DNA of 64,000 bases from Devosia naphthalenivorans (GTDB lineage: Bacteria > Pseudomonadota > Alphaproteobacteria > Rhizobiales > Devosiaceae), in the NCBI RefSeq assembly GCF_003056355.1, contig NZ_PYVW01000010.1, positions 1 to 64,000 of the forward strand, in the 5' to 3' direction. A program made the translations under genes and the position numbers. The notes under the pieces were generated by a model. It made no database searches, was not told where the DNA came from, and was given only the letters and a program-made list of their open reading frames with translations. Positions 1-64,000 of this stretch are shown here, one piece after another (the first letter of the stretch is position 1; the number at the start of each line of letters is the position of its first letter).

Positions 1-325
1 CACAAAGCAAACACTACCGCTGGACGAGGTCGAGCGAGTGGAGGCTCTGGTGCCACGCCCTCACGGTTCGACGAACTCACCGCGAGGTCTACTGGGTTGA
101 TGGACGCAAACAACCAATGTGGATGCAATACCACCGGGTCATTCCCGCGAAAGCGGGAACCTCTGTTTTCCTTGCAATCATCGCCAACGGAGGTTCCCGC
201 TTTCGCGGGAATGACCCGGTGGAAAAGCACATAAAGCAAACACTACCGCCTGGGCTGGGACGAGCGAGTGGAGGGTCGGTGCCACGACCTCGCGGTTCGA
301 CGGGTTCACCATGAGGTCTACTGGG
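1..325. repeat. Composite intergenic repeat block
   Basis: There is no convincing gene in the first 350 bases. Two imperfect direct copies of a roughly 95-base unit (1-95 and about 229-325) share an AAGCAAACACTACCGC start and a CGAGCGAGTGGAGG core, and end in GAGGTCTACTGG. They flank a perfect palindromic element (131-222). Related units in the opposite orientation lie at 8442-8515 and 22911-23036, so this is a dispersed family in this genome. Short open frames here are by-products of the repeats. Confidence 0.7.
131..222. repeat. Palindromic REP-like element, copy 1
   Basis: Two 33-base arms (131-163 and 190-222) are perfect inverted repeats built around ATTCCCGCGAAAGCGGGAA, with a 26-base spacer. 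The same element occurs inverted at 6031-6115, with its spacer reverse-complemented as well. Diverged relatives are at 13681-13755 and 26441-26515. Such elements are common between genes in alphaproteobacteria and can form long hairpins. Confidence 0.85.
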
Positions 326-350
326 TTAATCCTGTTGGCAGCGCCTCCCC

Positions 351-1175
351 TCAGCGCGACAGAATGAAATCTCGCTCGGTCGATAGCCCATGCCATTCAC
401 CTGGCGTATCGCTGTCAAAAATCAGCGTGTACGGTCCTTTATAGCCCGCCTCTTCCGCTAGCCTCACGCATTCCCCAAAATCTGCCTCATCGAGATCGCC
501 ATCGATGAATTGCGCCTTGGCGTGGCACAACTCGGCCCGCCCGAAGATGGAGCGCAGATCGGAATATTTGTTGGGCCCGCCCCAATTGCCGAAATCGCCC
601 AGCAAGCCAATACGGCCATCGAGCTTGTCGAGCAGGTAATGCACATGGGCCGGCTCCGCCAACAGGTCGAACCAGTTCTCCGTCACGAGGCGAACGCTTG
701 AACCGGAATTCCCATCCGCCAGCGCCGCCAGTGCCTTGACAGAACGGTCCAGCGCGTCCCGCGTCGGCTTCTGCTTGCCCGCGATGATGCGCGCGTTCTC
801 TGCGCCAAGCTCGTTTGCCACCTCGATCCAGCTGGCGATCCAGGCCTGGTCGCGTGCTCCATATTCGGGGTGGCTGATATCGCCGGCGTCGATCAGCAGG
901 GTTTGCAGCCGGACCTCGGCGATGCGCAACTGATCGCGCAGTTCCCCGAGATAGATCGGATCGCGGCTGCGCAGGTGGAACGACACGATCTCCAGCCGGT
1001 GATAGCCATGATTGGCCAGAACCGAAGGCAGGCCGAGCAGGGATTCCTCGCCCTCGCCATAGCTCTCCTGCATCGGCCCGACCTCGGTGGTGGTCAGGTC
1101 ATGCGGAAAGGTCATGCCCAATAGCCGGTGCAACGACCAGGTGGAGACGGCAATTCGGTCGGCGCTGATGCTCAT
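351..1175 (-). CDS. Sugar phosphate isomerase/epimerase-like TIM-barrel protein
   Basis: A 274-residue protein of the AP-endonuclease-2 / xylose-isomerase-like TIM-barrel superfamily (COG1082). Visible features are the N-terminal AVSTWSLHRLLG strand, a LVTENWFDL segment near residue 165 whose Glu is the usual metal ligand, a GLLGDFGNWGG segment near 190, and ELCHAKAQFIDGDLDE near 215 with the metal-binding His. The ATG at 1175 is preceded by AAAGGA at a good distance. It lies 44 bases downstream of the amidohydrolase gene on the same strand, so they are probably co-transcribed. Family members isomerise or epimerise keto-sugars or sugar acids. The substrate cannot be read from the sequence; a role in the neighbouring deoxy-sugar route is inference. 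Confidence 0.8.
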   Translation of the reverse strand: MSISADRIAVSTWSLHRLLGMTFPHDLTTTEVGPMQESYGEGEESLLGLPSVLANHGYHRLEIVSFHLRSRDPIYLGELRDQLRIAEVRLQTLLIDAGDISHPEYGARDQAWIASWIEVANELGAENARIIAGKQKPTRDALDRSVKALAALADGNSGSSVRLVTENWFDLLAEPAHVHYLLDKLDGRIGLLGDFGNWGGPNKYSDLRSIFGRAELCHAKAQFIDGDLDEADFGECVRLAEEAGYKGPYTLIFDSDTPGEWHGLSTERDFILSR

Positions 1176-1219
1176 GGATTGGTCCTTTTATTGTTGTTTG
1201 AACAAGTGTCGCGGCCACT

Positions 1220-2041
1220 TCAGACCTTGTAGATCCGCTCGGCATTGCCGTGCAGCAGCTTGGCTTGTTCCTCTGGGCTCGACCCCTTGATTATCTCGCG
1301 GGTGGCCTCCACCCAACGCGTGAGCGAGCCGGTTAGTGTCACGACCGGATGATCGGAGCCCCAGACCACCCGATCCCAGCCGAAACTCTCGATGACATGT
1401 TCCACGTATGGGCGGATGGTTTCCACTGTCCAATCGGGGCCGGAATAAGCAACGATGCCGGAGATCTTTGCATAGACATTGGGCAGCCGGGCAATGCTGG
1501 CGATGCGCTCGCGCCAGGGATCGAGCCCGCGTCCGGTCACATCCGGAACGCCGCAGTGATCGAGGATAAAGGTGACGTCCGGTGCCCGCTCGGCCAGCAT
1601 TTGTCCGATCGGGAGTTGATCGTCGCGCACGCAAAGATCAAAGCTCAGGTCATAATCCGGCAGATGCCGGATGTTCTCGATAAACAGGTCTGACTGGCTG
1701 AGATCGTCAGGCGCCTGATGCAGGATGCGCCGCACGCCCTTGACGTGGGCATGCTCACTAAGCTGCTCGATCTGGTCGACGAAATTGGTGTGCTCGGGCC
1801 GGCAGGCCGCGACCGCGCCGATCACACGCGGCAGGGTCAGCACGAAATCGGTCTCCGCGGTCATGTCGGCCTCGGCAACGTCGACCTCCATGTGCAGCGC
1901 CGATTCAATGCCCAGCGGAACAGCTTCGGCGAAATAATCCTCGACACTCCAGCCCTTGTTGATCGTCGGCTCACCCGCCAGCCATGGGTAGCTGAAGCGA
2001 TCGGGATAGATCAGGTGCAGATGCGTATCGAGAATGCGCAA
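1220..2041 (-). CDS. Amidohydrolase, L-fuconolactonase-like (COG3618)
   Basis: A 273-residue metal-dependent hydrolase of the amidohydrolase_2 family. The strand-1 HxH motif is in RILDTHLHL at residues 2-10, FILDHCG sits near 160 and VVWGSDHPV near 228, all typical of L-fucono-1,5-lactonase and dicarboxylate lactonase relatives. The family hydrolyses sugar lactones to aldonates. The open frame runs far upstream across the SDR gene without coding sense, so I place the start at TTG 2041, preceded by GGGGGGAC, directly before the conserved N-terminus. The SDR gene diverges from it across 90 bases. A lactonase beside an SDR matches the oxidative, non-phosphorylating L-fucose/L-rhamnose route, but the exact sugar is inferred. 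Confidence 0.82.
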   Translation of the reverse strand: MRILDTHLHLIYPDRFSYPWLAGEPTINKGWSVEDYFAEAVPLGIESALHMEVDVAEADMTAETDFVLTLPRVIGAVAACRPEHTNFVDQIEQLSEHAHVKGVRRILHQAPDDLSQSDLFIENIRHLPDYDLSFDLCVRDDQLPIGQMLAERAPDVTFILDHCGVPDVTGRGLDPWRERIASIARLPNVYAKISGIVAYSGPDWTVETIRPYVEHVIESFGWDRVVWGSDHPVVTLTGSLTRWVEATREIIKGSSPEEQAKLLHGNAERIYKV

Positions 2042-2131
2042 TTTGATTGTCCCCCCAACAGTGACACTTGCCCGCGAAGCGCTATAAGCAATGGTCACAA
2101 GGGCAGCATAAAGACTTTGGGAGAACACGCC

Positions 2132-2863
2132 ATGGCCGATCTCAACGGCAAAATCGTTCTGGTCACCGCCGCAGCGCAAGGCATCGGCCGCGCCTCGGTC
2201 GAGGCTTTCGCCGCCGCCGGCGCCAAGGTTGTCGCGACGGACATCAATGCGCAAAAGCTTGTGGAGCTTGAGGGCCTTGCCGGCGTCACCACGCGCGTGC
2301 TCGACGTGCTCTCCACCGACGCGGTGCAATCCGCCGTGGCCGAGATCGGCCGTATCGATGTGCTGTTCAACTGCGCCGGTGTCGTTCACTCCGGCTCGGT
2401 GCTGGAGATGAGCGAAGACGACCTCGACTTTGCCCTCAACCTCAACGTCAAGGCACAGATCCGAACCATCAAGGCCGTGCTGCCGCAAATGCTCGAGCGC
2501 AGGGATGGCGCCATCATCAACATGGCAACCGTTGCAAGTTCGATAAAAGGCGTCCCCAATCGCGCCGCTTATTCCATCAGCAAGGCGGCCGTTGTCGGCC
2601 TCACCAAATCCATCGCCGCCGATTTCACTACCCAGGGCATCCGCGTCAACGCCATCTGCCCCGGCACTGTGGATTCCCCATCGCTGCACGAGCGCTGGCA
2701 CGCGACGGGCGATTTCGAAGCCGCCAAGAAAGCCTTCATCGCCCGCCAGCCTATTGGCCGCATCGCAAAGCCCGAGGAAGTCGCCGATCTCGCCGTCTAC
2801 CTCGCCGGCGCAACCTATACGACAGGCCAGGTGCACATCATCGATGGCGGCTGGACGGCCTAG
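2132..2863 (+). CDS. SDR-family oxidoreductase, probable 2-keto-3-deoxy-L-fuconate dehydrogenase type
   Basis: A 243-residue classical short-chain dehydrogenase. The nucleotide-binding loop TAAAQGIG is at residues 12-19, NCAG at 80-83, catalytic Ser near 137, and YSISK gives Tyr147 and Lys151. ATDIN after the second strand suggests NAD preference. The C-terminus (TGQVHIIDGGWTA) is the usual SDR ending. I start at ATG 2132, where conserved sequence begins, although the frame is open further upstream. It is divergent from the lactonase gene, which supports one sugar-acid pathway in which this enzyme oxidises the 2-keto-3-deoxy intermediate. The pathway assignment is inference and the SDR family is certain. 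Confidence 0.85.
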   Translation: MADLNGKIVLVTAAAQGIGRASVEAFAAAGAKVVATDINAQKLVELEGLAGVTTRVLDVLSTDAVQSAVAEIGRIDVLFNCAGVVHSGSVLEMSEDDLDFALNLNVKAQIRTIKAVLPQMLERRDGAIINMATVASSIKGVPNRAAYSISKAAVVGLTKSIAADFTTQGIRVNAICPGTVDSPSLHERWHATGDFEAAKKAFIARQPIGRIAKPEEVADLAVYLAGATYTTGQVHIIDGGWTA

Positions 2864-3453
2864 AGCCCGACCAGCAGATACTGCCCCATGAACCACACTT
2901 CCCGCGCCAGGAAGGGCAGGGTGGTGTCCCATGTCTGGTAGCGACTGGTGCGCGTGGGCGATGAGCCCGCCGCCACCCCCATGCGGCCGGCAATCAGCAT
3001 CGCGCGGCGCATATGCAGCGGGTCCGACACGATCAGCACGTCCCTGATGCCGGCCTGTTCAAGAACGATCCGCGCAAACTGCAAATTCTCCAGCGTCGTG
3101 CGAGACTGATCCTCCAGCACGATATCACCAGCGGGCACTCCTTGCTCCACCAGCCAGTTCCGGCTGGCCACGGCTTCGCTCAACTCATCCTCCGGACTGC
3201 GCCCCCCGGTGACGACAATTCTGCTGACCACTCCCGCCTCATAAAGCTGCTGCGCATGCCGCAACCGCTCGATCAGCACCGGGCTGGGCACATCCCCCAG
3301 CACGGCTGCACCCAGCACCAAAGCCGCGCCTGCCGGCCCCGGCGCGCTATACCCGGCAAAGCGCCAGATGTCCCACGCCAGCCCGCCGCAGACCAGAAGG
3401 CCCACGGCAAGCAGCACGGTTATGAAGCGATAGCTGCGGTGGGCTAGGCCCAT
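2860..3453 (-). CDS. YdcF/SanA family protein (DUF218)
   Basis: A 197-residue protein with one N-terminal membrane segment (about residues 8-28, ITVLLAVGLLVCGGLAWDIW) followed by a DUF218 domain: ALVLGAAVLGD, SRIVVTGG, then EDQSRTTLENL and VLIVSDPLHMRRA. These are the family's conserved Asp, Gly-Gly and Asn/Asp-His positions. YdcF/SanA proteins are linked to envelope integrity but have no agreed reaction. The ATG at 3453 overlaps the last 10 bases of the aminopeptidase gene, so the two are probably translationally coupled. Its stop overlaps the end of the convergent SDR gene by 4 bases. Confidence 0.85.
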   Translation of the reverse strand: MGLAHRSYRFITVLLAVGLLVCGGLAWDIWRFAGYSAPGPAGAALVLGAAVLGDVPSPVLIERLRHAQQLYEAGVVSRIVVTGGRSPEDELSEAVASRNWLVEQGVPAGDIVLEDQSRTTLENLQFARIVLEQAGIRDVLIVSDPLHMRRAMLIAGRMGVAAGSSPTRTSRYQTWDTTLPFLAREVWFMGQYLLVGL

Positions 3454-4682
3454 TCGCCCTTGCGCATGACGGGCTCGGTCGTGCCATCGGCATGGACGCC
3501 ATCGATGTCGATCTGGTCCGAACCGATCATCCAGTCCACATGGATGTTGGAGGTGTTGCCACCCTGGGCATTGATCTGCTCCTGGGAAAGGTCCTTGCCG
3601 CCCACGAAGCAATCCGAATAACACTGGCCCTGCGCGATATGGCAGGACGCGTTTTCGTCATAGAGCGTGTTGAAAAACAGCACGCCCGAGGCCGAGATCG
3701 GCGACGAATGAGGCACCAGCGCCACCTCGCCCAGCCGCCGCGCGCCTTCATCGGTATCGAGTACCTTGTTGAAGATATCCTGCCCCTTGGAGGCCTTGAG
3801 CTCCACCAGCCGACCGCCCTCGAAGCGCGCCTGCATATCCTCGATCAGCGCGCCATTATGCGATAGCGGCTTGGTCGCTGCCACGTACCCATCCACCCGC
3901 ATCCGGTGCGGCGTGGTGAACACCTCTTCGGTGGGGATGTTGGGATTGCAGGTGATGCCGTTCTTGGCTTCCGACGCGCCGCCCTTCCAGCGATGCCCAT
4001 CGGCAAGGCCGACCGTCAGGTCGGTGCCCGGTCCGGTGTATTTCAGCGCCGAGAATGACTTGCCATTGAGCCAGGTCCAGCGTGCCTTGAGGTTGGCATT
4101 GTGCTCCTTCCAGGCGGCAATCGGGTCTTCCACATCGACGCGCGATGCCTTGAAGATCGCGTCGGCCAGCTTGCCAACCGCCACTTCCTCGCTGTCGTCG
4201 GGAAACACCAGTCTGGCCCAGGCGGGAGTGGGGTAGGACACGATGTTCCAGTTGATGTCGAACCCCGTGATCAGCTGCAGCGCCGGCTTGTAAGCCGCCG
4301 AATTGGCCCGCATGGCGCGCGAGGTCTTGTCGGGGTCCTGCCCCGCCAGCATCATGGGGTTGTCGCCCGAAATGGCCAGGCGCGCCGCATTGTTCCTGAA
4401 CGCTTCCGCCATGCCCGAATAAAGCCAGCCGGCGGCTTTGTCGAAGCTCTTGTCATTGGCATATTTGTAGCGGGCGAGGGTGCTTTCCTCATCCGAATAG
4501 ATGGTGGTGACGAGGCCCGCGCCGGCCTTGTAGGCATGCTCGGTGATGCGACGCACCAGTGGCGCCGCGCTCATCGGCGCGGTCATCACCAGATCCTGTC
4601 CTTCCGCCAGCTGCAGTCCCACCTTGATGGCGACCTGGGCGAGCTTGTCCAGTTTGACGGGATCGATGGGGGAGGTGGCCAT
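3444..4682 (-). CDS. M29-family aminopeptidase (AmpS/PepS type)
   Basis: A 412-residue cytosolic metallo-aminopeptidase, matching the usual M29 length of about 410. M29 landmarks present are AEGQDLVMTAP in the N-terminal domain, GPGTDLTVGLADGHRWKGG near 245, NIPTEEVFTTPHR with metal-ligand Glu/His near 270, and HIAQGQCYSD plus NTSNIHVDWMIGS near the C-terminus with the remaining ligands. These enzymes remove N-terminal residues from peptides with broad specificity. The frame is open upstream, but ATG 4682 (MATSPIDP) gives the family-typical N-terminus. The YdcF gene follows with a 10-base overlap. Confidence 0.9.
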   Translation of the reverse strand: MATSPIDPVKLDKLAQVAIKVGLQLAEGQDLVMTAPMSAAPLVRRITEHAYKAGAGLVTTIYSDEESTLARYKYANDKSFDKAAGWLYSGMAEAFRNNAARLAISGDNPMMLAGQDPDKTSRAMRANSAAYKPALQLITGFDINWNIVSYPTPAWARLVFPDDSEEVAVGKLADAIFKASRVDVEDPIAAWKEHNANLKARWTWLNGKSFSALKYTGPGTDLTVGLADGHRWKGGASEAKNGITCNPNIPTEEVFTTPHRMRVDGYVAATKPLSHNGALIEDMQARFEGGRLVELKASKGQDIFNKVLDTDEGARRLGEVALVPHSSPISASGVLFFNTLYDENASCHIAQGQCYSDCFVGGKDLSQEQINAQGGNTSNIHVDWMIGSDQIDIDGVHADGTTEPVMRKGEWA

Positions 4683-4869
4683 GGGTTTGAAAACTCTCGT
4701 TCTGAATCGCTTTGTGCGCGAGCCTATCCCCGCTTTGTGCCCAATGTCAGCCACAACGCAAAAATTCTCTGCAACTCGGCTGCCTTCCAAATGGTAATGT
4801 GCGTCGGCCTTGCTCCGCTCCCATGCATGCGCCATCTACGGACACGATGAACAAGCACCGGATCAAGCC

Positions 4870-5757
4870 ATGACAGCGGCCATGCCCTCCCGACGACGTG
4901 GCCTGATGCTGGTCAATCCCAAGGCCCGACGCGGCACCGCGGCGCTGGAGCCGGTGATCGCGCGCCTCGAACAGGGCGGCATCGACGTGGTCGTGGAGCG
5001 CTTCGAGACGCCCGAGGAAGTCTCCGCGGACATTGCTCGCCGCCGGCACGAGGCCGATCTGGTGATCGTCTGCGGTGGCGATGGCACCATCAATTCAGCC
5101 GCCCGCGGCGTTCTCGATACCGGCCTGCCCATGGGCATCCTGCCGATGGGCACCGCCAACGACTTGGCCCGCACGCTCGGCGTCCCCGATGACCTCATCA
5201 TGGCGGCCGAAGTCATCGTTGCCGGCAAGCAGCGCAAGATCGACCTCGGCGAGGTCAACGGCCACCCCTTCTTCAACGTCGCAAGCCTGGGCTTGAGCGC
5301 CGATCTGGCGCGCGGCCTGACGCCAGAAGCCAAGAAGCGCTGGGGCAAGCTCGGCTACGCCTTGGGCGCGATGCGCGTCCTCGCTGCTTCCCGCCCGTTC
5401 CGCGCCGAGATCATCAGCGATGCCGGCTCGGTGACGGTCAAGACGCTGCAGATCGCCGTGGGTAATGGCGTCCACTATGGCGGCGGGACGGTGATCCACG
5501 AACACGCCAGCATCGATGACGAACATCTCGATCTCTACAGCCTCGAGCTCAAGAACGTCTGGAAGTTCGGCCTCATGCTGGGCGCCTTCCGCCGCGGCCA
5601 ACACGGCGCCTGGGACGAGGTGCGGACCTCCAAGAGCACCGAATTCGACATCCGCACCCGCGAGCCCAAGTCCATCAACACCGACGGCGACATCGTCACT
5701 CAGACCCCCGCGCACTTCAAGATCAGGCCGGCTGCAGTGACGGTCTTCGCGCCGTAG
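4870..5757 (+). CDS. Diacylglycerol/lipid kinase family protein (YegS/BmrU-like)
   Basis: A 295-residue soluble lipid kinase of the DAGK-catalytic superfamily. Diagnostic motifs are LMLVNPKARRG at residues 12-22, the GGDGTIN nucleotide-binding loop at 69-75, and ILPMGTANDLAR at 90-101. The second domain has the usual VGNGVHYGGG region. Members phosphorylate diacylglycerol or related lipids and can influence membrane lipid turnover. ATG 4870 places the first conserved strand at residue 12; the frame extends upstream to 4810 without conserved sequence. It stands alone and diverges from the aminopeptidase gene. Confidence 0.87.
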   Translation: MTAAMPSRRRGLMLVNPKARRGTAALEPVIARLEQGGIDVVVERFETPEEVSADIARRRHEADLVIVCGGDGTINSAARGVLDTGLPMGILPMGTANDLARTLGVPDDLIMAAEVIVAGKQRKIDLGEVNGHPFFNVASLGLSADLARGLTPEAKKRWGKLGYALGAMRVLAASRPFRAEIISDAGSVTVKTLQIAVGNGVHYGGGTVIHEHASIDDEHLDLYSLELKNVWKFGLMLGAFRRGQHGAWDEVRTSKSTEFDIRTREPKSINTDGDIVTQTPAHFKIRPAAVTVFAP

Positions 5758-6568
5758 GCGTTATCTTTGAGGCGAAAGACCCAACGCTGCCCTCCCGGCA
5801 AGGGAGGATGTTCATATCGGGCGTCTTGCGCCGCTGTGTCAGTCGACACCCTCCCCCTTGCGGGGAGGGATCAAGGGTGGGGGACGTTTAGTCCCGATAT
5901 TGGGGCCAACCTCCACCCCCTCCCAGCCTCCCCCGTTAAGGGGGAGGTGCCGCCCGATGGGATAGGATGCATCGCATCTTCACCATTGGTCATGTGCCTA
6001 TAGCAAACAGTCCTCCTTGCGGCGCATTTCCCACCGGGTCATTCCCGCGAAAGCGGGAACCTCCGTTGGCGATGGTTGCAAGGAAAACAGAGGTTCCCGC
6101 TTTCGCGGGAATGACGCCGTAGTTGTTACATCATCAAAACAAGCAGCCCGAGGTAAACACGTCCCGCAAGGCGAGGGTGAATCGAGGTTATCCGACCTCT
6201 GTTCACCACCTCAATCTCCGCCCCCAGCGGCGAAGCACCACCCACCCTCGTCTCCAACAAATCTCACCCTTCCGTGAAAACACTGTTGGCAAGTGCGAAC
6301 TGTTTGGCTACAAAACGTCCACCGCTCCAAAAATGTGAACATGGGAGGCGTTGTATGGCAGCATTCATCGAACTTCCCACCAAGGGTATGACCGGACGTT
6401 AGGTCACTGCCATTCGCGGCCCGCCTTCCAGGGTGCCGCGGCGGTTTTTCACCACAGCCTGCATGATCTGACGGGATCGCTTTTCACACCATTCCCGTTC
6501 CCGGCTGTGCCTTCTTCTTTCTTCTTTTTCGAGGGCCGGTTGCCGGATAACGGGACCAGGCTGCAATC
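5758..6568. other. 811-base intergenic region with hairpins and a REP-like element
   Basis: No gene is supported. The left part has GC-rich hairpins, the clearest having arms CCTCCCCC and GGGGGAGG at 5927-5947. A palindromic element occupies 6031-6115. The remaining bases before the ABC gene are less GC-rich and presumably hold its promoter. The short open frames here lack codon bias and ribosome-binding sites. Confidence 0.6.
6031..6115. repeat. Palindromic REP-like element, copy 2 (inverted relative to copy 1)
   Basis: The left arm (6031-6063) is identical to the left arm of the 131-222 element. The 26-base spacer is the reverse complement of that element's spacer with one mismatch, so the whole unit has been copied or flipped as one piece. 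The right arm (6090-6115) is shorter, ending at GGGAATGAC. Confidence 0.85.
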
Positions 6569-8374
6569 ATGAGTCGCAAGAAACTCCCCTTTCGTGCCGA
6601 TGCCTTCCGTAATGTGCTGGGCTTCACCTTCCGCCATTGGGCGCGCCAGCCCCTGCGCGCATCCCTGATTGCCTTGCTGGTGCTGGCTGCCACATTGGCC
6701 GAAGCGCTGAGCCCGATCTTTGCGGGACGTCTGGTGGATGCCGTAGCATCCGGCAGCGGGCATGATGACGCGTTCTGGATTCCGGCGGTTACCGCGTTCT
6801 GGACCATGGCAGCGCTCTATCTGGGCGCCGTCGTGCTGCGTCAGTTCGTGTTCTTCAACCTGATCACCTTCACGCTCAAGATTATGAATGACGTGATCGC
6901 CAGCGCCTTCGAGCGCGTGCAGCGCTTCTCCACCGATTGGCATGCCAACAGCTTTGCCGGCTCGACCGTCCGCAAGATCACACGCGGCTCGAGTGCGCTC
7001 GACCTGCTCAACGACACGCTGTTGATCGCGCTATGGCCATCCATTGTGATGCTCCTGGGTGCAACGGTGATCCTGGGGCTGGCCTGGCCGGTCATGGGGC
7101 TGGTCGTGGGGCTGGGGTCGCTGATCTATGTCGGCGTCACGGTCTGGTTGTCGGTCGCCTTCGTCGCGCCGGCCGGCGCGCTGGCCAACGCTTGGGACAC
7201 CAAGATGGGTGGAGCCCTGGCCGACGCGGTCAGCTGCAATTCGGTGGTCAAGGCCTTCGGCGCTGAAACGCGGGAGGAGAGCATTCTCCAGCGCGTCGTC
7301 AGCAAGTGGCGCAAGCGAACCGCTCGCGTCTGGACTCGCGGTACGCTCAATGGCGGCGCACAAGGCCTGATGATGGCCCTGATGCAGGCCGCAATCCTGG
7401 GCACGGCCCTGCTGCTGTGGCAGCGCGGCGCTGCGACGCCGGGCGATATCACCTTCGTTCTGACCATGTTCTTCGTACTGCAGGGCCATCTGCGCGACGT
7501 GGGCCAGCACATCCGCAATCTGCAGCGCTCGGTCAACGACATGGAGGAACTGGTTGATCTGGAACACCAGGCCTATGGCATCGCCGACAAGCCGGGCGCC
7601 AAACGGATCGAGATCGGGGCCGGAGCGATCGCCTTCAACGATGTGACTTTTCAGTACGGCTCGCATGCCGAACCGCTTTATCGCGATTTCTCGGTGCGCA
7701 TTGCGCCGGGCGAACGCGTCGGGCTGGTCGGCCATTCCGGCTCGGGCAAGACCACTTTCGTCAAGCTGATCCAGCGCCTGTACGACATCAACGCCGGCGA
7801 GATCACCATCGACGGGCAGAACATCGCCGATGTGCAGCAATCGAGCCTGCGCGCCCAGATCGCCATCGTTCAGCAGGAGCCGATCCTGTTCCACCGCACG
7901 CTGGCGGAAAACATCGCCTATGCCCGTCCCGGAGCCTCCCGCGCCGAGATCGAGGAAGCGGCGCGGCAGGCCAATGCGCATGACTTCATCGTCGGTTTGC
8001 CCAAGGGCTATGAAACCATGGTGGGCGAACGGGGCGTCAAGCTGTCGGGCGGCGAGCGGCAGCGCGTGGCTATTGCCCGCGCATTTCTCGCCGATGCACG
8101 CGTGCTGATCCTGGATGAAGCGACATCAAGCCTCGACAGCGAAAGCGAGATGCAGATCCAGCAGGCCATGGAACGCCTGATGATCGGGCGCACCACGCTG
8201 GTCATCGCCCACCGGCTGTCCACCGTCGTGGCGCTGGACCGTTTGTTGGTCTTCGACAAGGGCCGCATCGTGGAAGAAGGCGATCACAGCGCCCTGATCC
8301 GCCTGCCCAACGGCATCTACCGCCGCCTGTTCGAGCGCCAGGCGCTGGAACTGACCAAAGGCATGGTTGCATGA
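6569..8374 (+). CDS. ABC transporter, fused membrane and ATP-binding domains (exporter type)
   Basis: A 601-residue half-transporter. The N-terminal half is a six-helix type-1 exporter membrane domain (hydrophobic segments from about residue 30 to 310). The C-terminal half is the ATPase: Walker A GHSGSGKTT near 389, signature LSGGERQR near 492, Walker B VLILDEATSS near 511 and the switch His in VIAHRLS near 546. It resembles the MsbA/HlyB/LapB group that exports lipids, drugs or peptides as a homodimer. It is monocistronic, with no substrate-defining neighbour. ATG 6569 is the first start in frame with the conserved N-terminus. Confidence 0.92.
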   Translation: MSRKKLPFRADAFRNVLGFTFRHWARQPLRASLIALLVLAATLAEALSPIFAGRLVDAVASGSGHDDAFWIPAVTAFWTMAALYLGAVVLRQFVFFNLITFTLKIMNDVIASAFERVQRFSTDWHANSFAGSTVRKITRGSSALDLLNDTLLIALWPSIVMLLGATVILGLAWPVMGLVVGLGSLIYVGVTVWLSVAFVAPAGALANAWDTKMGGALADAVSCNSVVKAFGAETREESILQRVVSKWRKRTARVWTRGTLNGGAQGLMMALMQAAILGTALLLWQRGAATPGDITFVLTMFFVLQGHLRDVGQHIRNLQRSVNDMEELVDLEHQAYGIADKPGAKRIEIGAGAIAFNDVTFQYGSHAEPLYRDFSVRIAPGERVGLVGHSGSGKTTFVKLIQRLYDINAGEITIDGQNIADVQQSSLRAQIAIVQQEPILFHRTLAENIAYARPGASRAEIEEAARQANAHDFIVGLPKGYETMVGERGVKLSGGERQRVAIARAFLADARVLILDEATSSLDSESEMQIQQAMERLMIGRTTLVIAHRLSTVVALDRLLVFDKGRIVEEGDHSALIRLPNGIYRRLFERQALELTKGMVA

Positions 8375-8441
8375 CGCAAGGCCCGGGTGAAAGCCCCGGC
8401 CTTTTCGCAGGGCAGGCATCTCAGCCAACTCCCTGCCAGCC

Positions 8442-8515
8442 CAGTAGACCTCACGGTGAGCTTGTCGAACCGCGAGGTCGTGCCACAATGCCTCCACAAG
8501 CTCACCATGAGGCCT
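8442..8515. repeat. Dispersed intergenic repeat (AGTAGACCTCA family)
   Basis: A unit starting CAGTAGACCTCACGGTGAG and containing CGAACCGCGAGGTCGTGCCA. It is the reverse complement of the units at 31-95 and 261-324 with scattered differences, and related to 22911-23036. It lies between the ABC exporter and the dioxygenase-like gene. Confidence 0.65.
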
Positions 8516-8622
8516 CATACCCATTGCTCCCAACTTACCGAACAATGCCTTCGCAACAGGCCCGATAGCGTGAACGGTGCGCCAAGCCTATATCTTGGTC
8601 AACACATTCAAGGAGAGCCATC

Positions 8623-9546
8623 GTGATCGACGCATCGGTTCAGACCAACGTAAAATCCAAACCCATCCTGCCGCTGACAACGATATTGGGCCCCGTTCAT
8701 CTCGCCGTCACCGACCGCGCCAAGGCACTTGCCATCTGGCAGGACGTGGTGGGGCTGGACCTACTGGCCGAGAATGGCAACGAGCTTACTCTCGGCGTAG
8801 GCGACAAGCCGCTGATCGTGCTTGAAACCGGCGCGGTCCGTCCTGTGGTGCAGCGCACCATCGGGCTTTATCACGTCGCGATCCACGTGCCGAGCCGGAC
8901 CGATCTCGCACAGCTCGCCATCCGCGCGCTGCAGCGCAATGTTCGCATCGCGCCCACCGACCATCTGGTAAGCGAAGCCATCTACCTCTGGGATCTCGAC
9001 GGCAACGGCATCGAAATCACTTTCGAAACGCCGTGGCGCGGCACGCTGGGCGATCCCGATCTCGGCCAGACCTATGCCGTCACTGCCGAAGGCAAGCCAC
9101 ACTCGGGCCGCGATCCCATCGATCTCAATGACCTGTTGGTTGAACTTGGCCCTTCGCCGGCGCAGGAGCCCCGCATGCCCGTGGGCACCCGGATCGGCCA
9201 TGTGCATGTGCACGTCAACGATCTCCATCAGGCCATGGACTTTTACCGCGACGTGCTGGGCTTTGCCGGCTTCCTGCTGATCCATTCCTTCGGCATGGGC
9301 GATGTCGGCCTCGACTACATGCCCCACACGCTGGCGTTCAACATCTGGTCCGGCCCCAACGCGACCCTTGCGCCTGCCGGCTCGGCCGGGCTGCGCTGGT
9401 TCACGATTGAGCTGCCCGATTCCGATACGCTGGATAACCTCAAGACCCGCCTTGCCACTGCAAACGCTCCGATTGCAGCCATTGCGGGCGGCATCGAAAC
9501 GCAGGACCCGTTCGGCAACCGGATCAGGATCATGGTCAAGTCCTGA
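8623..9546 (+). CDS. VOC-family protein, catechol 2,3-dioxygenase-like (CatE type)
   Basis: A 307-residue protein with two vicinal-oxygen-chelate modules. The first begins ILGPVHLAVTDRAKA near residue 19 and ends with the metal-ligand Glu in NGIEITFETPW near 128. The second begins TRIGHVHVHVNDLHQ near 188 and ends QDPFGNRIRIM. His in the first strand, His in LYHVAIHV and the Glu form the expected iron triad. The GTG at 8623 has AGGAGAG just upstream. The family includes extradiol catechol dioxygenases such as Bacillus CatE. The gene is isolated, with no aromatic-pathway neighbours, so the substrate is unknown. Confidence 0.85.
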   Translation: MIDASVQTNVKSKPILPLTTILGPVHLAVTDRAKALAIWQDVVGLDLLAENGNELTLGVGDKPLIVLETGAVRPVVQRTIGLYHVAIHVPSRTDLAQLAIRALQRNVRIAPTDHLVSEAIYLWDLDGNGIEITFETPWRGTLGDPDLGQTYAVTAEGKPHSGRDPIDLNDLLVELGPSPAQEPRMPVGTRIGHVHVHVNDLHQAMDFYRDVLGFAGFLLIHSFGMGDVGLDYMPHTLAFNIWSGPNATLAPAGSAGLRWFTIELPDSDTLDNLKTRLATANAPIAAIAGGIETQDPFGNRIRIMVKS

Positions 9547-9589
9547 CTGACATGTTAGTCCTCCCGAACAAGGATCGGGAGGACTTTGC

Positions 9590-10591
9590 ATGCGAGCCAT
9601 TTCTTGCGCTGCACCGGGAGAACTGGCGCTGATCGAAATCGAAGCGCCAGAGCCTCAGCCCGGCTGGGTGCGCGTCGCCATTCGCCACATCGGCATTTGC
9701 GGCACCGACTACCACATCTTCGAAGGCAAGCACCCCTTCCTGCAATATCCCCGCATCATGGGCCATGAACTCAGCGGCGTGGTCCTCGATGCCAATGGCG
9801 CCGAGGGGCTAGCCGAGGGCGATCCCGTCGTCATCAATCCCTATCTGCCCTGCTATCACTGCCCCGCCTGCCGCGAAGGCAAGACCAATTGCTGCGAGGC
9901 GCTGACCGTGATCGGCGTGCACGGCGACGGCGGCATGGCCGAACAGATCGTCCTTCCAGCCGCCAATCTCTACCGCGCGGAGGGCCTCAGCCTGCGTGAT
10001 GCGGCCATGGTCGAATTCCTCGCCATCGGCGCCCACGCCGTGCGCCGCACCGAGCTCAAGCCCGGCGCCCGCGTACTGGTCGTCGGTGGCGGCCCCATCG
10101 GATTGGGCGCCGCCTTCTTCGCCCGCATCGCCGGCGCTGACGTGACCATTCTCGATGCCGCCGCCGACAAGCTTGACGCTGCCCGCAGCTTCGGTTTCGG
10201 TGCCGCAGCGCTGGACGAACGGGAAGGCACCGCCTTCAAGGCCACGATGGGCAGCGGCTTCGACGCCGTATTCGACGCCACCGGCTCCATCGCCGCGATG
10301 AACCAGGCGGTCGGCTATTGCCGCAATGGTGGCGCGCTGACCCTGGTCGGCGTCGTCAAAGGCACGCTTGCCTGGGAAGATCCCGAGATCCACCGGCGCG
10401 AACTGACCATCCGCGCCTCCCGCAATGCCACGCGCGAAGATTTCGACCATGTGATGGCTTCCATTCGCAGCGGCGACGTTCCAACGGACCGCTTGGCGAC
10501 CCACGCAACAAGCCTCGACGAGGTACCCATGAACCTGCCCAGATGGGCCCATGAACGTAACGGCCTGATCAAGGCCATCATCACCGTTTGA
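9590..10591 (+). CDS. Zinc-dependent alcohol dehydrogenase (sugar-acid 5-dehydrogenase-like)
   Basis: A 333-residue medium-chain dehydrogenase. The catalytic zinc site is GICGTDYH (Cys37 region) and GHELSG (His58, Glu59). The structural zinc site is the cysteine cluster CYHCPACREGKTNCC at about 87-102. The NAD(P) fold shows VVGGGPIGLG near 165, with Asp in ILDAAADK suggesting NAD. The closest functional class is the L-galactonate/L-idonate 5-dehydrogenase group acting on sugar acids and polyols. It fits the surrounding sugar-acid genes, but the substrate is inferred. It follows the VOC gene by 43 bases. Confidence 0.85.
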   Translation: MRAISCAAPGELALIEIEAPEPQPGWVRVAIRHIGICGTDYHIFEGKHPFLQYPRIMGHELSGVVLDANGAEGLAEGDPVVINPYLPCYHCPACREGKTNCCEALTVIGVHGDGGMAEQIVLPAANLYRAEGLSLRDAAMVEFLAIGAHAVRRTELKPGARVLVVGGGPIGLGAAFFARIAGADVTILDAAADKLDAARSFGFGAAALDEREGTAFKATMGSGFDAVFDATGSIAAMNQAVGYCRNGGALTLVGVVKGTLAWEDPEIHRRELTIRASRNATREDFDHVMASIRSGDVPTDRLATHATSLDEVPMNLPRWAHERNGLIKAIITV

Positions 10592-10605
10592 CCCAAGGAT
10601 AAAAC

Positions 10606-11151
10606 ATGACCACACCCGAGGACGTCATCCGCTTCTGGTTCGTCGATCACGGTCCGGAAGACTGGTTTGCCGGCAGCCCCGAGTTTGATGCGAAGCTTGA
10701 GCGAAGCATTGGCGAAGCACTTCCGCAGGTTTCTCGCGGCGAAGCGTGGGCATGGCGCAAGACTTTTGAGGGCAGGCTCGCAGAAATCATCGTGCTTGAT
10801 CAGTTCAGCCGCCAGCTCCACCGCGGCTCACCGCAAGCCTTTGCGCAGGACAAAATGGCGTTGGTTTTGGCCCAGGAAGCCATCAGCCACGGCGCCGATC
10901 AGGCCGTCGATCCCACCCGCCGTCCCTTCTTCTACCTGCCCTTCATGCACGCCGAATCGCTGGTCATCCAGGACGAAGGCATCAAGCTTTATGAGGCGCT
11001 GGGCGACGAAGAACAGCTCGATTACATGCGAAAGCACCGCGACACCATCGCCCGCTTCGGAAGATTTCCCTTCCGCAACAAGCCCTTAAGTCGCGACAGC
11101 ACGCCGGAGGAACTGGCCTATATGGAGGAGCAGGCCGAACGCAAGTTCTAG
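10606..11151 (+). CDS. DUF924 family protein
   Basis: A 181-residue all-helical protein of the DUF924 (COG3803) family, which has a TPR-like fold and no assigned reaction. Characteristic features are the start TTPEDVIRFWF, GRLAEIIVLDQFSRQLHRG near residue 60-78, FFYLPFMHAESL near 105, and the C-terminal FGRFPFRNKPL followed by TPEELAYM. It begins 14 bases after the zinc dehydrogenase and is probably in the same transcript. It is convergent with the KDG kinase gene (the stops overlap in CTAG). Confidence 0.88.
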   Translation: MTTPEDVIRFWFVDHGPEDWFAGSPEFDAKLERSIGEALPQVSRGEAWAWRKTFEGRLAEIIVLDQFSRQLHRGSPQAFAQDKMALVLAQEAISHGADQAVDPTRRPFFYLPFMHAESLVIQDEGIKLYEALGDEEQLDYMRKHRDTIARFGRFPFRNKPLSRDSTPEELAYMEEQAERKF

Positions 11152-12059
11152 CCCAACAGCTTGGGATCGACCAGCGCACCCTTCTCGCCAATCACGATCC
11201 CAGCCACCCGGTGCCCCGCCTCCGCCGCCTCCTGGAGCGACTTGCCCACCAGCCGCGCTGAAAGGTAAGCGCCATTGAAACTGTCCCCAGCCCCCGTCGC
11301 ATCCACCACCTTGGCCCCAGCCCGCGGCGCCACCCTGACCCGCTCTTTCGCCGTAGCAATCAGCGCTTCCCCCGCCCCATCCTTGACCACCACTTCCTCA
11401 ACACCCAGCTCGAGATAGCGGTCAGCGGTATCATCGACGTTTTTGTCGCCAAACAGCGGTGCTTCGTCGCCATGGGTGGGCAGCACGATATCGCAGAGCA
11501 TGGCAGCGGCGGTCAGCACCCCCATCATCACGCGAGGGCTGGTCCAAAGGGCAGGGCGAATATTGGTGTCGAATACAATTCTGGCCCCTGCATCGCGGGC
11601 TTTGACGATGGCCCCAAGCAGCCGGCCACGCGCCCGCGGCGCCAGAATCGCCAAGGTTATTCCCGAGAAATAAACTACGCTGGCGTCCTTCACGGCAGCG
11701 GCAAGCGCATCCTTGTCGTCGGCCAGCAATTTGGCAGCGGACGTATCGCGCCAATAGGTGAAATGCCGATCGCCCTTTTCCTGGTGGATCATGTAGAGGC
11801 CCGGCCGTCGGCCCGGAACGGTGCGGATGTGACCGGTACCGATATCGTTGGCCTCAAGAAACGCCTTGATATCAGCCGAGTAGCGGTCTTCGCCCAGGCC
11901 CGTGAAGTAATCCACCGACCAGTCCGCACCGAGCAGCGCGCGCATGTACCAGGCGGTATTGAGCGTATCGCCGGCGTAGCCCAGCCGATATTGCCGGTCC
12001 TCGCCGCCGCTCATTTCGATCATGCATTCACCGATGCTGACGAAGCGCTGCTGTGCCAA
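11148..12059 (-). CDS. kdgK: PfkB-family sugar kinase, probable 2-dehydro-3-deoxygluconokinase
   Basis: A 303-residue ribokinase/PfkB-fold kinase. The N-terminal SIGECMIEMSGG and the substrate-contacting GYAGDTLNTAWYMR region (about 25-38) are typical of KDG kinases. The PfkB signature DATGAGDSFNGAYL with the catalytic Asp is near residue 258. It phosphorylates 2-keto-3-deoxygluconate to KDPG for the Entner-Doudoroff aldolase. The TTG start at 12059 is chosen because AAGGGAGGG lies at the right distance; no ATG upstream is conserved. It diverges from the mannonate/mannitol dehydrogenase gene, consistent with hexuronate use. Confidence 0.85.
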   Translation of the reverse strand: MAQQRFVSIGECMIEMSGGEDRQYRLGYAGDTLNTAWYMRALLGADWSVDYFTGLGEDRYSADIKAFLEANDIGTGHIRTVPGRRPGLYMIHQEKGDRHFTYWRDTSAAKLLADDKDALAAAVKDASVVYFSGITLAILAPRARGRLLGAIVKARDAGARIVFDTNIRPALWTSPRVMMGVLTAAAMLCDIVLPTHGDEAPLFGDKNVDDTADRYLELGVEEVVVKDGAGEALIATAKERVRVAPRAGAKVVDATGAGDSFNGAYLSARLVGKSLQEAAEAGHRVAGIVIGEKGALVDPKLLG

Positions 12060-12184
12060 ATCACGCCCTCCCTTGCTTGCCCACAGCTTATGCCGGTAAA
12101 GCCTTCCGGGCCGCAAGTCACGTGTCTTCCATACAAGATCGGAAGCGACTATGGTGGCGCTCGATTTTCAGCCGGAGACTGCCC

Positions 12185-13654
12185 ATGACGCGCCTAAGCG
12201 CCAATACCCTGAGCTCTGTTCCAGCCGGGGTTCGCGTGCCCGACTATGATCGCAGCCAGATCACGCCGGGCATCGTGCATCTGGGCATCGGCGCGTTTCA
12301 CCGTGCGCATATGGCTGTCTATGTCGACGATCTGCTGAAAGACAATCCCGATTGGGCCATCGTCGGCGCGAGCCTGCGCCGCCCCGACACCAAGGAAGCG
12401 CTTGAGCCACAGGATGGTCTGTTCACCGTCGCCGTGCGGGACGCTTCTGGCACTCATCCGCGCGTGATCGGCTCGATCCTCAAGGTACTCGATGCCAATA
12501 CCGAGCGTGAGGAACTGTTGGCGCTGATGGCGAGCCCGCAAATTCGTATCGTTTCGCTGACGGTGACGGAGAAGGGCTATTGCCACGATCCCGCCAATGG
12601 CGAACTGGACCAGCGCCATCCCGACATCGTCCATGATCTCGCCAACCCAGAGGCACCCCGCTCGGCGCCGGGCATGCTGGTCGAAGCCCTCGCACGTCGC
12701 AAAGCGGCAGGGATCGCGCCCTTTGCCGTCGCGAGTTGCGATAATTTGCCATCCAACGGCGAGACGGTAAAACGCATCGTCACCAAGTTCGCCGCCCTAC
12801 GAGATGCCGAACTTGGCGAGTGGGTAAACGCTGTCGCCTTCCCCGGCACCATGGTCGACCGCATCGTGCCATCGACCACCGATGACGACCGCGCCATGAT
12901 CGCCGACCTGATCGGGGCGGAAGATGCCTGGCCGATCATGACCGAACCTTTCACCCAATGGGTGATTGAAGACAACTTCCCCCAGGGCCGTCCGCCCTTC
13001 GAAAACGCCGGCGCGCAACTGGTGGAAGATGTCGAACCGTTCGAGCGCATGAAGCTGCGCATGCTCAATGGCAGCCATTCGACCATGGCCTATCTCGGCT
13101 ATCTCGCGGGCTACGAATACATCTCCGACGTCATGGGCGACGAGGATTTCGTCGCCCTGATCCACGGCCTGATGACGGACGAGGTCATGCCCACGCTCGA
13201 CATGCCGGGCGTTGACCTTGGCGCCTATCGCGACCAGCTGCTCGAGCGGTTCCGCAATCCAGCGCTGAAGCACCGCACCTGGCAGATCGCCATGGACGGC
13301 TCACAAAAGCTGCCGCAGCGCCTGCTCGGCACCATCCGCGACCGCCTCGCGGCAGGCCAGCCGTTCGAGCGGCTGGGCTTGGGCGTCGCAGCATGGATGC
13401 GCTACGTCGTCGGCATCGACGAAAAAGGCGAGGTCATCGATGTGCGGGACCCACTGGCCATGCGCATGATGGCCATCGCTGCCGATGCCATCGATGATGC
13501 GGAGGACCTTTACATCGGTCTCGTTGCTCTGAGCGAAGTGTTCGGCACCGATTTGGGCGACAACCAGGCGTTCGGAGAAACCGTGGCAACCCACCTCGAT
13601 AGCCTGCTGGACATCGGAGTGAAGGAGACAGTAGCGGAGCTGGTGAGGAGCTAG
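12185..13654 (+). CDS. uxuB: Mannitol dehydrogenase family protein, probable fructuronate reductase
   Basis: A 489-residue polyol-specific long-chain dehydrogenase. The N-terminal Rossmann part contains IVHLGIGAFHRAH near residue 27-39; the family signature KLRMLNGSHS is near 288, with the catalytic Lys and the Asn/His pair. Its length matches E. coli UxuB (486) and bacterial mannitol 2-dehydrogenases (about 490). Divergence from the KDG kinase favours fructuronate reductase (D-mannonate/D-fructuronate), with KdgK acting two steps later, but mannitol or arabinitol dehydrogenase cannot be excluded. ATG 12185 is the conserved start; the frame is open upstream into the kinase 5' region. Confidence 0.83.
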   Translation: MTRLSANTLSSVPAGVRVPDYDRSQITPGIVHLGIGAFHRAHMAVYVDDLLKDNPDWAIVGASLRRPDTKEALEPQDGLFTVAVRDASGTHPRVIGSILKVLDANTEREELLALMASPQIRIVSLTVTEKGYCHDPANGELDQRHPDIVHDLANPEAPRSAPGMLVEALARRKAAGIAPFAVASCDNLPSNGETVKRIVTKFAALRDAELGEWVNAVAFPGTMVDRIVPSTTDDDRAMIADLIGAEDAWPIMTEPFTQWVIEDNFPQGRPPFENAGAQLVEDVEPFERMKLRMLNGSHSTMAYLGYLAGYEYISDVMGDEDFVALIHGLMTDEVMPTLDMPGVDLGAYRDQLLERFRNPALKHRTWQIAMDGSQKLPQRLLGTIRDRLAAGQPFERLGLGVAAWMRYVVGIDEKGEVIDVRDPLAMRMMAIAADAIDDAEDLYIGLVALSEVFGTDLGDNQAFGETVATHLDSLLDIGVKETVAELVRS

Positions 13655-13680
13655 AGGCACCGTAGCCAATTGATACACAA

Positions 13681-13755
13681 CGTCATTCCCGCGAAAGCGG
13701 GAATCCCACCTTTGAGTGGCAATCAAGGGAGATTCCCGCGTTCGCGGGAACGACG
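13681..13755. repeat. Palindromic REP-like element, copy 3
   Basis: Arms CGTCATTCCCGCGAAAGCGG (13681 on) and the complementary CCCGCGTTCGCGGGAACGACG (ending 13755) are a diverged member of the 131-222 element. It follows the mannonate/mannitol dehydrogenase stop and faces the convergent iron dehydrogenase, so it may also act as a transcription-ending hairpin. Confidence 0.75.
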
Positions 13756-13821
13756 CCGTGTCACAAAAGTAAACAATGCCCGCCGAGGGGGGAGGGGGTC
13801 GATTGCAGGCTCCCCTGCGCC

Positions 13822-14976
13822 TTAGATCCGCCCCTCCATCGCCCGGTCGAAAATCTCCAGTGCCCGCTCCCGCGTCAGTTCCACCGGGTTGCCGCCTGCG
13901 GTGGGGTCCACAATGGCCATGTCACCGATCAGTTCGCGTTGCGCGCCATCCACCTTGAACTCGGCCAGCGTATGCGGCACTTCCAGCCTCAGGCGCAGCC
14001 CGATAACGGCGTGTTGGAACGCCTCAAAGCTTGGTGCCAGCCCGATATAGGCCGCCAGCCGGGCAAGCTTTGCTTCGACAGCTGGCCGATTGACCGCCAG
14101 CACATAAGGCATGAACACCGCATTAGTCATGCCGTGGTGAGTGTCGTAGAGCGCGCCGACAGGGTGGCTCAGCGCATGAATGGCACCCAGACCCTTCTGG
14201 AACGCCGTGGCACCCATGGCGGCCGCGCTCATCATATGCCCGCGCGCTTCCACATTGCCCGGATCGGCGACCACCTTGGGCAGGTTCTCGAACACCAGGC
14301 GAACGCCTTCGGCGGCGATCCCGTCCGCCATCGGGTGATAGCCCGGCGCGCAATAGGCTTCGAGACAATGGGCCAGCGCGTCCATGCCGGTGCCAACGGT
14401 AATAAAGCGGGGCATGCCGATGGTGAGTTCGGGATCGGCGATCACTATCTTGGGCATCATCAGGGGGTGGAAGATGACCTTTTTGGTATGTGTCGTTTCA
14501 TCGGTAATCACCCCGGCGCGTCCAACCTCTGAGCCGGTGCCGGCAGTGGTGGGTACTGCGACTATGGGGAAAATTCCCGCCGGATCGGCGCGCGTCCACC
14601 AGTCGCCAACGTCTTCGAAATCCCACATTGGCCTTGTCTGTCCGGCCATGAAGGCGATCACCTTGCCCACATCGAGCCCGGACCCGCCGCCAAAGGCGAT
14701 CACCCCATCATGGCCACCCTCGCGCAAGACCTTGATCCCCGCTTCCACATTGGCCGAAACCGGATTGGGTTTGACCTCGGCAAAGACGCCCACGGGAATG
14801 CCGGCGTTTTTGAGGGTCTGAAGCGTACTCTGCGTGACTGGCAGGTTGACCAGCCCAGCGTCGGTTACAAAAAGAGGTTTGCTGATCCCCGTCGTCTTTA
14901 GTGCCTCGGGCAATTCGCTGATGCGCCCCGGGCCGAACTTGATCGCGGTAGGATAGTTCCAGTTGGCTTTGGTCAT
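13822..14976 (-). CDS. Iron-containing alcohol dehydrogenase of the glutamylation cluster
   Basis: A 384-residue group-III alcohol dehydrogenase. NAD-binding loop FGGGSGLDVGK near residue 95, PTTAGTGSEVG near 142, and the metal site: Asp in IVIADPEL, His in GMDALAHCLEAY, and the two His in AIHALSHPVGALYDTHHG near 265-280. ATG 14976 has GAGGG upstream. It is the last gene of the leftward set permease, GS-like ligase, aldehyde dehydrogenase, alcohol dehydrogenase. I infer that it oxidises the hydroxyl of a gamma-glutamylated amino alcohol to the aldehyde. It is a different subfamily from the iron dehydrogenase at 50149. Confidence 0.85.
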   Translation of the reverse strand: MTKANWNYPTAIKFGPGRISELPEALKTTGISKPLFVTDAGLVNLPVTQSTLQTLKNAGIPVGVFAEVKPNPVSANVEAGIKVLREGGHDGVIAFGGGSGLDVGKVIAFMAGQTRPMWDFEDVGDWWTRADPAGIFPIVAVPTTAGTGSEVGRAGVITDETTHTKKVIFHPLMMPKIVIADPELTIGMPRFITVGTGMDALAHCLEAYCAPGYHPMADGIAAEGVRLVFENLPKVVADPGNVEARGHMMSAAAMGATAFQKGLGAIHALSHPVGALYDTHHGMTNAVFMPYVLAVNRPAVEAKLARLAAYIGLAPSFEAFQHAVIGLRLRLEVPHTLAEFKVDGAQRELIGDMAIVDPTAGGNPVELTRERALEIFDRAMEGRI

Positions 14977-15010
14977 GTCGGCCCTCGTTTTGTCTCTATG
15001 CTCTTCCCAT

Positions 15011-15155
15011 TCACGGAGTCATTCCGGCCTTGAGCCGGGATCCAGCCCGAGATAGGTGGTTTCGCCACCATGTGCCCTGTCCGAGCCACCTTGCGGCCGT
15101 GGCGAAATCTCGAGATGGCCCCCGACTCAAGGCCGGGGTGACATCGTGGGCATGG
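15011..15155. repeat. Inverted-repeat spacer between dehydrogenase genes
   Basis: The gap between the alcohol and aldehyde dehydrogenase genes contains GTCATTCCGGCCTTGAGCC (about 15019) and the complementary GACTCAAGGCCGGGGTGAC (about 15123). They are the arms of a loose inverted repeat. A compact version is at 18012-18041. Confidence 0.55.
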
Positions 15156-15167
15156 GGCGCCATATGG

Positions 15168-16550
15168 TTACACCCGCTTCAAATGATAGCTCTTCGGCTG
15201 GGTTAAATTCGCATACCCGATCTCGCTCAGCGCACCGCCCTTGCCGGTGTCCTTCACCCCGGTCCAGACCAGCGCCGGATCGAGATAGTCGCAGCGATTG
15301 GCAAAAACGGTGCCGGTTTCGATTTTAGCGCCAAGCGAAGCGGCAGCATCAAGATCTTCGGTCCACAATGAAGCGGTCAAGCCATAGGGGCTGTCGTTCA
15401 TCAGCGTGATGGCGTCGCCGTCATCGGCCACTTTCATGATGCCGACGACGGGGCCAAAACTTTCTTCGCGCATCACGGACATCTGGTGGTTCACTCCGGT
15501 CAGTACTTCCGGCGTCAGATAGGGCGAGCCCGTTCGATCCAGCTCATGCTTGCCATTGAGGTGGCGCTGGGCACCGGAGCGCAATGCTTGCTCCGTCTGG
15601 CCACGCACATGGTCGGCAAAGCTCGCCCGCGCCATTGGTCCCACTATGGTGTCCGGATCAAGCGGGTTGCCCAGCGTCCATCCCCTGGCGTTCTCGATGA
15701 AGCGCTCGACGAAGCCATCATAGACCGCCTCATGCACATAGATGCGTTCGACGCCGCAACACGATTGGCCCGAATTGAAGAACGAGCCATCGACGAGGTT
15801 TTCCGCAGCATAATCGAGATTGGCGTCGGCCCGCACATAGGCAGGGTCCTTGCCTCCCAGTTCCAGGCCTAGCGTGGCAAATGTGCCCGCAGCAGCCTTC
15901 TCGATGCGACGGCCGCCTTCGACCGAACCGGTGAAATTGATGTGGTCGATCTGGCCCGAGCCGATCAGCTTTTCGGTGTCTTCGTGGCCCATCACCAGGT
16001 TCTGGAACAGCCCAAGCGGCAGGCCTGCATGTTCGGCTGCGGCGGCAAAGCGCTCACCGGCAAGCAGCGTCTGCGAGGCGTGTTTGAGGATGATGGCATT
16101 GCCGGCCATCAGGCCGGGAACGATGGAATTCACGGCCGTGAGGAACGGATAGTTCCACGGCGCGATGACCATCACCGTCCCAAGCGCCTCGCGCGTGATG
16201 AAGCGGGTGAAACCCTCCTTGTCGGGTTTAACCGAAGGGGCGAGTGCTTCTGTAGCCAGTTCGATCATGTAGCGGGCGCGCTCTTCAACGCCCCGCTTCT
16301 CGCCGCCGAAGCGGATCGGCCGGCCCATCTGCCAGGCAAGCTCCGGCACGATTTCATCGTTCATCAGCAGGAGGTAGTCGATGAAATGCGTCAGGATCTT
16401 CTGCCGCTCGATGACCGTCGTCTCTGCCCATGCCTGCCGAGCCGCCCTGGCGCGGATGACGGACGCTTCGATCTCGACCGCGGTCGCGAGCGAGCGCTCG
16501 GCGTAAACGCTGCCGTCGATGGGGGAGATGATCTTGACGGTGTCGGTCAT
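15168..16550 (-). CDS. Aldehyde dehydrogenase of the glutamylation cluster
   Basis: A 460-residue NAD(P)-dependent aldehyde dehydrogenase. VIAPWNYPF near residue 126, NFTGSVEGGRRI near 213, the catalytic Glu in LELGGKDPAYV near 240, and the catalytic Cys in NSGQSCCGVERIYV near 272. It resembles the succinate-semialdehyde/PuuC-like group acting on omega-amino or acylated aldehydes. It lies 63 bases after the GS-like ligase gene in the same direction. By analogy with gamma-glutamyl-GABA pathways, I infer oxidation of a gamma-glutamyl amino-aldehyde to the acid. The family is certain, the substrate is not. Confidence 0.88.
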   Translation of the reverse strand: MTDTVKIISPIDGSVYAERSLATAVEIEASVIRARAARQAWAETTVIERQKILTHFIDYLLLMNDEIVPELAWQMGRPIRFGGEKRGVEERARYMIELATEALAPSVKPDKEGFTRFITREALGTVMVIAPWNYPFLTAVNSIVPGLMAGNAIILKHASQTLLAGERFAAAAEHAGLPLGLFQNLVMGHEDTEKLIGSGQIDHINFTGSVEGGRRIEKAAAGTFATLGLELGGKDPAYVRADANLDYAAENLVDGSFFNSGQSCCGVERIYVHEAVYDGFVERFIENARGWTLGNPLDPDTIVGPMARASFADHVRGQTEQALRSGAQRHLNGKHELDRTGSPYLTPEVLTGVNHQMSVMREESFGPVVGIMKVADDGDAITLMNDSPYGLTASLWTEDLDAAASLGAKIETGTVFANRCDYLDPALVWTGVKDTGKGGALSEIGYANLTQPKSYHLKRV

Positions 16551-16613
16551 GAGGGCCGCTCTCTCTCTATTTTCTGCGATGTCTTCCCGGTGCCCTTGGT
16601 GGCCCAGAGGGAA

Positions 16614-17975
16614 CTAGCTCCGCTCGAACCCGCGCATGAGTTCCCAATCGGTCACGCGGCGATCGTATTCGAACTGCTCCCACTCGGCGGTGTGCACATA
16701 GTGGGCGACGACTTCGGGGCCAAAGGCCTGTTCCAGCATTTGCGAGCGCCGGAGGTGCTCTGTGGCCTCGCGCAAGGTCTTGGGGATCTCCCGCAATAGC
16801 TCGGTGACATAAGCGTCCCCGACAAAGGCTGGTTCCAGAACGAGCTTTTCTTCGATGCCCCTGATGCCGGCAGCGATCAGCGCCGCAATGGCCAGATAGG
16901 GGTTGAGGTCGGCGCCCCCGATGCGACATTCGACGCGGATGGACTTGGCTCTTTCCCCACAGAGGCGGAAGCCGGCGGTGCGGTTGTCCGGCGACCAGAT
17001 CATCTTGGTCGGTGCAAAAGTGCCGGCCTGGAAGCGCTTGTAGGAGTTGATGTAAGGCGCAAGGAAATAGGTGATGTCGCGGGCATAGGTCAGCTGCCCG
17101 GCCATGAAATGCTTCATCAGGTCGCTCATGCCGCGCTCGTCGTTTTCGTCCACAAACAGCGGCTTGCCGCTTTTGTCGGCCAGCGACATGTGGATGTGGC
17201 TGGATGATCCGGCCAGACCGTAGGCCCATTTGGCCATGAAGGTGACGGCCTTGCCCTGCCCATAGGCTATTTCCTTGGTGGCGTTCTTCAGCACCAGGTG
17301 GCGGTCCGCCATGGTGAGCGCGTCGGCATATTTGACGTTGATTTCTTCCTGGCCCGGGCCCCATTCGCCCTTGGAGGATTCCACGGGAATTCCCGAGGCC
17401 TGCAGATGCTTGCGCAGGGCGCGCATCACGCCTTCTTCCTTGGTGGTCTGGAAGATGTTGTAGTCCTGGATGTAGTCGCCGGCAGTCAGCGCCTTGGCGT
17501 GCCCCTTCTGGCTGATGGTGCGGTAATCCTCGTCGAACAGGTAGAATTCCAGTTCCGTCGCGGCATTGCAGGTGTAGCCGAGCGCCGAAAGCCGCTCGAT
17601 CTGCCGCTTGAGAATGGCGCGCGGGCTGTGCGGGATCGGCTTGTGATGGTGGTGGTCGGAGAGGTCGCACAGCACGATTGCGGTGCCATCGAGCCAGCTG
17701 GCTTTCATCAGCGTCGCCAGATCCGGCTTCATGACAAAATCGCCATAGCCCTTGCCCCAATTGGCGGCCTCGTAGCCGGGCACGGGCTCCATGTCGATGT
17801 CGTCGGCCAGCAGATAATCGCAGCCGTGGGTTTCGTCGTTGGCCACCTCGAGGAAATATTCGGCCTGGAAGCGCTTGCCGATCATGCGTCCCTGCATGTC
17901 GGGAAAGGCAACGAGCACCGTGTCGATCGTCCCGGCCGCCACATCGTCTTTCAACTCGGCAAGGCTGTAAGCCAT
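16614..17975 (-). CDS. Glutamine-synthetase family ligase (PuuA / gamma-glutamyl-amine type)
   Basis: A 453-residue class-I GS-fold ligase. Beta-grasp N-terminal domain with DMQGRMIGKRF near 25; catalytic domain with NAATELEFYLFDE near 135, GPGQEEINVKYADAL near 205, SSHIHMSL near 260, and IECR-type SIRVECRIGGADLNPYLA near 345. True GlnA adenylylation features are absent and the tail VTDWELMRGFERS is typical of the amine-ligating subfamily. Such enzymes join glutamate to an amine using ATP. Start ATG 17975 has AGGAGG seven bases upstream. Placement beside an ethanolamine-type permease suggests ethanolamine or another small amine as substrate (inference). Confidence 0.87.
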   Translation of the reverse strand: MAYSLAELKDDVAAGTIDTVLVAFPDMQGRMIGKRFQAEYFLEVANDETHGCDYLLADDIDMEPVPGYEAANWGKGYGDFVMKPDLATLMKASWLDGTAIVLCDLSDHHHHKPIPHSPRAILKRQIERLSALGYTCNAATELEFYLFDEDYRTISQKGHAKALTAGDYIQDYNIFQTTKEEGVMRALRKHLQASGIPVESSKGEWGPGQEEINVKYADALTMADRHLVLKNATKEIAYGQGKAVTFMAKWAYGLAGSSSHIHMSLADKSGKPLFVDENDERGMSDLMKHFMAGQLTYARDITYFLAPYINSYKRFQAGTFAPTKMIWSPDNRTAGFRLCGERAKSIRVECRIGGADLNPYLAIAALIAAGIRGIEEKLVLEPAFVGDAYVTELLREIPKTLREATEHLRRSQMLEQAFGPEVVAHYVHTAEWEQFEYDRRVTDWELMRGFERS

Positions 17976-18011
17976 GGGTTTCCTCCTCATTGTTATTGGC
18001 AGCAGCCGCGA

Positions 18012-18041
18012 TGTCATCCCGACCCTTGAGCCGGGATGACA
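18012..18041. repeat. Short palindrome in the spacer before the ligase gene
   Basis: Arms GTCATCCCG and CGGGATGAC flank ACCCTTGAGC. It lies between the permease stop and the GS-like ligase start. It could modulate expression between the genes, or simply be a compact member of the repeat seen at 15011-15155. Confidence 0.5.
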
Positions 18042-18052
18042 CTGTGAGTGGA

Positions 18053-19597
18053 TTAGGCCTTGGGTGCCACCGCAGCGGCTACTGCGGCTTCCCCGCTATG
18101 CTCCAGCGCAAACTCTTCTTCCGGCGACAGAATGAGTTTGTGGCGCCCGATCAGCCCAAAATAAACAATCCCCACCGCGCACCAGAGCACGACCCAGATC
18201 ACGCCCTTGAAGAAGTTCGGGTCCTGCAGCTGGTAGAACAGCGTAATCGCCGCGATGCTGATAGTCAGCACCGCACCCGGAATACCCACCGGCGAGCGGA
18301 ACGGCCGCTCGATATTGGGCTGGTTGCGGCGCAGGATGATGAAGCTCAGCGCCTGCATGATATAGCTCAGCATGGCGCCAAACACGGCCATGTTGAGCAG
18401 CACCGAACCGATAATGTCATCACCCAACTGGGTTTCGCCGGGACCCCCGCCACCATTGACGAACCAGATGGTGAGCATCACCACGAGGCCCAGCGTCGCA
18501 CCCGCAAACATGGCGATATGCGGGGTCTTGTACTTTTCATGCGTGATCGACAGTGCCGAGGGAAAATAACCCGCCCGGCTTAGCGAGTAGACCTGCCGGC
18601 CCTGCGCATAAAGGATGGTGTGGAACGAGGCGACCAACCCGATCAACGCCACCACGCCAAAGATTGGCGCCGCCGCATCGCCATAGATGGCGCGAATGCC
18701 ATCAAGCGCCGGCTCCAGTGATGAGCCGAGCGAGAAGCTGCCAACGCCGGGAATGGACGGGTTGAGCAGCACGATCATGAACGCCGAAAGCAGCAGTGTG
18801 CAGAACCCGAGCAGGATACCGCGCGGCAGGTCACGGCGCGGATCGACGGATTCCTCGGCCGCCAGCGGCACCTGTTCGATGGCGAGGAACAGCCACACCG
18901 CAAAGGGCAGGGTAGCAAGCACGCCTTGCCAGCCAAAGGGGAACCAGGAGCCATTGCCCTCCGGCAGTTCCACCGCCGCCCCGTCCGGCCCGACCCCGAT
19001 GTTCAGCGCCCAGCGCCCAAAATCGATATTGGGGAAGGCACTGAACCAGAAGAACGCCAGCCCTGCCAGCGAGATCAGGGTAACGACCAGCGTCACCTTG
19101 TAGCTCAGCGCCACGCCGAAGATGTTGAGAGACAGGAAAATCGCAAAGAACACCACCCACAGCGCCGGGTACCAGGCGGTATCGAGCCCCGTGATCGAGC
19201 CGAAATACCCGGAGATGAACGTACAGATAACCGCCGGGGTCAGCACATATTCGACGTTTTCGAACAGCCCGGTGATGAAGCCGCCCCATGGACCCATGGA
19301 GGTACGGGCAAAGCTATAGGCGGCGCCGGTATGGGGCAGGGCCGGGCTCATCTCGGCGATGGAAGAAACAAGCCCCAGATACATGATGGCAATAATACCG
19401 GCCGCAACAACCATGCCGCCCCAGCCACCGGTCATGAACCCGAAGTTCCAGCCGGAGAAATGGCCGGAAATCACCGCGCCCACGCCCAGCGCCCAGAGCG
19501 ACCAGATACCCGCGTAGCGCTCCAGCCCACGTTTTGCGAAATAGTCCTTTTCGCGCGTCGCGTAGGCGACACTGCCGACCTGTCTCGTCTCAGCCAT
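18053..19597 (-). CDS. APC-superfamily permease, ethanolamine-permease type
   Basis: A 514-residue integral membrane transporter with about 12 hydrophobic segments. The first helix contains GVGAVISGHFSGWNFG near residue 40, a pattern I associate with the ethanolamine permease family (TIGR00908) rather than general amino-acid permeases. Helix 10-11 regions and the cytoplasmic tail are complete. ATG 19597 lies eight bases after AGGGGG, and a GTG two codons earlier is the alternative. It sits between the amidohydrolase-like gene and the GS-like ligase, so it likely imports the amine that the ligase glutamylates. Confidence 0.87.
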   Translation of the reverse strand: MAETRQVGSVAYATREKDYFAKRGLERYAGIWSLWALGVGAVISGHFSGWNFGFMTGGWGGMVVAAGIIAIMYLGLVSSIAEMSPALPHTGAAYSFARTSMGPWGGFITGLFENVEYVLTPAVICTFISGYFGSITGLDTAWYPALWVVFFAIFLSLNIFGVALSYKVTLVVTLISLAGLAFFWFSAFPNIDFGRWALNIGVGPDGAAVELPEGNGSWFPFGWQGVLATLPFAVWLFLAIEQVPLAAEESVDPRRDLPRGILLGFCTLLLSAFMIVLLNPSIPGVGSFSLGSSLEPALDGIRAIYGDAAAPIFGVVALIGLVASFHTILYAQGRQVYSLSRAGYFPSALSITHEKYKTPHIAMFAGATLGLVVMLTIWFVNGGGGPGETQLGDDIIGSVLLNMAVFGAMLSYIMQALSFIILRRNQPNIERPFRSPVGIPGAVLTISIAAITLFYQLQDPNFFKGVIWVVLWCAVGIVYFGLIGRHKLILSPEEEFALEHSGEAAVAAAVAPKA

Positions 19598-19731
19598 AGT
19601 CACGTCCCCCTGATGATGCCCAAGTGAAGTCCAGAGGGCTTCCGGGGAAAAGTGCCTTCACTTTCCCGGTTCGGAAGCGCGACCAGACAAAGACACTAAA
19701 CACTCCATCATTCGGAGAATGGCGGAATGCC

Positions 19732-20502
19732 TTAGACTGCCAATGCCCCTTTATGCGCTACTCGCGCCGTCTGCAGGCAATGGGCCAGCCGGTTCGACCA
19801 CATGGCCACCCCGGCGGGTTCGAGAATTTCGTCGTGACGGATTTCGATCATCGTTGCATCCAGGCCCCGTCCATCGCCGTGCTTTTCCAGCGTCAGCGTC
19901 ACGCCATTGAGCGCGGCATAGGGCTCGTTCCAACCGACATTGAGATCGGGATCATCGGTCTTGAGCGCGTCGTAGAGGGCCCTGGTGTAGCGCTGGTCGA
20001 GGCCATGGATCAGCCCGATCGGCCAAGGCCGCGGCACACCATGATAAACCGGCGTGAACGAGTGCATGCAGACCAGAATAGTTTCCATGCCTGCATGGCG
20101 CCGCGCCTCCAGCAGGGTCTCGATGGAGGCATGATAGGGGCGGTGATAGTGATTGATGCGGAACGTGCGCTCGTCCAGATGCACGTTCTCGTTCGCGGCA
20201 ATCCGGGTCGCTTCCGACATCGTCCAGATCAAGTCCGGCGCGTCGAGGTCACGGTTGCAATCGATGATGAGCCGGGAAACGGTTGACTGCACCAAGGGCG
20301 CATCGAGCTTTTCTGACAGGGCGCGGCTGACCGCAAGCGCGCCAGGGTCCCAGGCGATATGGCTGACTCGCTCGATTTGCGAGAGACCCAGGCTGCCATA
20401 CTTTGAAGGGATGCGATTGGACGCGTGATCGCAGACAAGCACAAACGGCGACGATCCTCGCGCGTTTGAAACCAGCACAGATTTCTGCCCGCTAGAATCC
20501 AA
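19732..20502 (-). CDS. N-formylglutamate amidohydrolase family protein
   Basis: About 256 residues of the FGase family (COG3931). FVLVCDHASNRIP near the start, SRLIIDCNRDLD with the Arg-Asp pair near 80, HYHRPYH and VCMHSFTP with metal-ligand His residues near 120-145. The N-terminus is uncertain: the frame is open to TTG 20568, but that TTG lies inside a promoter/operator-like palindrome, so I prefer TTG 20502 after GGGGCAAG. The family cleaves amide bonds at glutamate. As first gene before the permease and GS-like ligase, it may release glutamate from the final gamma-glutamyl product (inference). Confidence 0.8.
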   Translation of the reverse strand: MDSSGQKSVLVSNARGSSPFVLVCDHASNRIPSKYGSLGLSQIERVSHIAWDPGALAVSRALSEKLDAPLVQSTVSRLIIDCNRDLDAPDLIWTMSEATRIAANENVHLDERTFRINHYHRPYHASIETLLEARRHAGMETILVCMHSFTPVYHGVPRPWPIGLIHGLDQRYTRALYDALKTDDPDLNVGWNEPYAALNGVTLTLEKHGDGRGLDATMIEIRHDEILEPAGVAMWSNRLAHCLQTARVAHKGALAV

Positions 20503-20543
20503 CTTGCCCCGGCTTATCGATCGATTGCTGATGAACCTCAGTA

Positions 20544-20570
20544 GGTCGAAAAATGACAAAACTGTCAATG
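20544..20570 (-). promoter_or_regulatory. Candidate promoter and operator of the amine-catabolism cluster
   Basis: Read on the minus strand, ATTGACAGTTTTGTCA contains a perfect -35 hexamer (TTGACA) that is also the left half of a TGACA-GTTT-TGTCA inverted repeat. No strong -10 follows at 17 bases. The overlap of -35 and dyad suggests a repressor site. It lies just upstream of the preferred start of the amidohydrolase-like gene. Confidence 0.4.
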
Positions 20571-20597
20571 GCTTGCCAAAAGCTCATGCCGGCCCGA

Positions 20598-21455
20598 TCA
20601 GTCCATCTTGTGCAACTGCAGGAAATCCTCGGCCTTGAGCGTGATATTGGGATCGATCTCCCCAATGGCGGCTTTATCCTGCCCGGCGAACGGCAGATGA
20701 TGCAGCACGTGCTGGATAACGTTGATGCGGCCGCGCCGCTTGTCGTTGGCGCGGATCACCGTCCAGGGCGCATGCGTGCTGTCGGTGCGGCGGAGCATTT
20801 CATCGCGCGCGGTTGAATAGGCGTTCCACTTGCTCAGTGCCTCGAGGTCGATCGGGGACAGCTTCCAGACCTTGAGCGGATCGTGACGTCGGTCATGGAA
20901 GCGTTTCAGCTGCATTTCCCGCCCAATTGAGAGCCAAAACTTGAAAAAGTGGATGCCATCCCGCGTGATCCGCTTCTCGAACTCGGGTGCTTCCTCCAGA
21001 AAATGCTCGACCTGTTCCGAAGTGGCAAAGTCCATCACGCGCTCGACGCCCGCCCGATTGTACCAGGAACGATCAAACAGAACTGTCTCGCCGGCGGCTG
21101 GCATCCAGTCGACATAGCGCTGGAAATACCATTGTGAGGATTCCCGGCTGTTGGGTTTGGGCAGGGCCGCTATGATGTTGTAGCGCGGGTTGAGATTTTC
21201 CAAATAGGTCTTGATGGTGCCGCCCTTGCCGGCGGCGTCGCGCCCTTCAAAGACAATCATCACCCGCTCGCCGCTGGCCGCCAGATGGGCCTGCAGCAGT
21301 ACCAGCTGCTTTTGCAACTCATACATCTGCGCTTCATATATCGCCTTATCCAGCTTATCCTCATAAGGATAGCCGCCCGACTGCATGGCGCGTTTCTTGA
21401 TCGATTTGGGTAGTTCGGGATTGTCGATGTCGAAGCTGTCGAACGGGTCAGTCAC
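20598..21455 (-). CDS. ppk2: Polyphosphate kinase 2
   Basis: A 285-residue class-I PPK2. P-loop EGRDAAGKGGTIK at about 69-81, lid-region DRSWYNRAGVERVMD near 128, and RRHDPLKVWKLSP near 190. The enzyme transfers phosphate between polyphosphate and nucleoside diphosphates and mainly makes GTP or ATP from polyphosphate. GTG 21455 is the start, with GGAG eight bases upstream. It diverges from the sensor kinase gene across 87 bases. No ppk1 is nearby. Confidence 0.93.
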   Translation of the reverse strand: MTDPFDSFDIDNPELPKSIKKRAMQSGGYPYEDKLDKAIYEAQMYELQKQLVLLQAHLAASGERVMIVFEGRDAAGKGGTIKTYLENLNPRYNIIAALPKPNSRESSQWYFQRYVDWMPAAGETVLFDRSWYNRAGVERVMDFATSEQVEHFLEEAPEFEKRITRDGIHFFKFWLSIGREMQLKRFHDRRHDPLKVWKLSPIDLEALSKWNAYSTARDEMLRRTDSTHAPWTVIRANDKRRGRINVIQHVLHHLPFAGQDKAAIGEIDPNITLKAEDFLQLHKMD

Positions 21456-21542
21456 TGGTGTCGCTCCATTGTCATGTCCAGCGTGCTATAGTCAGTCACT
21501 TGAGCGCAAGGGCCGAATGAACGCCCTGAAATATAAAGCCCA

Positions 21543-22841
21543 ATGGACCAGCCCGACTCCCACCAGCCCACTTCGCAGCAGCCAATGTCCGTGTTGAACG
21601 TCGCGTTCTCGCGTATCGTTACGCAGGCGCCGCTTCTGGCCGGCACCTTCGGTGTGTTTGTGACGCTGGTGCTGTTCGGAGCGCTCAGCCCCGTAGGCGG
21701 AATAGTCGGTTTCCTGGCTGTATTTGCGGCGGTCGCGGTGCTGCCGACGAGCGTCGTGACTGTAACCCGCACCGCCGACATGCCGCCTCCGCCGCCCACC
21801 CTTCCGACAACAAATGTAGGCATTTTCATCGACGCGTTGACTGATCCATGTCTGGTGCTGGATCGGCGCAGCGTTGTATTGCATGCCAACGAGGCTGCAC
21901 GACGCCAGTTTCCCGCCATCGGCAATGGCAATCCGCTGACGTTTTCCATGCGCAACCCGGAACTGGTCCAGGCGATCGAGGGTGCCAATCGCACCGGAAC
22001 CAGCCGTAGCGTGGAACTGCACGAGACGGTGCCCTCCGAAACCTGGGAAAAGGTGGTGGTCTCGCCGCTGCGCTGTCCCGGCGTCGACTGGTTCGAAGAC
22101 GAGGGGCGCCAGTTGATCGTCACCTTCCAGAGCCTGACCGAGCTCAAGCGGGCCGATGCCTTGCGCAGCGACTTTATCGCTAATGCTAGTCACGAACTGC
22201 GCACGCCGCTCGCCTCGCTCCTCGGCTTCATCGATACGCTGCTTGGCCCCGCTGCCAAGGACACCGCGGCGCGCGAAAAATTTCTCGGCATCATGCGCGG
22301 GCAGGCCGAACGCATGAGCAAGCTGATCGATGATATGCTCAGCCTCTCGCGCATCGAAATGCACCAGCATGTTCGCCCCACCGGTTCCATCGACCTCGCC
22401 GGCCTGCTGCGCGAAGTGCGCGAGGGACTAATGATGCAGGCTCGCGCGGCAGAGATCGAAATTCGGCTGTCGCTGTTTGAAGGACCGACCACCACGACCG
22501 GTGATCGCGGGCAGCTCTATGAAGTCTTCGAGAACCTGCTGGAAAATGCTATCAAATACGGTGCGGACGGCAAGTTCGTGGAACTGAGCCTGGCGCCATC
22601 AAGCCGTCCGGGTTTTGTCCACCAGATCACCGTAATCGACCACGGCCACGGCGTTGAACCCGAACATGTGCCGCGTTTGACGGAACGCTTTTATCGCATC
22701 GATGCGGACACCAGCCGCAAGAAGAAGGGGACGGGGCTAGGGCTCGCCATCGTCAAGCACATCGTCAACCGCCACCGTGGCCAGATGAGTATCAAGAGCA
22801 GCCCCGGCGAAGGCATGCGGGTCGACGTGTTTTTGCCGTAG
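21543..22841 (+). CDS. Sensor histidine kinase, PhoR-like
   Basis: A 432-residue membrane-anchored kinase. Two hydrophobic segments (about 30-52 and 55-75) are followed by a five-proline run, a PAS-like domain (ALTDPCLVLDRRS near 100), the HisKA box FIANASHELRTPLASL near 217, N-box ENLLENAIKYG near 330 and G-boxes DHGHGVEP and KGTGLGLAIVKH near 360-400. The layout matches alphaproteobacterial PhoR of the phosphate regulon. However, no pst, phoU or phoB gene follows within the window, so phosphate sensing is likely by family but not shown by context. Confidence 0.85.
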   Translation: MDQPDSHQPTSQQPMSVLNVAFSRIVTQAPLLAGTFGVFVTLVLFGALSPVGGIVGFLAVFAAVAVLPTSVVTVTRTADMPPPPPTLPTTNVGIFIDALTDPCLVLDRRSVVLHANEAARRQFPAIGNGNPLTFSMRNPELVQAIEGANRTGTSRSVELHETVPSETWEKVVVSPLRCPGVDWFEDEGRQLIVTFQSLTELKRADALRSDFIANASHELRTPLASLLGFIDTLLGPAAKDTAAREKFLGIMRGQAERMSKLIDDMLSLSRIEMHQHVRPTGSIDLAGLLREVREGLMMQARAAEIEIRLSLFEGPTTTTGDRGQLYEVFENLLENAIKYGADGKFVELSLAPSSRPGFVHQITVIDHGHGVEPEHVPRLTERFYRIDADTSRKKKGTGLGLAIVKHIVNRHRGQMSIKSSPGEGMRVDVFLP

Positions 22842-23172
22842 GCATTCTGCACATGCAGTTCGCTCAGAAGCTGAGGCAGCTAAAGCATGTCGCAGAGGAT
22901 AGGATTCATCCAGTAGACCTCATCCTGAGCCTGTCGAAGGACGAGGTCTTGGCACCCAAGCCTCCACTCGCTCGACCCCGGGTCAAGCCCGGGGCAGGCT
23001 CTCGTGGTTCGACGAGCTCGCCATGAGGTCTGGCTGGCACTTTCACCTGACACCGCTCTAGCGGTAGTACTGCCTCTTCAGGATGATCTCGGCTCAAGAG
23101 CCTGCCCTTGCGCGCAACGCGACCCGAGGGCCGGGATGACAGCACGGATGAAATGACCCAGGCAAAAATAAA
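22842..23172. other. Intergenic region with dispersed repeat
   Basis: No gene is seen between the sensor kinase stop and the gcrA terminator. A palindromic unit of the AGTAGACCTCA family fills 22911-23036. The rest is GC-rich sequence without a credible start or codon bias. Confidence 0.6.
22911..23036. repeat. Palindromic AGTAGACCTCA-family repeat
   Basis: The left arm begins CAGTAGACCTCATCCTGAG and the right arm ends GCTCGCCATGAGGTCTGG. The CCTCCACTCGCTCG core is the reverse complement of the core in the 31-95 and 261-324 units. It lies between two convergent genes. Confidence 0.65.
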
Positions 23173-23193
23173 AAGGGCGCCACTGGCGCCCTT
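23173..23193 (-). terminator. Rho-independent terminator of gcrA
   Basis: A perfect 9-bp stem AAGGGCGCC / GGCGCCCTT with a 3-base loop. On the minus strand it is followed by TTTTTATTTTTG, 24 bases past the gcrA stop. Confidence 0.9.
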
Positions 23194-23216
23194 GATTTTG
23201 CTCTACGCAACCACAC

Positions 23217-23801
23217 TCAGCGGCGCTTTTTGTCCACCTGATGGTAGGCGCGACGCGAGTGGAAATCGCAATAGGGGCCGGTCTCGAGGCTATGCTGGCC
23301 GCAGAAGTAAAAATCCTTCGACAGCGGATCGCCGATCGGCCATTTGCAGGTGCTTTCGCTCAACTGCAACAGGCTAAGGCGCTTGTCCTCGGGGATGAAG
23401 ATCTCGGCCGCCATCGGGGCGACGTAGAGTTCCGATTCCATTTCCGGGTTGTGCGCCAGCGCGGTCGCACCCACCGATTGCGGTCGCGCCATTGCGGGAC
23501 GCATCTTGGCTGCAGCAGCGGAGGCGCTGCCGCCACCCATGTTGGAAATGCCGGCCGAGGGACCTGCTGGACGGCGCGGTGCAGGCCGAGGCGCTGCCGG
23601 ACGAGCACGTGGTGCTGTGTTGGTTGGCTTGGCACGAGCCGAAAGCTTGAGCCGGTGAACCTTGCCGATCACCGCATTGCGCGTTACGCCCTGTCCCAGT
23701 TCGCCCGCAATCTGGCTGGCGCTGAGGCCCTCCATCCAGAGCTTCTTCAAGGTCTCGACGCGCTCGTCAGTCCAGCCCGTCGATTGTGCTCCTGAATCCA
23801 T
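23217..23801 (-). CDS. gcrA: GcrA cell-cycle regulator
   Basis: A 194-residue protein. The N-terminal DNA-binding domain is conserved: GWTDERVETLKKLW at 9-22, GLSASQIAGELG near 26, and VTRNAVIGKVHRLKLS near 40. An Ala/Pro-rich linker follows and then the C-terminal sigma-70-interacting domain with CKWPIGDPLSKDFYFCG and YCDFHSRRAY. GcrA activates sigma-70 promoters carrying CcrM-methylated GANTC sites and drives S-phase genes. The start ATG 23801 gives the family N-terminus; the frame continues upstream without conserved sequence. Several GANTC sites cluster at its 5' end. Confidence 0.95.
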   Translation of the reverse strand: MDSGAQSTGWTDERVETLKKLWMEGLSASQIAGELGQGVTRNAVIGKVHRLKLSARAKPTNTAPRARPAAPRPAPRRPAGPSAGISNMGGGSASAAAAKMRPAMARPQSVGATALAHNPEMESELYVAPMAAEIFIPEDKRLSLLQLSESTCKWPIGDPLSKDFYFCGQHSLETGPYCDFHSRRAYHQVDKKRR

Positions 23802-24005
23802 CGTCAAAACAGAATCCTTTATTGTGCTGCCAAATGGCCATGGCAGCCATAACGCTAGGCGTCGTATGTCAGGTGGGTCCGCCACACGAGATATCGTGTT
23901 CCCAATGACCAGCAGTTTACGACAGCCAAGGAATCGGGATCAAGAGTCGGTCTCGACTTTCCCCGCTTATTCATTGGTTAAAATTTCGCTAACGAACTTT
24001 GAGTC
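23794..24005. promoter_or_regulatory. Cluster of five GANTC (CcrM) sites at the gcrA/argD divergent region
   Basis: GANTC occurs at 23794, 23812, 23931, 23944 and 24001, five in 212 bases. Roughly one per 280 would be expected from base composition. CcrM methylates GANTC and GcrA reads that state, so autoregulation of gcrA or cell-cycle control of this promoter region is plausible. Methylation itself cannot be seen here. Confidence 0.5.
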
Positions 24006-24026
24006 AAATCAGGGACTTGCGCTCAT

Positions 24027-24146
24027 ATGATTGACTTGCTGCGCGAATTCGGCCTAACTCCATCCCTGAAAACGCGCTGCGCAATAGCGCGTTTTTGCCA
24101 TTTGTGGCGCGATTGCCACGCTGGTCTGAACCCTCGATATTGGTAA
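24027..24146 (+). CDS. Possible leader peptide ORF upstream of argD
   Basis: A 39-codon open frame starts ATGATTGACTTG and ends at TAA 24146. It contains five Arg codons (positions 6, 17, 22, 28, 37) and its stop overlaps the argD ribosome-binding site (TAAGGAAA). A terminator-like hairpin sits within codons 15-24. This is compatible with arginine-responsive control, but the start has no strong Shine-Dalgarno sequence and the Arg codons are not clustered. It may not be translated. Confidence 0.25.
   Translation: MIDLLREFGLTPSLKTRCAIARFCHLWRDCHAGLNPRYW
24069..24096 (+). terminator. Intrinsic terminator hairpin 60 bases before argD
   Basis: A 10-bp stem AAAACGCGCT / AGCGCGTTTT with a 7-base loop, followed by T and GCC. 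No plus-strand gene ends upstream of it (gcrA is divergent). So it is either an attenuator in the argD leader or the end of an unannotated small RNA. Confidence 0.6.
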
Positions 24147-24155
24147 GGAAATCCC

Positions 24156-25355
24156 ATGTCCGCGCTCTACGGCACATACGCCCGGTCTGAACTCGCTTTC
24201 GAGCGGGGGCAGGGTATGCGCCTGTATGACCAGCATGGCCGAGAGTATCTCGATTTCCATTCCGGCATTGCGGTGAACGCGCTGGGCCATGGCGACGAAC
24301 ATATCACATCGGCGCTGAAATCAGCCGCCGAAAAGGTCTGGCATACGTCCAACGTGTTCACCATTCCCGAGCAGGAGCGGCTGGGGCAACGCCTCGTCGA
24401 TGCGACCTTCGCGGACTCGGTGTTCTTCACCAATTCAGGTGCCGAGGCACTCGAATGCGCCATCAAGACGGCGCGGCACTATTTCTGGGCCAAGGGCGAG
24501 AAGGATCGCTACGAGATCATCGCCTTCACCGGCTCTTTCCACGGCCGCACCATGGGCACCATCGCGGCCGGTGGGAACCCCGGGTACCTCGAAGGCTTTG
24601 GTCCGCCGATGCCGGGCTTCAAGCACACTGCGCCAGGCAATCTCGACGCTGTCCGCTCGCTGATCACCCCGCAAACCTGCGCGATCCTGATCGAAACCGT
24701 GCAGGGCGAGGGCGGCGTAACGGCAATGACCCCCGAATTCATGCAAGGGTTGCGCGCGCTGTGCGATGAGCATGGCATGCTGCTGATCCTTGACGAAGTG
24801 CAATGTGGCTATGGCCGGACCGGCCGGTTCTTTGCCTTTGAATGGTCAGGCATCACGCCCGATATCGTGGCCGTGGCCAAGGCCATCGGCGGCGGCTTCC
24901 CGCTGGGTGCGTGCCTTGCCAAGGGCGATGTGGCTGCATCCATGGTGCCCGGCACGCACGGCTCGACCTATGGCGGTAACCCGCTGGCGAGTGCTGTCGG
25001 CAACGCCGTACTCGACCGCATCCTCGCGCCCGGCTTCATCGACCACGTCAACCAGATGGGCCAGAAGCTTGCCTGGCATCTGCAGCAACTGGCTCAGAAA
25101 TATCCTGACTACGTGCTTGAACTGCGCGGCAAGGGCCTGCTGGCTGGCATCAAGATCACCCCGCCAGTGCGCGATTTCGTGGCACGGCTGCGTGACGACC
25201 ATCAGTTTCTCGCCATCGGGGCAGGTGACAATGTGCTGCGCCTGATCCCGCCGCTGATCGTCACCGAAGCCGATATCGAGGAAGCGATGGACAAGCTTTC
25301 GGCGGCCTTCGACGCCATCGAAGCGGAAACAGCCACCGTCGCAGCGGCCGGCTGA
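24156..25355 (+). CDS. argD: Acetylornithine aminotransferase
   Basis: A 399-residue class-III PLP transaminase of arginine synthesis, converting N-acetylglutamate semialdehyde to N-acetylornithine (it often also acts on succinyl-diaminopimelate). FHSGIAVNALGH near 34, TNSGAEALECAIK near 93, FHGRTMGTIAA near 126, LILDEVQCGYGRTG near 209, and the PLP-lysine in VAKAIGGGFPLG near 240. ATG 24156 has AAGGAAA upstream. argF follows 113 bases downstream, the standard alphaproteobacterial argD-argF order. Confidence 0.96.
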   Translation: MSALYGTYARSELAFERGQGMRLYDQHGREYLDFHSGIAVNALGHGDEHITSALKSAAEKVWHTSNVFTIPEQERLGQRLVDATFADSVFFTNSGAEALECAIKTARHYFWAKGEKDRYEIIAFTGSFHGRTMGTIAAGGNPGYLEGFGPPMPGFKHTAPGNLDAVRSLITPQTCAILIETVQGEGGVTAMTPEFMQGLRALCDEHGMLLILDEVQCGYGRTGRFFAFEWSGITPDIVAVAKAIGGGFPLGACLAKGDVAASMVPGTHGSTYGGNPLASAVGNAVLDRILAPGFIDHVNQMGQKLAWHLQQLAQKYPDYVLELRGKGLLAGIKITPPVRDFVARLRDDHQFLAIGAGDNVLRLIPPLIVTEADIEEAMDKLSAAFDAIEAETATVAAAG

Positions 25356-25468
25356 TGGCTCTCACCTTCTATCATTTTGGGCGCCGGCGACGCGGTTTGT
25401 TTCCTCCTCCCTGAGGGGGAGGCCTAGCGACCCATCATATTCAAAGCGTCATAAAAGGAACCCGGCCC

Positions 25469-26401
25469 ATGACTTCGACCGGCACCCCACGGCATTTTCT
25501 CAATCTCGACGATTTCGATTATTCTGAACTGCGCGGCATGCTCAACGCTGCCTCATCGCTCAAGCAGCGCCTCAAGGAGGGCGACCGCCCCCGGCTCCTG
25601 GCCGACAAGGTGCTCGCCATGATCTTCGAGCGGCAGTCCACCCGCACCCGCGTATCGTTCGACGTTGGCATGCGCCAGCTCGGCGGCGAAACCATCATGC
25701 TCTCCGGTCAGGAAATGCAGTTGGCCCGCGAGGAAACTCTCCTCGATACCGGCCGGGTTATGAGCCGCTATGTCGATGCCATCATGATCCGCATTCTCAG
25801 CCACGCCGACCTTGTGGAGCTATCCGAGGGCTCCACCGTGCCGGTAATCAATGGCCTGACGCGCCGTGCCCATCCCTGCCAGGTCATGGCGGACCTCATG
25901 ACCTTTGAAGAGCATCGCGGCAACATCAAGGGCGCCAAGGTCGCCTGGGTTGGCGACAGCAACAATGTGCTTCATTCCTGGGTCAATGCGGCCGAGTTGT
26001 TCGAGTGCGAATTGACCGTTGCGGTGCCCGATGAATATTGGCCCGAGAAGGACCTTATGGAAGACATCCGCAAGGCCGGTAAATGGGTCAAGCTGATCGA
26101 GGATCCGCGCGAAGCCGTGGAGAACGCCGATCTGGTCATTGCCGACACCTGGGTGTCCATGGGGGACGTGGATGCAGCCGAGCGCCGGCGGGTCTTGAAA
26201 CCCTATCAGGTCAATACCACTTTGATGGACTTGGCGGACAAGGACGCCCTTTTCATGCACTGCCTGCCCGCCCATCGCGGCGACGAGGTGACCGACGAAG
26301 TGATCGATGGTCCCCGCTCGGTAGTGTTCGACGAGGCCGAAAACCGCCTGCATGCCCAAAAAGCCATACTGTGCTGGGCCTTCGGGGTCGACGTTAACTA
26401 G
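25469..26401 (+). CDS. argF: Ornithine carbamoyltransferase
   Basis: A 310-residue anabolic OTCase forming citrulline from ornithine and carbamoyl phosphate. Carbamoyl-phosphate loop FERQSTRTR near 53-61, HPCQ near 133, ornithine-binding DTWVSMGD near 228 and the catalytic HCLPAHRG near 268. AAGGAA precedes ATG 25469. It probably shares a transcript with argD. In many relatives hslO follows, as here. Confidence 0.97.
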
Positions 26402-26440
26402 CGGATTTACCCGCTGCCACTGATGTTGCAACACCCACAA

Positions 26441-26515
26441 TGTCATCCCCGCGCAAGCGGGGACCTCCGTTTGATTTGAACGGAACAGAGGTTCTCGCTT
26501 GCGCGGGAATGACGC
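26441..26515. repeat. Palindromic REP-like element, copy 4
   Basis: Arms TGTCATCCCCGCGCAAGCGG and TCTCGCTTGCGCGGGAATGAC are a diverged member of the 131-222 family, placed between argF and hslO. The inner bases also pair (CCTCCGTTT with AACGGAACAGAGG). Confidence 0.75.
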
Positions 26516-26581
26516 GGTGGGTGTTACGTGATTTTGTGGTGCGTTTCGCCTTGAGGGGTTAGCCTCAAGAAAGCCGAGAGA

Positions 26582-27601
26582 ATGACGACGGATACGACCA
26601 TGACCGAGAACCTGATGAGCTCCCTCGGGCTCGACCGCCCGGAGAGCGGCGACGATGCCGTCGTTCCCTTTACCCTGGATAAGCTCGACACCCGCGGTCG
26701 CAGCGTGCGCCTGGGCGATGCGCTCGACACCATCCTGTCACGCCACAACTATCCCGCGCCGGTCGCTCGCCTGCTGGGCGAAGCTGTGGTTCTGGCCGCG
26801 CTGATCGGCTCGTCCCTCAAGTTCGAGGGCCGCTTCATCATGCAGACCCAGACCGATGGCCCGGTAAATCTGCTGGTGGTGGATTTCGACGCCCCCGATG
26901 GCCTGCGCGGCTATGCCCGCTTTGACCATGATGCCCTGGTCAAGGCCGCCGAGGAAGGCAAGACCCGCCCGGGCGAACTGCTGGGCAAGGGTCATCTGGC
27001 CATGACCATCGACCAGGGTCCCAACACCGAACGCTACCAGGGCATTGTTGCGCTGGAAGGCGATTCGCTTGAGGAAGTGGCGCATACCTATTTCATGCAG
27101 TCCGAGCAGATCCCGACCCAGGTGCGCCTGGCTGTCGCCGAGTTCACCAGGAAGGGCGATCATCGCCCCCATTGGCGTGCCGGTGGCGTGCTGATCCAGC
27201 ATCTGCCCGAACACGGCATGTCGCACATGGCGGACCTGCCGGGCGACGGCAATTTCGACAACCCCGAAACGGCTGACCCGCATTTCTCCGAAGCCGACGG
27301 CTGGACCGAAGCCAAGACCCTGCTGGCGACGCTGGACGATCTGGAACTGGCCGATCCCGACCTGACCTCGGAGCGCCTGCTGTTCCGGCTCTACCACGAA
27401 ACCGGCGTGCGCGTGTTCACGCCCCTGCCAATGGTGGAACGCTGCATGTGTTCGGCGGACCGCATCGAGGACCTGCTGGCCACCAGTTTCACCGCCGAAG
27501 ATCGCCAGGAAATGGCAGTCGACGGGGAAATCGAAGTGGTGTGCGAATTCTGTTCGACCGCTTACCGCTTTAATCCGCACCAGTTCGACGCGAGCAACTA
27601 G
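26582..27601 (+). CDS. hslO: Hsp33 redox-regulated chaperone
   Basis: A 339-residue holdase chaperone activated by oxidative unfolding. The N-terminal core (LGEAVVLAALIGSSLKFEGRFIMQTQTDGPV near residue 62-92) is typical. The C-terminal zinc switch is present as ERCMCSADRI (CxC) and VVCEFCSTAY (CxxC). Both motifs are intact, so redox control is expected. It is slightly longer than E. coli Hsp33 (292) because of an N-terminal extension common in alphaproteobacteria. ATG 26600 is an alternative start. A strong terminator follows. Confidence 0.95.
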   Translation: MTTDTTMTENLMSSLGLDRPESGDDAVVPFTLDKLDTRGRSVRLGDALDTILSRHNYPAPVARLLGEAVVLAALIGSSLKFEGRFIMQTQTDGPVNLLVVDFDAPDGLRGYARFDHDALVKAAEEGKTRPGELLGKGHLAMTIDQGPNTERYQGIVALEGDSLEEVAHTYFMQSEQIPTQVRLAVAEFTRKGDHRPHWRAGGVLIQHLPEHGMSHMADLPGDGNFDNPETADPHFSEADGWTEAKTLLATLDDLELADPDLTSERLLFRLYHETGVRVFTPLPMVERCMCSADRIEDLLATSFTAEDRQEMAVDGEIEVVCEFCSTAYRFNPHQFDASN

Positions 27602-27620
27602 AGCCGCTGTTCCAGTCTTG

Positions 27621-27647
27621 AAAGCCGCCCTCAAGGGGCGGCTTTTT
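27621..27647 (+). terminator. Rho-independent terminator after hslO
   Basis: A 10-bp stem AAAGCCGCCC / GGGCGGCTTT with a 5-base loop and a T-tract, 20 bases after the hslO stop. Confidence 0.93.
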
Positions 27648-28083
27648 GCCGTTCTGGGTTAACCATAGTAAATCAAACGCTTGCACAATGATGAGAATTT
27701 AGTCAGTATTTATTCGTAAGTATCCAGGCGGGGGCTTCTGGATGCCGAGTCTTCGTGTAGGCGCATGTAATGAGTTTCTGGCGTGCGTCTGGCGCGAAGA
27801 TAACGGCCGCGGCAGTTCGATCTGCTGGCTATTCCGTTCCCTGCTGTTTTTCATCATCACAAACTTGCTGCAGGCAACTTTCTTCGGAAGGTCGTGGGAG
27901 CATTCCTGCGTCGCACCTTCGCATGGGGCCGATAGGACGCATGACGACCTATCGACGCGATGGGCGGCGGCATCTTCCGACGTCTGCAGCCTTTTCTTCA
28001 CGGGCCAAACTGGCCCAGCGCAGCACAGCTGAGGCACGCCATCCGAGCATCTCGGGTGCTGGCTTGCGGCGCCGGCCTTAGAC
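27648..28083. other. 436-base intergenic region before the glycosyltransferase gene
   Basis: The first 70 bases are AT-rich (ATTTAGTCAGTATTTATTCG) and likely contain the promoter. The remainder has overlapping open frames on both strands (for example 27770-28081 and 27742-28032), none with recognisable motifs. A long 5' leader is possible. Confidence 0.45.
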
Positions 28084-29940
28084 GTGTCGGACGCAAGCGC
28101 GCTCATTCAGGCCGTTGTGGCGGAATACTGCCCCGATGCAGCAAGCGCCACGCGGCTGCTGGATACGGCACTCGAGCTGGAAGTAGATCCGCTCGGCTAT
28201 TGCGCGGCACGCCTGCAGATGGGCGAGGCGCAGGTGATGGAGCGGGCAGCCGAATGGGCAGGGCTGGATTTCGCACAAATTATCCCGGCAGCTTTCGAGC
28301 GTGCGATATCGCCCGATCGGCTGGAGGCCATTGCCAGCACCAAGCTCGTCAGTGTTGAAACTGCTGAGCGGCGCTGGATCTATACCGCGCCGGAATTCCT
28401 TGACGTGCTCCGGCTAAAAGACCAGAAATTCCAGTCAGGATCGCGCCCGATCCTGGTCACGAAGGCGACCCTGCAGGATTATCTGGCGCGCTGCTCGAGC
28501 ATGGCCCTGACCCATTCCGCCCGGCAGACGCTGACCCGTAAATGGCCCTTTGCCACCGCTCAGCTCACGCTCACCAAGCAAGCGCGCTACGGCTTTATCG
28601 CCCTGCTGGTCTTGCTGCTGTCGCTGGTGCTGGCGGCGCCCTACCTGGCGCAAGGCTGGCTGCTGCCGCTCGCCATTTGCGTTCTGATCGGGCCTTCGCT
28701 GATCCGTCTTGCGGCCTTGCGTACACCGCTGAAGCGCCAACGCCGTCCCCGCCGACCGCCCGATGCGGAACTGCCCATCTATTCGGTGCTGATCCCTCTG
28801 CGGGACGAGCAGGCCATGGTGCCGCAATTGTTTGCCGCCATGGCACGCATCGACTATCCACCAGAGCGGCTCGATATCAAGTTCGTCGTTGAAACCCGCT
28901 CCCCCGGCACGATTGCGGCGGTCGAGGAGCGGCTTGGTGACGCCCGCTTCTCCATCGTGCGGGTCGTCGACGCCAAGCCCTATACCAAGCCCAAGGCGAT
29001 CAACTATGCGCTGCCTCTGTGCCGTGGCGAGTTCGTCGTCGTCTTCGATGCCGAGGACATTCCCGATCCCGACCAGCTCTGGAAAGCCGCGTTGCGGTTC
29101 CAGCAAGAGCCCGAAATGGCATGCCTGCAGGCGCGCCTCGTGATCGCCAACGGCCACACCAATTGGTTGGCGGCGCTATTTGCAGGCGAATATGCCGGCC
29201 TCTTCGGCGTGCTGTTGCCGGCGCTGGCAAATTGGCAATTGCCCATGCCTCTGGGCGGTACCTCCAACCATTTCCGTATCTCCGCGCTGCGCCGGATTGG
29301 TGGCTGGGACGCCTACAACGTCACCGAAGACGCCGATATCGGCATGCGCCTGGCTCGGCTGCGCATGGACGTCGATACGCTGGATTCCCGCACCCGCGAA
29401 GCTGCACCAACGCGCCTGCGCCCTTGGCTGGGCCAGCGGACACGCTGGATGAAGGGCTGGATGCAGACCTTTATCGTCCACAATCTGCGCCCGCGCACGC
29501 TGGTTCGCGAGATGGGATGGCGGGCGGCGCTTGGCTTCGAAGTGCTGGTGCTAGGCCTCATCACCTCGCCCATCCTTTTCCTGGGGTTTATCGTCGTCAC
29601 CGCGTTTGAAGCTCTTCGCGGCCTGCCGCCCTGGACGGATTGGGTCGGCTGGGCTGCCCTATATGGCGGGTTCCTGGCGCTGGGGCTCGGCAGCGCCTTC
29701 GCCGTCACTATCCTTGGCCTGCGCCGCGCCAATCGGCCCGATCTCGTCTGGGTGCAACTGCTATTGCCGGTTTATTGGGCGCTGATCGGCATCGCCACCA
29801 TCCGCGCTGCGGTGGAACTGGCCCGACAGCCCTTCCACTGGTTCAAGTCGCCGCATAGTCCGTATGAATTGCCGCCCGAGCCCGCCAAACAAGCGGCAAC
29901 GCTGTGGCAAAAGCAACTGGGCGAAGAGCCGGCGGAATAG
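28084..29940 (+). CDS. Membrane glycosyltransferase family 2 with GspE-like N-terminal domain
   Basis: A 618-residue protein in three parts. Residues 1-145 resemble the N-terminal domain of GspE/MshE proteins. Then come two hydrophobic segments near 165-205. The GT2 catalytic domain has YSVLIPLRDEQ near 234, VVFDAEDIPDP near 320, the TEDADIG acceptor Asp near 418, and QRTRWMKGW near 453, the Q/RxxRW signature of processive polysaccharide synthases. At least three C-terminal membrane segments follow. It likely makes or modifies a surface polysaccharide at the inner membrane. The GTG start has a poor ribosome-binding site, so the N-terminus is provisional. Confidence 0.83.
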   Translation: MSDASALIQAVVAEYCPDAASATRLLDTALELEVDPLGYCAARLQMGEAQVMERAAEWAGLDFAQIIPAAFERAISPDRLEAIASTKLVSVETAERRWIYTAPEFLDVLRLKDQKFQSGSRPILVTKATLQDYLARCSSMALTHSARQTLTRKWPFATAQLTLTKQARYGFIALLVLLLSLVLAAPYLAQGWLLPLAICVLIGPSLIRLAALRTPLKRQRRPRRPPDAELPIYSVLIPLRDEQAMVPQLFAAMARIDYPPERLDIKFVVETRSPGTIAAVEERLGDARFSIVRVVDAKPYTKPKAINYALPLCRGEFVVVFDAEDIPDPDQLWKAALRFQQEPEMACLQARLVIANGHTNWLAALFAGEYAGLFGVLLPALANWQLPMPLGGTSNHFRISALRRIGGWDAYNVTEDADIGMRLARLRMDVDTLDSRTREAAPTRLRPWLGQRTRWMKGWMQTFIVHNLRPRTLVREMGWRAALGFEVLVLGLITSPILFLGFIVVTAFEALRGLPPWTDWVGWAALYGGFLALGLGSAFAVTILGLRRANRPDLVWVQLLLPVYWALIGIATIRAAVELARQPFHWFKSPHSPYELPPEPAKQAATLWQKQLGEEPAE

Positions 29941-29944
29941 CGGG

Positions 29945-32014
29945 CTACTTGCTCCACATGCCGCGCATCTGCGCTGTGATGTCCATGCGTGCCGGGGCAG
30001 GGGAGAGCCCTTCGATATAGGCGGGCTTGACCGGTGGCCACAGGATGTCTTCGAACAGCGGCACCATGGTGCGTGGAATGAAGCGCGAGCGCTGCGCATA
30101 AAGATGCCGGTCCCCATGTCGTGACTGTTGTGTCACAAAGAAGCGCTGCGGCACGATGAGGTTCAGCTCGTCACGCGCCCGCGTCATCGCCACATAAAGC
30201 AGGCGCCGTTCCTCATCGAGCTCATGGGCGGTGCCGGTGCCCAGATCGGACGGCATGCAGCCATCCACCACGTTGAGGACATGGACCGCCTTCCACTCCT
30301 GCCCCTTGGCGGAGTGAACGGTCGAAAGAACCAGATAATCCTCGTCCAGCAGCGGCACGCCGGACTGGTCGGACGTCGCATCGGGCGGATCAAGCGTCAA
30401 CTCCGTCAGGAACCGTTCGCGGCTCGGATAGCCTGCAGCGATCTGCTCCAACTGCAGAATATCGGCCTGCCGCACCATGGCATCCTCATAGGCATGCTCC
30501 ATCAGCGGTTCATACCAGAGACGGGCATAGCCCAGTTCCGAGGGCCAGCCTGCGTCACGCCGGGCGAGCTTGCCAACCAGTTCCACAAGCCCAGCCCAGC
30601 CATCGCCAACGCGCGGCGGCGTCGGAACCTCGCTCAGCGCCCAAACCGGATCAGGCCCGGTGGCCACGGCGTCAAGCACCTTGCCGGCAGAAGCGGGGCC
30701 AATGCCGGGCAGCAATTGCAGCACGCGGAACCCCGCCACCCGGTCTCGCGGGTTTTCCACCCAGCGCAGAATGGCGAGCAAATCCTTGATGTGGGCAGCA
30801 TCGAGGAATTTGAGCCCCCCAAACTTGACGAACGGAATGTTGCGCCGCGTCAGCTCGATCTCGAGCGGCCCCGAATGGCTGGAGGTTCGGAACAACACGG
30901 CCTGTTGCTTGAGCGGCGTGCCACCCTCTCGCGCTTCGAGCACCTTATGGATGACATAGCGCGCCTGGTCGGCCTCGTCGCGCACTGTCACCAGCAGCGG
31001 CTTGGCGTCAGATTGCCGCTCCGTCCAGAGGTTCTTGGTGAAGCGCTCGCTGGCGAGATCGATCACCGCATTGGCAGCCTCTAGGATCGGTTGGGTCGAG
31101 CGGTAATTGCGATCGAGCGTAATGATCTCTGCCGGCGGCGTAAATGCCTGCGGGAAGTCGAGGATATTACGGACCGTTGCAGCGCGAAACGAATAGATCG
31201 ATTGCGCATCATCGCCCACCACCGTCAGTCCATGACCTTGTGGCTTCAGCGCCAGCAGAACCGAGGATTGAAGCTTGTTGGTGTCCTGGTACTCATCCAC
31301 CAGCACATGATCGAACCGCGCGGACACATCCGCCGCCACGCCCGGGTCAGCCATCATGCCGGCCCAATAGAGCAGCAGATCATCATAATCGAGCACGTTC
31401 TGCGCCTGCTTGGCTTCCACATAGGCGGCAAAGAGCGTCCGCAATTCGCCCGGCCACATGGCGCACCAGGGGAAAGTATTCTTGAGGATGTCTTCCAGAT
31501 CGCCCTGCGCGTTGACCACGCGCGAATAAATCGCAAGGCACGTTCCCTTGGTCGGAAACCGGCTCTGGGCTTCAGATAGGCCAAGTTCGTGCCGCAAGAG
31601 GTTCATCAGATCGGCCGAGTCTTCCCGGTCGTGAATGGTGAAGGCCTGATCGAGCCCGATCTGGGTGGCATGTTCGCGCAGCAATCGCGCGCCGATGCCG
31701 TGAAAGGTCCCCGCCCAATGCAGCGCATCCACGACTGCGCCCGAACTCGTGCCCATCACCTGGGCGGCGATGCGCTCGACGCGGCGGCTCATCTCGCTTG
31801 CCGCGCGGCGCGAAAAGGTCATCAGCAGGATACGGCGCGGATCGGCGCCATTGACGATAAGGTGCGCCACGCGATGAGCAAGCGTATTGGTCTTGCCCGA
31901 CCCCGCCCCGGCGATCACCAGCAATGGCCCAGGTTGGCTCTGGCCCACGCCATGCTCCACGGCGCGGCGCTGCTCGGTATTGAGCTTGTCGAGATAATTG
32001 AGGCTGGCGAGCAA
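29945..32014 (-). CDS. UvrD/PcrA-family ATP-dependent DNA helicase
   Basis: A 689-residue superfamily-1A 3'-5' helicase. Q-motif LNTEQRRAVEH near 10, Walker A VIAGAGSGKT at 33-42, motif II VDEYQDTNKLQ near 238, motif III GDDAQSIYSFR near 263, motif IV LDRNYRS near 298, motif V STVHSAKGQEWKAV near 562 and motif VI VAMTRARDEL near 605. The TTG start at 32014 is forced: a TGA stop lies nine codons upstream and AGGAA precedes it. It is shorter than canonical UvrD (720) and may be a second, accessory helicase. It is convergent with the glycosyltransferase gene. Confidence 0.93.
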   Translation of the reverse strand: MLASLNYLDKLNTEQRRAVEHGVGQSQPGPLLVIAGAGSGKTNTLAHRVAHLIVNGADPRRILLMTFSRRAASEMSRRVERIAAQVMGTSSGAVVDALHWAGTFHGIGARLLREHATQIGLDQAFTIHDREDSADLMNLLRHELGLSEAQSRFPTKGTCLAIYSRVVNAQGDLEDILKNTFPWCAMWPGELRTLFAAYVEAKQAQNVLDYDDLLLYWAGMMADPGVAADVSARFDHVLVDEYQDTNKLQSSVLLALKPQGHGLTVVGDDAQSIYSFRAATVRNILDFPQAFTPPAEIITLDRNYRSTQPILEAANAVIDLASERFTKNLWTERQSDAKPLLVTVRDEADQARYVIHKVLEAREGGTPLKQQAVLFRTSSHSGPLEIELTRRNIPFVKFGGLKFLDAAHIKDLLAILRWVENPRDRVAGFRVLQLLPGIGPASAGKVLDAVATGPDPVWALSEVPTPPRVGDGWAGLVELVGKLARRDAGWPSELGYARLWYEPLMEHAYEDAMVRQADILQLEQIAAGYPSRERFLTELTLDPPDATSDQSGVPLLDEDYLVLSTVHSAKGQEWKAVHVLNVVDGCMPSDLGTGTAHELDEERRLLYVAMTRARDELNLIVPQRFFVTQQSRHGDRHLYAQRSRFIPRTMVPLFEDILWPPVKPAYIEGLSPAPARMDITAQMRGMWSK

Positions 32015-32195
32015 CGAATCGGTTCCTGAGCGGTCGCGTCAGGCAACTCTATTCTGGTTTTGTTCGCAACCCGTGAAGCATCACGTTTCCGGTTCGGCAT
32101 GGCTGCCGCGCCGGATGGGCCCTTGTGCGGGCAGGGCATGGATGCTTTTAGGGGCGCATCTCCTTTTCGCCCGCTCTCTCAGGTTGCCCCCTCAT

Positions 32196-33818
32196 ATGAT
32201 CCGCCTTGAATCCATCGGTAAGCAAAACGGCAAGCAGATTGTCTTCATCGAAGCATCGGCCGCTTTGCAGAAGGGCGAAAAAGTCGGCCTGGTTGGCCCC
32301 AATGGGGCCGGCAAGACTACGCTCTTCCGCATGATCACTGGCGAGGAAGCTCCCGACGAAGGTCAGGTCTCCGTCGATCGCGGCGTCACCATCGGTTATT
32401 TCAGCCAGGATGTGGGCGAGATGGCTGGCCGTAGTGTGGTGGCGGAAGTCATGGATGGTGCTGGCCCGGTCAGCGAACTGATGCGGGAAATGGCCGAACT
32501 CGAAGCCGCCATGGGCGACCCCGATCGTGCAGACGAGATGGACGAGATCATCAACCGCTATGGCGAGGTGCAGGGGCGATTCGAGGAACTGGACGGCTAT
32601 TCGCTCGACGGCCGCGCCCGCGAAGTGCTCGATGGCCTGGGCTTCAGCCAGACGACGATGGATGGCGATGTCGGCGCGCTCTCGGGCGGCTGGAAGATGC
32701 GCGTGGCGCTTGCTCGTATCCTGCTGATGCGGCCCGACGTGCTGTTGCTCGACGAGCCCAGCAACCATCTGGATCTTGAAAGCCTGATCTGGCTCGAAGC
32801 CTTCCTCAAGAACTATTCCGGCGCCCTGCTGATGACCTCGCACGATCGCGAGTTCATGAACCGCATCATCAACAAGATCATCGAGATCGATGCCGGCACG
32901 CTGACCAGCTATACCGGCGACTACGAATTCTATCAGCAGCAACGCGCCATTGCCGACAAGAACCAGCAGGCACAATTCGAGCGCCAGCAGGCCATGCTTG
33001 CCAAGGAACTGGACTTCATTGCCCGCTTTAAGGCGCGTGCCTCCCACGCCGCGCAGGTGCAGAGCCGGGTCAAGAAGCTCGACAAGATCGACCGCGTCGA
33101 GCCACCCAAGCGCCGTCAGGTCGTGGAATTCGAATTCCGCGCGCCGCCCCGTTCGGGCGAGGACGTCGTGGTCATGAAAAACGTGCACAAGAGCTATGGC
33201 GAGCGCACCATCTATCAGGGGCTGGATTTCCAGGTCCGTCGCCGCGAACGCTGGTGCATCATGGGCATCAATGGCGCCGGTAAGTCCACCCTGCTCAAGC
33301 TGGTGGCCGGCGAGTCAAAGCCCGATGACGGCTCCGTCGCGCGCGGCCCCAGCGTCAAGATGGGCTATTTCGCCCAGCATGCCATGGACGTCCTCGATGG
33401 TGACCGCACCGTGTTCGAGCAATTGCAGGATAGCTTCCCCCAGGCCGGGCAGGCGCCCCTGCGCGCTCTTGCCGGATGCTTCGGCTTTTCGGGCGACGAG
33501 ATCGAGAAGAAATGCCGGGTGCTGTCGGGTGGCGAAAAGGCGCGGCTGGTGATGGCGATCATGCTGTTCGATCCACCGAACTTCCTGGTGCTGGACGAAC
33601 CCACCAACCACCTCGATATCGCCACCAAGGAAATGCTGATTTCCGCGCTCTCGCAATACGAAGGCACGATGCTCTTCGTCAGCCACGACCGCCATTTCCT
33701 GGCCGCGCTTTCCAATCGCGTGCTGGAGCTGACGCCCCAAGGCGTGCACGCCTATGGCGGCGGCTACACCGAATATGTGCAAAGCACTGGCCAGGAAGCG
33801 CCGGGTCTGCGGAGTTAG
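32196..33818 (+). CDS. ABC-F family ATPase
   Basis: A 540-residue soluble protein with two ABC ATPase domains and no membrane segments. Walker A GPNGAGKTT near 37 and GINGAGKST near 353; signatures LSGGWKMRVALAR near 162 and LSGGEKARLVMA near 440; Walker B VLLLDEPSNHLD and FLVLDEPTNHLD, both with catalytic Glu. The charged linker between them (about residues 235-310) holds the ribosome-contacting P-site tether. ABC-F proteins act on stalled or initiating ribosomes. Closest in layout to the YheS/Uup group. ATG 32196 begins the conserved MIRLESI. Confidence 0.93.
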   Translation: MIRLESIGKQNGKQIVFIEASAALQKGEKVGLVGPNGAGKTTLFRMITGEEAPDEGQVSVDRGVTIGYFSQDVGEMAGRSVVAEVMDGAGPVSELMREMAELEAAMGDPDRADEMDEIINRYGEVQGRFEELDGYSLDGRAREVLDGLGFSQTTMDGDVGALSGGWKMRVALARILLMRPDVLLLDEPSNHLDLESLIWLEAFLKNYSGALLMTSHDREFMNRIINKIIEIDAGTLTSYTGDYEFYQQQRAIADKNQQAQFERQQAMLAKELDFIARFKARASHAAQVQSRVKKLDKIDRVEPPKRRQVVEFEFRAPPRSGEDVVVMKNVHKSYGERTIYQGLDFQVRRRERWCIMGINGAGKSTLLKLVAGESKPDDGSVARGPSVKMGYFAQHAMDVLDGDRTVFEQLQDSFPQAGQAPLRALAGCFGFSGDEIEKKCRVLSGGEKARLVMAIMLFDPPNFLVLDEPTNHLDIATKEMLISALSQYEGTMLFVSHDRHFLAALSNRVLELTPQGVHAYGGGYTEYVQSTGQEAPGLRS

Positions 33819-33845
33819 GTAGCAGGCTTCGTCGGGCTCTGGACT

Positions 33846-34883
33846 TTACACCGGAAACTGCACCCCGACCTGTGTGCCCGGCAGCTTGTTGGCATAGCTC
33901 ACCGTGGCGCCCAGGCTGGCGGCCATGGCCTTGACAATGCGGCTGCCCAGCCCGGTGCCCTTGGGGGCGCCAGTTCCATCCCAGCCGATGCCATCGTCCT
34001 CGACCACGAGGCTGATGCTCTGACCCTCCGCCCGGCTGAGATCGATGCGGATCTCCCCGATCTGGCCCTCTGCATAGGCGTATTTGAGCGCGTTGGTGAC
34101 CAGTTCGGTAACGATCACGCCCACTGAAGCAGCCTTCTCGGTCGGGATGGCCACACTTTGCACGCTCACGATGATCCTTGTGGTCGCCTGTTTGGCCTGC
34201 ATGGTCGTCTCTAGTTCGGCCGCGAGGCTTTGCAGGTAATCGCCCAGATTGACTGACCGAACATCGTCCGTGGTGTAGAGGTGCCGGTGCACCTCCGCTA
34301 TGGCCTGAATGCGCGCCTGTGTCTCCGCCAGCGCGCTCTTGGCCTCCTCGTTCTTGATCGCATTTGCCTGCAAGCCGACCAGTGCCGATACCATGGCAAG
34401 GCTGTTGGCGACCCGGTGATTGACTTCGCCCAGCATCACCTCGGCCCGCTCGCGCGCTTCGCGCATCTCCTGCTCGGCCTGCGCCTTGGCACGGTTAAGC
34501 GAAAGCATTTCGACCGCATGCTCGACTGCGGTCACCAGAAGTTCGATGAAATCATCATCGACGGTTTTCAGGACATAGTCGTCGGCGCCAGCCTTGAGGG
34601 CGGCCACCGCCACCGCAGTTTCGACGCTCCCCGTGACATAGACCACGGCCGGCCGATCCGCGATGTCCTCCATCTGCGCCAGCACATGGAGGCCCGTTCC
34701 CGTGGGCAGATAGTGGTCCAGCGCCACCACGTCGATGCCGCCCTTGCCGATACGCGCCAGTCCGTCTTCGCCATTTTCCGCGTGTTCAAACAGGAAGCCG
34801 CGCCGCTCCATGCCTTTCTGCACGAGGCGTGCCAAGCCTGGATCGTCGTCGATGTAGAGCACGCGAGGGGCGCGATTGAGCAT
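33846..34883 (-). CDS. Response regulator-histidine kinase hybrid (HisKA_2 type)
   Basis: A 345-residue cytosolic protein. N-terminal receiver domain: VLYIDDDPG at 8-16, phospho-acceptor Asp in VVALDHYLP near 56, Thr and Lys in YVTGS and YVLKT. A helix (about 120-145) leads to a HisKA_2 dimerisation domain with the phospho-His in MLGEVNHRVANSLAMV near 155, then a HATPase with ELVTNALKYAY near 260 and VEDDGIGWDG/KGTGLGSRIV. It is last in a three-gene signalling operon, and three bases separate it from the response regulator gene. The receiver is probably phosphorylated by the upstream CHASE3 kinase, making a relay. Confidence 0.9.
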   Translation of the reverse strand: MLNRAPRVLYIDDDPGLARLVQKGMERRGFLFEHAENGEDGLARIGKGGIDVVALDHYLPTGTGLHVLAQMEDIADRPAVVYVTGSVETAVAVAALKAGADDYVLKTVDDDFIELLVTAVEHAVEMLSLNRAKAQAEQEMREARERAEVMLGEVNHRVANSLAMVSALVGLQANAIKNEEAKSALAETQARIQAIAEVHRHLYTTDDVRSVNLGDYLQSLAAELETTMQAKQATTRIIVSVQSVAIPTEKAASVGVIVTELVTNALKYAYAEGQIGEIRIDLSRAEGQSISLVVEDDGIGWDGTGAPKGTGLGSRIVKAMAASLGATVSYANKLPGTQVGVQFPV

Positions 34884-34886
34884 GGA

Positions 34887-35333
34887 TTATTCGGTTTCCG
34901 GAACCTGCATGACCGAAAAGAACAGGCCGAGCTGGCGGATCGCATTAGCGAACCCGTCATAGTCAACCGGCTTGGTTATGTAGACATTGGCGCCCAGATC
35001 ATAGCAGCGCTGGATTTCGCGCTGGTCATCGGTGGTGGTTAGCACCACGACAGGCGAACGGCGGGTGTGCTCGTTGCCCTTGACCTTCTCCAGAATGTCC
35101 ACGCCCGTCATGTCGGGCAGGTTGAGATCGAGCAGCACCAGCAATTGCCGGCCCTTGTTGCTCTCGCCCGTGCCGTCGGGCCCCATCAGGAAGGCCAGCG
35201 CATCGGTGCCATTGGTGAAGGGGATGATCTGGTTGCTCACCCCGGCGCGGCGGATGTTCTTCTCGATGAGGCGTGCATGGCCTTCATCGTCCTCGATCAT
35301 GATGATGGTAACCGGCTTGCCGTCATTACTCAT
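34887..35333 (-). CDS. Stand-alone response regulator (Rcp1-like)
   Basis: A 148-residue single receiver domain without an output domain. Acidic pair IEDDEGHARL near 13, phospho-Asp in VLLDLNLPDMTG near 68, Thr in VVLTTTDDQRE near 97 and Lys in VYITKPVDY near 117. The form resembles Rcp1-type regulators that pair with phytochrome-like or CHASE kinases. Its ATG overlaps the stop of the CHASE3 kinase gene by 4 bases (ATGA), so translation is coupled. It likely passes phosphate between the two kinases. Confidence 0.93.
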   Translation of the reverse strand: MSNDGKPVTIIMIEDDEGHARLIEKNIRRAGVSNQIIPFTNGTDALAFLMGPDGTGESNKGRQLLVLLDLNLPDMTGVDILEKVKGNEHTRRSPVVVLTTTDDQREIQRCYDLGANVYITKPVDYDGFANAIRQLGLFFSVMQVPETE

Positions 35334-36823
35334 GCGGTTTGTCTCCCGAGATGGCTGCGCAGATCGCGCGGCAGGGTAATGGTGAATGTCGTGCCCTCGC
35401 CCAGCTTGGAGCGCAGGGTGATGTCGCCGCCAAGGCTGCGGACCAGAGTGCGCACATGCGCAAGCCCGATGCCCTCGCCCGGCTGGCTCTGTGCGCCCGA
35501 GCGGCGGAACAGCTCGAACACGCGTTCATGGTCGCTGTCCGCAATACCGCGGCCATTGTCCTCAACCGTGATCTCCACGCGATTGCCCAAGGCCTGGCGG
35601 GCACGCAATGCGATCTCGATAGGCCGGTCGGGGTGGCGGTATTTGATGGCGTTGTCCAGCAGATTTCCCAGCACCTGTTCAAGCGATAGCTTGTCCGACA
35701 CGATCTTGGGCAACTGCACGTCGAACCTGACCGTTCCATCGGTGTCGGCCACCTGATGGTGCACGGCATCGGCATTGGCTTCGATGAATTCCGGCAGGTT
35801 GATCGTTTCGGGCTTGAGCTGGCGCCTTCCCTCGCGGGAAATCTTGAGAATTGCGTTGATCAGGCCGTCCATTTTCCGGGTCGCGGCGCGAATAAAGGTG
35901 ATCGCCTCCGGCAAGTCCTCGGTCGCGGCCAGCCGCGCTTCTTCAAAGGCCGGGTCGGAGGCTTCGGGCGCCTTGGCCATGTAGTCCGACAACAGACCCA
36001 CGCTGGTTTCCAGCTCGCTAGTAAAGCCCATGATATTGACCAGCGGCGCGCGCAGGTCATGCGTCACGATATAAGCAAAGCGCTGGATTTCTTCATTGGC
36101 CCGGCCAAGGTCCGAGGTGCGCTCGCGTACCCGTTCCTCAAGGCTGGAGTTGGCGGTCTCCACTTCGTGGCGGGCAGAGGCGAGCTCACGGGTGTAGCTC
36201 AACACCGTCCAGGCAGACCCGCCCACTACGGCAATAATAACCACCGCGCTGATGATGGTAACCCAGCGCAGCGCGTTGGTGGCACCCCGCTGATTGTTGT
36301 TGCCGTCCGAAATGCGCCGGTCTGCGGCATCGATAATGCCATCAAATAAGGCGCGCGCTTTGTCCATCAACGCCTTGCCCTGGTCGGTCTTCAGCGTGGC
36401 CAGTGCTTCGGCACTCTGGCCGTTGCGCACCAGCTCGATCGTGCGGCTCATTTCCTCCAGCTTGCCCACGATCGCTCCTTCGACCTCCCGAACGGAGGCG
36501 ACTGAATCGGGGTAGGGGGCCAGCACGATCTTGAGCTCTTCCAGAAGCTGCGGAATTTTTGGCACGGCTTCATTATAGGGCTCGAGATAGCTCTGCTCAC
36601 CGGTCAGCATATACCCGCGCTGCCCGGTCTCGGCGTCTTGCATGGCATTGCGCAGATTGATGGCCGCCGTTCGTGCCGATCGTGCCTCGACGGTAATGTT
36701 GAAGTAGTTCTGGTTCTGCTCGACCAGCCAGATAGTGGTGCCCACTATAGCTAGGAGCGCAACAAAACCCACGAGCAGAAGCAGCGCTGTCGAGCGAACG
36801 AAGGCGTTGCTGGAAATTGGCAA
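35330..36823 (-). CDS. CHASE3-domain sensor histidine kinase
   Basis: A 497-residue membrane kinase. Membrane segment 1 (about 12-34), a periplasmic CHASE3 domain with the typical DAETGQRGYMLTGEQSYL near 63-80, membrane segment 2 (about 187-208), a coiled coil, then HisKA with IVTHDLRAPLVNIMGF near 250, N-box NLLDNAIKYRH near 387 and G-boxes VEDNGRGIAD and GEGIGLAHV near 425-450. TTG 36823 is the start, with AGGGGA upstream. It heads the three-gene operon with the two response-regulator genes. The signal is unknown. Confidence 0.92.
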   Translation of the reverse strand: MPISSNAFVRSTALLLLVGFVALLAIVGTTIWLVEQNQNYFNITVEARSARTAAINLRNAMQDAETGQRGYMLTGEQSYLEPYNEAVPKIPQLLEELKIVLAPYPDSVASVREVEGAIVGKLEEMSRTIELVRNGQSAEALATLKTDQGKALMDKARALFDGIIDAADRRISDGNNNQRGATNALRWVTIISAVVIIAVVGGSAWTVLSYTRELASARHEVETANSSLEERVRERTSDLGRANEEIQRFAYIVTHDLRAPLVNIMGFTSELETSVGLLSDYMAKAPEASDPAFEEARLAATEDLPEAITFIRAATRKMDGLINAILKISREGRRQLKPETINLPEFIEANADAVHHQVADTDGTVRFDVQLPKIVSDKLSLEQVLGNLLDNAIKYRHPDRPIEIALRARQALGNRVEITVEDNGRGIADSDHERVFELFRRSGAQSQPGEGIGLAHVRTLVRSLGGDITLRSKLGEGTTFTITLPRDLRSHLGRQTA

Positions 36824-36969
36824 TCACGGTCCCCTATGTCGAGTGTGACATTGCCGAAATCCTGTCCATCTTCAATAGCAAAACTCTCTTTCGCAGGGTC
36901 TTCCGCAAATTTTGCCGACACCAGATGGCCGCAGTCTCCGCTGGCGGTTAACATTTGGTACGCAATGGA

Positions 36970-37005
36970 AAACGCCCGTTCAGCCTTGAAGCTGGGCGGG
37001 CGTTT
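36970..37005 (-). terminator. Terminator of the small membrane-protein gene
   Basis: Outer arms AAACGCCCG and CGGGCGTTT with a nested CAGC/GCTG hairpin, read on the minus strand and followed by TCC. It begins 19 bases after the stop of the 37025-37183 gene. Confidence 0.75.
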
Positions 37006-37024
37006 CGAGCGGCCTGGTTTTGGC

Positions 37025-37183
37025 TTATAAACCCGCGGCCTGCACCTGGGTTACGAGCGGATTGAAGTCGGCGAAAGCGGAAAGGTCGATGTCCTTCGGC
37101 GTCAATATGAGGGCGCCAAGAACTACGACCGCTGCCAGCTTCGCCCGATTCCACATTTTCTGTTTCTTGCGTATGGTCAGCAT
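37025..37183 (-). CDS. Small single-pass membrane protein, 52 residues
   Basis: Short, but supported by a strong AGGAGG six bases before ATG 37183 and a terminator directly downstream. A basic N-terminus (MLTIRKKQKMWNRAK) precedes one hydrophobic segment, LAAVVVLGALIL, at about 16-27. It is followed by TPKDIDLSAFADFNPL and a hydrophilic end. No family is recognised. The longer frame to 37273 lacks a ribosome-binding site. It sits alone between the CHASE3 kinase and stress-related genes. Confidence 0.65.
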   Translation of the reverse strand: MLTIRKKQKMWNRAKLAAVVVLGALILTPKDIDLSAFADFNPLVTQVQAAGL

Positions 37184-37293
37184 GATCGCCTCCTGTGCAG
37201 GAATAATGCCCGGGGCAGTCGTGTGTTCCGCCCACGACCATAAAAATGCCACTAAACTCTTGACCGCTCCCAAAAATCAATATGCCGTACAGG

Positions 37294-37500
37294 CTATCGC
37301 CCAGAAGCGGACGGACGCTTGAAGATGTCTGTCAGGGCAACCAGCGCCACCAGGTGGACCCGGTCCGGCGTCACCGGGTCCCGTAGGCACCGGACATGCG
37401 AGGCGACGGTGAACCGGATGCCCAGGCGTTCCCCGGACGCTGTGAAGTGCAGGCGTTGCGCGGCCGGATCATAGCGCGATGTTGTCACCTTGAATTGCAT
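37294..37500 (-). CDS. Hypothetical protein, 68 residues
   Basis: A small soluble protein with the order MQFKVTTSRYDPAAQRLHF, then SGERLGIRFTVASHVRCL and a C-terminal DRVHLVALVALTDIF. The pattern of a YD.....HF strand followed by a second beta-rich repeat faintly recalls DUF1488, but that is not secure. The ATG has only a weak upstream purine run. It diverges from the PRC-barrel gene, and neighbours suggest a stress or envelope role at most. Confidence 0.45.
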   Translation of the reverse strand: MQFKVTTSRYDPAAQRLHFTASGERLGIRFTVASHVRCLRDPVTPDRVHLVALVALTDIFKRPSASGR

Positions 37501-37655
37501 GGATAGGAAATCCGAAGGTCATGCCGTTGTTCCCGGTATCTCAGCATTTTGCCGAGCCCCGTGTCGAGCCCATCAGGCGATCAGGCTGGCAAATGCCGGC
37601 GGAACAGAACCCGGGCTGAACGGTTATCCTGCACAGCCAAAAAAGGAGCAAGACA

Positions 37656-37952
37656 ATGGACCATTCCAAGCACACGCGCCTTGCCACCGCCGAACTGACA
37701 CCCGCAAACCTGGAAGGCGCCACCATCTACGACGCGGAGGACCACAAGATCGGCAGCGTATCGCACCTGCATGGCAGCGGCGCCGCGACACAGGTCGTGG
37801 TTGATGTGGGCGGTTTTCTGGGGATGGGCGCCAAGCCCGTTGCGGTCCCCCTGCAGCAACTCGAATTCATGCGTGACGATTCCGGCCATGTCCATGCGGT
37901 AACCAACTGGACCAAAGACCAGTTGAAGGACATGCCCGAGCATCATCACTGA
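37656..37952 (+). CDS. PRC-barrel domain protein
   Basis: A 98-residue protein with a single PRC-barrel. LEGATIYDAEDHKIGSVSHL at about 18-37 and VVVDVGGFLGMGAKPVAVPL near 47-66 are the two conserved strands. An acidic/His tail (EHHH) ends it. PRC-barrels act in electron-transfer complexes, RNA processing and, in rhizobial small proteins like this, general stress. AAAAAAGGAGC precedes ATG 37656 by the right distance. The 50-residue disordered protein and treZ follow, suggesting an osmotic or stationary-phase group (inference). Confidence 0.88.
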   Translation: MDHSKHTRLATAELTPANLEGATIYDAEDHKIGSVSHLHGSGAATQVVVDVGGFLGMGAKPVAVPLQQLEFMRDDSGHVHAVTNWTKDQLKDMPEHHH

Positions 37953-37995
37953 GCCCGCATCGAAGCGGCGCCATCCACAATCAGAGGCCCTGACC

Positions 37996-38148
37996 ATGTC
38001 CGCACCCGATAAAAAGCCTGCATCCGACAAACCTTCCAGCAAGCCGACCGAGGCTCAACCCGGCCAGCAGGAAGACGACAACATTGATGACATGGGCCGC
38101 CCGGTGAACGATCCTAAGGGCAAGCCGCTAGAACAACCCACCAAGTAG
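37996..38148 (+). CDS. Small hydrophilic disordered protein, 50 residues
   Basis: ATG 37996 to TAG 38148, starting MSAPDKKPASDKPSSKPTE and ending GRPVNDPKGKPLEQPTK. It is rich in Lys, Pro, Asp and Ser with no hydrophobic core. The codon use matches neighbours. It lies 43 bases after the PRC-barrel gene and 23 before treZ, so it is probably co-transcribed. Small charged proteins of this sort accompany stress genes in Hyphomicrobiales, but no function is known. Confidence 0.6.
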   Translation: MSAPDKKPASDKPSSKPTEAQPGQQEDDNIDDMGRPVNDPKGKPLEQPTK

Positions 38149-38171
38149 AATTTCTTTCAGGAAAGCTCTCC

Positions 38172-40019
38172 ATGTCCACCGCTCGCCTTGGCGCCATTCC
38201 CGATGCCAGTGGCACGAGCTTTGGCGTGTGGGCGGGTGGCCAAGCGTCGGTGACCCTTGAACTCGAAGGAATGTCCCCCGTTGCGCTCGACGCAGTGGGG
38301 GACGGCTATTTCTACGCCCATGTAGAAGGGGTGAGGACAGGAGCCCGTTACCGCTATCGCGTGGATGGCGGGCGGGCCCTGCCCGATTTGGCCTCACGTG
38401 CCCAGCCCGACGGCAGTGACGGTGCATCGGAGGTCCTCGACACGCGTTTCGACTGGACAGACCATGACTGGCGCGGCATCGATCGCTTCGATCAGGTGCT
38501 CTATGAAATGCACATCGGCACCTTTACGCCCGAGGGAACGTGGCGAGCCGCCATGAACAAGCTCGACCACCTGCACGATACCGGCATAACCGTGATCCAG
38601 ATCATGCCGGTCGGCACGTTCAAGGGGCGTTTCGGCTGGGGCTATGACACCGTTCTACCCTACGCGCCCTTTGCGCCTTATGGCTCCCCACAGGACATGG
38701 CAGCCTTCATCGATGCGGCGCACCAGCGCGGCATCGGCGTCATCCATGACGTGGTCTATAACCACGTCGGATTGGGTGATTGCTTCCGCGACTATAGCGA
38801 GCACTATTTCACCGATCGCTACGAAAACGAGTGGGGCGCCAGCTTCAATTTCGATGGCGAAAACAGCGCGCCGGTGCGCGATTTCATCGTCCAGAACGCC
38901 GTGCATTGGGTGCGTGATTACCACATCGACGGGCTGCGGCTGGACGCCACCCAGGCCATGTTCGACAGCAGCCAGGATCACATCATTGCAGAGATCACCC
39001 GGGCCGTGCGCTCGGCCGCTGGATCGCGCACGGTCTATGTGATCGCCGAAAATCATACCCAGGATCGCATCCTGATCGATCCTGCCGAGCAGGGTGGTTA
39101 TGGTCTTGATGCGATCGTCAGCGATGACTTCCAGCACGCAGCACGCGTCGCCATCACGGGGCATAACGACTTCTATTACCGTGACTATTTGGGTTCGCCG
39201 CAGGAACTGCTGTCTGCGCTCAAATATGGCTTTCTATATCAAGGCCAGCGCTCGGACATGCGCGAAAAGCCGTACGGTACCTATAATCTGGATAAGCCAC
39301 TCGAACATTTCGTGCATTTTTTGGAGAACCACGATCAGATCGCGAACTCCGCCCGTGGCTTCCGCCTCTCACACCTTGCCACCGGCGCGCGCATACGCGC
39401 CGTCTCCACCCTGCTGCTGCTCGGCCCACAGACGCCTTGCCTGTTCCAGGGACAGGAGTTCGGCGCCAGCAATCCGTTTCAATACTTCCTCGGGCTTGAA
39501 GGCGAGGACGCGCAGGAAGTCGCCGAGGGACGCCGCAAGTCGTTGAGCAATTTCCCCAGCGTCCAGGATCCCGTCATGCAGCAACAATTGCCTGATCCGG
39601 CCGCTGACGAAACGTTCAACAACAGCAAGCTCGACTGGAAAGAAGCGAAGCGGAATGAGGCGATGCAGGCCTTTCACACCGACCTCCTGCGCCTCCGCCG
39701 GGCCACGCCCGCCTTTGGGCAGCGCAGCGAACGGCGCTTCGACGGCGCCGTCATCGGGGACGCCGCGCTCCTCATCCGCTATTTTACCCCGGACTTTGCC
39801 GGGCACCGACTGATCTTGCTTAATCTGGGACGCGACCTGCATATCGGTGTCGTGGCCGAACCGTTGCTGGCGCCCCCGCCGGACCGCAAATGGGTGGTCG
39901 AATTTTCCAGCGAGCACCCGCGCTATAACGGCGTCGGCCGCCGCCCCATCGACACCGACCAGTTCTGGATTCTGCCGTCCGACACTGCCCTCGTGCTGGC
40001 CAGCGAGCCGCGCGGCTGA
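38172..40019 (+). CDS. treZ: Malto-oligosyltrehalose trehalohydrolase-like GH13 enzyme
   Basis: A 615-residue glycoside hydrolase. N-terminal carbohydrate-binding/isoamylase N domain (residues 1-95) with GVWAGGQASVTLELEG. GH13 barrel: DVVYNHVG near 196, nucleophile Asp in IDGLRLDATQ near 255, acid/base Glu in YVIAENHTQD near 292 and FLENHDQIAN near 383. TreZ releases trehalose from maltooligosyl trehalose made by TreY. No treY is in the window, so either treY is elsewhere or the enzyme has another alpha-glucan role. AGGAAAG precedes ATG 38172. It is convergent with the GntR-family gene. Confidence 0.88.
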   Translation: MSTARLGAIPDASGTSFGVWAGGQASVTLELEGMSPVALDAVGDGYFYAHVEGVRTGARYRYRVDGGRALPDLASRAQPDGSDGASEVLDTRFDWTDHDWRGIDRFDQVLYEMHIGTFTPEGTWRAAMNKLDHLHDTGITVIQIMPVGTFKGRFGWGYDTVLPYAPFAPYGSPQDMAAFIDAAHQRGIGVIHDVVYNHVGLGDCFRDYSEHYFTDRYENEWGASFNFDGENSAPVRDFIVQNAVHWVRDYHIDGLRLDATQAMFDSSQDHIIAEITRAVRSAAGSRTVYVIAENHTQDRILIDPAEQGGYGLDAIVSDDFQHAARVAITGHNDFYYRDYLGSPQELLSALKYGFLYQGQRSDMREKPYGTYNLDKPLEHFVHFLENHDQIANSARGFRLSHLATGARIRAVSTLLLLGPQTPCLFQGQEFGASNPFQYFLGLEGEDAQEVAEGRRKSLSNFPSVQDPVMQQQLPDPAADETFNNSKLDWKEAKRNEAMQAFHTDLLRLRRATPAFGQRSERRFDGAVIGDAALLIRYFTPDFAGHRLILLNLGRDLHIGVVAEPLLAPPPDRKWVVEFSSEHPRYNGVGRRPIDTDQFWILPSDTALVLASEPRG

Positions 40020-40027
40020 GCTTCTTG

Positions 40028-40744
40028 TTACGGCCGCTTGGGCTCGAACAGGCGGTCTCGTGATCCGGCCAGATGCGTCCTCATCAGATTGCGCGCGCCC
40101 TCGGCATCGCCGGTGCTGATCGCCTGATAGACGGCGGTGTGTTCCACGAAGACGTGCTGCAGGCCATTGCTGGTGCTGCGCAGGGACATGCCGTGAAATC
40201 GCATGCCGATGGCGATATGTTCTTCCAGGGCCTGCATGGCCGTGGAAAAATAAGGATTGGCGGAGGCCTTGGCGATGGCTAGGTGGAACATGAAGTCGGC
40301 GTCGGCCCGGTGCGATTGCCGGTTTGTTGCATCGCGCAGGAGATCGAGCGCGGATTTGATCTCTTTCAGCGCATTGTCGGTCCGGCGATGTGCGGCCATC
40401 GCCGCGGCTTCCGGCTCGATGGTCAGGCGGAAATCGTAGCAATGCTGCAGATCTGACAGGTTTTCCATCTGCCCAAAGCCGAGCGGTTCGCGCAGGCCAT
40501 GGTCTCGCACGAAGCTGCCGGCGCCGCGGCGGGAATAGATCAGCCCCTGGTCGCGCAGCCGTTGTAGCGCGTCGCGCACGACCGGACGCGACACCTGGAA
40601 CTCGCTCGCTAGCGTATGCTCGGTGGGCAGGCGTTCATCGACGGCATAGGCGCCCGACTTGATGGCCCGCAACATACGGTCGAACACCGCGTCGGAAAGG
40701 CTGCGGCGTGCATTGAGACTGTCCGACATCACTGCTCGTGTCAC
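40028..40744 (-). CDS. GntR-family (FadR subfamily) transcriptional regulator
   Basis: A 238-residue repressor-type protein. The N-terminal winged helix (about 15-80) contains ERLPTEHTLASEFQVSRPVVRDAL and GLIYSRRGAGSFV. The all-helical FCD effector domain has RLTIEPEAAAMAA near 106 and DADFMFHLAIAKASANPYF near 148 with metal/ligand-binding Asp and His. The GTG start overlaps the kinase stop (GTGA). It is the last gene of the leftward operon and is the likely regulator of both divergent operons around 46.8-47.1 kb, with a sugar-acid intermediate as effector (inference). Confidence 0.9.
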   Translation of the reverse strand: MTRAVMSDSLNARRSLSDAVFDRMLRAIKSGAYAVDERLPTEHTLASEFQVSRPVVRDALQRLRDQGLIYSRRGAGSFVRDHGLREPLGFGQMENLSDLQHCYDFRLTIEPEAAAMAAHRRTDNALKEIKSALDLLRDATNRQSHRADADFMFHLAIAKASANPYFSTAMQALEEHIAIGMRFHGMSLRSTSNGLQHVFVEHTAVYQAISTGDAEGARNLMRTHLAGSRDRLFEPKRP

Positions 40745-41768
40745 TCCCGTTCGTGCCCGCTGCTGAAAGCGAGCAGGCGCACCAAAGTGTCGCTGTCGCC
40801 AAAGCCGCCAGACTTCGTGATTATGGTGAAACCACCGGCCCGGGCAATAGGCAGCCCCGGCAGCGCTTCGCCCAGCAGGGTCACATGACCGATGCCGAGC
40901 GCCTCAAGAATGGCCTGCGCCGTAGCGCCACCGGAAAGAACCATCAAAGTGCCTGGTGGGGGCGATAGACGATCAACCGAGGCCGCCAGATTACGAGCCA
41001 CGACGGCCGCACTGGCTTGCTCGTGTCCCGGAGTGGCCTGCAGCAGGGTAAAGGGCGCCAGCGCTCTCGCCTCCGTTGCCGCGATCCCGTTTGGCGCGTC
41101 GACAAAATCCATCTCGGGCAGCGCGTCACGCAAGGCGGAGACTTGCGCCAGCGTAATTGGGTCGGTGGAGCCAATGGCCAGGATGACGGGTGCCGTCCTG
41201 TCGAGGGTCGGTGCCGGCTGCGACTGACCGGCCCAGCTGTGCGCCACCGCCTCAGCAAGGCCGCGAGCGCCGACCAGCAGGTCACGCGCGCTGGATTGGA
41301 CCGCCGCGTCGATGTCGTCCTGGCTCGTCACGTCGGGAACGCTTGCCCGGTCGGCATGGACACCCAGCCGCGAGGCAATGTCGATGGGGTGCGCAACGCC
41401 AAATCCGGTGAGCTGGCCATTCTGCACCACCCGCCCGAATGCTGGAATTGCTGGAACCACGAGGGCGCGTTCGTGCGGGATAGCATCGAGTTCCGCGCCA
41501 ATATTGCCCTTGAGACGGGAATCCACCTTCTTGAAAATGGCAATTCCGGGCGGCAATTGCGCGACGACATCGGCCACAGCGGCGTGGGCTGCCTCGGGTG
41601 CGATCTCGCGGCTATCGGTTGACACGCCGACCACGTCGGCACCGCCCGACAGGGCCTCGCTCAGGGCCGCGGGCGAGAGGGCAACGACGGTTGCGAACCC
41701 ACGCATGGCAAAGGGCGCGCTGGCGTCGAGCGCCCCCGTCAAGTCATCGGCAATGACGGCGAGGCGCG

Positions 41769-41772
<4 letters not shown>
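40741..41772 (-). CDS. Four-carbon acid sugar kinase family protein (DUF1537)
   Basis: A 343-residue OtnK/DtnK-like kinase. The N-terminal substrate domain shows VIADDLTGALDASAPF at 6-21, STDSRE near 51 and KKVDSRLKGNIGAEL near 80. The C-terminal nucleotide domain has PVILAIGSTDP near 195, MVLSGGATAQAIL near 278 and TITKSGGFGD near 322. Family members phosphorylate D-threonate, D-erythronate or L-threonate at O4 (some act on 3-oxo-tetronates). It is linked by overlap to the ABC ATPase upstream and GntR downstream. The PdxA2 partner is in the divergent operon. It is shorter than typical (about 420), lacking part of the inter-domain region. Confidence 0.87.
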
Positions 41773-43374
<1,602 letters not shown>

Positions 43375-43382
<8 letters not shown>

Positions 43383-44298
43383 TGGCAGTACTCCGCGCTT
43401 CGAGGCGCCAGCGCTGGGCGGGATCGAGTGCCACGCGCATCCAGTTCGACAACAGATTGAGCGACAGCGTCGTGATGACGATCAGCAGGCCCGGCCAGAA
43501 CGCCAGCCACCAGGCGGTCGTGAGGTAAGGCCGTCCCTGGCTGACCATCAGGCCCCAGGTGATATCGGGCGGCTGGATGCCGATGCCCAGGAAGGACAGC
43601 GAGGATTCCGCCAGCATGACGAAGGCAAAATCCAGCGTTGCGATGGTGACCAGCGTCGGCGCGACAACCGGCAGGATGTGGCGCAGGATGATGCGGCCAT
43701 TGGAGGCGCCCATGACCACGGCGGCCTGCACGAACATGCGCTGGCGCACTTCGAGCACTTCGGCCCGCGTGGTGCGCAGATAGATCGGGATGCGCGTAAT
43801 GGCGAGGACCAGGATCATGTTGGGGATCGAAGGTCCCAGGACATAAAGCACGATCACCGCGATCAGCAGCGATGGGAAGGACATGATGACGTCCGCCAGG
43901 CGCATGATGGCCTGTGAGACGTGCTTGCCCAGATAGCCGGCGAGCAGCCCCAGCGTGGCGCCCACGATCATCGCCACTGCCACGGTGCCGGCAGCAACCA
44001 GCATGGTGCTGCGCGCCGCGACGATGAGACGGGCGAGCATGGGTCGGCCGAGCGAGTCCCCGCCCAGGATGAAGGCCCAGCCGCGCGCCAGATCGAAGGG
44101 CGGGCTGTTGCGGCCGCGCAGATTCTGGCTGGTGGCCAGATCACCCAGCAGCATGGGTCCAAAGATCGCGAACAGGACGATGACGACCAGCACGAGCGCC
44201 GAAACGAAGGCCAGCTTGTCGCGCCAAAGCATGGAGACGAGGGGCCAGGTGCGCTGCTTTTCGCTGGGGGCAGGGGTGACGGTGGACAGATCTGACAT
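43375..44298 (-). CDS. ABC transporter permease, DppC-like
   Basis: A 307-residue inner-membrane permease with an N-terminal helix after a cytoplasmic tail (about 28-50) and five more segments. The EAA cytoplasmic loop is VVMGASNGRIILRHILP near 197-213, typical of the BPD_transp_1 family, and the OppC N-terminal domain (WRDKLAFVSALVL) is present. ATG 44298 starts MSDLSTV; a start at 44313 would overlap the upstream permease gene. It pairs with the DppB-like protein. Confidence 0.93.
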
Positions 44299-44309
44299 GG
44301 TGCCGCGCC

Positions 44310-45224
44310 TCAATGCCGAATGCGGGGATCGAGCAGGCCATAGGCGATGTCGATCAGGATGTTCATCAGGAAAATGGCGATGGCAGTCACCATGATGGCG
44401 GCCAGAACGACATTGAAATCGCGCTGGAGGATGGAGTCGATCATAAGTTTGCCAATGCCGGGAAAGCCGAAAATGGTCTCCACGATCACCGCGCCGTTGA
44501 GCATGGCGGCCGCCTGGTCGCCGATGACGGTGATCACAGGAAGCATGGCATTGCGCAGCGTATGAACGAAGATGATCGGCAAGTTACGCACACCTTTGGC
44601 GCGGGCAGTCTTGACATAGGGTGCAGTCAGGGCAGCGAGCATGGAGCCGCGCACCACCTGCACGATAAGCCCGAAGGGGCGAATGAAGAGCACGCCGATG
44701 GGCATGATCCAGTGCCAGGGCGTGCCGACCCCGGAGGTGGGCAGCCAGGCCAAATTGATCGAGAAGATCACGATGGCGACAATGGCAATCCAGAAATCGG
44801 GCGCGGAAGCGCCGATCAGCGAGACAATGGAGACCAGCCGATCAAAAAAGCCGCCGACATTGAACGCGGCCAGCGCGCCCAGCACAATCGAGGCCACAAT
44901 GACCAGCGCCATGGTGATCAGTGCCAGGGGGAAGGTCCAGGCATAGGCTTCCAGCACCACGTCAATGGCGGGCCGCGCCTTGCGCAGGGACTCGCCGAAA
45001 TCGAGATGGATGAAGTCCCAGACATAGCGGCCGAACTGCTCGATCAGCGGCAGGTCGAGCCCGTTGATCGCGCGGAACTGCGCCTTCATCTCTTCGGTGG
45101 CGTCGATCGGCAGAAACAGCGCCGCCGGATCACCGGTCAGCCGGGACAGGAAGAAGACCAGCACGAGCAGGCCCAGGAGCGACAGCAAGCTGGCGATGGC
45201 GCGCTGCGAGATCAGTTTGGTCAT
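44310..45224 (-). CDS. ABC transporter permease, DppB-like
   Basis: A 304-residue permease. The N-terminal segment LLSLLGLLVLVFFLSRLTGDPA (about 13-34) and the PID.TEE region are DppB hallmarks. The EAA loop is ARAKGVRNLPIIFVHTLRNAMLP near 205-227. Six membrane segments. It is the second gene of the leftward operon, 78 bases after the binding protein and directly before DppC. Confidence 0.93.
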   Translation of the reverse strand: MTKLISQRAIASLLSLLGLLVLVFFLSRLTGDPAALFLPIDATEEMKAQFRAINGLDLPLIEQFGRYVWDFIHLDFGESLRKARPAIDVVLEAYAWTFPLALITMALVIVASIVLGALAAFNVGGFFDRLVSIVSLIGASAPDFWIAIVAIVIFSINLAWLPTSGVGTPWHWIMPIGVLFIRPFGLIVQVVRGSMLAALTAPYVKTARAKGVRNLPIIFVHTLRNAMLPVITVIGDQAAAMLNGAVIVETIFGFPGIGKLMIDSILQRDFNVVLAAIMVTAIAIFLMNILIDIAYGLLDPRIRH

Positions 45225-45302
45225 TGCCGATCATCCGTTTGAAAAAAGTGACGCGATGCCGGGACCAGCCCGGCATCGCAAGAGTGTGGACCCCGGAGAG
45301 CC

Positions 45303-46808
45303 TTACTTGAAGCCGATCCCGGCGAGCTGCAACTGCTGGTTGGTCGCAATGGTCGGGGTGAAGTCGAGGCGCTCGCTGACCCGGCTGTGGCCAACCATGT
45401 GGAACAGCAGGGCATCGGCAACGATCTCGTCATGCACATAGGCGAAGAGCTCGGACCATAGCGCGGCGCGTTCGGCGTCCGTTGCAGCCGTGGCCTTCTC
45501 GATCAGCTCGTCGGCCTTGGGGTCGTTGACGCCCGACTGGGTGCCCTCGCTATGGTACTTGAAGTACATCGAGAATACCGGGTCGCCGCGCGAGTTGTCA
45601 TGCTGGGCAACCACGAGCTGTGCAGGACGGCCTTCTGGGTATGGCTTGGAGTAATACTGCTCGTGCTCGGCCACTTCCACCATGCGCAGGGATGCGTTGA
45701 ACCCGACTTCATTGAGCATCTGCACCAGCGCCTCACCCACTTCGGTGACGTGCGGGAAGTTCTCGGTCCGGGCGATGACTTCGACCGGTGCCTTGACGTT
45801 TACGCCGTCGGCTTCAGCTTCCGCCAGCCAGGCTTTCGCCTGTTCCGGATCATAGGGATGTGGCTCCAGGTCCGGGTTCCAGCCGAGCGTGGTCGGCGGG
45901 ACCATGGCGGTTGCAAGCTCGGTGCCTGCAGCGAGCACGGTGCCGATAAAGGCTTCGCGGTCGATGGCGGCGTTGAGGGCCTTGCGAACGCGCAGGTCAC
46001 CCATCGGCTCGACGGTCTGGTCGATGCGCAGGTAGACGGTTTCCGAGTTTGGATAGGTGAAGTCGGTTGCCGGATTGGTGGCTTCCACTTCGGTGATCTG
46101 CGGCGCGATATCGGCCTCGCCGGTTTCGACCATGGCCGCACGAACCGCTGGTTCGGAGCGGAACAGATAGGTTGCCGAAGTCACGGCTGGAGCTTCACCC
46201 CAGTAATCGTCGCGGCGGGTCAGCACGATCTGCTGGCCGGCGGTCCAATCGCTCATGACGTATGGGCCGGTGCCGATCGGGTCACGCACGAATTCCATCG
46301 GGGTTTCCGACGGCACGATGGTGACGAGCGACATAAGCAGCGGCAAAATCGGCTGTGCCGGTTCGGCCTTCACGTCGATGGTGTGGTCATCGACCACATT
46401 GAAGGTGAGCTCGGTGTCGGCGAAGTAGCGGGCACTTTCGCAGGTCATCTCTTCGCTGAACACGCGATCGAACGAGTGCTTCACGTCGGCTGCATCGAAC
46501 GTGCTGCCGTCCGAGAAGGTAACACCCTCGCGCAGTTTGAACTGCCAGGTGCCGTCGCCCTTGTCTTCCCAGCTTTCGGCCAGGCGCGGCATCAGGCCGG
46601 TATCGCCGCGTACGTCGAGCTCGGTCAGCGTCTCGCTGATGTTCTGCATGATGACACGCCCGATATTGGAACGGGTCGCCATGCAGGGCTCGACTAGGTC
46701 GAGTTCTTCACTGAGAACGACAGTGATGTCGGTGTCTGATTGGGCCATCGCCGGTGCGACGGCGGTCGAAGCCAGCAAGGCGGCGACCAGAACATGCTTG
46801 AATATCAA
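45303..46808 (-). CDS. ABC transporter substrate-binding protein, family 5 (SBP_bac_5)
   Basis: A 501-residue periplasmic binding protein. Signal peptide MIFKHVLVAALLASTAVAPAM... cleaved near residue 22 (AMA-Q). The mature part has the family-5 pattern: ISETLTELDVRGD near 55, LRVRKALNAAIDRE near 255 and a C-terminal domain ending GIGFK. Family-5 proteins bind oligopeptides, opines, nickel or, in several alphaproteobacteria, sugars and oligosaccharides. TTG 46808 is chosen because GGGAGG lies six bases upstream and it begins the signal peptide. It heads the leftward operon; the ligand is unknown. Confidence 0.92.
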   Translation of the reverse strand: MIFKHVLVAALLASTAVAPAMAQSDTDITVVLSEELDLVEPCMATRSNIGRVIMQNISETLTELDVRGDTGLMPRLAESWEDKGDGTWQFKLREGVTFSDGSTFDAADVKHSFDRVFSEEMTCESARYFADTELTFNVVDDHTIDVKAEPAQPILPLLMSLVTIVPSETPMEFVRDPIGTGPYVMSDWTAGQQIVLTRRDDYWGEAPAVTSATYLFRSEPAVRAAMVETGEADIAPQITEVEATNPATDFTYPNSETVYLRIDQTVEPMGDLRVRKALNAAIDREAFIGTVLAAGTELATAMVPPTTLGWNPDLEPHPYDPEQAKAWLAEAEADGVNVKAPVEVIARTENFPHVTEVGEALVQMLNEVGFNASLRMVEVAEHEQYYSKPYPEGRPAQLVVAQHDNSRGDPVFSMYFKYHSEGTQSGVNDPKADELIEKATAATDAERAALWSELFAYVHDEIVADALLFHMVGHSRVSERLDFTPTIATNQQLQLAGIGFK

Positions 46809-47110
46809 TTCAACCTCCCTTTGCAGCGTAACGAGACGTGAGCACCGCTGCTGAGCGCTCATCCGTTTCCTCGGGGTGTGCGGAAAAAATCGTGGTTCAC
46901 CCGTGGCCGGCACTATCTAGCGCAGGTATATAGTTGTCAAACATTTTTCGAAATTCGCCGGACATCCTTCCGTGTGCGGAGGCTAACACTCGAAAACTAA
47001 ACGACTATTTTTATACTAGTTGCGCTTTTAGTTCTGTGCCGGCGGTAATAATAACTTGACAACATGGGGTTTGCCGTCGAGTTTGCCGCAGCCAAACGAC
47101 AGGGGGAGAC
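46809..47110. promoter_or_regulatory. Divergent promoter region with two TTGTCAA/TTGACAA boxes
   Basis: An AT-rich 302-base spacer between the two operons. TTGTCAA is at 46934-46940 and TTGACAA at 47056-47062; they are reverse complements of each other. On the minus strand the first gives TTGACA, 17 bases, GATAGT, a good promoter for the transporter operon. The second gives a -35 for the rightward operon with a weaker -10. Symmetrical boxes at both -35 elements are what one expects for a shared GntR-type repressor. Confidence 0.5.
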
Positions 47111-48283
47111 ATGACTCCGGACGAAATTGCAGCGCGGATGACAGGGCAGATCGTGCCCAATGAAGCTGGGCTCATGGAGGCCTATCTGCCTTCCCCGATG
47201 GTGCAGAATCATGCCGCCTTCATCGAGCAGCTCGATGATGGAACCTTGGCCTGCCTGTGGTTCGGCGGCACCCTCGAGGGCAAGTCCGATATCTCGATCT
47301 ACGGGTCCACCCTCCCGGTGGGTGCGGATAGTTGGAGCGCACCGGTGCGTCTCAGCGATGATCCCGAGCGAAGCGAACAAAACCCCGTCTTGACGCGCAA
47401 CGCTCAAGGCCGCTGGCATCTGGTCCATACCGCCCAGCCGGCCGGCAATCAGGATGAATGCCTGCTGCGCGAGCGCGAAATATCATTTGAGAATGGCGCG
47501 CTCCGCAGTTCCGAGCCCCGCTTGATCGATCTGCCCCTTGGCACCTTCGTGCGCGGACGCTTTGTCCGTCGCACCGATGGCGCATGGATGATGCCGGTTT
47601 TCCGCTGCATTTCGCGTCCGGGCCAGCGCTGGAACGGCAGCCACGACACGGCCGGCGTCGCCGTCAGTCATGACGATGGCAAGACCTGGTCACTGTCGGA
47701 GGTGCCCGGCTCGATAGGCTCGGTCCACATGACCATCGTGCCGCTCGATGGCGAGCACATGGTTGCCTTCTACCGGCGCCGCCAGTCCGATTTCGTGCAT
47801 CGTTCGGAAAGTCTTGATGGCGGCATCACCTGGTCGGCACCCGAAGCCACCGACGTGCCCAACAATAATTCATCGATCAACGTCGTGCGCCTGGCCGACG
47901 GCCGGCTCGCCATGGTGTGCAATCCGGCCTCGGCCGCAACCTCCAGCGACCGGCGCGTTTCGCTTTATGACGAGATCGAGGAGGGCGATGATCGCCCTGA
48001 CGCGACCGGTGGTTGCTCGCCGATCTGGGGCGTTCCGCGGGCGCCGCTGACGCTAGGCGTTTCCACCGACGGGGGCCGCACTTTCCCGCTTCGCCGCATC
48101 ATCGATAACAGCCCCGGTACGTGCCTTGCGAACAATTCGCTCGATGGCCGTAACAAGGAGCTGTCCTATCCCTACCTGCTGGAAGGTCCGGACGGCGCGA
48201 TCCACGTCGCCTACACCTATTTCCGGCGCGCCATCAAATATGTCCGTCTCCCCAAGGGATGGATCGACGGAGAAAACAATTGA
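47111..48283 (+). CDS. BNR-repeat / sialidase-like protein, cytoplasmic
   Basis: A 390-residue beta-propeller protein of the sialidase-fold superfamily. Asp-box-like turns are SHDDGKTWS near 194, SLDGGITWS near 236 and STDGGRTFP near 317, with Arg-containing strands between. There is no signal peptide, and GGGGGAG precedes ATG 47111. Its stop overlaps the pdxA2 start. True sialidases need a catalytic Tyr/Glu pair and Arg triad, which I cannot confirm. It may be a hydrolase or lyase of another acidic sugar derivative imported by the divergent ABC system. Confidence 0.78.
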
Positions 48284-49230
48284 GCGACATCATTGGCATC
48301 ACCATGGGCGACCCGGCCGGCGTCGGCCCCGAGATCGCGGTTCGAGCGCTGGCGGAAATGAGCCCGGAACACCGCGCCCGCACGCGCATCTACGGCAATC
48401 GTGCCACGCTCGACCTTGCCGTCGCTGCAACCGGCGCCGATGTCGCGCTTGACGGGTTGGTCGAGGACCTGCCAATCGAAGGCGGGCCATTGCCCTGGGG
48501 CAAGCTCGACCCGCGCGCCGGCGACGCCGCCTTTCGCTTCATCGAAAAGGCCGTGCGCGACGCCGAAGCCGGCAAAATCGGCTGCATTGTCACCGCGCCG
48601 ATCAACAAGGAAGCGCTCAACCTTGCTGGCCATCATTACGACGGCCACACCGGCATGCTTACCGCACTCACCGGACAGAAATCGGCTTTCATGCTGCTGG
48701 CATCCGAGCGTCTCAAGGTCATCCATGTCTCGACCCACGTTTCGCTCAAGACCGCCATCGACCGCGCCACGCCCGAGCGCATCCTTGCCACCATCCGCGC
48801 CGGCAATGACCACCTCAAGCGTATCGGCTATGCCAACCCGCGCATCGCCGTTGCCGGCATAAATCCCCACTGCGGCGAAAACGGACTGTTCGGCACTGAA
48901 GATGACGTCCAGGTCGTGCCGGCCGTCGCAATGGCCCGCGCCGAAGGCATCGACGTGCAGGGTCCGATCTCGGCCGACACGCTTTACTATCGTGCCTATA
49001 ACGGCGCCTTCGACCTGGTCATCGCCCAATACCACGACCAGGGCCATATCCCGATCAAGCTCGTCGCCTTCGACACCGCGGTCAACGTCTCGCTCGGCCT
49101 GCCAATCGACCGCACTTCGGTCGATCACGGCACCGCATTCGACATTGCCGGCACCGGCAAGGCCAACCACACCAATATGAACGAAGCCATTGCCTATGCG
49201 CGCCGCCTGGCCGCCGGGAGGAAATCATGA
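48280..49230 (+). CDS. pdxA2: PdxA2-type 4-phospho-sugar-acid dehydrogenase
   Basis: A 316-residue member of the PdxA family. [13 protein letters not shown] at 5-17, metal-binding His in HYDGHTGM near 127 and [11 protein letters not shown] near 158, [14 protein letters not shown] near 198, and [12 protein letters not shown] near 255. PdxA2 proteins oxidise and decarboxylate 4-phospho-D-threonate or -erythronate to dihydroxyacetone phosphate. The TTG 48280 start overlaps the previous stop (TTGA) with GGAG upstream. The presence of a DUF1537 kinase in the same regulon favours this role over vitamin B6 synthesis, for which a separate pdxA is expected elsewhere. Confidence 0.88.
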
Positions 49231-50156
49231 ATCCAGCGACCAAGCTCCCGATCCACGGCGTCTTCTGCGCCTCCGCCACGCCGGTGCTCGAAGACGGAAC
49301 GCCCGACCACGCTGCTTTTGCCGCTCACGCCAAGGCGCTGATCGAAGAAGGTTGTGACGGCCTCGCCCTGCTCGGTACCACCGGTGAAGCCAATTCCTTC
49401 AGCCTGAGCCAGCGCCAAGCCTTGCTGGACAAGGTCATCGAAGCTGGCATCGATCCCCAGCGCCTGCTGCCCGGCACCTCGCAGACCAATGTCGCCGATA
49501 CGGTGACCCTGATGCGCCACGCCGTCGAGGCTGGCGTCAAGGCGACGGTCGTCCTGCCGCCCTTCTACTACAAGGGCGTCAGCGACGAGGGCCTCTTCCG
49601 CTTTTACGCCGAGGCGATCGAAGGCGTCGGTCGCGACGATCTGCGGGTCGTGCTGTACCACATTCCGCCCATCGCCCAGGTGGGGCTCTCGGTCGAACTC
49701 GTCGGCCGTCTGCTCGAGGCCTTCCCCGGCATCGTCGTCGGCATCAAGGACAGCTCCGGCAAGCTCGAAAGCATGCAGCAATTTGCAAGCAGCTTCGAAG
49801 CATTTTCCGTGCTTGCTGGTGCAGATCCGTTCATGCTTCCACTGCTGCGCACCGGTGGAGCCGGGTGCATCACCTCCAGTTCCAACCTGATCGGCAGGCA
49901 TCTCCGCGTGGTTTTCGATCACTGGAACGAGCCGGAAAAAGCAGATTTGGTCGAAAAAGCCCAGGAACGCATCAACGCCTGGCGCGACCTTTCCAACGCC
50001 TATGTGCAATTGCCCACCATCAAGGCGATGCTGGCCCGCCGCCGCAATCACCCCGGCTGGACCCGCGTCCGGCCGCCACTGGTCGAGCTAGGCCAGGCAG
50101 AGATCGACACCGTCTGGGCCAAAATGATCGAGCTGGAGGGGCAGGACAATGTCTGA
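49227..50156 (+). CDS. DapA-family class I lyase/aldolase
   Basis: A 309-residue (beta/alpha)8 Schiff-base enzyme of the DHDPS/NAL family. [14 protein letters not shown] near 44 (substrate carboxylate loop), catalytic Tyr in [11 protein letters not shown] near 140 and Schiff-base Lys in [11 protein letters not shown] near 167-175. Family members split or form 2-keto acids (N-acetylneuraminate, KDG, hydroxy-ketoglutarate). The ATGA overlap with pdxA2 shows tight coupling. It probably cleaves a 2-keto-3-deoxy-acid intermediate of the unknown substrate. Lysine synthesis is unlikely in this context. Confidence 0.87.
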
Positions 50157-51285
50157 CACTCCCCTTTCCATGGCCCGTCCGATCACGCTGCTGCAGCCTG
50201 CTCGCCTTGAAATCGGGGCTGGCGCGATCGCGCGCCTGGCCGATTGGGCCGCTGCCTATGAGCGGGTCTTCGTGGTCGCCATGGCGCCCACTGCCGGCTT
50301 TGTCGAGCGAATCGGGCTTGCCGGTGCGGTGGAAATCTTTATCGACCTACCCCCCGAGCCGGATTTACCGGCCGTGGAAGCCGTTCTCGCAGCCGCCCGC
50401 GCGTTCCGCCCCGACCTTGTGATCGGGCTGGGCGGCGGTTCGGTGATGGACGTGGCAAAGCTGGTTGCCGTTCTCTGGGACAGCGAACAGACCATCGCGG
50501 ACGTGGTGGGCGTGGGCAAGGTGCAAGGCCGCCGCACGGCGCTTGCACAGGTTCCGACAACTTCGGGAACCGGCTCGGAAGCGGGCATCCGCTCTCTGGT
50601 GACCAACCCCGAAACCCTGGCCAAGATAGCGATCGAAAGCCAGTTCATGCTGGCCGATATCGCCGTTCTCGATCCGGAGCTGACCTATTCGGTTCCCGCC
50701 GCTGTCACCGCAGCTACCGGCGTCGATGCGCTGGCTCATTGCGTGGAAGCCTTCACCAATATCAAGGCGCATCCCCTGATCGATGGCTATGCCAGCCTCG
50801 GCATCTCGCTGGTTGGCCGCTATTTGGCGCGCGCCGTTGCCGATGGTCGGGACACCGAAGCGCGGGCCGGCATGATGCTGGCCTCCTATTATGGCGGCAT
50901 CTGCCTTGGGCCTGTGAACACCGCTGGTGGCCACGCGCTGGCCTACCCCCTGGGCACGCGCCTGAAGCTGCCGCATGGCCTCGCCAACGCGATCATCTTC
51001 CCGCATGTACTCGCGTTCAACGCGCCGGTTCGAGCGGAGAAAACCGAGGCCATCGCCCGTGCACTGGGCATGTCCGGCAATCTGGAGGCACAAGCAATTG
51101 CGGCGGATAGCCTCGCCTGGTGCAAAGCGCTAGGCCTCGAAATGCGCCTGTCCCATCACGGCGCAGCCGAGCATGATCTGCCGGTCTGGGCCGAAGAAGC
51201 CTTCGCCATCAAGCGCCTGATCGACAACAATCCGCGCGCTCTGGAACTGCCCGATATCCTATCCATCTATCGAAGCGCTCTCTAA
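50149..51285 (+). CDS. Iron-containing alcohol dehydrogenase of the PdxA2/DapA operon
   Basis: A 378-residue group-III dehydrogenase. GLGGGSVMDVAKLVA near 94, PTTSGTGSEAG near 138, metal ligands Asp in IAVLDPEL, His in GVDALAHCVEAF near 199, and two His in GGHALAYPL and LPHGLAN near 262-280. It overlaps the DapA-family gene by 8 bases and closes the rightward operon. Likely it reduces an aldehyde released by the lyase, or oxidises an alcohol of the substrate. It shares little with the iron dehydrogenase at 13822 beyond the family motifs. Confidence 0.87.
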   Translation: MSDTPLSMARPITLLQPARLEIGAGAIARLADWAAAYERVFVVAMAPTAGFVERIGLAGAVEIFIDLPPEPDLPAVEAVLAAARAFRPDLVIGLGGGSVMDVAKLVAVLWDSEQTIADVVGVGKVQGRRTALAQVPTTSGTGSEAGIRSLVTNPETLAKIAIESQFMLADIAVLDPELTYSVPAAVTAATGVDALAHCVEAFTNIKAHPLIDGYASLGISLVGRYLARAVADGRDTEARAGMMLASYYGGICLGPVNTAGGHALAYPLGTRLKLPHGLANAIIFPHVLAFNAPVRAEKTEAIARALGMSGNLEAQAIAADSLAWCKALGLEMRLSHHGAAEHDLPVWAEEAFAIKRLIDNNPRALELPDILSIYRSAL

Positions 51286-51352
51286 GCAGCCTCGCACAGG
51301 AGCGGCTCGCAAGAGCCTCTCCCAACCAGTGATGTGACTGGGCGTTGGGCAA

Positions 51353-51426
51353 TGGAGCGGGTGAAGGGAATCGAACCCTCGTCGTAAGCTTGGGAAGCTT
51401 CTGCTCTACCATTGAGCTACACCCGC
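51353..51426 (-). tRNA. tRNA-Gly (anticodon CCC)
   Basis: A 74-base cloverleaf including encoded CCA. Acceptor stem GCGGGTG/CACCCGC, D-arm GCTC-AATGGTA-GAGC, anticodon loop TTCCCAA and T-arm with GGTTCGATTCC. It closely matches the E. coli glyU layout. It lies 140 bases from the broken dCTP deaminase gene at the island edge. I did not see a copy of its 3' end at the far side of the island in this window. Confidence 0.95.
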
Positions 51427-51567
51427 CTGCGCCGGATAGATGCGGGAAATCGGGGGAGGCGTCAAGCGGGAGCGTGGGCGGATGGGCAAAAGAGGCAAAG
51501 CTTGCCTCGTTTTTGCTTTCGGCATGCTTCGCATCGGCCTTGGGAACGTCTCGCTTTAGCTGCCGCT

Positions 51568-52023
51568 TTACCCCGCAAATGGCTTGAAGTGCTTGGACAG
51601 CTTGAGCGTCTGCGCCTGATAGTTGGAACCCAGCGCCGACCCGTAGAGCCGGTCGGGTGCTTCGGCGAGCCGTTCATAAACCAGCCGGCCAATGGTCTGG
51701 CGGTGGCCAAGCAGGAATGGCACTTCGCGGCTGCGCACTTCGAGCACGGCGCGGCTGCCGGTGCCGCCGGCAGGGGAGTGGCCGAAACCGGGGTCGAAAA
51801 ACCCGGCATAGTGAACGCGGAACTCACCCACCAAGGGATCGAACGGCACCATTTCGGCGGCATGGGTGGGCGGCACATGCACCGCTTCATCCGAGACGAG
51901 GATATAGAATTCATCCGGGTCAAGGATCAACTCGTCCCGGCCACGGCTATAAAGCGGGTCCCAGAAATCGAGCACATCGAGGGCGGGCTTTCGAACGCCT
52001 GCGCGATGTTGATCGCGCCGCGA
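51568..52023 (-). pseudogene. 2'-deoxycytidine 5'-triphosphate deaminase, C-terminal fragment only
   Basis: About 150 residues match the C-terminal domain of the long (about 365-residue) alphaproteobacterial dCTP deaminase: LDFWDPL, LDPDEFYILVSDEAVHVPP, AAEMVPFDPLVGEFRVHYAGFFDPGFG, and a C-terminal LSKHFKPF. Conserved sequence continues upstream of the first possible start (RAGVRKPALDV) until a TGA at 52024, where homology stops. So the 5' two thirds are missing. The remaining part lacks the N-terminal dCTP deaminase domain and is probably inactive. The break is the left edge of the lower-GC island. Confidence 0.75.
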
Positions 52024-52157
52024 TCATGGAAAATGCTACTTTCCATAATATTCGGTGGAGCAACCCCGCAGTAGTATTGCATCGATCTCATTGGAGTCTT
52101 AGACCCACCATCCGCGCCTCTTTAATAATCTCCATGTTCGATCCGAAGGAGTTGTCT

Positions 52158-53911
52158 GTGTCTTCATTGAAAGTACGCCAGATCAAGGCCAAACTCCTGA
52201 ACCTCTTCGAGAAGTATCTGGATCTGTCTGACATCAGTCCGACGGACCAGGAACGGGAACCTAAGTTGTTAAGTAGGTGCTTGGCCGCTTACGCGCTGGT
52301 GATGACGGTTGGCTGCACGCCGGAAGATGCTGCCAAGTCTGTCTGGGACGGTTCTGACGATGATGGGATTGACGCGGCATTCATTGACCACACAGAAAAT
52401 CGTGTCGTGATAGCGCAGTCGAAGTGGATTACAGCCGGCAGCGGAGAGCCAAGTGCTGCCGACATCGCCGTTTTTGCCAATGGCGTCAAAGACATCTTCG
52501 AGCAAGAAGAAGACAACTTTGCGCTGAAGCTCCGTCCCCGCTTACAGGCGATTGGCCACGCGCTTGACGTGCCCGGAACAACTGTCGAAGTTGTTCTCAT
52601 CTCGACTGGTGCGAGCCAAATCGCAAAGCACGGCACCGCCAATCTGGACCGACTACTGCAAGAGCTAAACGGTCAAGACGTCGACGACACCGATGCACTG
52701 GTTTCCAGCACGGTGTTAGGCTTGGCAGAGGTCTACGCATCATTAGCGTCGGATAGTTCGGTTGAGGGCATTACGCTTGAAGCAAGTTTGCTCGACTGGT
52801 CAAAAGTTTCGGATCCGGAAATTGCATATTTCGGCGTCATAGATGGGCTTCAGCTAAAGGAATGGTGGACAGTTTTTGGCCGGCGCTTGGTTGCAAAGAA
52901 CATTCGACACGCACTTGGCACTACTGACGTGAACCTACAGATCCGAGAGACGGCACTGAACGATCCGGATCATTTTTGGTATTTCAACAACGGAGTGACC
53001 CTAATTGCCGATGCCGCCGTGCGAGCCCCCAAAGCTATTGGGTCTAAGGCTTCGGGGAACTTCCAGCTCAAAGGGGCGTCCATTGTAAATGGGGCCCAGA
53101 CCGTCAGCACATTGGGGCGCGTCGAAGACGAAGAAAGTCTGGGACGGGTTCGGGTGCCGATCAGAGTGATTTTGCTGGACGACGCACCTGCAGATTTGGG
53201 GCCAAGGTGACGCGCACGAACAATCTCCAGAACCGGGTAGAGGCGAGGGACTTCGTCGCGCACGATCCTGAACAAACGCGGCTCCAGCAAGAAATGCGTA
53301 TCGAGGGCATCGATTATCAGTTTCTCCGAAGTGAGGCTTCGCAGCCGTCACCCGCTTCGTGCGAACTCCTAGAGGTAACGACAGCACTAGCGTGTGCGTC
53401 TGCAGACTCTTCCATGGCTGTCAGCGTAAAGACAGGTATCGGGCGCTTCTTCCTCGATCTAAAGAAGACCCCATACATCGCGCTATTCAACCCTTCGACG
53501 AGTGGTGCTACGGCCTTCAACGCAACTCTCGTTCAGAGGGCAGTTGACCGGTGGATTGACCAAAAAAAGAAAACCATAAGCAAGAAAAGTGGGTTTGCTT
53601 GGGGAACTCTGATCCATGGAAACAGGATATTATCCGCAGCAGTTTTTGCCCGTATTGGGAAGGGAAAACTCACCCAGCCCATCGCGGAATTCCAAGGCAA
53701 GATGTCGGAGTTGAACATCCCAGACCATTGCGAGCAGGCTTACTCCGCAATGGTGGGCCACTTGGATGCGAATTACCAAGGCAAGTTCCTGGCGTTGCTT
53801 TTCAAAAACCCATCCATGAGTAAAGACGTTTACGAGGTCAGCAAATCCGCTGTTGCTTCTGTGGCAAGCGCCACGGCAAACGGCGCGGAACAAGCTGATG
53901 TATTTGATTAG
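52158..53911 (+). pseudogene. AIPR-family phage-defence protein, frameshifted
   Basis: Two frames together encode an abortive-infection AIPR protein of about 584 residues. The N-terminal part has a restriction-endonuclease-like motif, WDGSDDDGIDAAFI then VVIAQSKW, near residues 60-88. The middle has FWYFNNGVTLI and KGASIVNGAQTVSTLG, and after the break NLQNRVEARDFVAHDPEQ and EGIDYQFLRSE. The reading frame is lost at a G run (53198-53201), where one G is missing relative to the expected Ala-Lys-Val-Thr-Arg. GTG 52158 has GAAGGAG upstream. If the missing base is real, the gene is dead; if a sequencing slip, it is intact. GC is lower than in the core genes. Confidence 0.85.
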
Positions 53912-53945
53912 TGAGAAGGATTGTTTGTAGCGTACGAGAGAACGC

Positions 53946-54647
53946 ATGCAAGAAGGAACGAGACATGGAGCTGAAATCTTGAGGCTGACGGTCGCCACCT
54001 TCCTAGTCTTGTCTGCACAGGTCATTACGGCACACGCCGAAGCGTTGCCCTTAGCCGATGGCGCCTACCTGCCAGACAAGCAACAATGCAAAGCTCTCAT
54101 CGCCAATGAATTGGAGATGGTCGAGTTTGAGGTGTCAAATTCCGGCAATTCATATGCTTACCCTGAGGTCTCCTGTGTAGCCGCGTCTGTCACCAAGGTC
54201 AGAGACGGCCGCTTTGCTGTTGAGGGTGATTGCAATGAGTTTGGCGACATCTGGCAAAACAGCTTCTTCTTAGATGTTGGGGCCGGTGGATCTATAAAAT
54301 TGGACGGGCGGCACTTAGCATTTTGTTCGACCACAGCCGACGTGTCATTAACGAATTCGGACGGTTGGGCCGACTTTCAAAGTATGCCGCAAGATACGCT
54401 TTGCACTTTTAAGGTAGCTAACTATGCACCGCAGTACTGGTATCTCGATGATAGCGATAACGACTCTAATATAGAGGATCTGAACGAGATAGAAGGCCCG
54501 GCAGTGGGGTCAGAGGTATTTCTGCTAAACTCCCAAAACACGAGCACAGAAGTTTACAAAGGAAAGCAGCTCGTATTTGTATTCAGGGGATATTTCGCTC
54601 AGGCCGACAGTCTTGAATTCGTGGGAGATTGTAGGCCCTCTCGGTAG
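53946..54647 (+). CDS. Hypothetical secreted protein
   Basis: A 233-residue protein with a signal peptide (LRLTVATFLVLSAQVITAHAEA, cleaved after AHA). A shorter start at TTG 53979, after GGAG, would give a standard 22-residue signal peptide. The mature part has six Cys (CKAL, SCVA, DCNE, FCST, LCTF, DCRP), suggesting disulfides and a periplasmic or secreted location, and a run of acidic residues (DDSDNDSNIEDLNEIEG). No family is recognised. It follows the AIPR gene by 34 bases and shares its low GC, but is probably cargo rather than part of the defence function. Confidence 0.6.
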   Translation: MQEGTRHGAEILRLTVATFLVLSAQVITAHAEALPLADGAYLPDKQQCKALIANELEMVEFEVSNSGNSYAYPEVSCVAASVTKVRDGRFAVEGDCNEFGDIWQNSFFLDVGAGGSIKLDGRHLAFCSTTADVSLTNSDGWADFQSMPQDTLCTFKVANYAPQYWYLDDSDNDSNIEDLNEIEGPAVGSEVFLLNSQNTSTEVYKGKQLVFVFRGYFAQADSLEFVGDCRPSR

Positions 54648-54704
54648 GGACTGTGTTAACGTCCAGGCGCGTAGAGTAAGCCTCCGGTCCCTATCGAAGG
54701 CTAA

Positions 54705-56605
54705 GGATCGCCCGTTTAAGGGTCGCGCGTTCAGACGGCATAAGTCATCGCCAAGTCGGGTCCTTGCAGTTGTTGCTGTCCAAAAAGGCCGGTGGCACGC
54801 GCTCGTCGCCCCAGATGCGGTTGCCGGCGCGCTTGGGATTGTCCCGGAATTGCTGATTCCGGGCGGCGAAATAGAGGTCGATCGCAGCACGAGCAGCGTC
54901 GACGGATTGGTAATTGCTGTTGTGGATTACGGCACGGGACATCCCACTGAACACAGACTCTATGACGTTGAGGAACTGTGCGCCGGACGGGAGTGGTGCA
55001 GTTTCCACTCGAGGCAGGCCAGATGCCTCTATTGTCAGGTTATGCTCAGTTATCCGTTGCTTTAGCTTCTTAGAGACGTGCCACGAGGCCGCGTCCCATG
55101 AAAGATAAAGCGTGCGGCGATCTGCATACCTTTCGAGCAGGACATCCATCATTCGAATCATCTCGGTCGTGTTTTTCTTATCGCTGTAGAAGTGCGTGAC
55201 CTGGTTACCGCTCAGTTCCAGGGCGGCTGTCATGATCATGCAGCCTTTGGACTTCTGCCATTGCGGTACCACCCGGTGAGGGCCGGGCGGATCGAGCATC
55301 AGTCCCTGTTTCATCCTGACGGCGAAAGGACCAAACTCGTCGATTGAGAAGAAGGCCTCGTCTGACGCCAGATTCGACAATATCGTTTGAACTGCGGCGA
55401 GCTTTTCACGATAGGCCGGATCTTGCGAGGTTAGGACAGTTCTCGCCTTTCGCCACTTCCAGCCAGCCTCTTGGATTATCTGGCGAAGGACATGCAAGCA
55501 GGCCGGAAAGCCTTGGCGTTCAAGTGTCGCCCTTAGATCACGCATAATCCAAGACGTTCGATTAACCCCGTGATCTTTCGGCGGCTCATGTAGGAGACGG
55601 AAAACCGCTGTCTTCAGAACTTCACTTTCGGCCTTCAGTGGCCCTCGCGTCATTGGCGCCATAAGTCGTTCGACGCCTGCTTCCCGATATGTCCGCAGAT
55701 AGCGGCGAGATGTGTTGCGGCTTAGACCAAGGTAGGCGCTGATCTGCTTAATGGGAAAGCCTTGTTCATGCGCCAACACTGTGACGGCTCGATTGCGCTG
55801 CCGGCTTCGCGGATCGTGGACGCTGCGGAGGAGCCGAGCGACGGTGTCCGGGTCTCCGCGTAAGGGCAGTTCCAGGCGGTCTCCGCGCAGTCGATCGATC
55901 CAGTTTGCCACTTCGGCTGCGCGCTCCGACCGGCGGTCGCGATGAAGGCGTAGCGCTATTCTGGCTGATCCTGGCAGGGCATGGGGATCGAGCCGGTAAG
56001 CACGTGGCGACCTAAGGACGCCCAGGCTGTCTGCAGATTCGATATCAGCGGCCGGCCTAACCACAAAGCTTATCTCAGGGACTTGCACGCTGCGGCAGTA
56101 TCGACGAACGCAATCGTAGCCTCCGCCGAAACTATGCTGATCCCGCAGAATGCGGAAAATACAGGCGACGCTTCTGCGGTCGCATTGTGGACGGGTCTCA
56201 TCCTCTGCGAGCATAATATCGATCAAGTGCTCATGATCACTAATCAACCTTGATCGTGTCGGGCGAACATAGCGGGAGGGCTGGTCGCGCCGCAGCATCT
56301 TCCGAATGCTGTTGCGGCTTACTCCCTCCGCCCGAGATACTCCCCTGATCGATTCACCCTCAGCCACCCGGTGCCGGACTCGGGCCCATTGGATCGGATC
56401 AGTGAACATTGGTTGACTCGCTTTCCCGCTCTTGCAGCGAAACGAAGAAGGCAGATGAAGTTGCGATGAGGGCAGACGCAATCCACCGCGCCTTGGTCGC
56501 ATTCTTCTACCTGAGAGGAGCATGGACATTGTAATCGGAATGTCGCGAGATATCGCCGACTTTAATGAAGACGATTGTGTTGTCATTTGAGGGTTGTGGC
56601 GATCC
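54705..56605. mobile_element. IS630-like insertion sequence (ends tentative)
   Basis: The transposase occupies 54745-56409. The only inverted match I found at sensible distances outside it is GGATCGCC at 54705-54712 with GGCGATCC at 56598-56605. These may be the terminal repeats, but they are short and no flanking TA duplication is obvious, so the true ends may differ. Confidence 0.4.
54745..56409 (-). CDS. IS630-family transposase with IstA-like N-terminal HTH
   Basis: A 554-residue transposase. N-terminal helix-turn-helix FTDPIQWARVRHRVAEGES then RGVSRAEGVSRNSIRKML resembles IS21 IstA. A second HTH of IS630 type is near 290 (FPIKQISAYLGLSRNTSRRYL), followed by a DDE_3 catalytic domain with Asp in FFSIDEFGPF, Asp in LSWDAASWH and Glu in LNVIESVFSG. 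All three acidic residues are present, so it may be active. ATG 56409 starts conserved sequence; the frame is open to 56670 without homology. Confidence 0.85.
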   Translation of the reverse strand: MFTDPIQWARVRHRVAEGESIRGVSRAEGVSRNSIRKMLRRDQPSRYVRPTRSRLISDHEHLIDIMLAEDETRPQCDRRSVACIFRILRDQHSFGGGYDCVRRYCRSVQVPEISFVVRPAADIESADSLGVLRSPRAYRLDPHALPGSARIALRLHRDRRSERAAEVANWIDRLRGDRLELPLRGDPDTVARLLRSVHDPRSRQRNRAVTVLAHEQGFPIKQISAYLGLSRNTSRRYLRTYREAGVERLMAPMTRGPLKAESEVLKTAVFRLLHEPPKDHGVNRTSWIMRDLRATLERQGFPACLHVLRQIIQEAGWKWRKARTVLTSQDPAYREKLAAVQTILSNLASDEAFFSIDEFGPFAVRMKQGLMLDPPGPHRVVPQWQKSKGCMIMTAALELSGNQVTHFYSDKKNTTEMIRMMDVLLERYADRRTLYLSWDAASWHVSKKLKQRITEHNLTIEASGLPRVETAPLPSGAQFLNVIESVFSGMSRAVIHNSNYQSVDAARAAIDLYFAARNQQFRDNPKRAGNRIWGDERVPPAFLDSNNCKDPTWR

Positions 56606-56703
56606 TCGGCAGTGAACGGGTACTTCTGGTACCTTGATGAAGGAAAAGGTCCACCTACCGACGAAATCACACCGCTTAGAGAGATAATTTAAATTGCGGG
56701 AAA

Positions 56704-57744
56704 TTAAATGCCTGGGTGGAGCTCGTCATGGCTAAAACAGCGGGAACACTCGGCTATGTACGAGCACAAAAGCCTCGCTGAGCTGATTATTTCCTTCCGG
56801 AGCTCCACCTTTTCCAGCCACTGACCTGGGACTGCTCGCGCACCGTAAAGAGCTCCAGCAAGATTGCCTGCCATCGAGGCCGTGGTATCGCTGTCTCCGT
56901 TATGATTAGCCGCCGCCGCAACTGCATCGTGAAGCGAGTTGGTTGTAAGAACTGCATTGACAGTAATGGCGAGAGCGTCATCAGCTGTCCATCCGAAGCC
57001 GATCCATTCGGGACGCTGAAAAAAATCTGACCATTTCCATGGTGCGTTCATGACGGCATGCAACGTGGGCTCGTGACCTGATTGAAGGCGCAGAAACATA
57101 AGTGATCGTTCAACCGCCATGGCAATTGTGTGCCCTTTCATGACCCAGGCAATCATCATCGCGAAGGCTCCGGCCGCAATGTACCCACGCGGATCGTCAT
57201 GTGTCAGGCGAGCATCAGCAACGGCCGCATGGTAGGCTCTTTGAGGTGTCGCGCTGTAAAGGAGTCCGAAAGGAGCAGCTCTTGCCACCGCTCCATTTCC
57301 TGGAGCGACGATACCAGCTGATCGGCCTAGCTCTTTAGCTTCGCTCAGCGCCGCCATCGTCTCGGCATTAGGCACCCGATCGCCGTGCGCAGCAATGACA
57401 TCGATCAGAGCCTCATAGCTGTTTTGGAAATCAGGAAGAAGCGGACTCGCTATGCCCTGCGTGGAGAGCCAAGCCAAATAGGCGACGTGAAGGTGTTCAA
57501 CTTCGCTCAGCGACTTATCACGGCGGCTCTCGATCAAGCCCGCAACGGTGAATAGAATTAGCTGCGTCTCGTCGGTCACTCGGGCGAGAGTCTCGTATCT
57601 CGGCCAAAACTCCTGCACCCCGCGCGGGCCGCACTTGATGATCATCTCTGCGTGTGAAGAGAATTCAAAAGGCGCTCCAAGAGCATCTCCACATGCGCCG
57701 CCTAACAAACATCCAAGGACCCGCTCCCGCGTGCTGATCTTCAT
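56704..57744 (-). CDS. ADP-ribosylglycohydrolase family protein
   Basis: A 346-residue DraG/ARH-fold hydrolase. GCLLGGACGDALGAPFEF at 11-28, first metal motif VTDETQLILF near 56 (the usual TDDT is TDET here), and the C-terminal metal motif NHNGDSDTTASMAGNLAGA near 285. Such enzymes remove ADP-ribose from proteins, nucleic acids or small molecules and are common in defence or toxin-linked islands. No ADP-ribosyltransferase is seen next to it. It stands alone between the IS and the Rep-like gene, with island-type codon use. Confidence 0.85.
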   Translation of the reverse strand: MKISTRERVLGCLLGGACGDALGAPFEFSSHAEMIIKCGPRGVQEFWPRYETLARVTDETQLILFTVAGLIESRRDKSLSEVEHLHVAYLAWLSTQGIASPLLPDFQNSYEALIDVIAAHGDRVPNAETMAALSEAKELGRSAGIVAPGNGAVARAAPFGLLYSATPQRAYHAAVADARLTHDDPRGYIAAGAFAMMIAWVMKGHTIAMAVERSLMFLRLQSGHEPTLHAVMNAPWKWSDFFQRPEWIGFGWTADDALAITVNAVLTTNSLHDAVAAAANHNGDSDTTASMAGNLAGALYGARAVPGQWLEKVELRKEIISSARLLCSYIAECSRCFSHDELHPGI

Positions 57745-57862
57745 TGCGTTGCCTCTTCAAACCGACACCCGATCCGGCTATGGCCTGTGAAGATCAACCG
57801 TCGAATGGAGTAGTCCAAAAATTCCACTATCAGCGGGAGCGCTTCATCATCTCTCGCTATAA

Positions 57863-58063
57863 ATAGTTTCGGATGGATACGCAGACCACGACGGTCATCC
57901 TCTGATCTCGCTCCTCCCTCATCTTCTGCAAACCCGACAGGACCGTTTCCTGGACGGGTTTGAAAGCTTTGGAAAAGAAGCTTCAGAAGCTCTGTGGAAG
58001 GATTTCACTAATTACCGGAAAGCCGATGCAATCGGAGCTCCGGTTTACCTGGAAAGGAAATGA
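57863..58063 (+). pseudogene. 5'-truncated ORF coupled to the Rep-like gene
   Basis: A 66-codon frame with no ATG, GTG or TTG start. It encodes a coding-like tail (FLDGFESFGKEASEALW, NYRKADAIGAPVYLERK) and ends in TGA overlapping the Rep-like ATG (ATGA). It looks like the surviving 3' end of a gene once in operon with it. No family is recognised. The bases between 57745 and 57862 show no gene. Confidence 0.45.
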
Positions 58064-58632
58064 ATAATCCACATCGTATCAATGAAGCCTATGCCGAATA
58101 CTTCAAGAGCTGGTTCCTCGAACACGCTTCACGCGGCACTAAATCATACTTTGTAACGCTTACGTTTGAACACGAAGCGCAACGTCGCCAAAGGCGACAG
58201 GCCGAAGGCCTCTCCCGAGGCGCATTCGAGATGAAAGCGTTTGATCACCTTTATAATCTGATCTCTCGAAGGCTGATCGGTAGGAACTACCACCGAAGCT
58301 TCAATCAGCTTCGACTTCCCCGCGTTGCCGCGTTCCTTGATGCCGAAGGCTCAAGGCATTGGCGTTGCGACGGGGAGCTCTCAAACATTCACCTTCACAC
58401 TGTATGGATCATTGAAGACGCACTCACGGCATCGTTTGAAGAGGCGATGAACATGAACGGACCAATGATCGATGCTTGGCGCAGCTTGAGCTTCGATGAA
58501 ATCGATGTTCGAGAGATCGACAGCGGCAGCGAAGGTGATGTCAGCACAGTTGTTGCCTACGCTTCAAAGCTAATCGGCTTCACCAACAATGAGCTGTCGC
58601 TTGGACGGGATTTCGAGATCTATCCTCGCTAG
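58060..58632 (+). CDS. Small HUH-type Rep-like protein
   Basis: A 190-residue protein with the order of rolling-circle initiators: KSYFVTLTFE near residue 30 (motif 1), NIHLHTVWII near 111 (His-hydrophobic-His, motif 2) and VVAYASKLIGF near 170 (Tyr-x-x-Lys, motif 3). This would give a single-Tyr HUH nuclease that nicks and joins DNA. GGAAAGGA precedes ATG 58060. A 12-bp perfect hairpin lies 126 bases downstream. A truncated paralogue ends at 60020. The assignment rests on motif order alone; a non-catalytic relative is possible. Confidence 0.6.
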   Translation: MNNPHRINEAYAEYFKSWFLEHASRGTKSYFVTLTFEHEAQRRQRRQAEGLSRGAFEMKAFDHLYNLISRRLIGRNYHRSFNQLRLPRVAAFLDAEGSRHWRCDGELSNIHLHTVWIIEDALTASFEEAMNMNGPMIDAWRSLSFDEIDVREIDSGSEGDVSTVVAYASKLIGFTNNELSLGRDFEIYPR

Positions 58633-58758
58633 GCAGACTAAAGTCCGTTTCGAAAAAGACATTTTCCATCCGAAATTCTCGTCATTCCACGACAGAAATC
58701 GTACCACTTAATTGAATCAGCATGAACAAGCCCGGATACACTGGCCATTTATCCGGTA

Positions 58759-58785
58759 GGCAATAAGCTTGTTAAGCTTATTGCC
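58759..58785. repeat. 12-bp hairpin downstream of Rep-like copy 1
   Basis: Perfect arms GGCAATAAGCTT and AAGCTTATTGCC with loop GTT. No T-tract follows on either strand, so it is not a standard terminator. A similar AATAAGCT hairpin lies at 60166-60188, at a comparable distance behind the second Rep-like fragment, so it may mark the element's end or origin. Confidence 0.6.
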
Positions 58786-58873
58786 TGAATTTGACTTTGA
58801 CGTTCGGGCCTAAGTCCGGTTGCGCCATCTGCCCTCCCTGATATGTTCGCCCAGGAATTTGCGGGGCATTAAG

Positions 58874-59830
58874 TTGGCAGTCAAAAAATCGGAAATCTAC
58901 AGCAAGCTTTGGGCAAGCTGCGACGCATTGCGGGGCGGCATGGATGCCTCGCAATACAAAGACTACGTACTGGTGCTGCTCTTTGTAAAATACGTTTCCG
59001 ACAAATATGCGGGCGATCCCAATGGCATAATCGAGGTGCCCGCCGGCGGCAGCTTCGCCGACATGGTTGCGCTTAAAGGCGACAAGGAGATTGGCGAGAA
59101 GATCAACATCATCATCGCCAAGCTCGCCGAGGCCAACGACCTGAAGGGCGTGATCGATGTCGCCGATTTCAACGATCCTGAGAAGCTCGGCACCGGCAAG
59201 GAGATGGTGGATCGCCTCTCCAACCTCGTTGCCATCTTCAACCGCCCGGAGCTGGATTTCCGCAGGAACCGCGCTGAAGGTGACGATATCCTCGGCGACG
59301 CCTATGAATATCTCATGCGCCACTTCGCGACTGAGTCGGGCAAGAGCAAGGGCCAGTTCTACACGCCCGCCGAAGTATCGCGGATCATGGCCAAGGCGAT
59401 CGGCATCAGCGCATCGAAAAGCGCCGACCAGACGATTCACGATCCTACCTGCGGCTCGGGATCGCTGCTGCTGAAAGCGCGATGAAGCGCCGCATGGCAT
59501 CACCATCTATGGTCAGGAAAAGGATGTCGCCACGCGCGCCCTGGCCAAGATGAACATGGTGCTGCATGATTGCCCGACGGCGGAGATCTGGCGGGACAAC
59601 ACGCTTTCAAGCCCCCACTTCAAGAACCCCGAGGGCGGCTTGAAGACGTTCGATTTCGTCGTCGCCAATCCGCCCTTCTCGGACAAGGCGTGGGGCACGG
59701 GGATTAATCCAGCCAATGACCAGTTCGGCCGCTTTGGCTATGGCGTGCCGCCCGCGAAGAACGGCGATTATGCCTATCTCCTGCATGTCATCGCCTCGCT
59801 GAAGACGAACGGCAAAGGCGCGGTCATGAA
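58874..59830 (+). pseudogene. Type I restriction-modification methyltransferase hsdM, frameshifted and truncated
   Basis: The N-terminal half of HsdM: KSEIYSKLWASCDALRGGMDASQYKDYVLVLLFVKYVSDKY, the FYTPAEVSRIMA segment near 168 and SAM-motif DPTCGSGSLLLKA near 190. The frame breaks at 59477-59480 (GCGC in place of codons for Ala-Asp), where a TGA follows, and continues in another frame with ALAKMNMVLHD and FVVANPPFSDKAWG (the catalytic NPPF). Homology stops at GKGAV near 59828, where the frame runs into a Rep-like C-terminus. TTG 58874 starts the conserved MAVKKSE-type N-terminus. No hsdS or hsdR is nearby, so the system is dead. Confidence 0.85.
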
Positions 59831-60020
59831 TGGACCAAGGGCACATGATCTTAGAGCACTAAGCTTTGACCAGATCGACTTGGCGCAGCTCGATATCACC
59901 AACAGCGTTGAGGTGAAGCAAGTGATCTCTTACGCTTCAAAGCTAATCGGCTTCACCAACGAAGAGCTTACACTCGGTGGTGCCGATTTCGAGATGTACC
60001 CTATACCAAGAGGCGCATAG
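59827..60020 (+). pseudogene. C-terminal fragment of a second Rep-like protein, fused to hsdM
   Basis: About 64 residues (MNGPRAHDLRALSFDQIDL..., ISYASKLIGFTNEELTL, FEMYPI) align with the last 60 residues of the 58060-58632 protein, including the Tyr-x-x-Lys motif. A 30-base stretch around TACGCTTCAAAGCTAATCGG is identical in both. It is in frame with the hsdM fragment. The junction at ATGAATGGACCA corresponds to ATGAACGGACCA in the complete copy. Confidence 0.75.
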
Positions 60021-60317
60021 CGCTCTGGTGCATTTGACCCTGGGGTCTGAACGAGATGCTAAAAATAGAACAGGGTTGCGATCAAGCATTTCGGAGCAGT
60101 ACTGTAAAATATCTTGCCATGCCGACGCGATGTATCGTCCTGGGAATAAGCAGTTTTCTAGTACGAAATAAGCTAAAGAAGCTTATTTGCAGCTCAGCCA
60201 AGGCGACATTGGTCAAATAGACCTACGTTCAGTCACCAGCATGTATCGCTTCGGGAATCCTGTTTGTGCGAGCAACGTAGCACGGGCGCTCTTGTGCCCT
60301 CCTTTCTCGATCCCACG
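60021..60317. other. Non-coding remnant sequence
   Basis: No gene is seen. A 9-bp hairpin at 60166-60188 (arms AAATAAGCT / AGCTTATTT, loop AAAGA) resembles the hairpin behind Rep-like copy 1. The rest is AT-richer sequence with many stops. Confidence 0.5.
60166..60188. repeat. Hairpin downstream of the Rep-like fragment (copy 2)
   Basis: Arms AAATAAGCT and AGCTTATTT with a 5-base loop, 146 bases past the Rep-like fragment's stop. It shares the AATAAGCT/AGCTTATT core with 58759-58785. Confidence 0.55.
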
Positions 60318-60545
60318 TCGGCCAAACCCTGCAGCACTAACCGATGGTTCTCTCCTCAAGCACCTGCCGCGGATCGAAGAGATAATCTAGCCCCAAAGGC
60401 TGGTCTGCACTGCGGCGGTGGTCTGCACTGCATTGGTGAGGGTATCTCCGAGCGGCTCGACGTGGTCCCTGCCCAGTTCGGGTGATCGTGACCCGTCGCC
60501 CCAAATATACCTGCTGCTTATGCACGGACGGCGTGTCGCAAGCCC
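60318..60545 (+). pseudogene. IS66-family tnpC transposase remnant
   Basis: Read across frames, this encodes the zinc-finger region of IS66 TnpC: RRPNPAALTDGSLLKHLPRIEEII, then LHCGGGLHCIGEGISERLDVVPAQF and, after a frame change, RVIVTRRPKYTCCLCTDGVSQAPAP. At least one in-frame stop (TAG 60388) and one frameshift (near 60480) interrupt it. The DDE domain and the tnpA/tnpB genes are missing, so this is a dead fragment. Confidence 0.75.
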
Positions 60546-60850
60546 CGGCGCCCGGACGGGTGCGCTGGGCGATCATGTGGGGCGTCTTGTATCGGGAGCG
60601 CGCGTAGACGGCTTCCCCAATGTATGAAGCAGGATTTCGCCTTGAGCTGCCCGATGTCCATAGACTACGGTCGTCAATCCGGGCCAGTCGCCCTGCTTCG
60701 GGCAAAGGTTTCGTAATGCTGTCAAGGCTGGCCATTGCTTCCTCCCCCTACATACGACGACTCACCTCCTTAGTAGACATCACAGCGGACCAGTCTGCCC
60801 ACTAGGGATTGAAGCAGTCCCGCAAGTCAGGCGTGGCTTACATAACACGC
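60546..60850. other. Intergenic remnant between IS66 fragment and ABC importer
   Basis: No supported gene. The open frame on the minus strand (60337-60735) runs antisense to the IS66 fragment and shows no family motif. The sequence becomes AT-richer towards 60850. Confidence 0.4.
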
Positions 60851-60880
60851 TTGACGAGACGTTCAACGGCTTATAAGCCT
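60851..60880 (+). promoter_or_regulatory. Candidate promoter of the ABC importer operon
   Basis: TTGACG at 60851-60856 and TATAAG at 60872-60877, spaced by 15 bases. The -10 lies inside a perfect 12-base palindrome, GGCTTATAAGCC (60869-60880), a plausible operator. The spacing is short and the resulting leader about 125 bases, so this is tentative. Confidence 0.3.
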
Positions 60881-61007
60881 AACAATGGGATTATACGATT
60901 TTGTGGTTGACCCGTGGTGCCCCTGCCGTGGAGTTTCTTTCGGTTGGGGCGTTCGTCATACGACTGACTATCGAGGTGAAGTAATTTCACGCGTGAGGAG
61001 GAAGAGC

Positions 61008-61991
61008 ATGCAGCCGAGGAAATTTGCCGCGCAGCGCCTACTAATGGCTATCGCGATGCCCGCTATGTTAACTGTGACCACGGGCACGACAGTTTACGCT
61101 CAATCGGGGGAACTAACCGTTTATTCTAGTCACGCTGAACCTGTTTCTAAGGCGTTAACAGAAGGGTTTAACGAGCGATATCCTGAAATCGACGTCACTC
61201 TTTTGCGATTAGTTACGGGAAATCTAGCAACACGCTTCGCCAACGAGGCTGTAAGTGGTGTGAATGCCGCTGACGTTATAATCATCGCAACCCCCGTGGT
61301 CTTCGAAGAGAACCCCGAGTGGTTTAGGCCTCTTTCTGGCGTAGAGGCTTATGATGATTGGCCAGACGATCTCAAGACCGAGAACCATGCAAAGGCAGTC
61401 TTTGCGGAAAGTCTGATATTCTACAACACGAACAACGTTTCTGAAGAAGAATCTCCCAAGGCGTGGTCGGATCTTCTCGATCCGAAATGGAAGGGAAGAA
61501 TCACGCTTGTGGACCCAAGTTCGGCGGAAACCTATATGTCGTGGGCCTTCCATATCCGGGAAACATTTGGTGATGAGTTTCTCACTACATTGGCGAAACA
61601 GGACCTCACTATTGCGAAAGGAGGGGTCGATGCTGCGCAAGCAGTAGCTTCGGGCGCCGCGGACATAGCTGTCCCCCCAGCGGCGACCCATGCTACGGCT
61701 CTGCTTAAGCAAGACGCTCCGATCGGAATCGTTCCGGTCGGTCAGCCCACCTTGGGCAACGAAACGTCGATCGCAATAGCGGCCAAAGCTCCCAATCCAG
61801 AAAATGCCCAGATTTTTCTTGAGTGGTATCTTTCAGAGGAAGGTCAGGGCATAGCTTGTGCGGAAGTTTCCTCCTCCGGACTGGGAGATGTTTCGGGTTG
61901 CTTGCCGTTCGCTTCAGACTACGTAACCCCTGAATTTGGAATATCCGAAGCTGAGGCGGCTGAAATCATGGCCCTGCTCGGTATGCGCTAA
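61008..61991 (+). CDS. ABC transporter substrate-binding protein (iron/polyamine/phosphonate type)
   Basis: A 327-residue periplasmic binding protein. The signal peptide (MQPRKFAAQRLLMAIAMPAM..., cleaved near VYAQ, residue 32) precedes LTVYSSHAEPVSKALTEGFN, typical of the FbpA/AfuA/PhnS class-II fold. DPKWKGRITLVDPSS near 158 and the ending LEWYLSEEGQG are family landmarks. GAGGAGG precedes ATG 61008. It is first in an operon with an ATPase and a permease. The metal-ligand Tyr pair of FbpA is not evident, so iron is not assured; small organics such as aminoethylphosphonate are alternatives. Confidence 0.87.
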   Translation: MQPRKFAAQRLLMAIAMPAMLTVTTGTTVYAQSGELTVYSSHAEPVSKALTEGFNERYPEIDVTLLRLVTGNLATRFANEAVSGVNAADVIIIATPVVFEENPEWFRPLSGVEAYDDWPDDLKTENHAKAVFAESLIFYNTNNVSEEESPKAWSDLLDPKWKGRITLVDPSSAETYMSWAFHIRETFGDEFLTTLAKQDLTIAKGGVDAAQAVASGAADIAVPPAATHATALLKQDAPIGIVPVGQPTLGNETSIAIAAKAPNPENAQIFLEWYLSEEGQGIACAEVSSSGLGDVSGCLPFASDYVTPEFGISEAEAAEIMALLGMR

Positions 61992-62061
61992 AACGCAGGT
62001 CATCGCCCCATCAGCAACTCGTGTTGGTGGGGGAAGGGTGCAATCATCTGGAGGCGAATGA

Positions 62062-63246
62062 ATGGGGCTGATGCAGGTGCCGCGGCAGACTGCCATTATT
62101 AGTGAGCGGGCTGTCACAGTGGGTAATGAGATACCCGCTGTAAGAATAACAAATCTATCCAAGTCCTACAGAAGGGGAGGCAGGGACGGAGGTGTTGTCA
62201 AGCCCGTCGATAACGTCTCGCTTGATGTCTCACAAGATGATCTTCTGGTGTTACTCGGGCCATCGGGATGCGGTAAGACCACATTGCTACGCTGCGTAGC
62301 CGGCTTGGAGCGTCCCGACGAGGGAGATATTGAAATTGCCGGACGCCTAGTATTCTCGTCCTCACAAAGTATATTCCTTCCGCCAGAAGAACGCGAGATC
62401 AGCATGATCTTCCAGTCTTATGCGCTCTGGCCACACATGTCTGTCATGGACAACATCGCGTATCCCTTAAGGGCGGCAGGAATAAAGGGCCGCGCGGCGC
62501 ATGACCGAGTCATGGAAGTGTTGGAAGCCGTCGGACTAGATTCGTTGGAGAAGCAGTATCCCTCACAACTAAGCGGAGGACAGCAGCAACGGGTCGCGCT
62601 AGCGCGGGCTATCGTCGGTCGCAGTTCGTTGATCCTCTTTGACGAACCGCTTTCAAACGTTGATGCGAAGGTGCGAGAGCAACTGCGAGAGGAATTGCTT
62701 TCGATTAAGGCGAGTGTCGGCTTTTCGGCCCTATACGTAACTCACGACCAGCACGAGGCAATGAGTTTAGGAAATAAAATAGCGGTCCTTAATTCTGGCC
62801 GCATTGAGCAGTGCGATGCTCCTCGTGAGGTATACCGCAAACCTTCCAGCAGTTATGTTGCGCAGTTTGTCGGTGATACAAATATCCTATGCGGTCGTGT
62901 ATGTAGAGTTGATGAGAAAACGATAATTGTGCACACGGAACTAGGCGAAATTTCCGCCGCCAGTCCACACAAACTGCGCATAAATATTGGCGACAATGTG
63001 AAGCTTGTTTCTCGTCCTGAGATGTGGACAATGCAGACGGTTCGCACTTCGACCACAAACGCATGGCTAGCTGAAATCGGGCAGCAGTCGTTCTTTGGCC
63101 CGTACACGCAATACAACTGTCGGCTAGGCGATACGACTATCAAGGTGTGGTCGACGGATGAGGCGGCCGGACAGGGGGATGCCGCCCGGTGGGTTGGCAT
63201 TAGTGCGTCGGATATTCATGTGCTGGCGTCTGAGGTGACAGAATGA
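62062..63246 (+). CDS. ABC transporter ATP-binding protein (PotA/FbpC type)
   Basis: A 394-residue importer ATPase. Walker A LLGPSGCGKTTLLRCVAGL near 71, Q-loop FQSYALWPHMSV, signature QLSGGQQQRVALARAI near 170, Walker B LILFDEPLSNVDAKVRE near 192 and switch His in YVTHDQHEAMS near 225. A C-terminal TOBE-type regulatory domain (residues 270-394) follows. The start ATG 62062 is about 70 bases after the binding-protein stop; its extra N-terminal 25 residues are unusual. The stop overlaps the permease start (ATGA). Confidence 0.93.
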   Translation: MGLMQVPRQTAIISERAVTVGNEIPAVRITNLSKSYRRGGRDGGVVKPVDNVSLDVSQDDLLVLLGPSGCGKTTLLRCVAGLERPDEGDIEIAGRLVFSSSQSIFLPPEEREISMIFQSYALWPHMSVMDNIAYPLRAAGIKGRAAHDRVMEVLEAVGLDSLEKQYPSQLSGGQQQRVALARAIVGRSSLILFDEPLSNVDAKVREQLREELLSIKASVGFSALYVTHDQHEAMSLGNKIAVLNSGRIEQCDAPREVYRKPSSSYVAQFVGDTNILCGRVCRVDEKTIIVHTELGEISAASPHKLRINIGDNVKLVSRPEMWTMQTVRTSTTNAWLAEIGQQSFFGPYTQYNCRLGDTTIKVWSTDEAAGQGDAARWVGISASDIHVLASEVTE

Positions 63247-64000
63247 GCGCCTATGGTAACTCGTCTGCAGTAGCAGTTCCGCCGAAGATAGCGAGAAATC
63301 AGCTGCAAATATTTCGCAGCGTCGTAGTAATTTTAGTTTTGTTGTTGCTGCTGTTGGTTCTATATCCAATCGGAAGGATGGTGCTACGCTCAGTATACGC
63401 CGATCAGGCGTGGCAATTTGCGGCCTTCTTTGACGTTTTGTCGTCCGACTGGCTACCCGGCGTGGTTGCAGATACCGGAATCACAGTCGCAGTAAGTGGC
63501 TTTTGCGCTCTCTGTATTGCGTCGTTGTTTGCATGGATAAACGAGCGAACTGATGCAAGTTTAGGAGTGTTTGGGAACTTAATACCACTAGTTCCCTTGC
63601 TTATTCCTCACGTCGCCATTGCGATCGGATGGACATTCTTGCTGAATGAAAAGGTCGGGTTTATCTCCGTAGCCCTTGATAATTTGCTCGGAAGTTGGTT
63701 GCCCGCTGTTAGTTCTATTAACATTTATTCGTGGGGTGGGCTAATATCGTTGTACACGATGTTTCTTGTCCCATACGCATACGTGATCGTGGCTTCGGCC
63801 TTCAAGAATGTTGATCCAGCACTTGAGGAAGCTTCACGCGTAAGCGGCGGGTCCATGTGGCGGACAGCGACGAAAATATCGCTTCCCTCAATTGCACCCG
63901 CAATCATCGCCGCAGGATTGCTCTTAGTGATAGAAGGTCTTTCCCTCTATTCGGCAGCTGTAATCATCGCTCCCACCGCAGGCATCGATATATTGTCTGT
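63243..64000 (+). CDS. ABC transporter permease, FbpB/ThiP-like (partial, runs off window)
   Basis: At least 252 codons are visible with no stop. A cytoplasmic N-terminus is followed by VVVILVLLLLLLVLYPIG (about 23-40) and further membrane segments; the EAA loop EEASRVSGGSMWRTATKISLP is near 198. The family normally has two six-helix halves (about 550 residues), so more than half is beyond the edge. The ATGA overlap with the ATPase gene indicates one operon. AT-rich codons differ from core genes and fit recent acquisition. Confidence 0.9.
   Translation, partial: MSAYGNSSAVAVPPKIARNQLQIFRSVVVILVLLLLLLVLYPIGRMVLRSVYADQAWQFAAFFDVLSSDWLPGVVADTGITVAVSGFCALCIASLFAWINERTDASLGVFGNLIPLVPLLIPHVAIAIGWTFLLNEKVGFISVALDNLLGSWLPAVSSINIYSWGGLISLYTMFLVPYAYVIVASAFKNVDPALEEASRVSGGSMWRTATKISLPSIAPAIIAAGLLLVIEGLSLYSAAVIIAPTAGIDILS

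Follow-up and report, generated by a model that had tools for sequence, protein, structure and literature searches.

The window, a 64,000-nucleotide stretch of Devosia naphthalenivorans DNA, carries at 58060-58632 on the + strand a complete gene with an ATG start, whose 190-amino-acid product contains the motifs LTF (residues 34-36), HLH (111-113) and YASK (167-170). It is followed by hsdM, the start codon of which (58874) was placed from the protein of a relative, G010. The 5' part of hsdM (58874-59485, + strand; HsdM_N and the start of N6_Mtase) is ended by a frame change, and a further part (N6_Mtase) continues in another frame at 59486-59827 (+); the two frames suggest a frameshift near 59485. 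DNA similarity to the hsdM genes of relatives (G010 and G079) stops at 59827. There, a second HUH gene, represented by its C-terminal third (59826-60020, +), is joined in frame to hsdM, within a fusion ORF at 59550-60020, and retains the Y and the K but not the HUH motif. A hairpin and an IS66-type transposase remnant (match at 60319-60398, named by eye) come next. Two hairpins sharing a AATAAGCT/AGCTTATT core thus lie at the locus, 126 nt past the stop codon of the complete HUH gene and 146 nt past that of its truncated paralogue. The first-pass annotation had described the complete protein with its three motifs, the C-terminal paralogue in frame with a broken hsdM, and both hairpins at these distances, and we confirmed each of these observations.

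Across 13 aligned members of the HUH family, the Devosia naphthalenivorans sequence included, T33, H111, H113, Y167, K170 and P189 were invariant, and the HxH and YxxK motifs were seen by eye in two members found later (G097 and G854). In an AlphaFold2 model, HxH (H111 and H113) sits on a predicted strand (111-119), and Y167 and K170 of YxxK fall in a predicted helix (158-170) that is C-terminal to the HUH motif. In Rep proteins the HUH motif precedes the tyrosine, whereas in relaxases the tyrosine is N-terminal to the HUH motif. A conjugative relaxase was ruled out on this order and on the complete lack of Pfam matches. Scans of Pfam, PHROGs and NCBIfam at an E value of 1 assigned the 190-residue protein to no family, a negative that applies mainly up to E 0.1, above which the HMMER filters discard most matches. 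Single members of the 13 weakly matched REP_ORF2-G2P (E 0.0083) and phrog_17102, of unknown function (E 0.0046).

The model, built from four sequences, is of medium confidence (pLDDT 69.3, pTM 0.72). In a plain Foldseek comparison with the PDB, unrelated proteins ranked highest and no E value fell below 0.001, and a search of PDB sequences with the HUH profile returned a single, unrelated match (E 0.23). When the Foldseek candidates were realigned with VIA-align, the top match was SIRV1 ORF119 (2x3g; Z 9.4, rmsd 3.4, 114 residues), followed by adeno-associated virus (AAV) Rep nuclease domains at Z of about 7, with parvovirus NS1 and Helitron transposase also listed. Unrelated ferredoxin-like folds reached Z 6-7 in the same comparison, so only the match to 2x3g stands out. 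Its PDB title says just hypothetical protein; we take SIRV1 ORF119 to be a Rep. It resembles the Devosia protein, as single-domain HUH Reps do, in its HUH fold and small size, but the two are only 16% identical, and ORF119 belongs to an archaeal virus whereas the gene studied here lies in an integrated bacterial island. In the viral library BFVD, 31 matches passed E 0.001, mostly nameless; those with names were replication initiators of microviruses and the replication protein of SMRV1; a phiX-type GpA came next at 1.8e-3. Taken with the invariant residues, these structural matches lead us to consider the HUH fold well supported, which bears out the first-pass proposal of a HUH Rep-like protein; structure prediction for such a fold was a check that it had suggested. 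By its HxH motif, its C-terminal putative catalytic tyrosine and its predicted fold, the protein belongs to the HUH superfamily, Rep type, and it is very probably a minimal HUH nickase, an activity predicted from sequence and model.

With the HUH protein as query and E values up to 1, the whole genome (4,488,200 bases in 55 contigs) yielded just two places, the complete gene and 59820-60002; the latter is 55% identical to the HUH protein over 60 residues (130-189). This divergence rules out the recent duplication of one element. The earlier description of two copies therefore held for the existence of two paralogues with matching hairpins but not for their nature, since one is a full gene and the other the C-terminal third of a diverged paralogue. 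The hsdM gene of G010 reads open over 817 codons, and hsdS- and hsdR-like genes come after it (by eye); among the island ORFs listed here, neither hsdS nor hsdR was recognised by eye. Because hsdM is split between two frames and ends abruptly at 59827, the locus does not qualify as a functional type I restriction-modification system. The junction between hsdM and the paralogue was probably formed by a deletion that joined the two genes at a shared ATG. Such a deletion would explain the join by itself, which makes one-ended transposition needless, and the idea that a mobile element captured or broke hsdM lost its ground.

Hairpin 1 (58758-58786) has a perfect 13-bp stem and a 3-nt loop, and is a candidate nick or recognition site, or a terminator; hairpin 2 (60166-60188) has a 9-bp stem. 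One base ahead of hairpin 1, and at this copy only, lies a 7-bp inverted repeat, CCGGATA-N11-TATCCGG (58732-58756), possibly the Rep-binding part of an origin. The pattern AATAAGCTN{0,12}AGCTTATT occurred at two places in the 4.49-Mb genome, both at the HUH locus, and AATAAGCTN{3,7}AGCTTATT was present in 1 of 135 other genomes. A 42-nt hairpin block, selected after being seen, aligned between the paralogues with a score of 16.0, against -3.4 (sd 2.9, best 8.5) for 1000 single-base shuffles. The spacers between stop codon and hairpin did not align (404 of 500 shuffles equalled or beat the score), nor did the 100 nt past the hairpins (295 of 500). Since the hairpin block was kept while spacers and flanks were not, the pairing of gene and hairpin does not look like chance, within the limits of a block picked post hoc. 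As single-stranded DNA, hairpin 1 with its neighbouring inverted repeat folded far more stably than shuffled sequence (z -5.2), whereas the hairpin 2 region did not rise above shuffles (z -0.3).

The first-pass annotation had taken the hairpin as the terminus of a small mobile element and proposed a search for further copies with the same boundary. No hairpin boundary was found in the other HUH members, which are distant (37% identity at best). Significant downstream hairpins were no commoner at HUH genes (2 of 13) than at control genes (20 of 131), and we rejected the hairpin as a general end of the family. Upstream hairpins, which appeared in several members with 60 shuffles, came to 3 of 13 members against 12 of 131 controls with 150 shuffles, too few to retain. 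That the hairpin is the target of the nickase encoded beside it is a tentative proposal, drawn from the local sequence. A somewhat less probable alternative, and one compatible with a nickase role of the protein, is that the hairpins simply terminate transcription of the HUH genes. Hairpin 1 was one of 4 terminator-like sites in the stretch, against 2.8 expected in shuffles, and an equally high downstream hairpin (at least 15.5) was found at 5 of 131 control genes, or 6 of 131 at a score of at least 15. The T-rich tail of hairpin 1 is weak, however, and between paralogues with non-aligning spacers it is the stem sequence, not pairing alone, that was conserved; we regard terminators as somewhat unlikely.

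The gene tRNA-Gly(ccc) (51353-51426, - strand) serves as the attachment gene of an island. A 602-bp direct repeat (51389-51990) marks the left end of the island. It begins within the anticodon loop of this tRNA gene, and its partner lies outside the window on the same contig (C2:88355-88956). The two repeats are identical at 567 of 602 positions, the first 109 bases without a difference. The island so delimited (C2:51389-88354; 36,966 bp, about 37 kb) extends beyond the window. An earlier search for att sites at 50-60 kb and 79-84 kb had yielded a single longest shared repeat of 13 bp and was discarded, the right end being at 88.35 kb. Between 51.4 and about 88 kb of the contig, GC content is about 50-56%, against 60-65% outside. 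Inside the island, GC content reaches 60.0% in a 2-kb window at 66 kb and 58.8% at the right edge. On the evidence of the GC drop and of the direct repeats at tRNA-Gly, the HUH gene almost certainly belongs to this island. A tyrosine integrase is encoded at C2:79940-81001, 21 kb from the HUH gene. The small element of the earlier reading thus gives way to an island of 37 kb that has an integrase and att repeats of its own.

The island also encodes an 850-residue B-family DNA polymerase (PolB; 85479-88031; Pfam DNA_pol_B_2, E 6e-10) that matched 46 plasmid records, among them the polymerases of Fusobacterium nucleatum pKCOM1250 (E 4e-44, 28% identity over 68% of the query) and Staphylococcus epidermidis pSE-12228-03 (E 1e-30, 27% identity over 60% of the query). 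We take pSE-12228-03 to be a pipolin-type plasmid. In all four polymerases that we aligned, the position that we assign to motif C reads TTDG or VTDG, so its first Asp is missing, and (K/R)TR follows downstream, as RTRG in the island PolB. KTRG is a signature of primer-independent PolBs. Lack of the first motif C Asp is a trait of these enzymes according to PMC7544198, and S. epidermidis plasmids are named in PMC9710591. PRD1-like protein-primed polymerases matched the island PolB weakly (E 4e-6), and PDB sequences gave nothing useful. The island PolB is accordingly predicted to be of the primer-independent type, at identities to plasmid polymerases of 25-28%. Because it matches plasmid polymerases, lacks the first Asp of motif C and resembles PRD1-like enzymes only weakly, we class the island, by sequence, as pipolin-type. 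It shares with pipolins a predicted primer-independent-type PolB, att repeats in a tRNA gene, a tyrosine recombinase and restriction genes (PMC9710591 and PMC7385651), but differs from them in its Rep-type HUH gene, metabolic cargo, decay and size of 37 kb. Relaxase or mobilisation genes lay near the polymerase in the 3 plasmids that we opened out of the 46 matched. Pipolins have also been reported as defence platforms.

Related islands occupy the same kind of site in two other genomes. The G116 island, also at tRNA-Gly (49-bp repeat, 746676/761511), has a related integrase, a polymerase 57% identical to the one described here, and a relative (tblastx, 43% over 204 aa) of the ADP-ribosylglycohydrolase-like gene (named by eye) that lies at 56704-57744 on the - strand of the window. 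No HUH gene was present in 60 kb around the G116 island, and G116 did not appear among the HUH matches listed in the genome searches. The G091 island, again at tRNA-Gly (38-bp repeat, 1045123/1068694), carries a HUH gene and encodes a helicase-like protein; hsd genes were seen there by eye, and no island-type polymerase was found in the G091 genome at E 0.001. The repeats of the three islands begin at a common point to within a base, and their integrases are 58-63% identical. Among 367 genomes of the order, 2 had the island polymerase, Devosia naphthalenivorans being one of them. Of the other HUH-bearing genomes, 11 were searched for it, a set without G097 and G854, and none had it. PolB without HUH on one island and HUH without PolB on another indicate that the two are separate modules of one island type. 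We therefore rejected HUH as a core pipolin gene, and conclude from the G116 island that HUH is not required for that island type. At the HUH locus itself, the sequence does not align with G116, and no relative was close enough for a comparison of empty and occupied sites.

HUH relatives are rare. Counting Devosia naphthalenivorans each time, they were found in 8 of 136 genomes at family level, in 5 of 397 at order level and in 2 of 385 drawn from the class; a collection of 84,980 species yielded 3 HUH loci, two of which were those of G091 (Devosia sp. 66-14) and G114 (Maritalea porphyrae), both Devosiaceae. Plasmid, phage and viral collections searched with the HUH protein contained no relatives, and a single-sequence search of genome contigs gave nothing useful. 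In total we assembled 15 complete HUH genes, besides the fragment at 59826-60020. No close copy turned up outside the locus studied here, and 11 of the 13 HUH-bearing genomes searched whole had one match each, which also speaks against the hairpin-ended mobile element; G470 has two divergent ones. Titles and abstract openings of the mainly non-subscription literature contained, among the matches listed, nothing describing this family, and no paper in that literature combined Devosia and pipolin.

For 13 members, G097 and G854 not among them, we measured how far the HUH gene lies from integrase and resolvase domains in its own genome. In 8 of the 13, a recombinase domain was no more than 2.5 kb from the HUH gene, against a chance expectation of 0.24 (164 domain matches in about 48.6 Mb). 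Island genes are nearer integrases anyway, so part of this proximity reflects island membership. The distance was 0.3 to 1.8 kb in G091, G114, G080, G073, G036, G412 and both members of G470. The nearest domain was 17-24 kb off in the window, G103, G148 and G459, and an Afipia member, whose contig could not be matched up, was counted as having none (none was seen by eye in 12 kb around its HUH gene). Seven of the 8 close pairs share a strand, with the recombinase gene upstream and the HUH gene behind it, at times separated by other genes; the G114 pair is convergent. By eye, one of the two members left out is near an IS and the other, G854, is beside a restriction/methylase-like pair.

HUH genes also adjoin defence genes, and they might be cargo of defence islands, tied to restriction-modification or other defence genes and playing no part in mobility. 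Fitting neighbours are hsdM in the window and (by eye) in G091, the pair beside the G854 gene (by eye) and, in Afipia, genes resembling ThsA/ThsB; next to the G114 gene lies a PNP-domain protein with matches among PADLOC candidates. The G116 island, which does without HUH, would fit as well. Against this, no PADLOC model fits the HUH protein at E 0.01, and the defence neighbours differ between members while a same-strand upstream recombinase recurs, so that we consider mere cargo rather improbable. Well-known HUH elements with hairpins near the gene are IS200/IS605, RAYT and IS91/Helitron, which resemble the locus in HUH chemistry and gene-adjacent hairpins but not in its lack of a Pfam match, of multi-copy spread and of a conserved end. 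A small hairpin-ended transposable element of this kind, inserted twice and once one-endedly into hsdM, would account for two paralogues that each have the same rare hairpin and for the non-aligning sequence beyond, but is very unlikely given paralogues far from recent copies at 55% identity, the single matches in 11 of 13 genomes and the divergence of the two in G470, the missing hairpin boundary in other members, a protein that, having no Pfam match at all, matches no transposase family, and a hairpin 2 followed by an IS66-type remnant with no recognisable hsdM.

We therefore favour, with a probability of roughly 55%, the reading that the 190-residue protein serves integrative islands as a Rep-like initiator or as a nickase for their mobilisation, with the hairpin as its candidate site. 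As a single-domain Rep-type HUH endonuclease, it would nick one strand through Tyr167, and the nick would start either the rolling-circle replication of the island, once excised as a circle, or its mobilisation. By analogy with other rep genes that have their origin downstream, the AATAAGCT hairpin, about 130 nt past the HUH stop codon, may be where the nickase recognises or cuts the DNA. In PMC13107129, a hairpin downstream of the rep gene of the SNJ2 provirus is described as the likely origin, on an element that also has an integrase. The resemblance to SNJ2 lies in this order, rep (Rep-Arvir) followed by an inverted repeat (156-166 downstream) and a hairpin origin (176-197 downstream), with an integrase; Rep-Arvir is, however, related to Rep_trans and not to HUH, and SNJ2 is an archaeal virus (PMC13107129). 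Because a sister island has the polymerase without a HUH protein, the HUH gene would be an exchangeable module and not the sole replication gene of the island, and the deletion that joined hsdM to the second, truncated HUH gene would have occurred in a decaying part of the island. Counting against an initiator role are the G116 island without HUH, the 21 kb between HUH gene and integrase in the window, the 5 of 13 members without a recombinase within 2.5 kb, downstream hairpins no more frequent in the family than at control genes, the weakness of hairpin 2 and the limits of the structural evidence (a medium-confidence model, an empty plain Foldseek result, and unrelated folds at Z 6-7). A far more speculative version, to which we give little credence, is that minimal HUH nickases form an uncatalogued family whose members can be exchanged between integrase-bearing islands as replication or mobilisation modules, and that here the nickase cuts the hairpin next to its own gene and the predicted primer-independent polymerase copies the exposed strand; we know of no report of a replication mode that couples a Rep with such a polymerase.

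Together, these results add a very small and sparse HUH family, unnamed in scans of Pfam, NCBIfam and PHROGs and linked by gene order to island recombinases. Three Devosiaceae islands at one tRNA-Gly site appear to swap replication-type modules, namely PolB, HUH and a helicase-like protein, and their comparison would allow direct tests of how pipolins and similar islands replicate and move.

The proteins of the two HUH paralogues are 55% identical, whereas the 10 codons that encode YASKLIGFTN in both genes (58558-58587 and 59931-59960) do not differ at any base. This stretch is possibly a gene-conversion patch or the result of a constraint at the DNA level.

Transposase sequences, named by eye, lie near the HUH genes. 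An IS66-type remnant is present at 60319-60398; G037, G051, and G054, which belong to the genus of the window, have 2 matches to it per genome. A reading frame of an IS630-like transposase, fused to an IS21-like start, occupies 54745-56670 on the minus strand.

An AIPR/AbiU-like gene (51657-53911) seems to be broken into two frames. The same island that bears the HUH gene of the window carries a gene for a 1,041-residue metallophosphoesterase (locus L058, positions 74786-77911 of the contig, C2) with similarity to the PADLOC candidate defense protein PDC-S60.

In the island of Devosia sp. 66-14 (G091), the tRNA-Gly att core recurs as a 17-bp copy directly beyond the integrase stop (locus L038, C6:1058942). 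This copy is perhaps part of attP or a mark of island accretion.

We also considered the neighbors of HUH relatives in other genomes. At two loci from two species of the window's genus (L041 and L042), a large serine recombinase gene is followed, less than ∼210 bp further on and on the same strand, by a longer HUH relative. In Afipia birgiae (L055), ThsA/ThsB-like (Thoeris) genes lie a few kilobases from the HUH relative.
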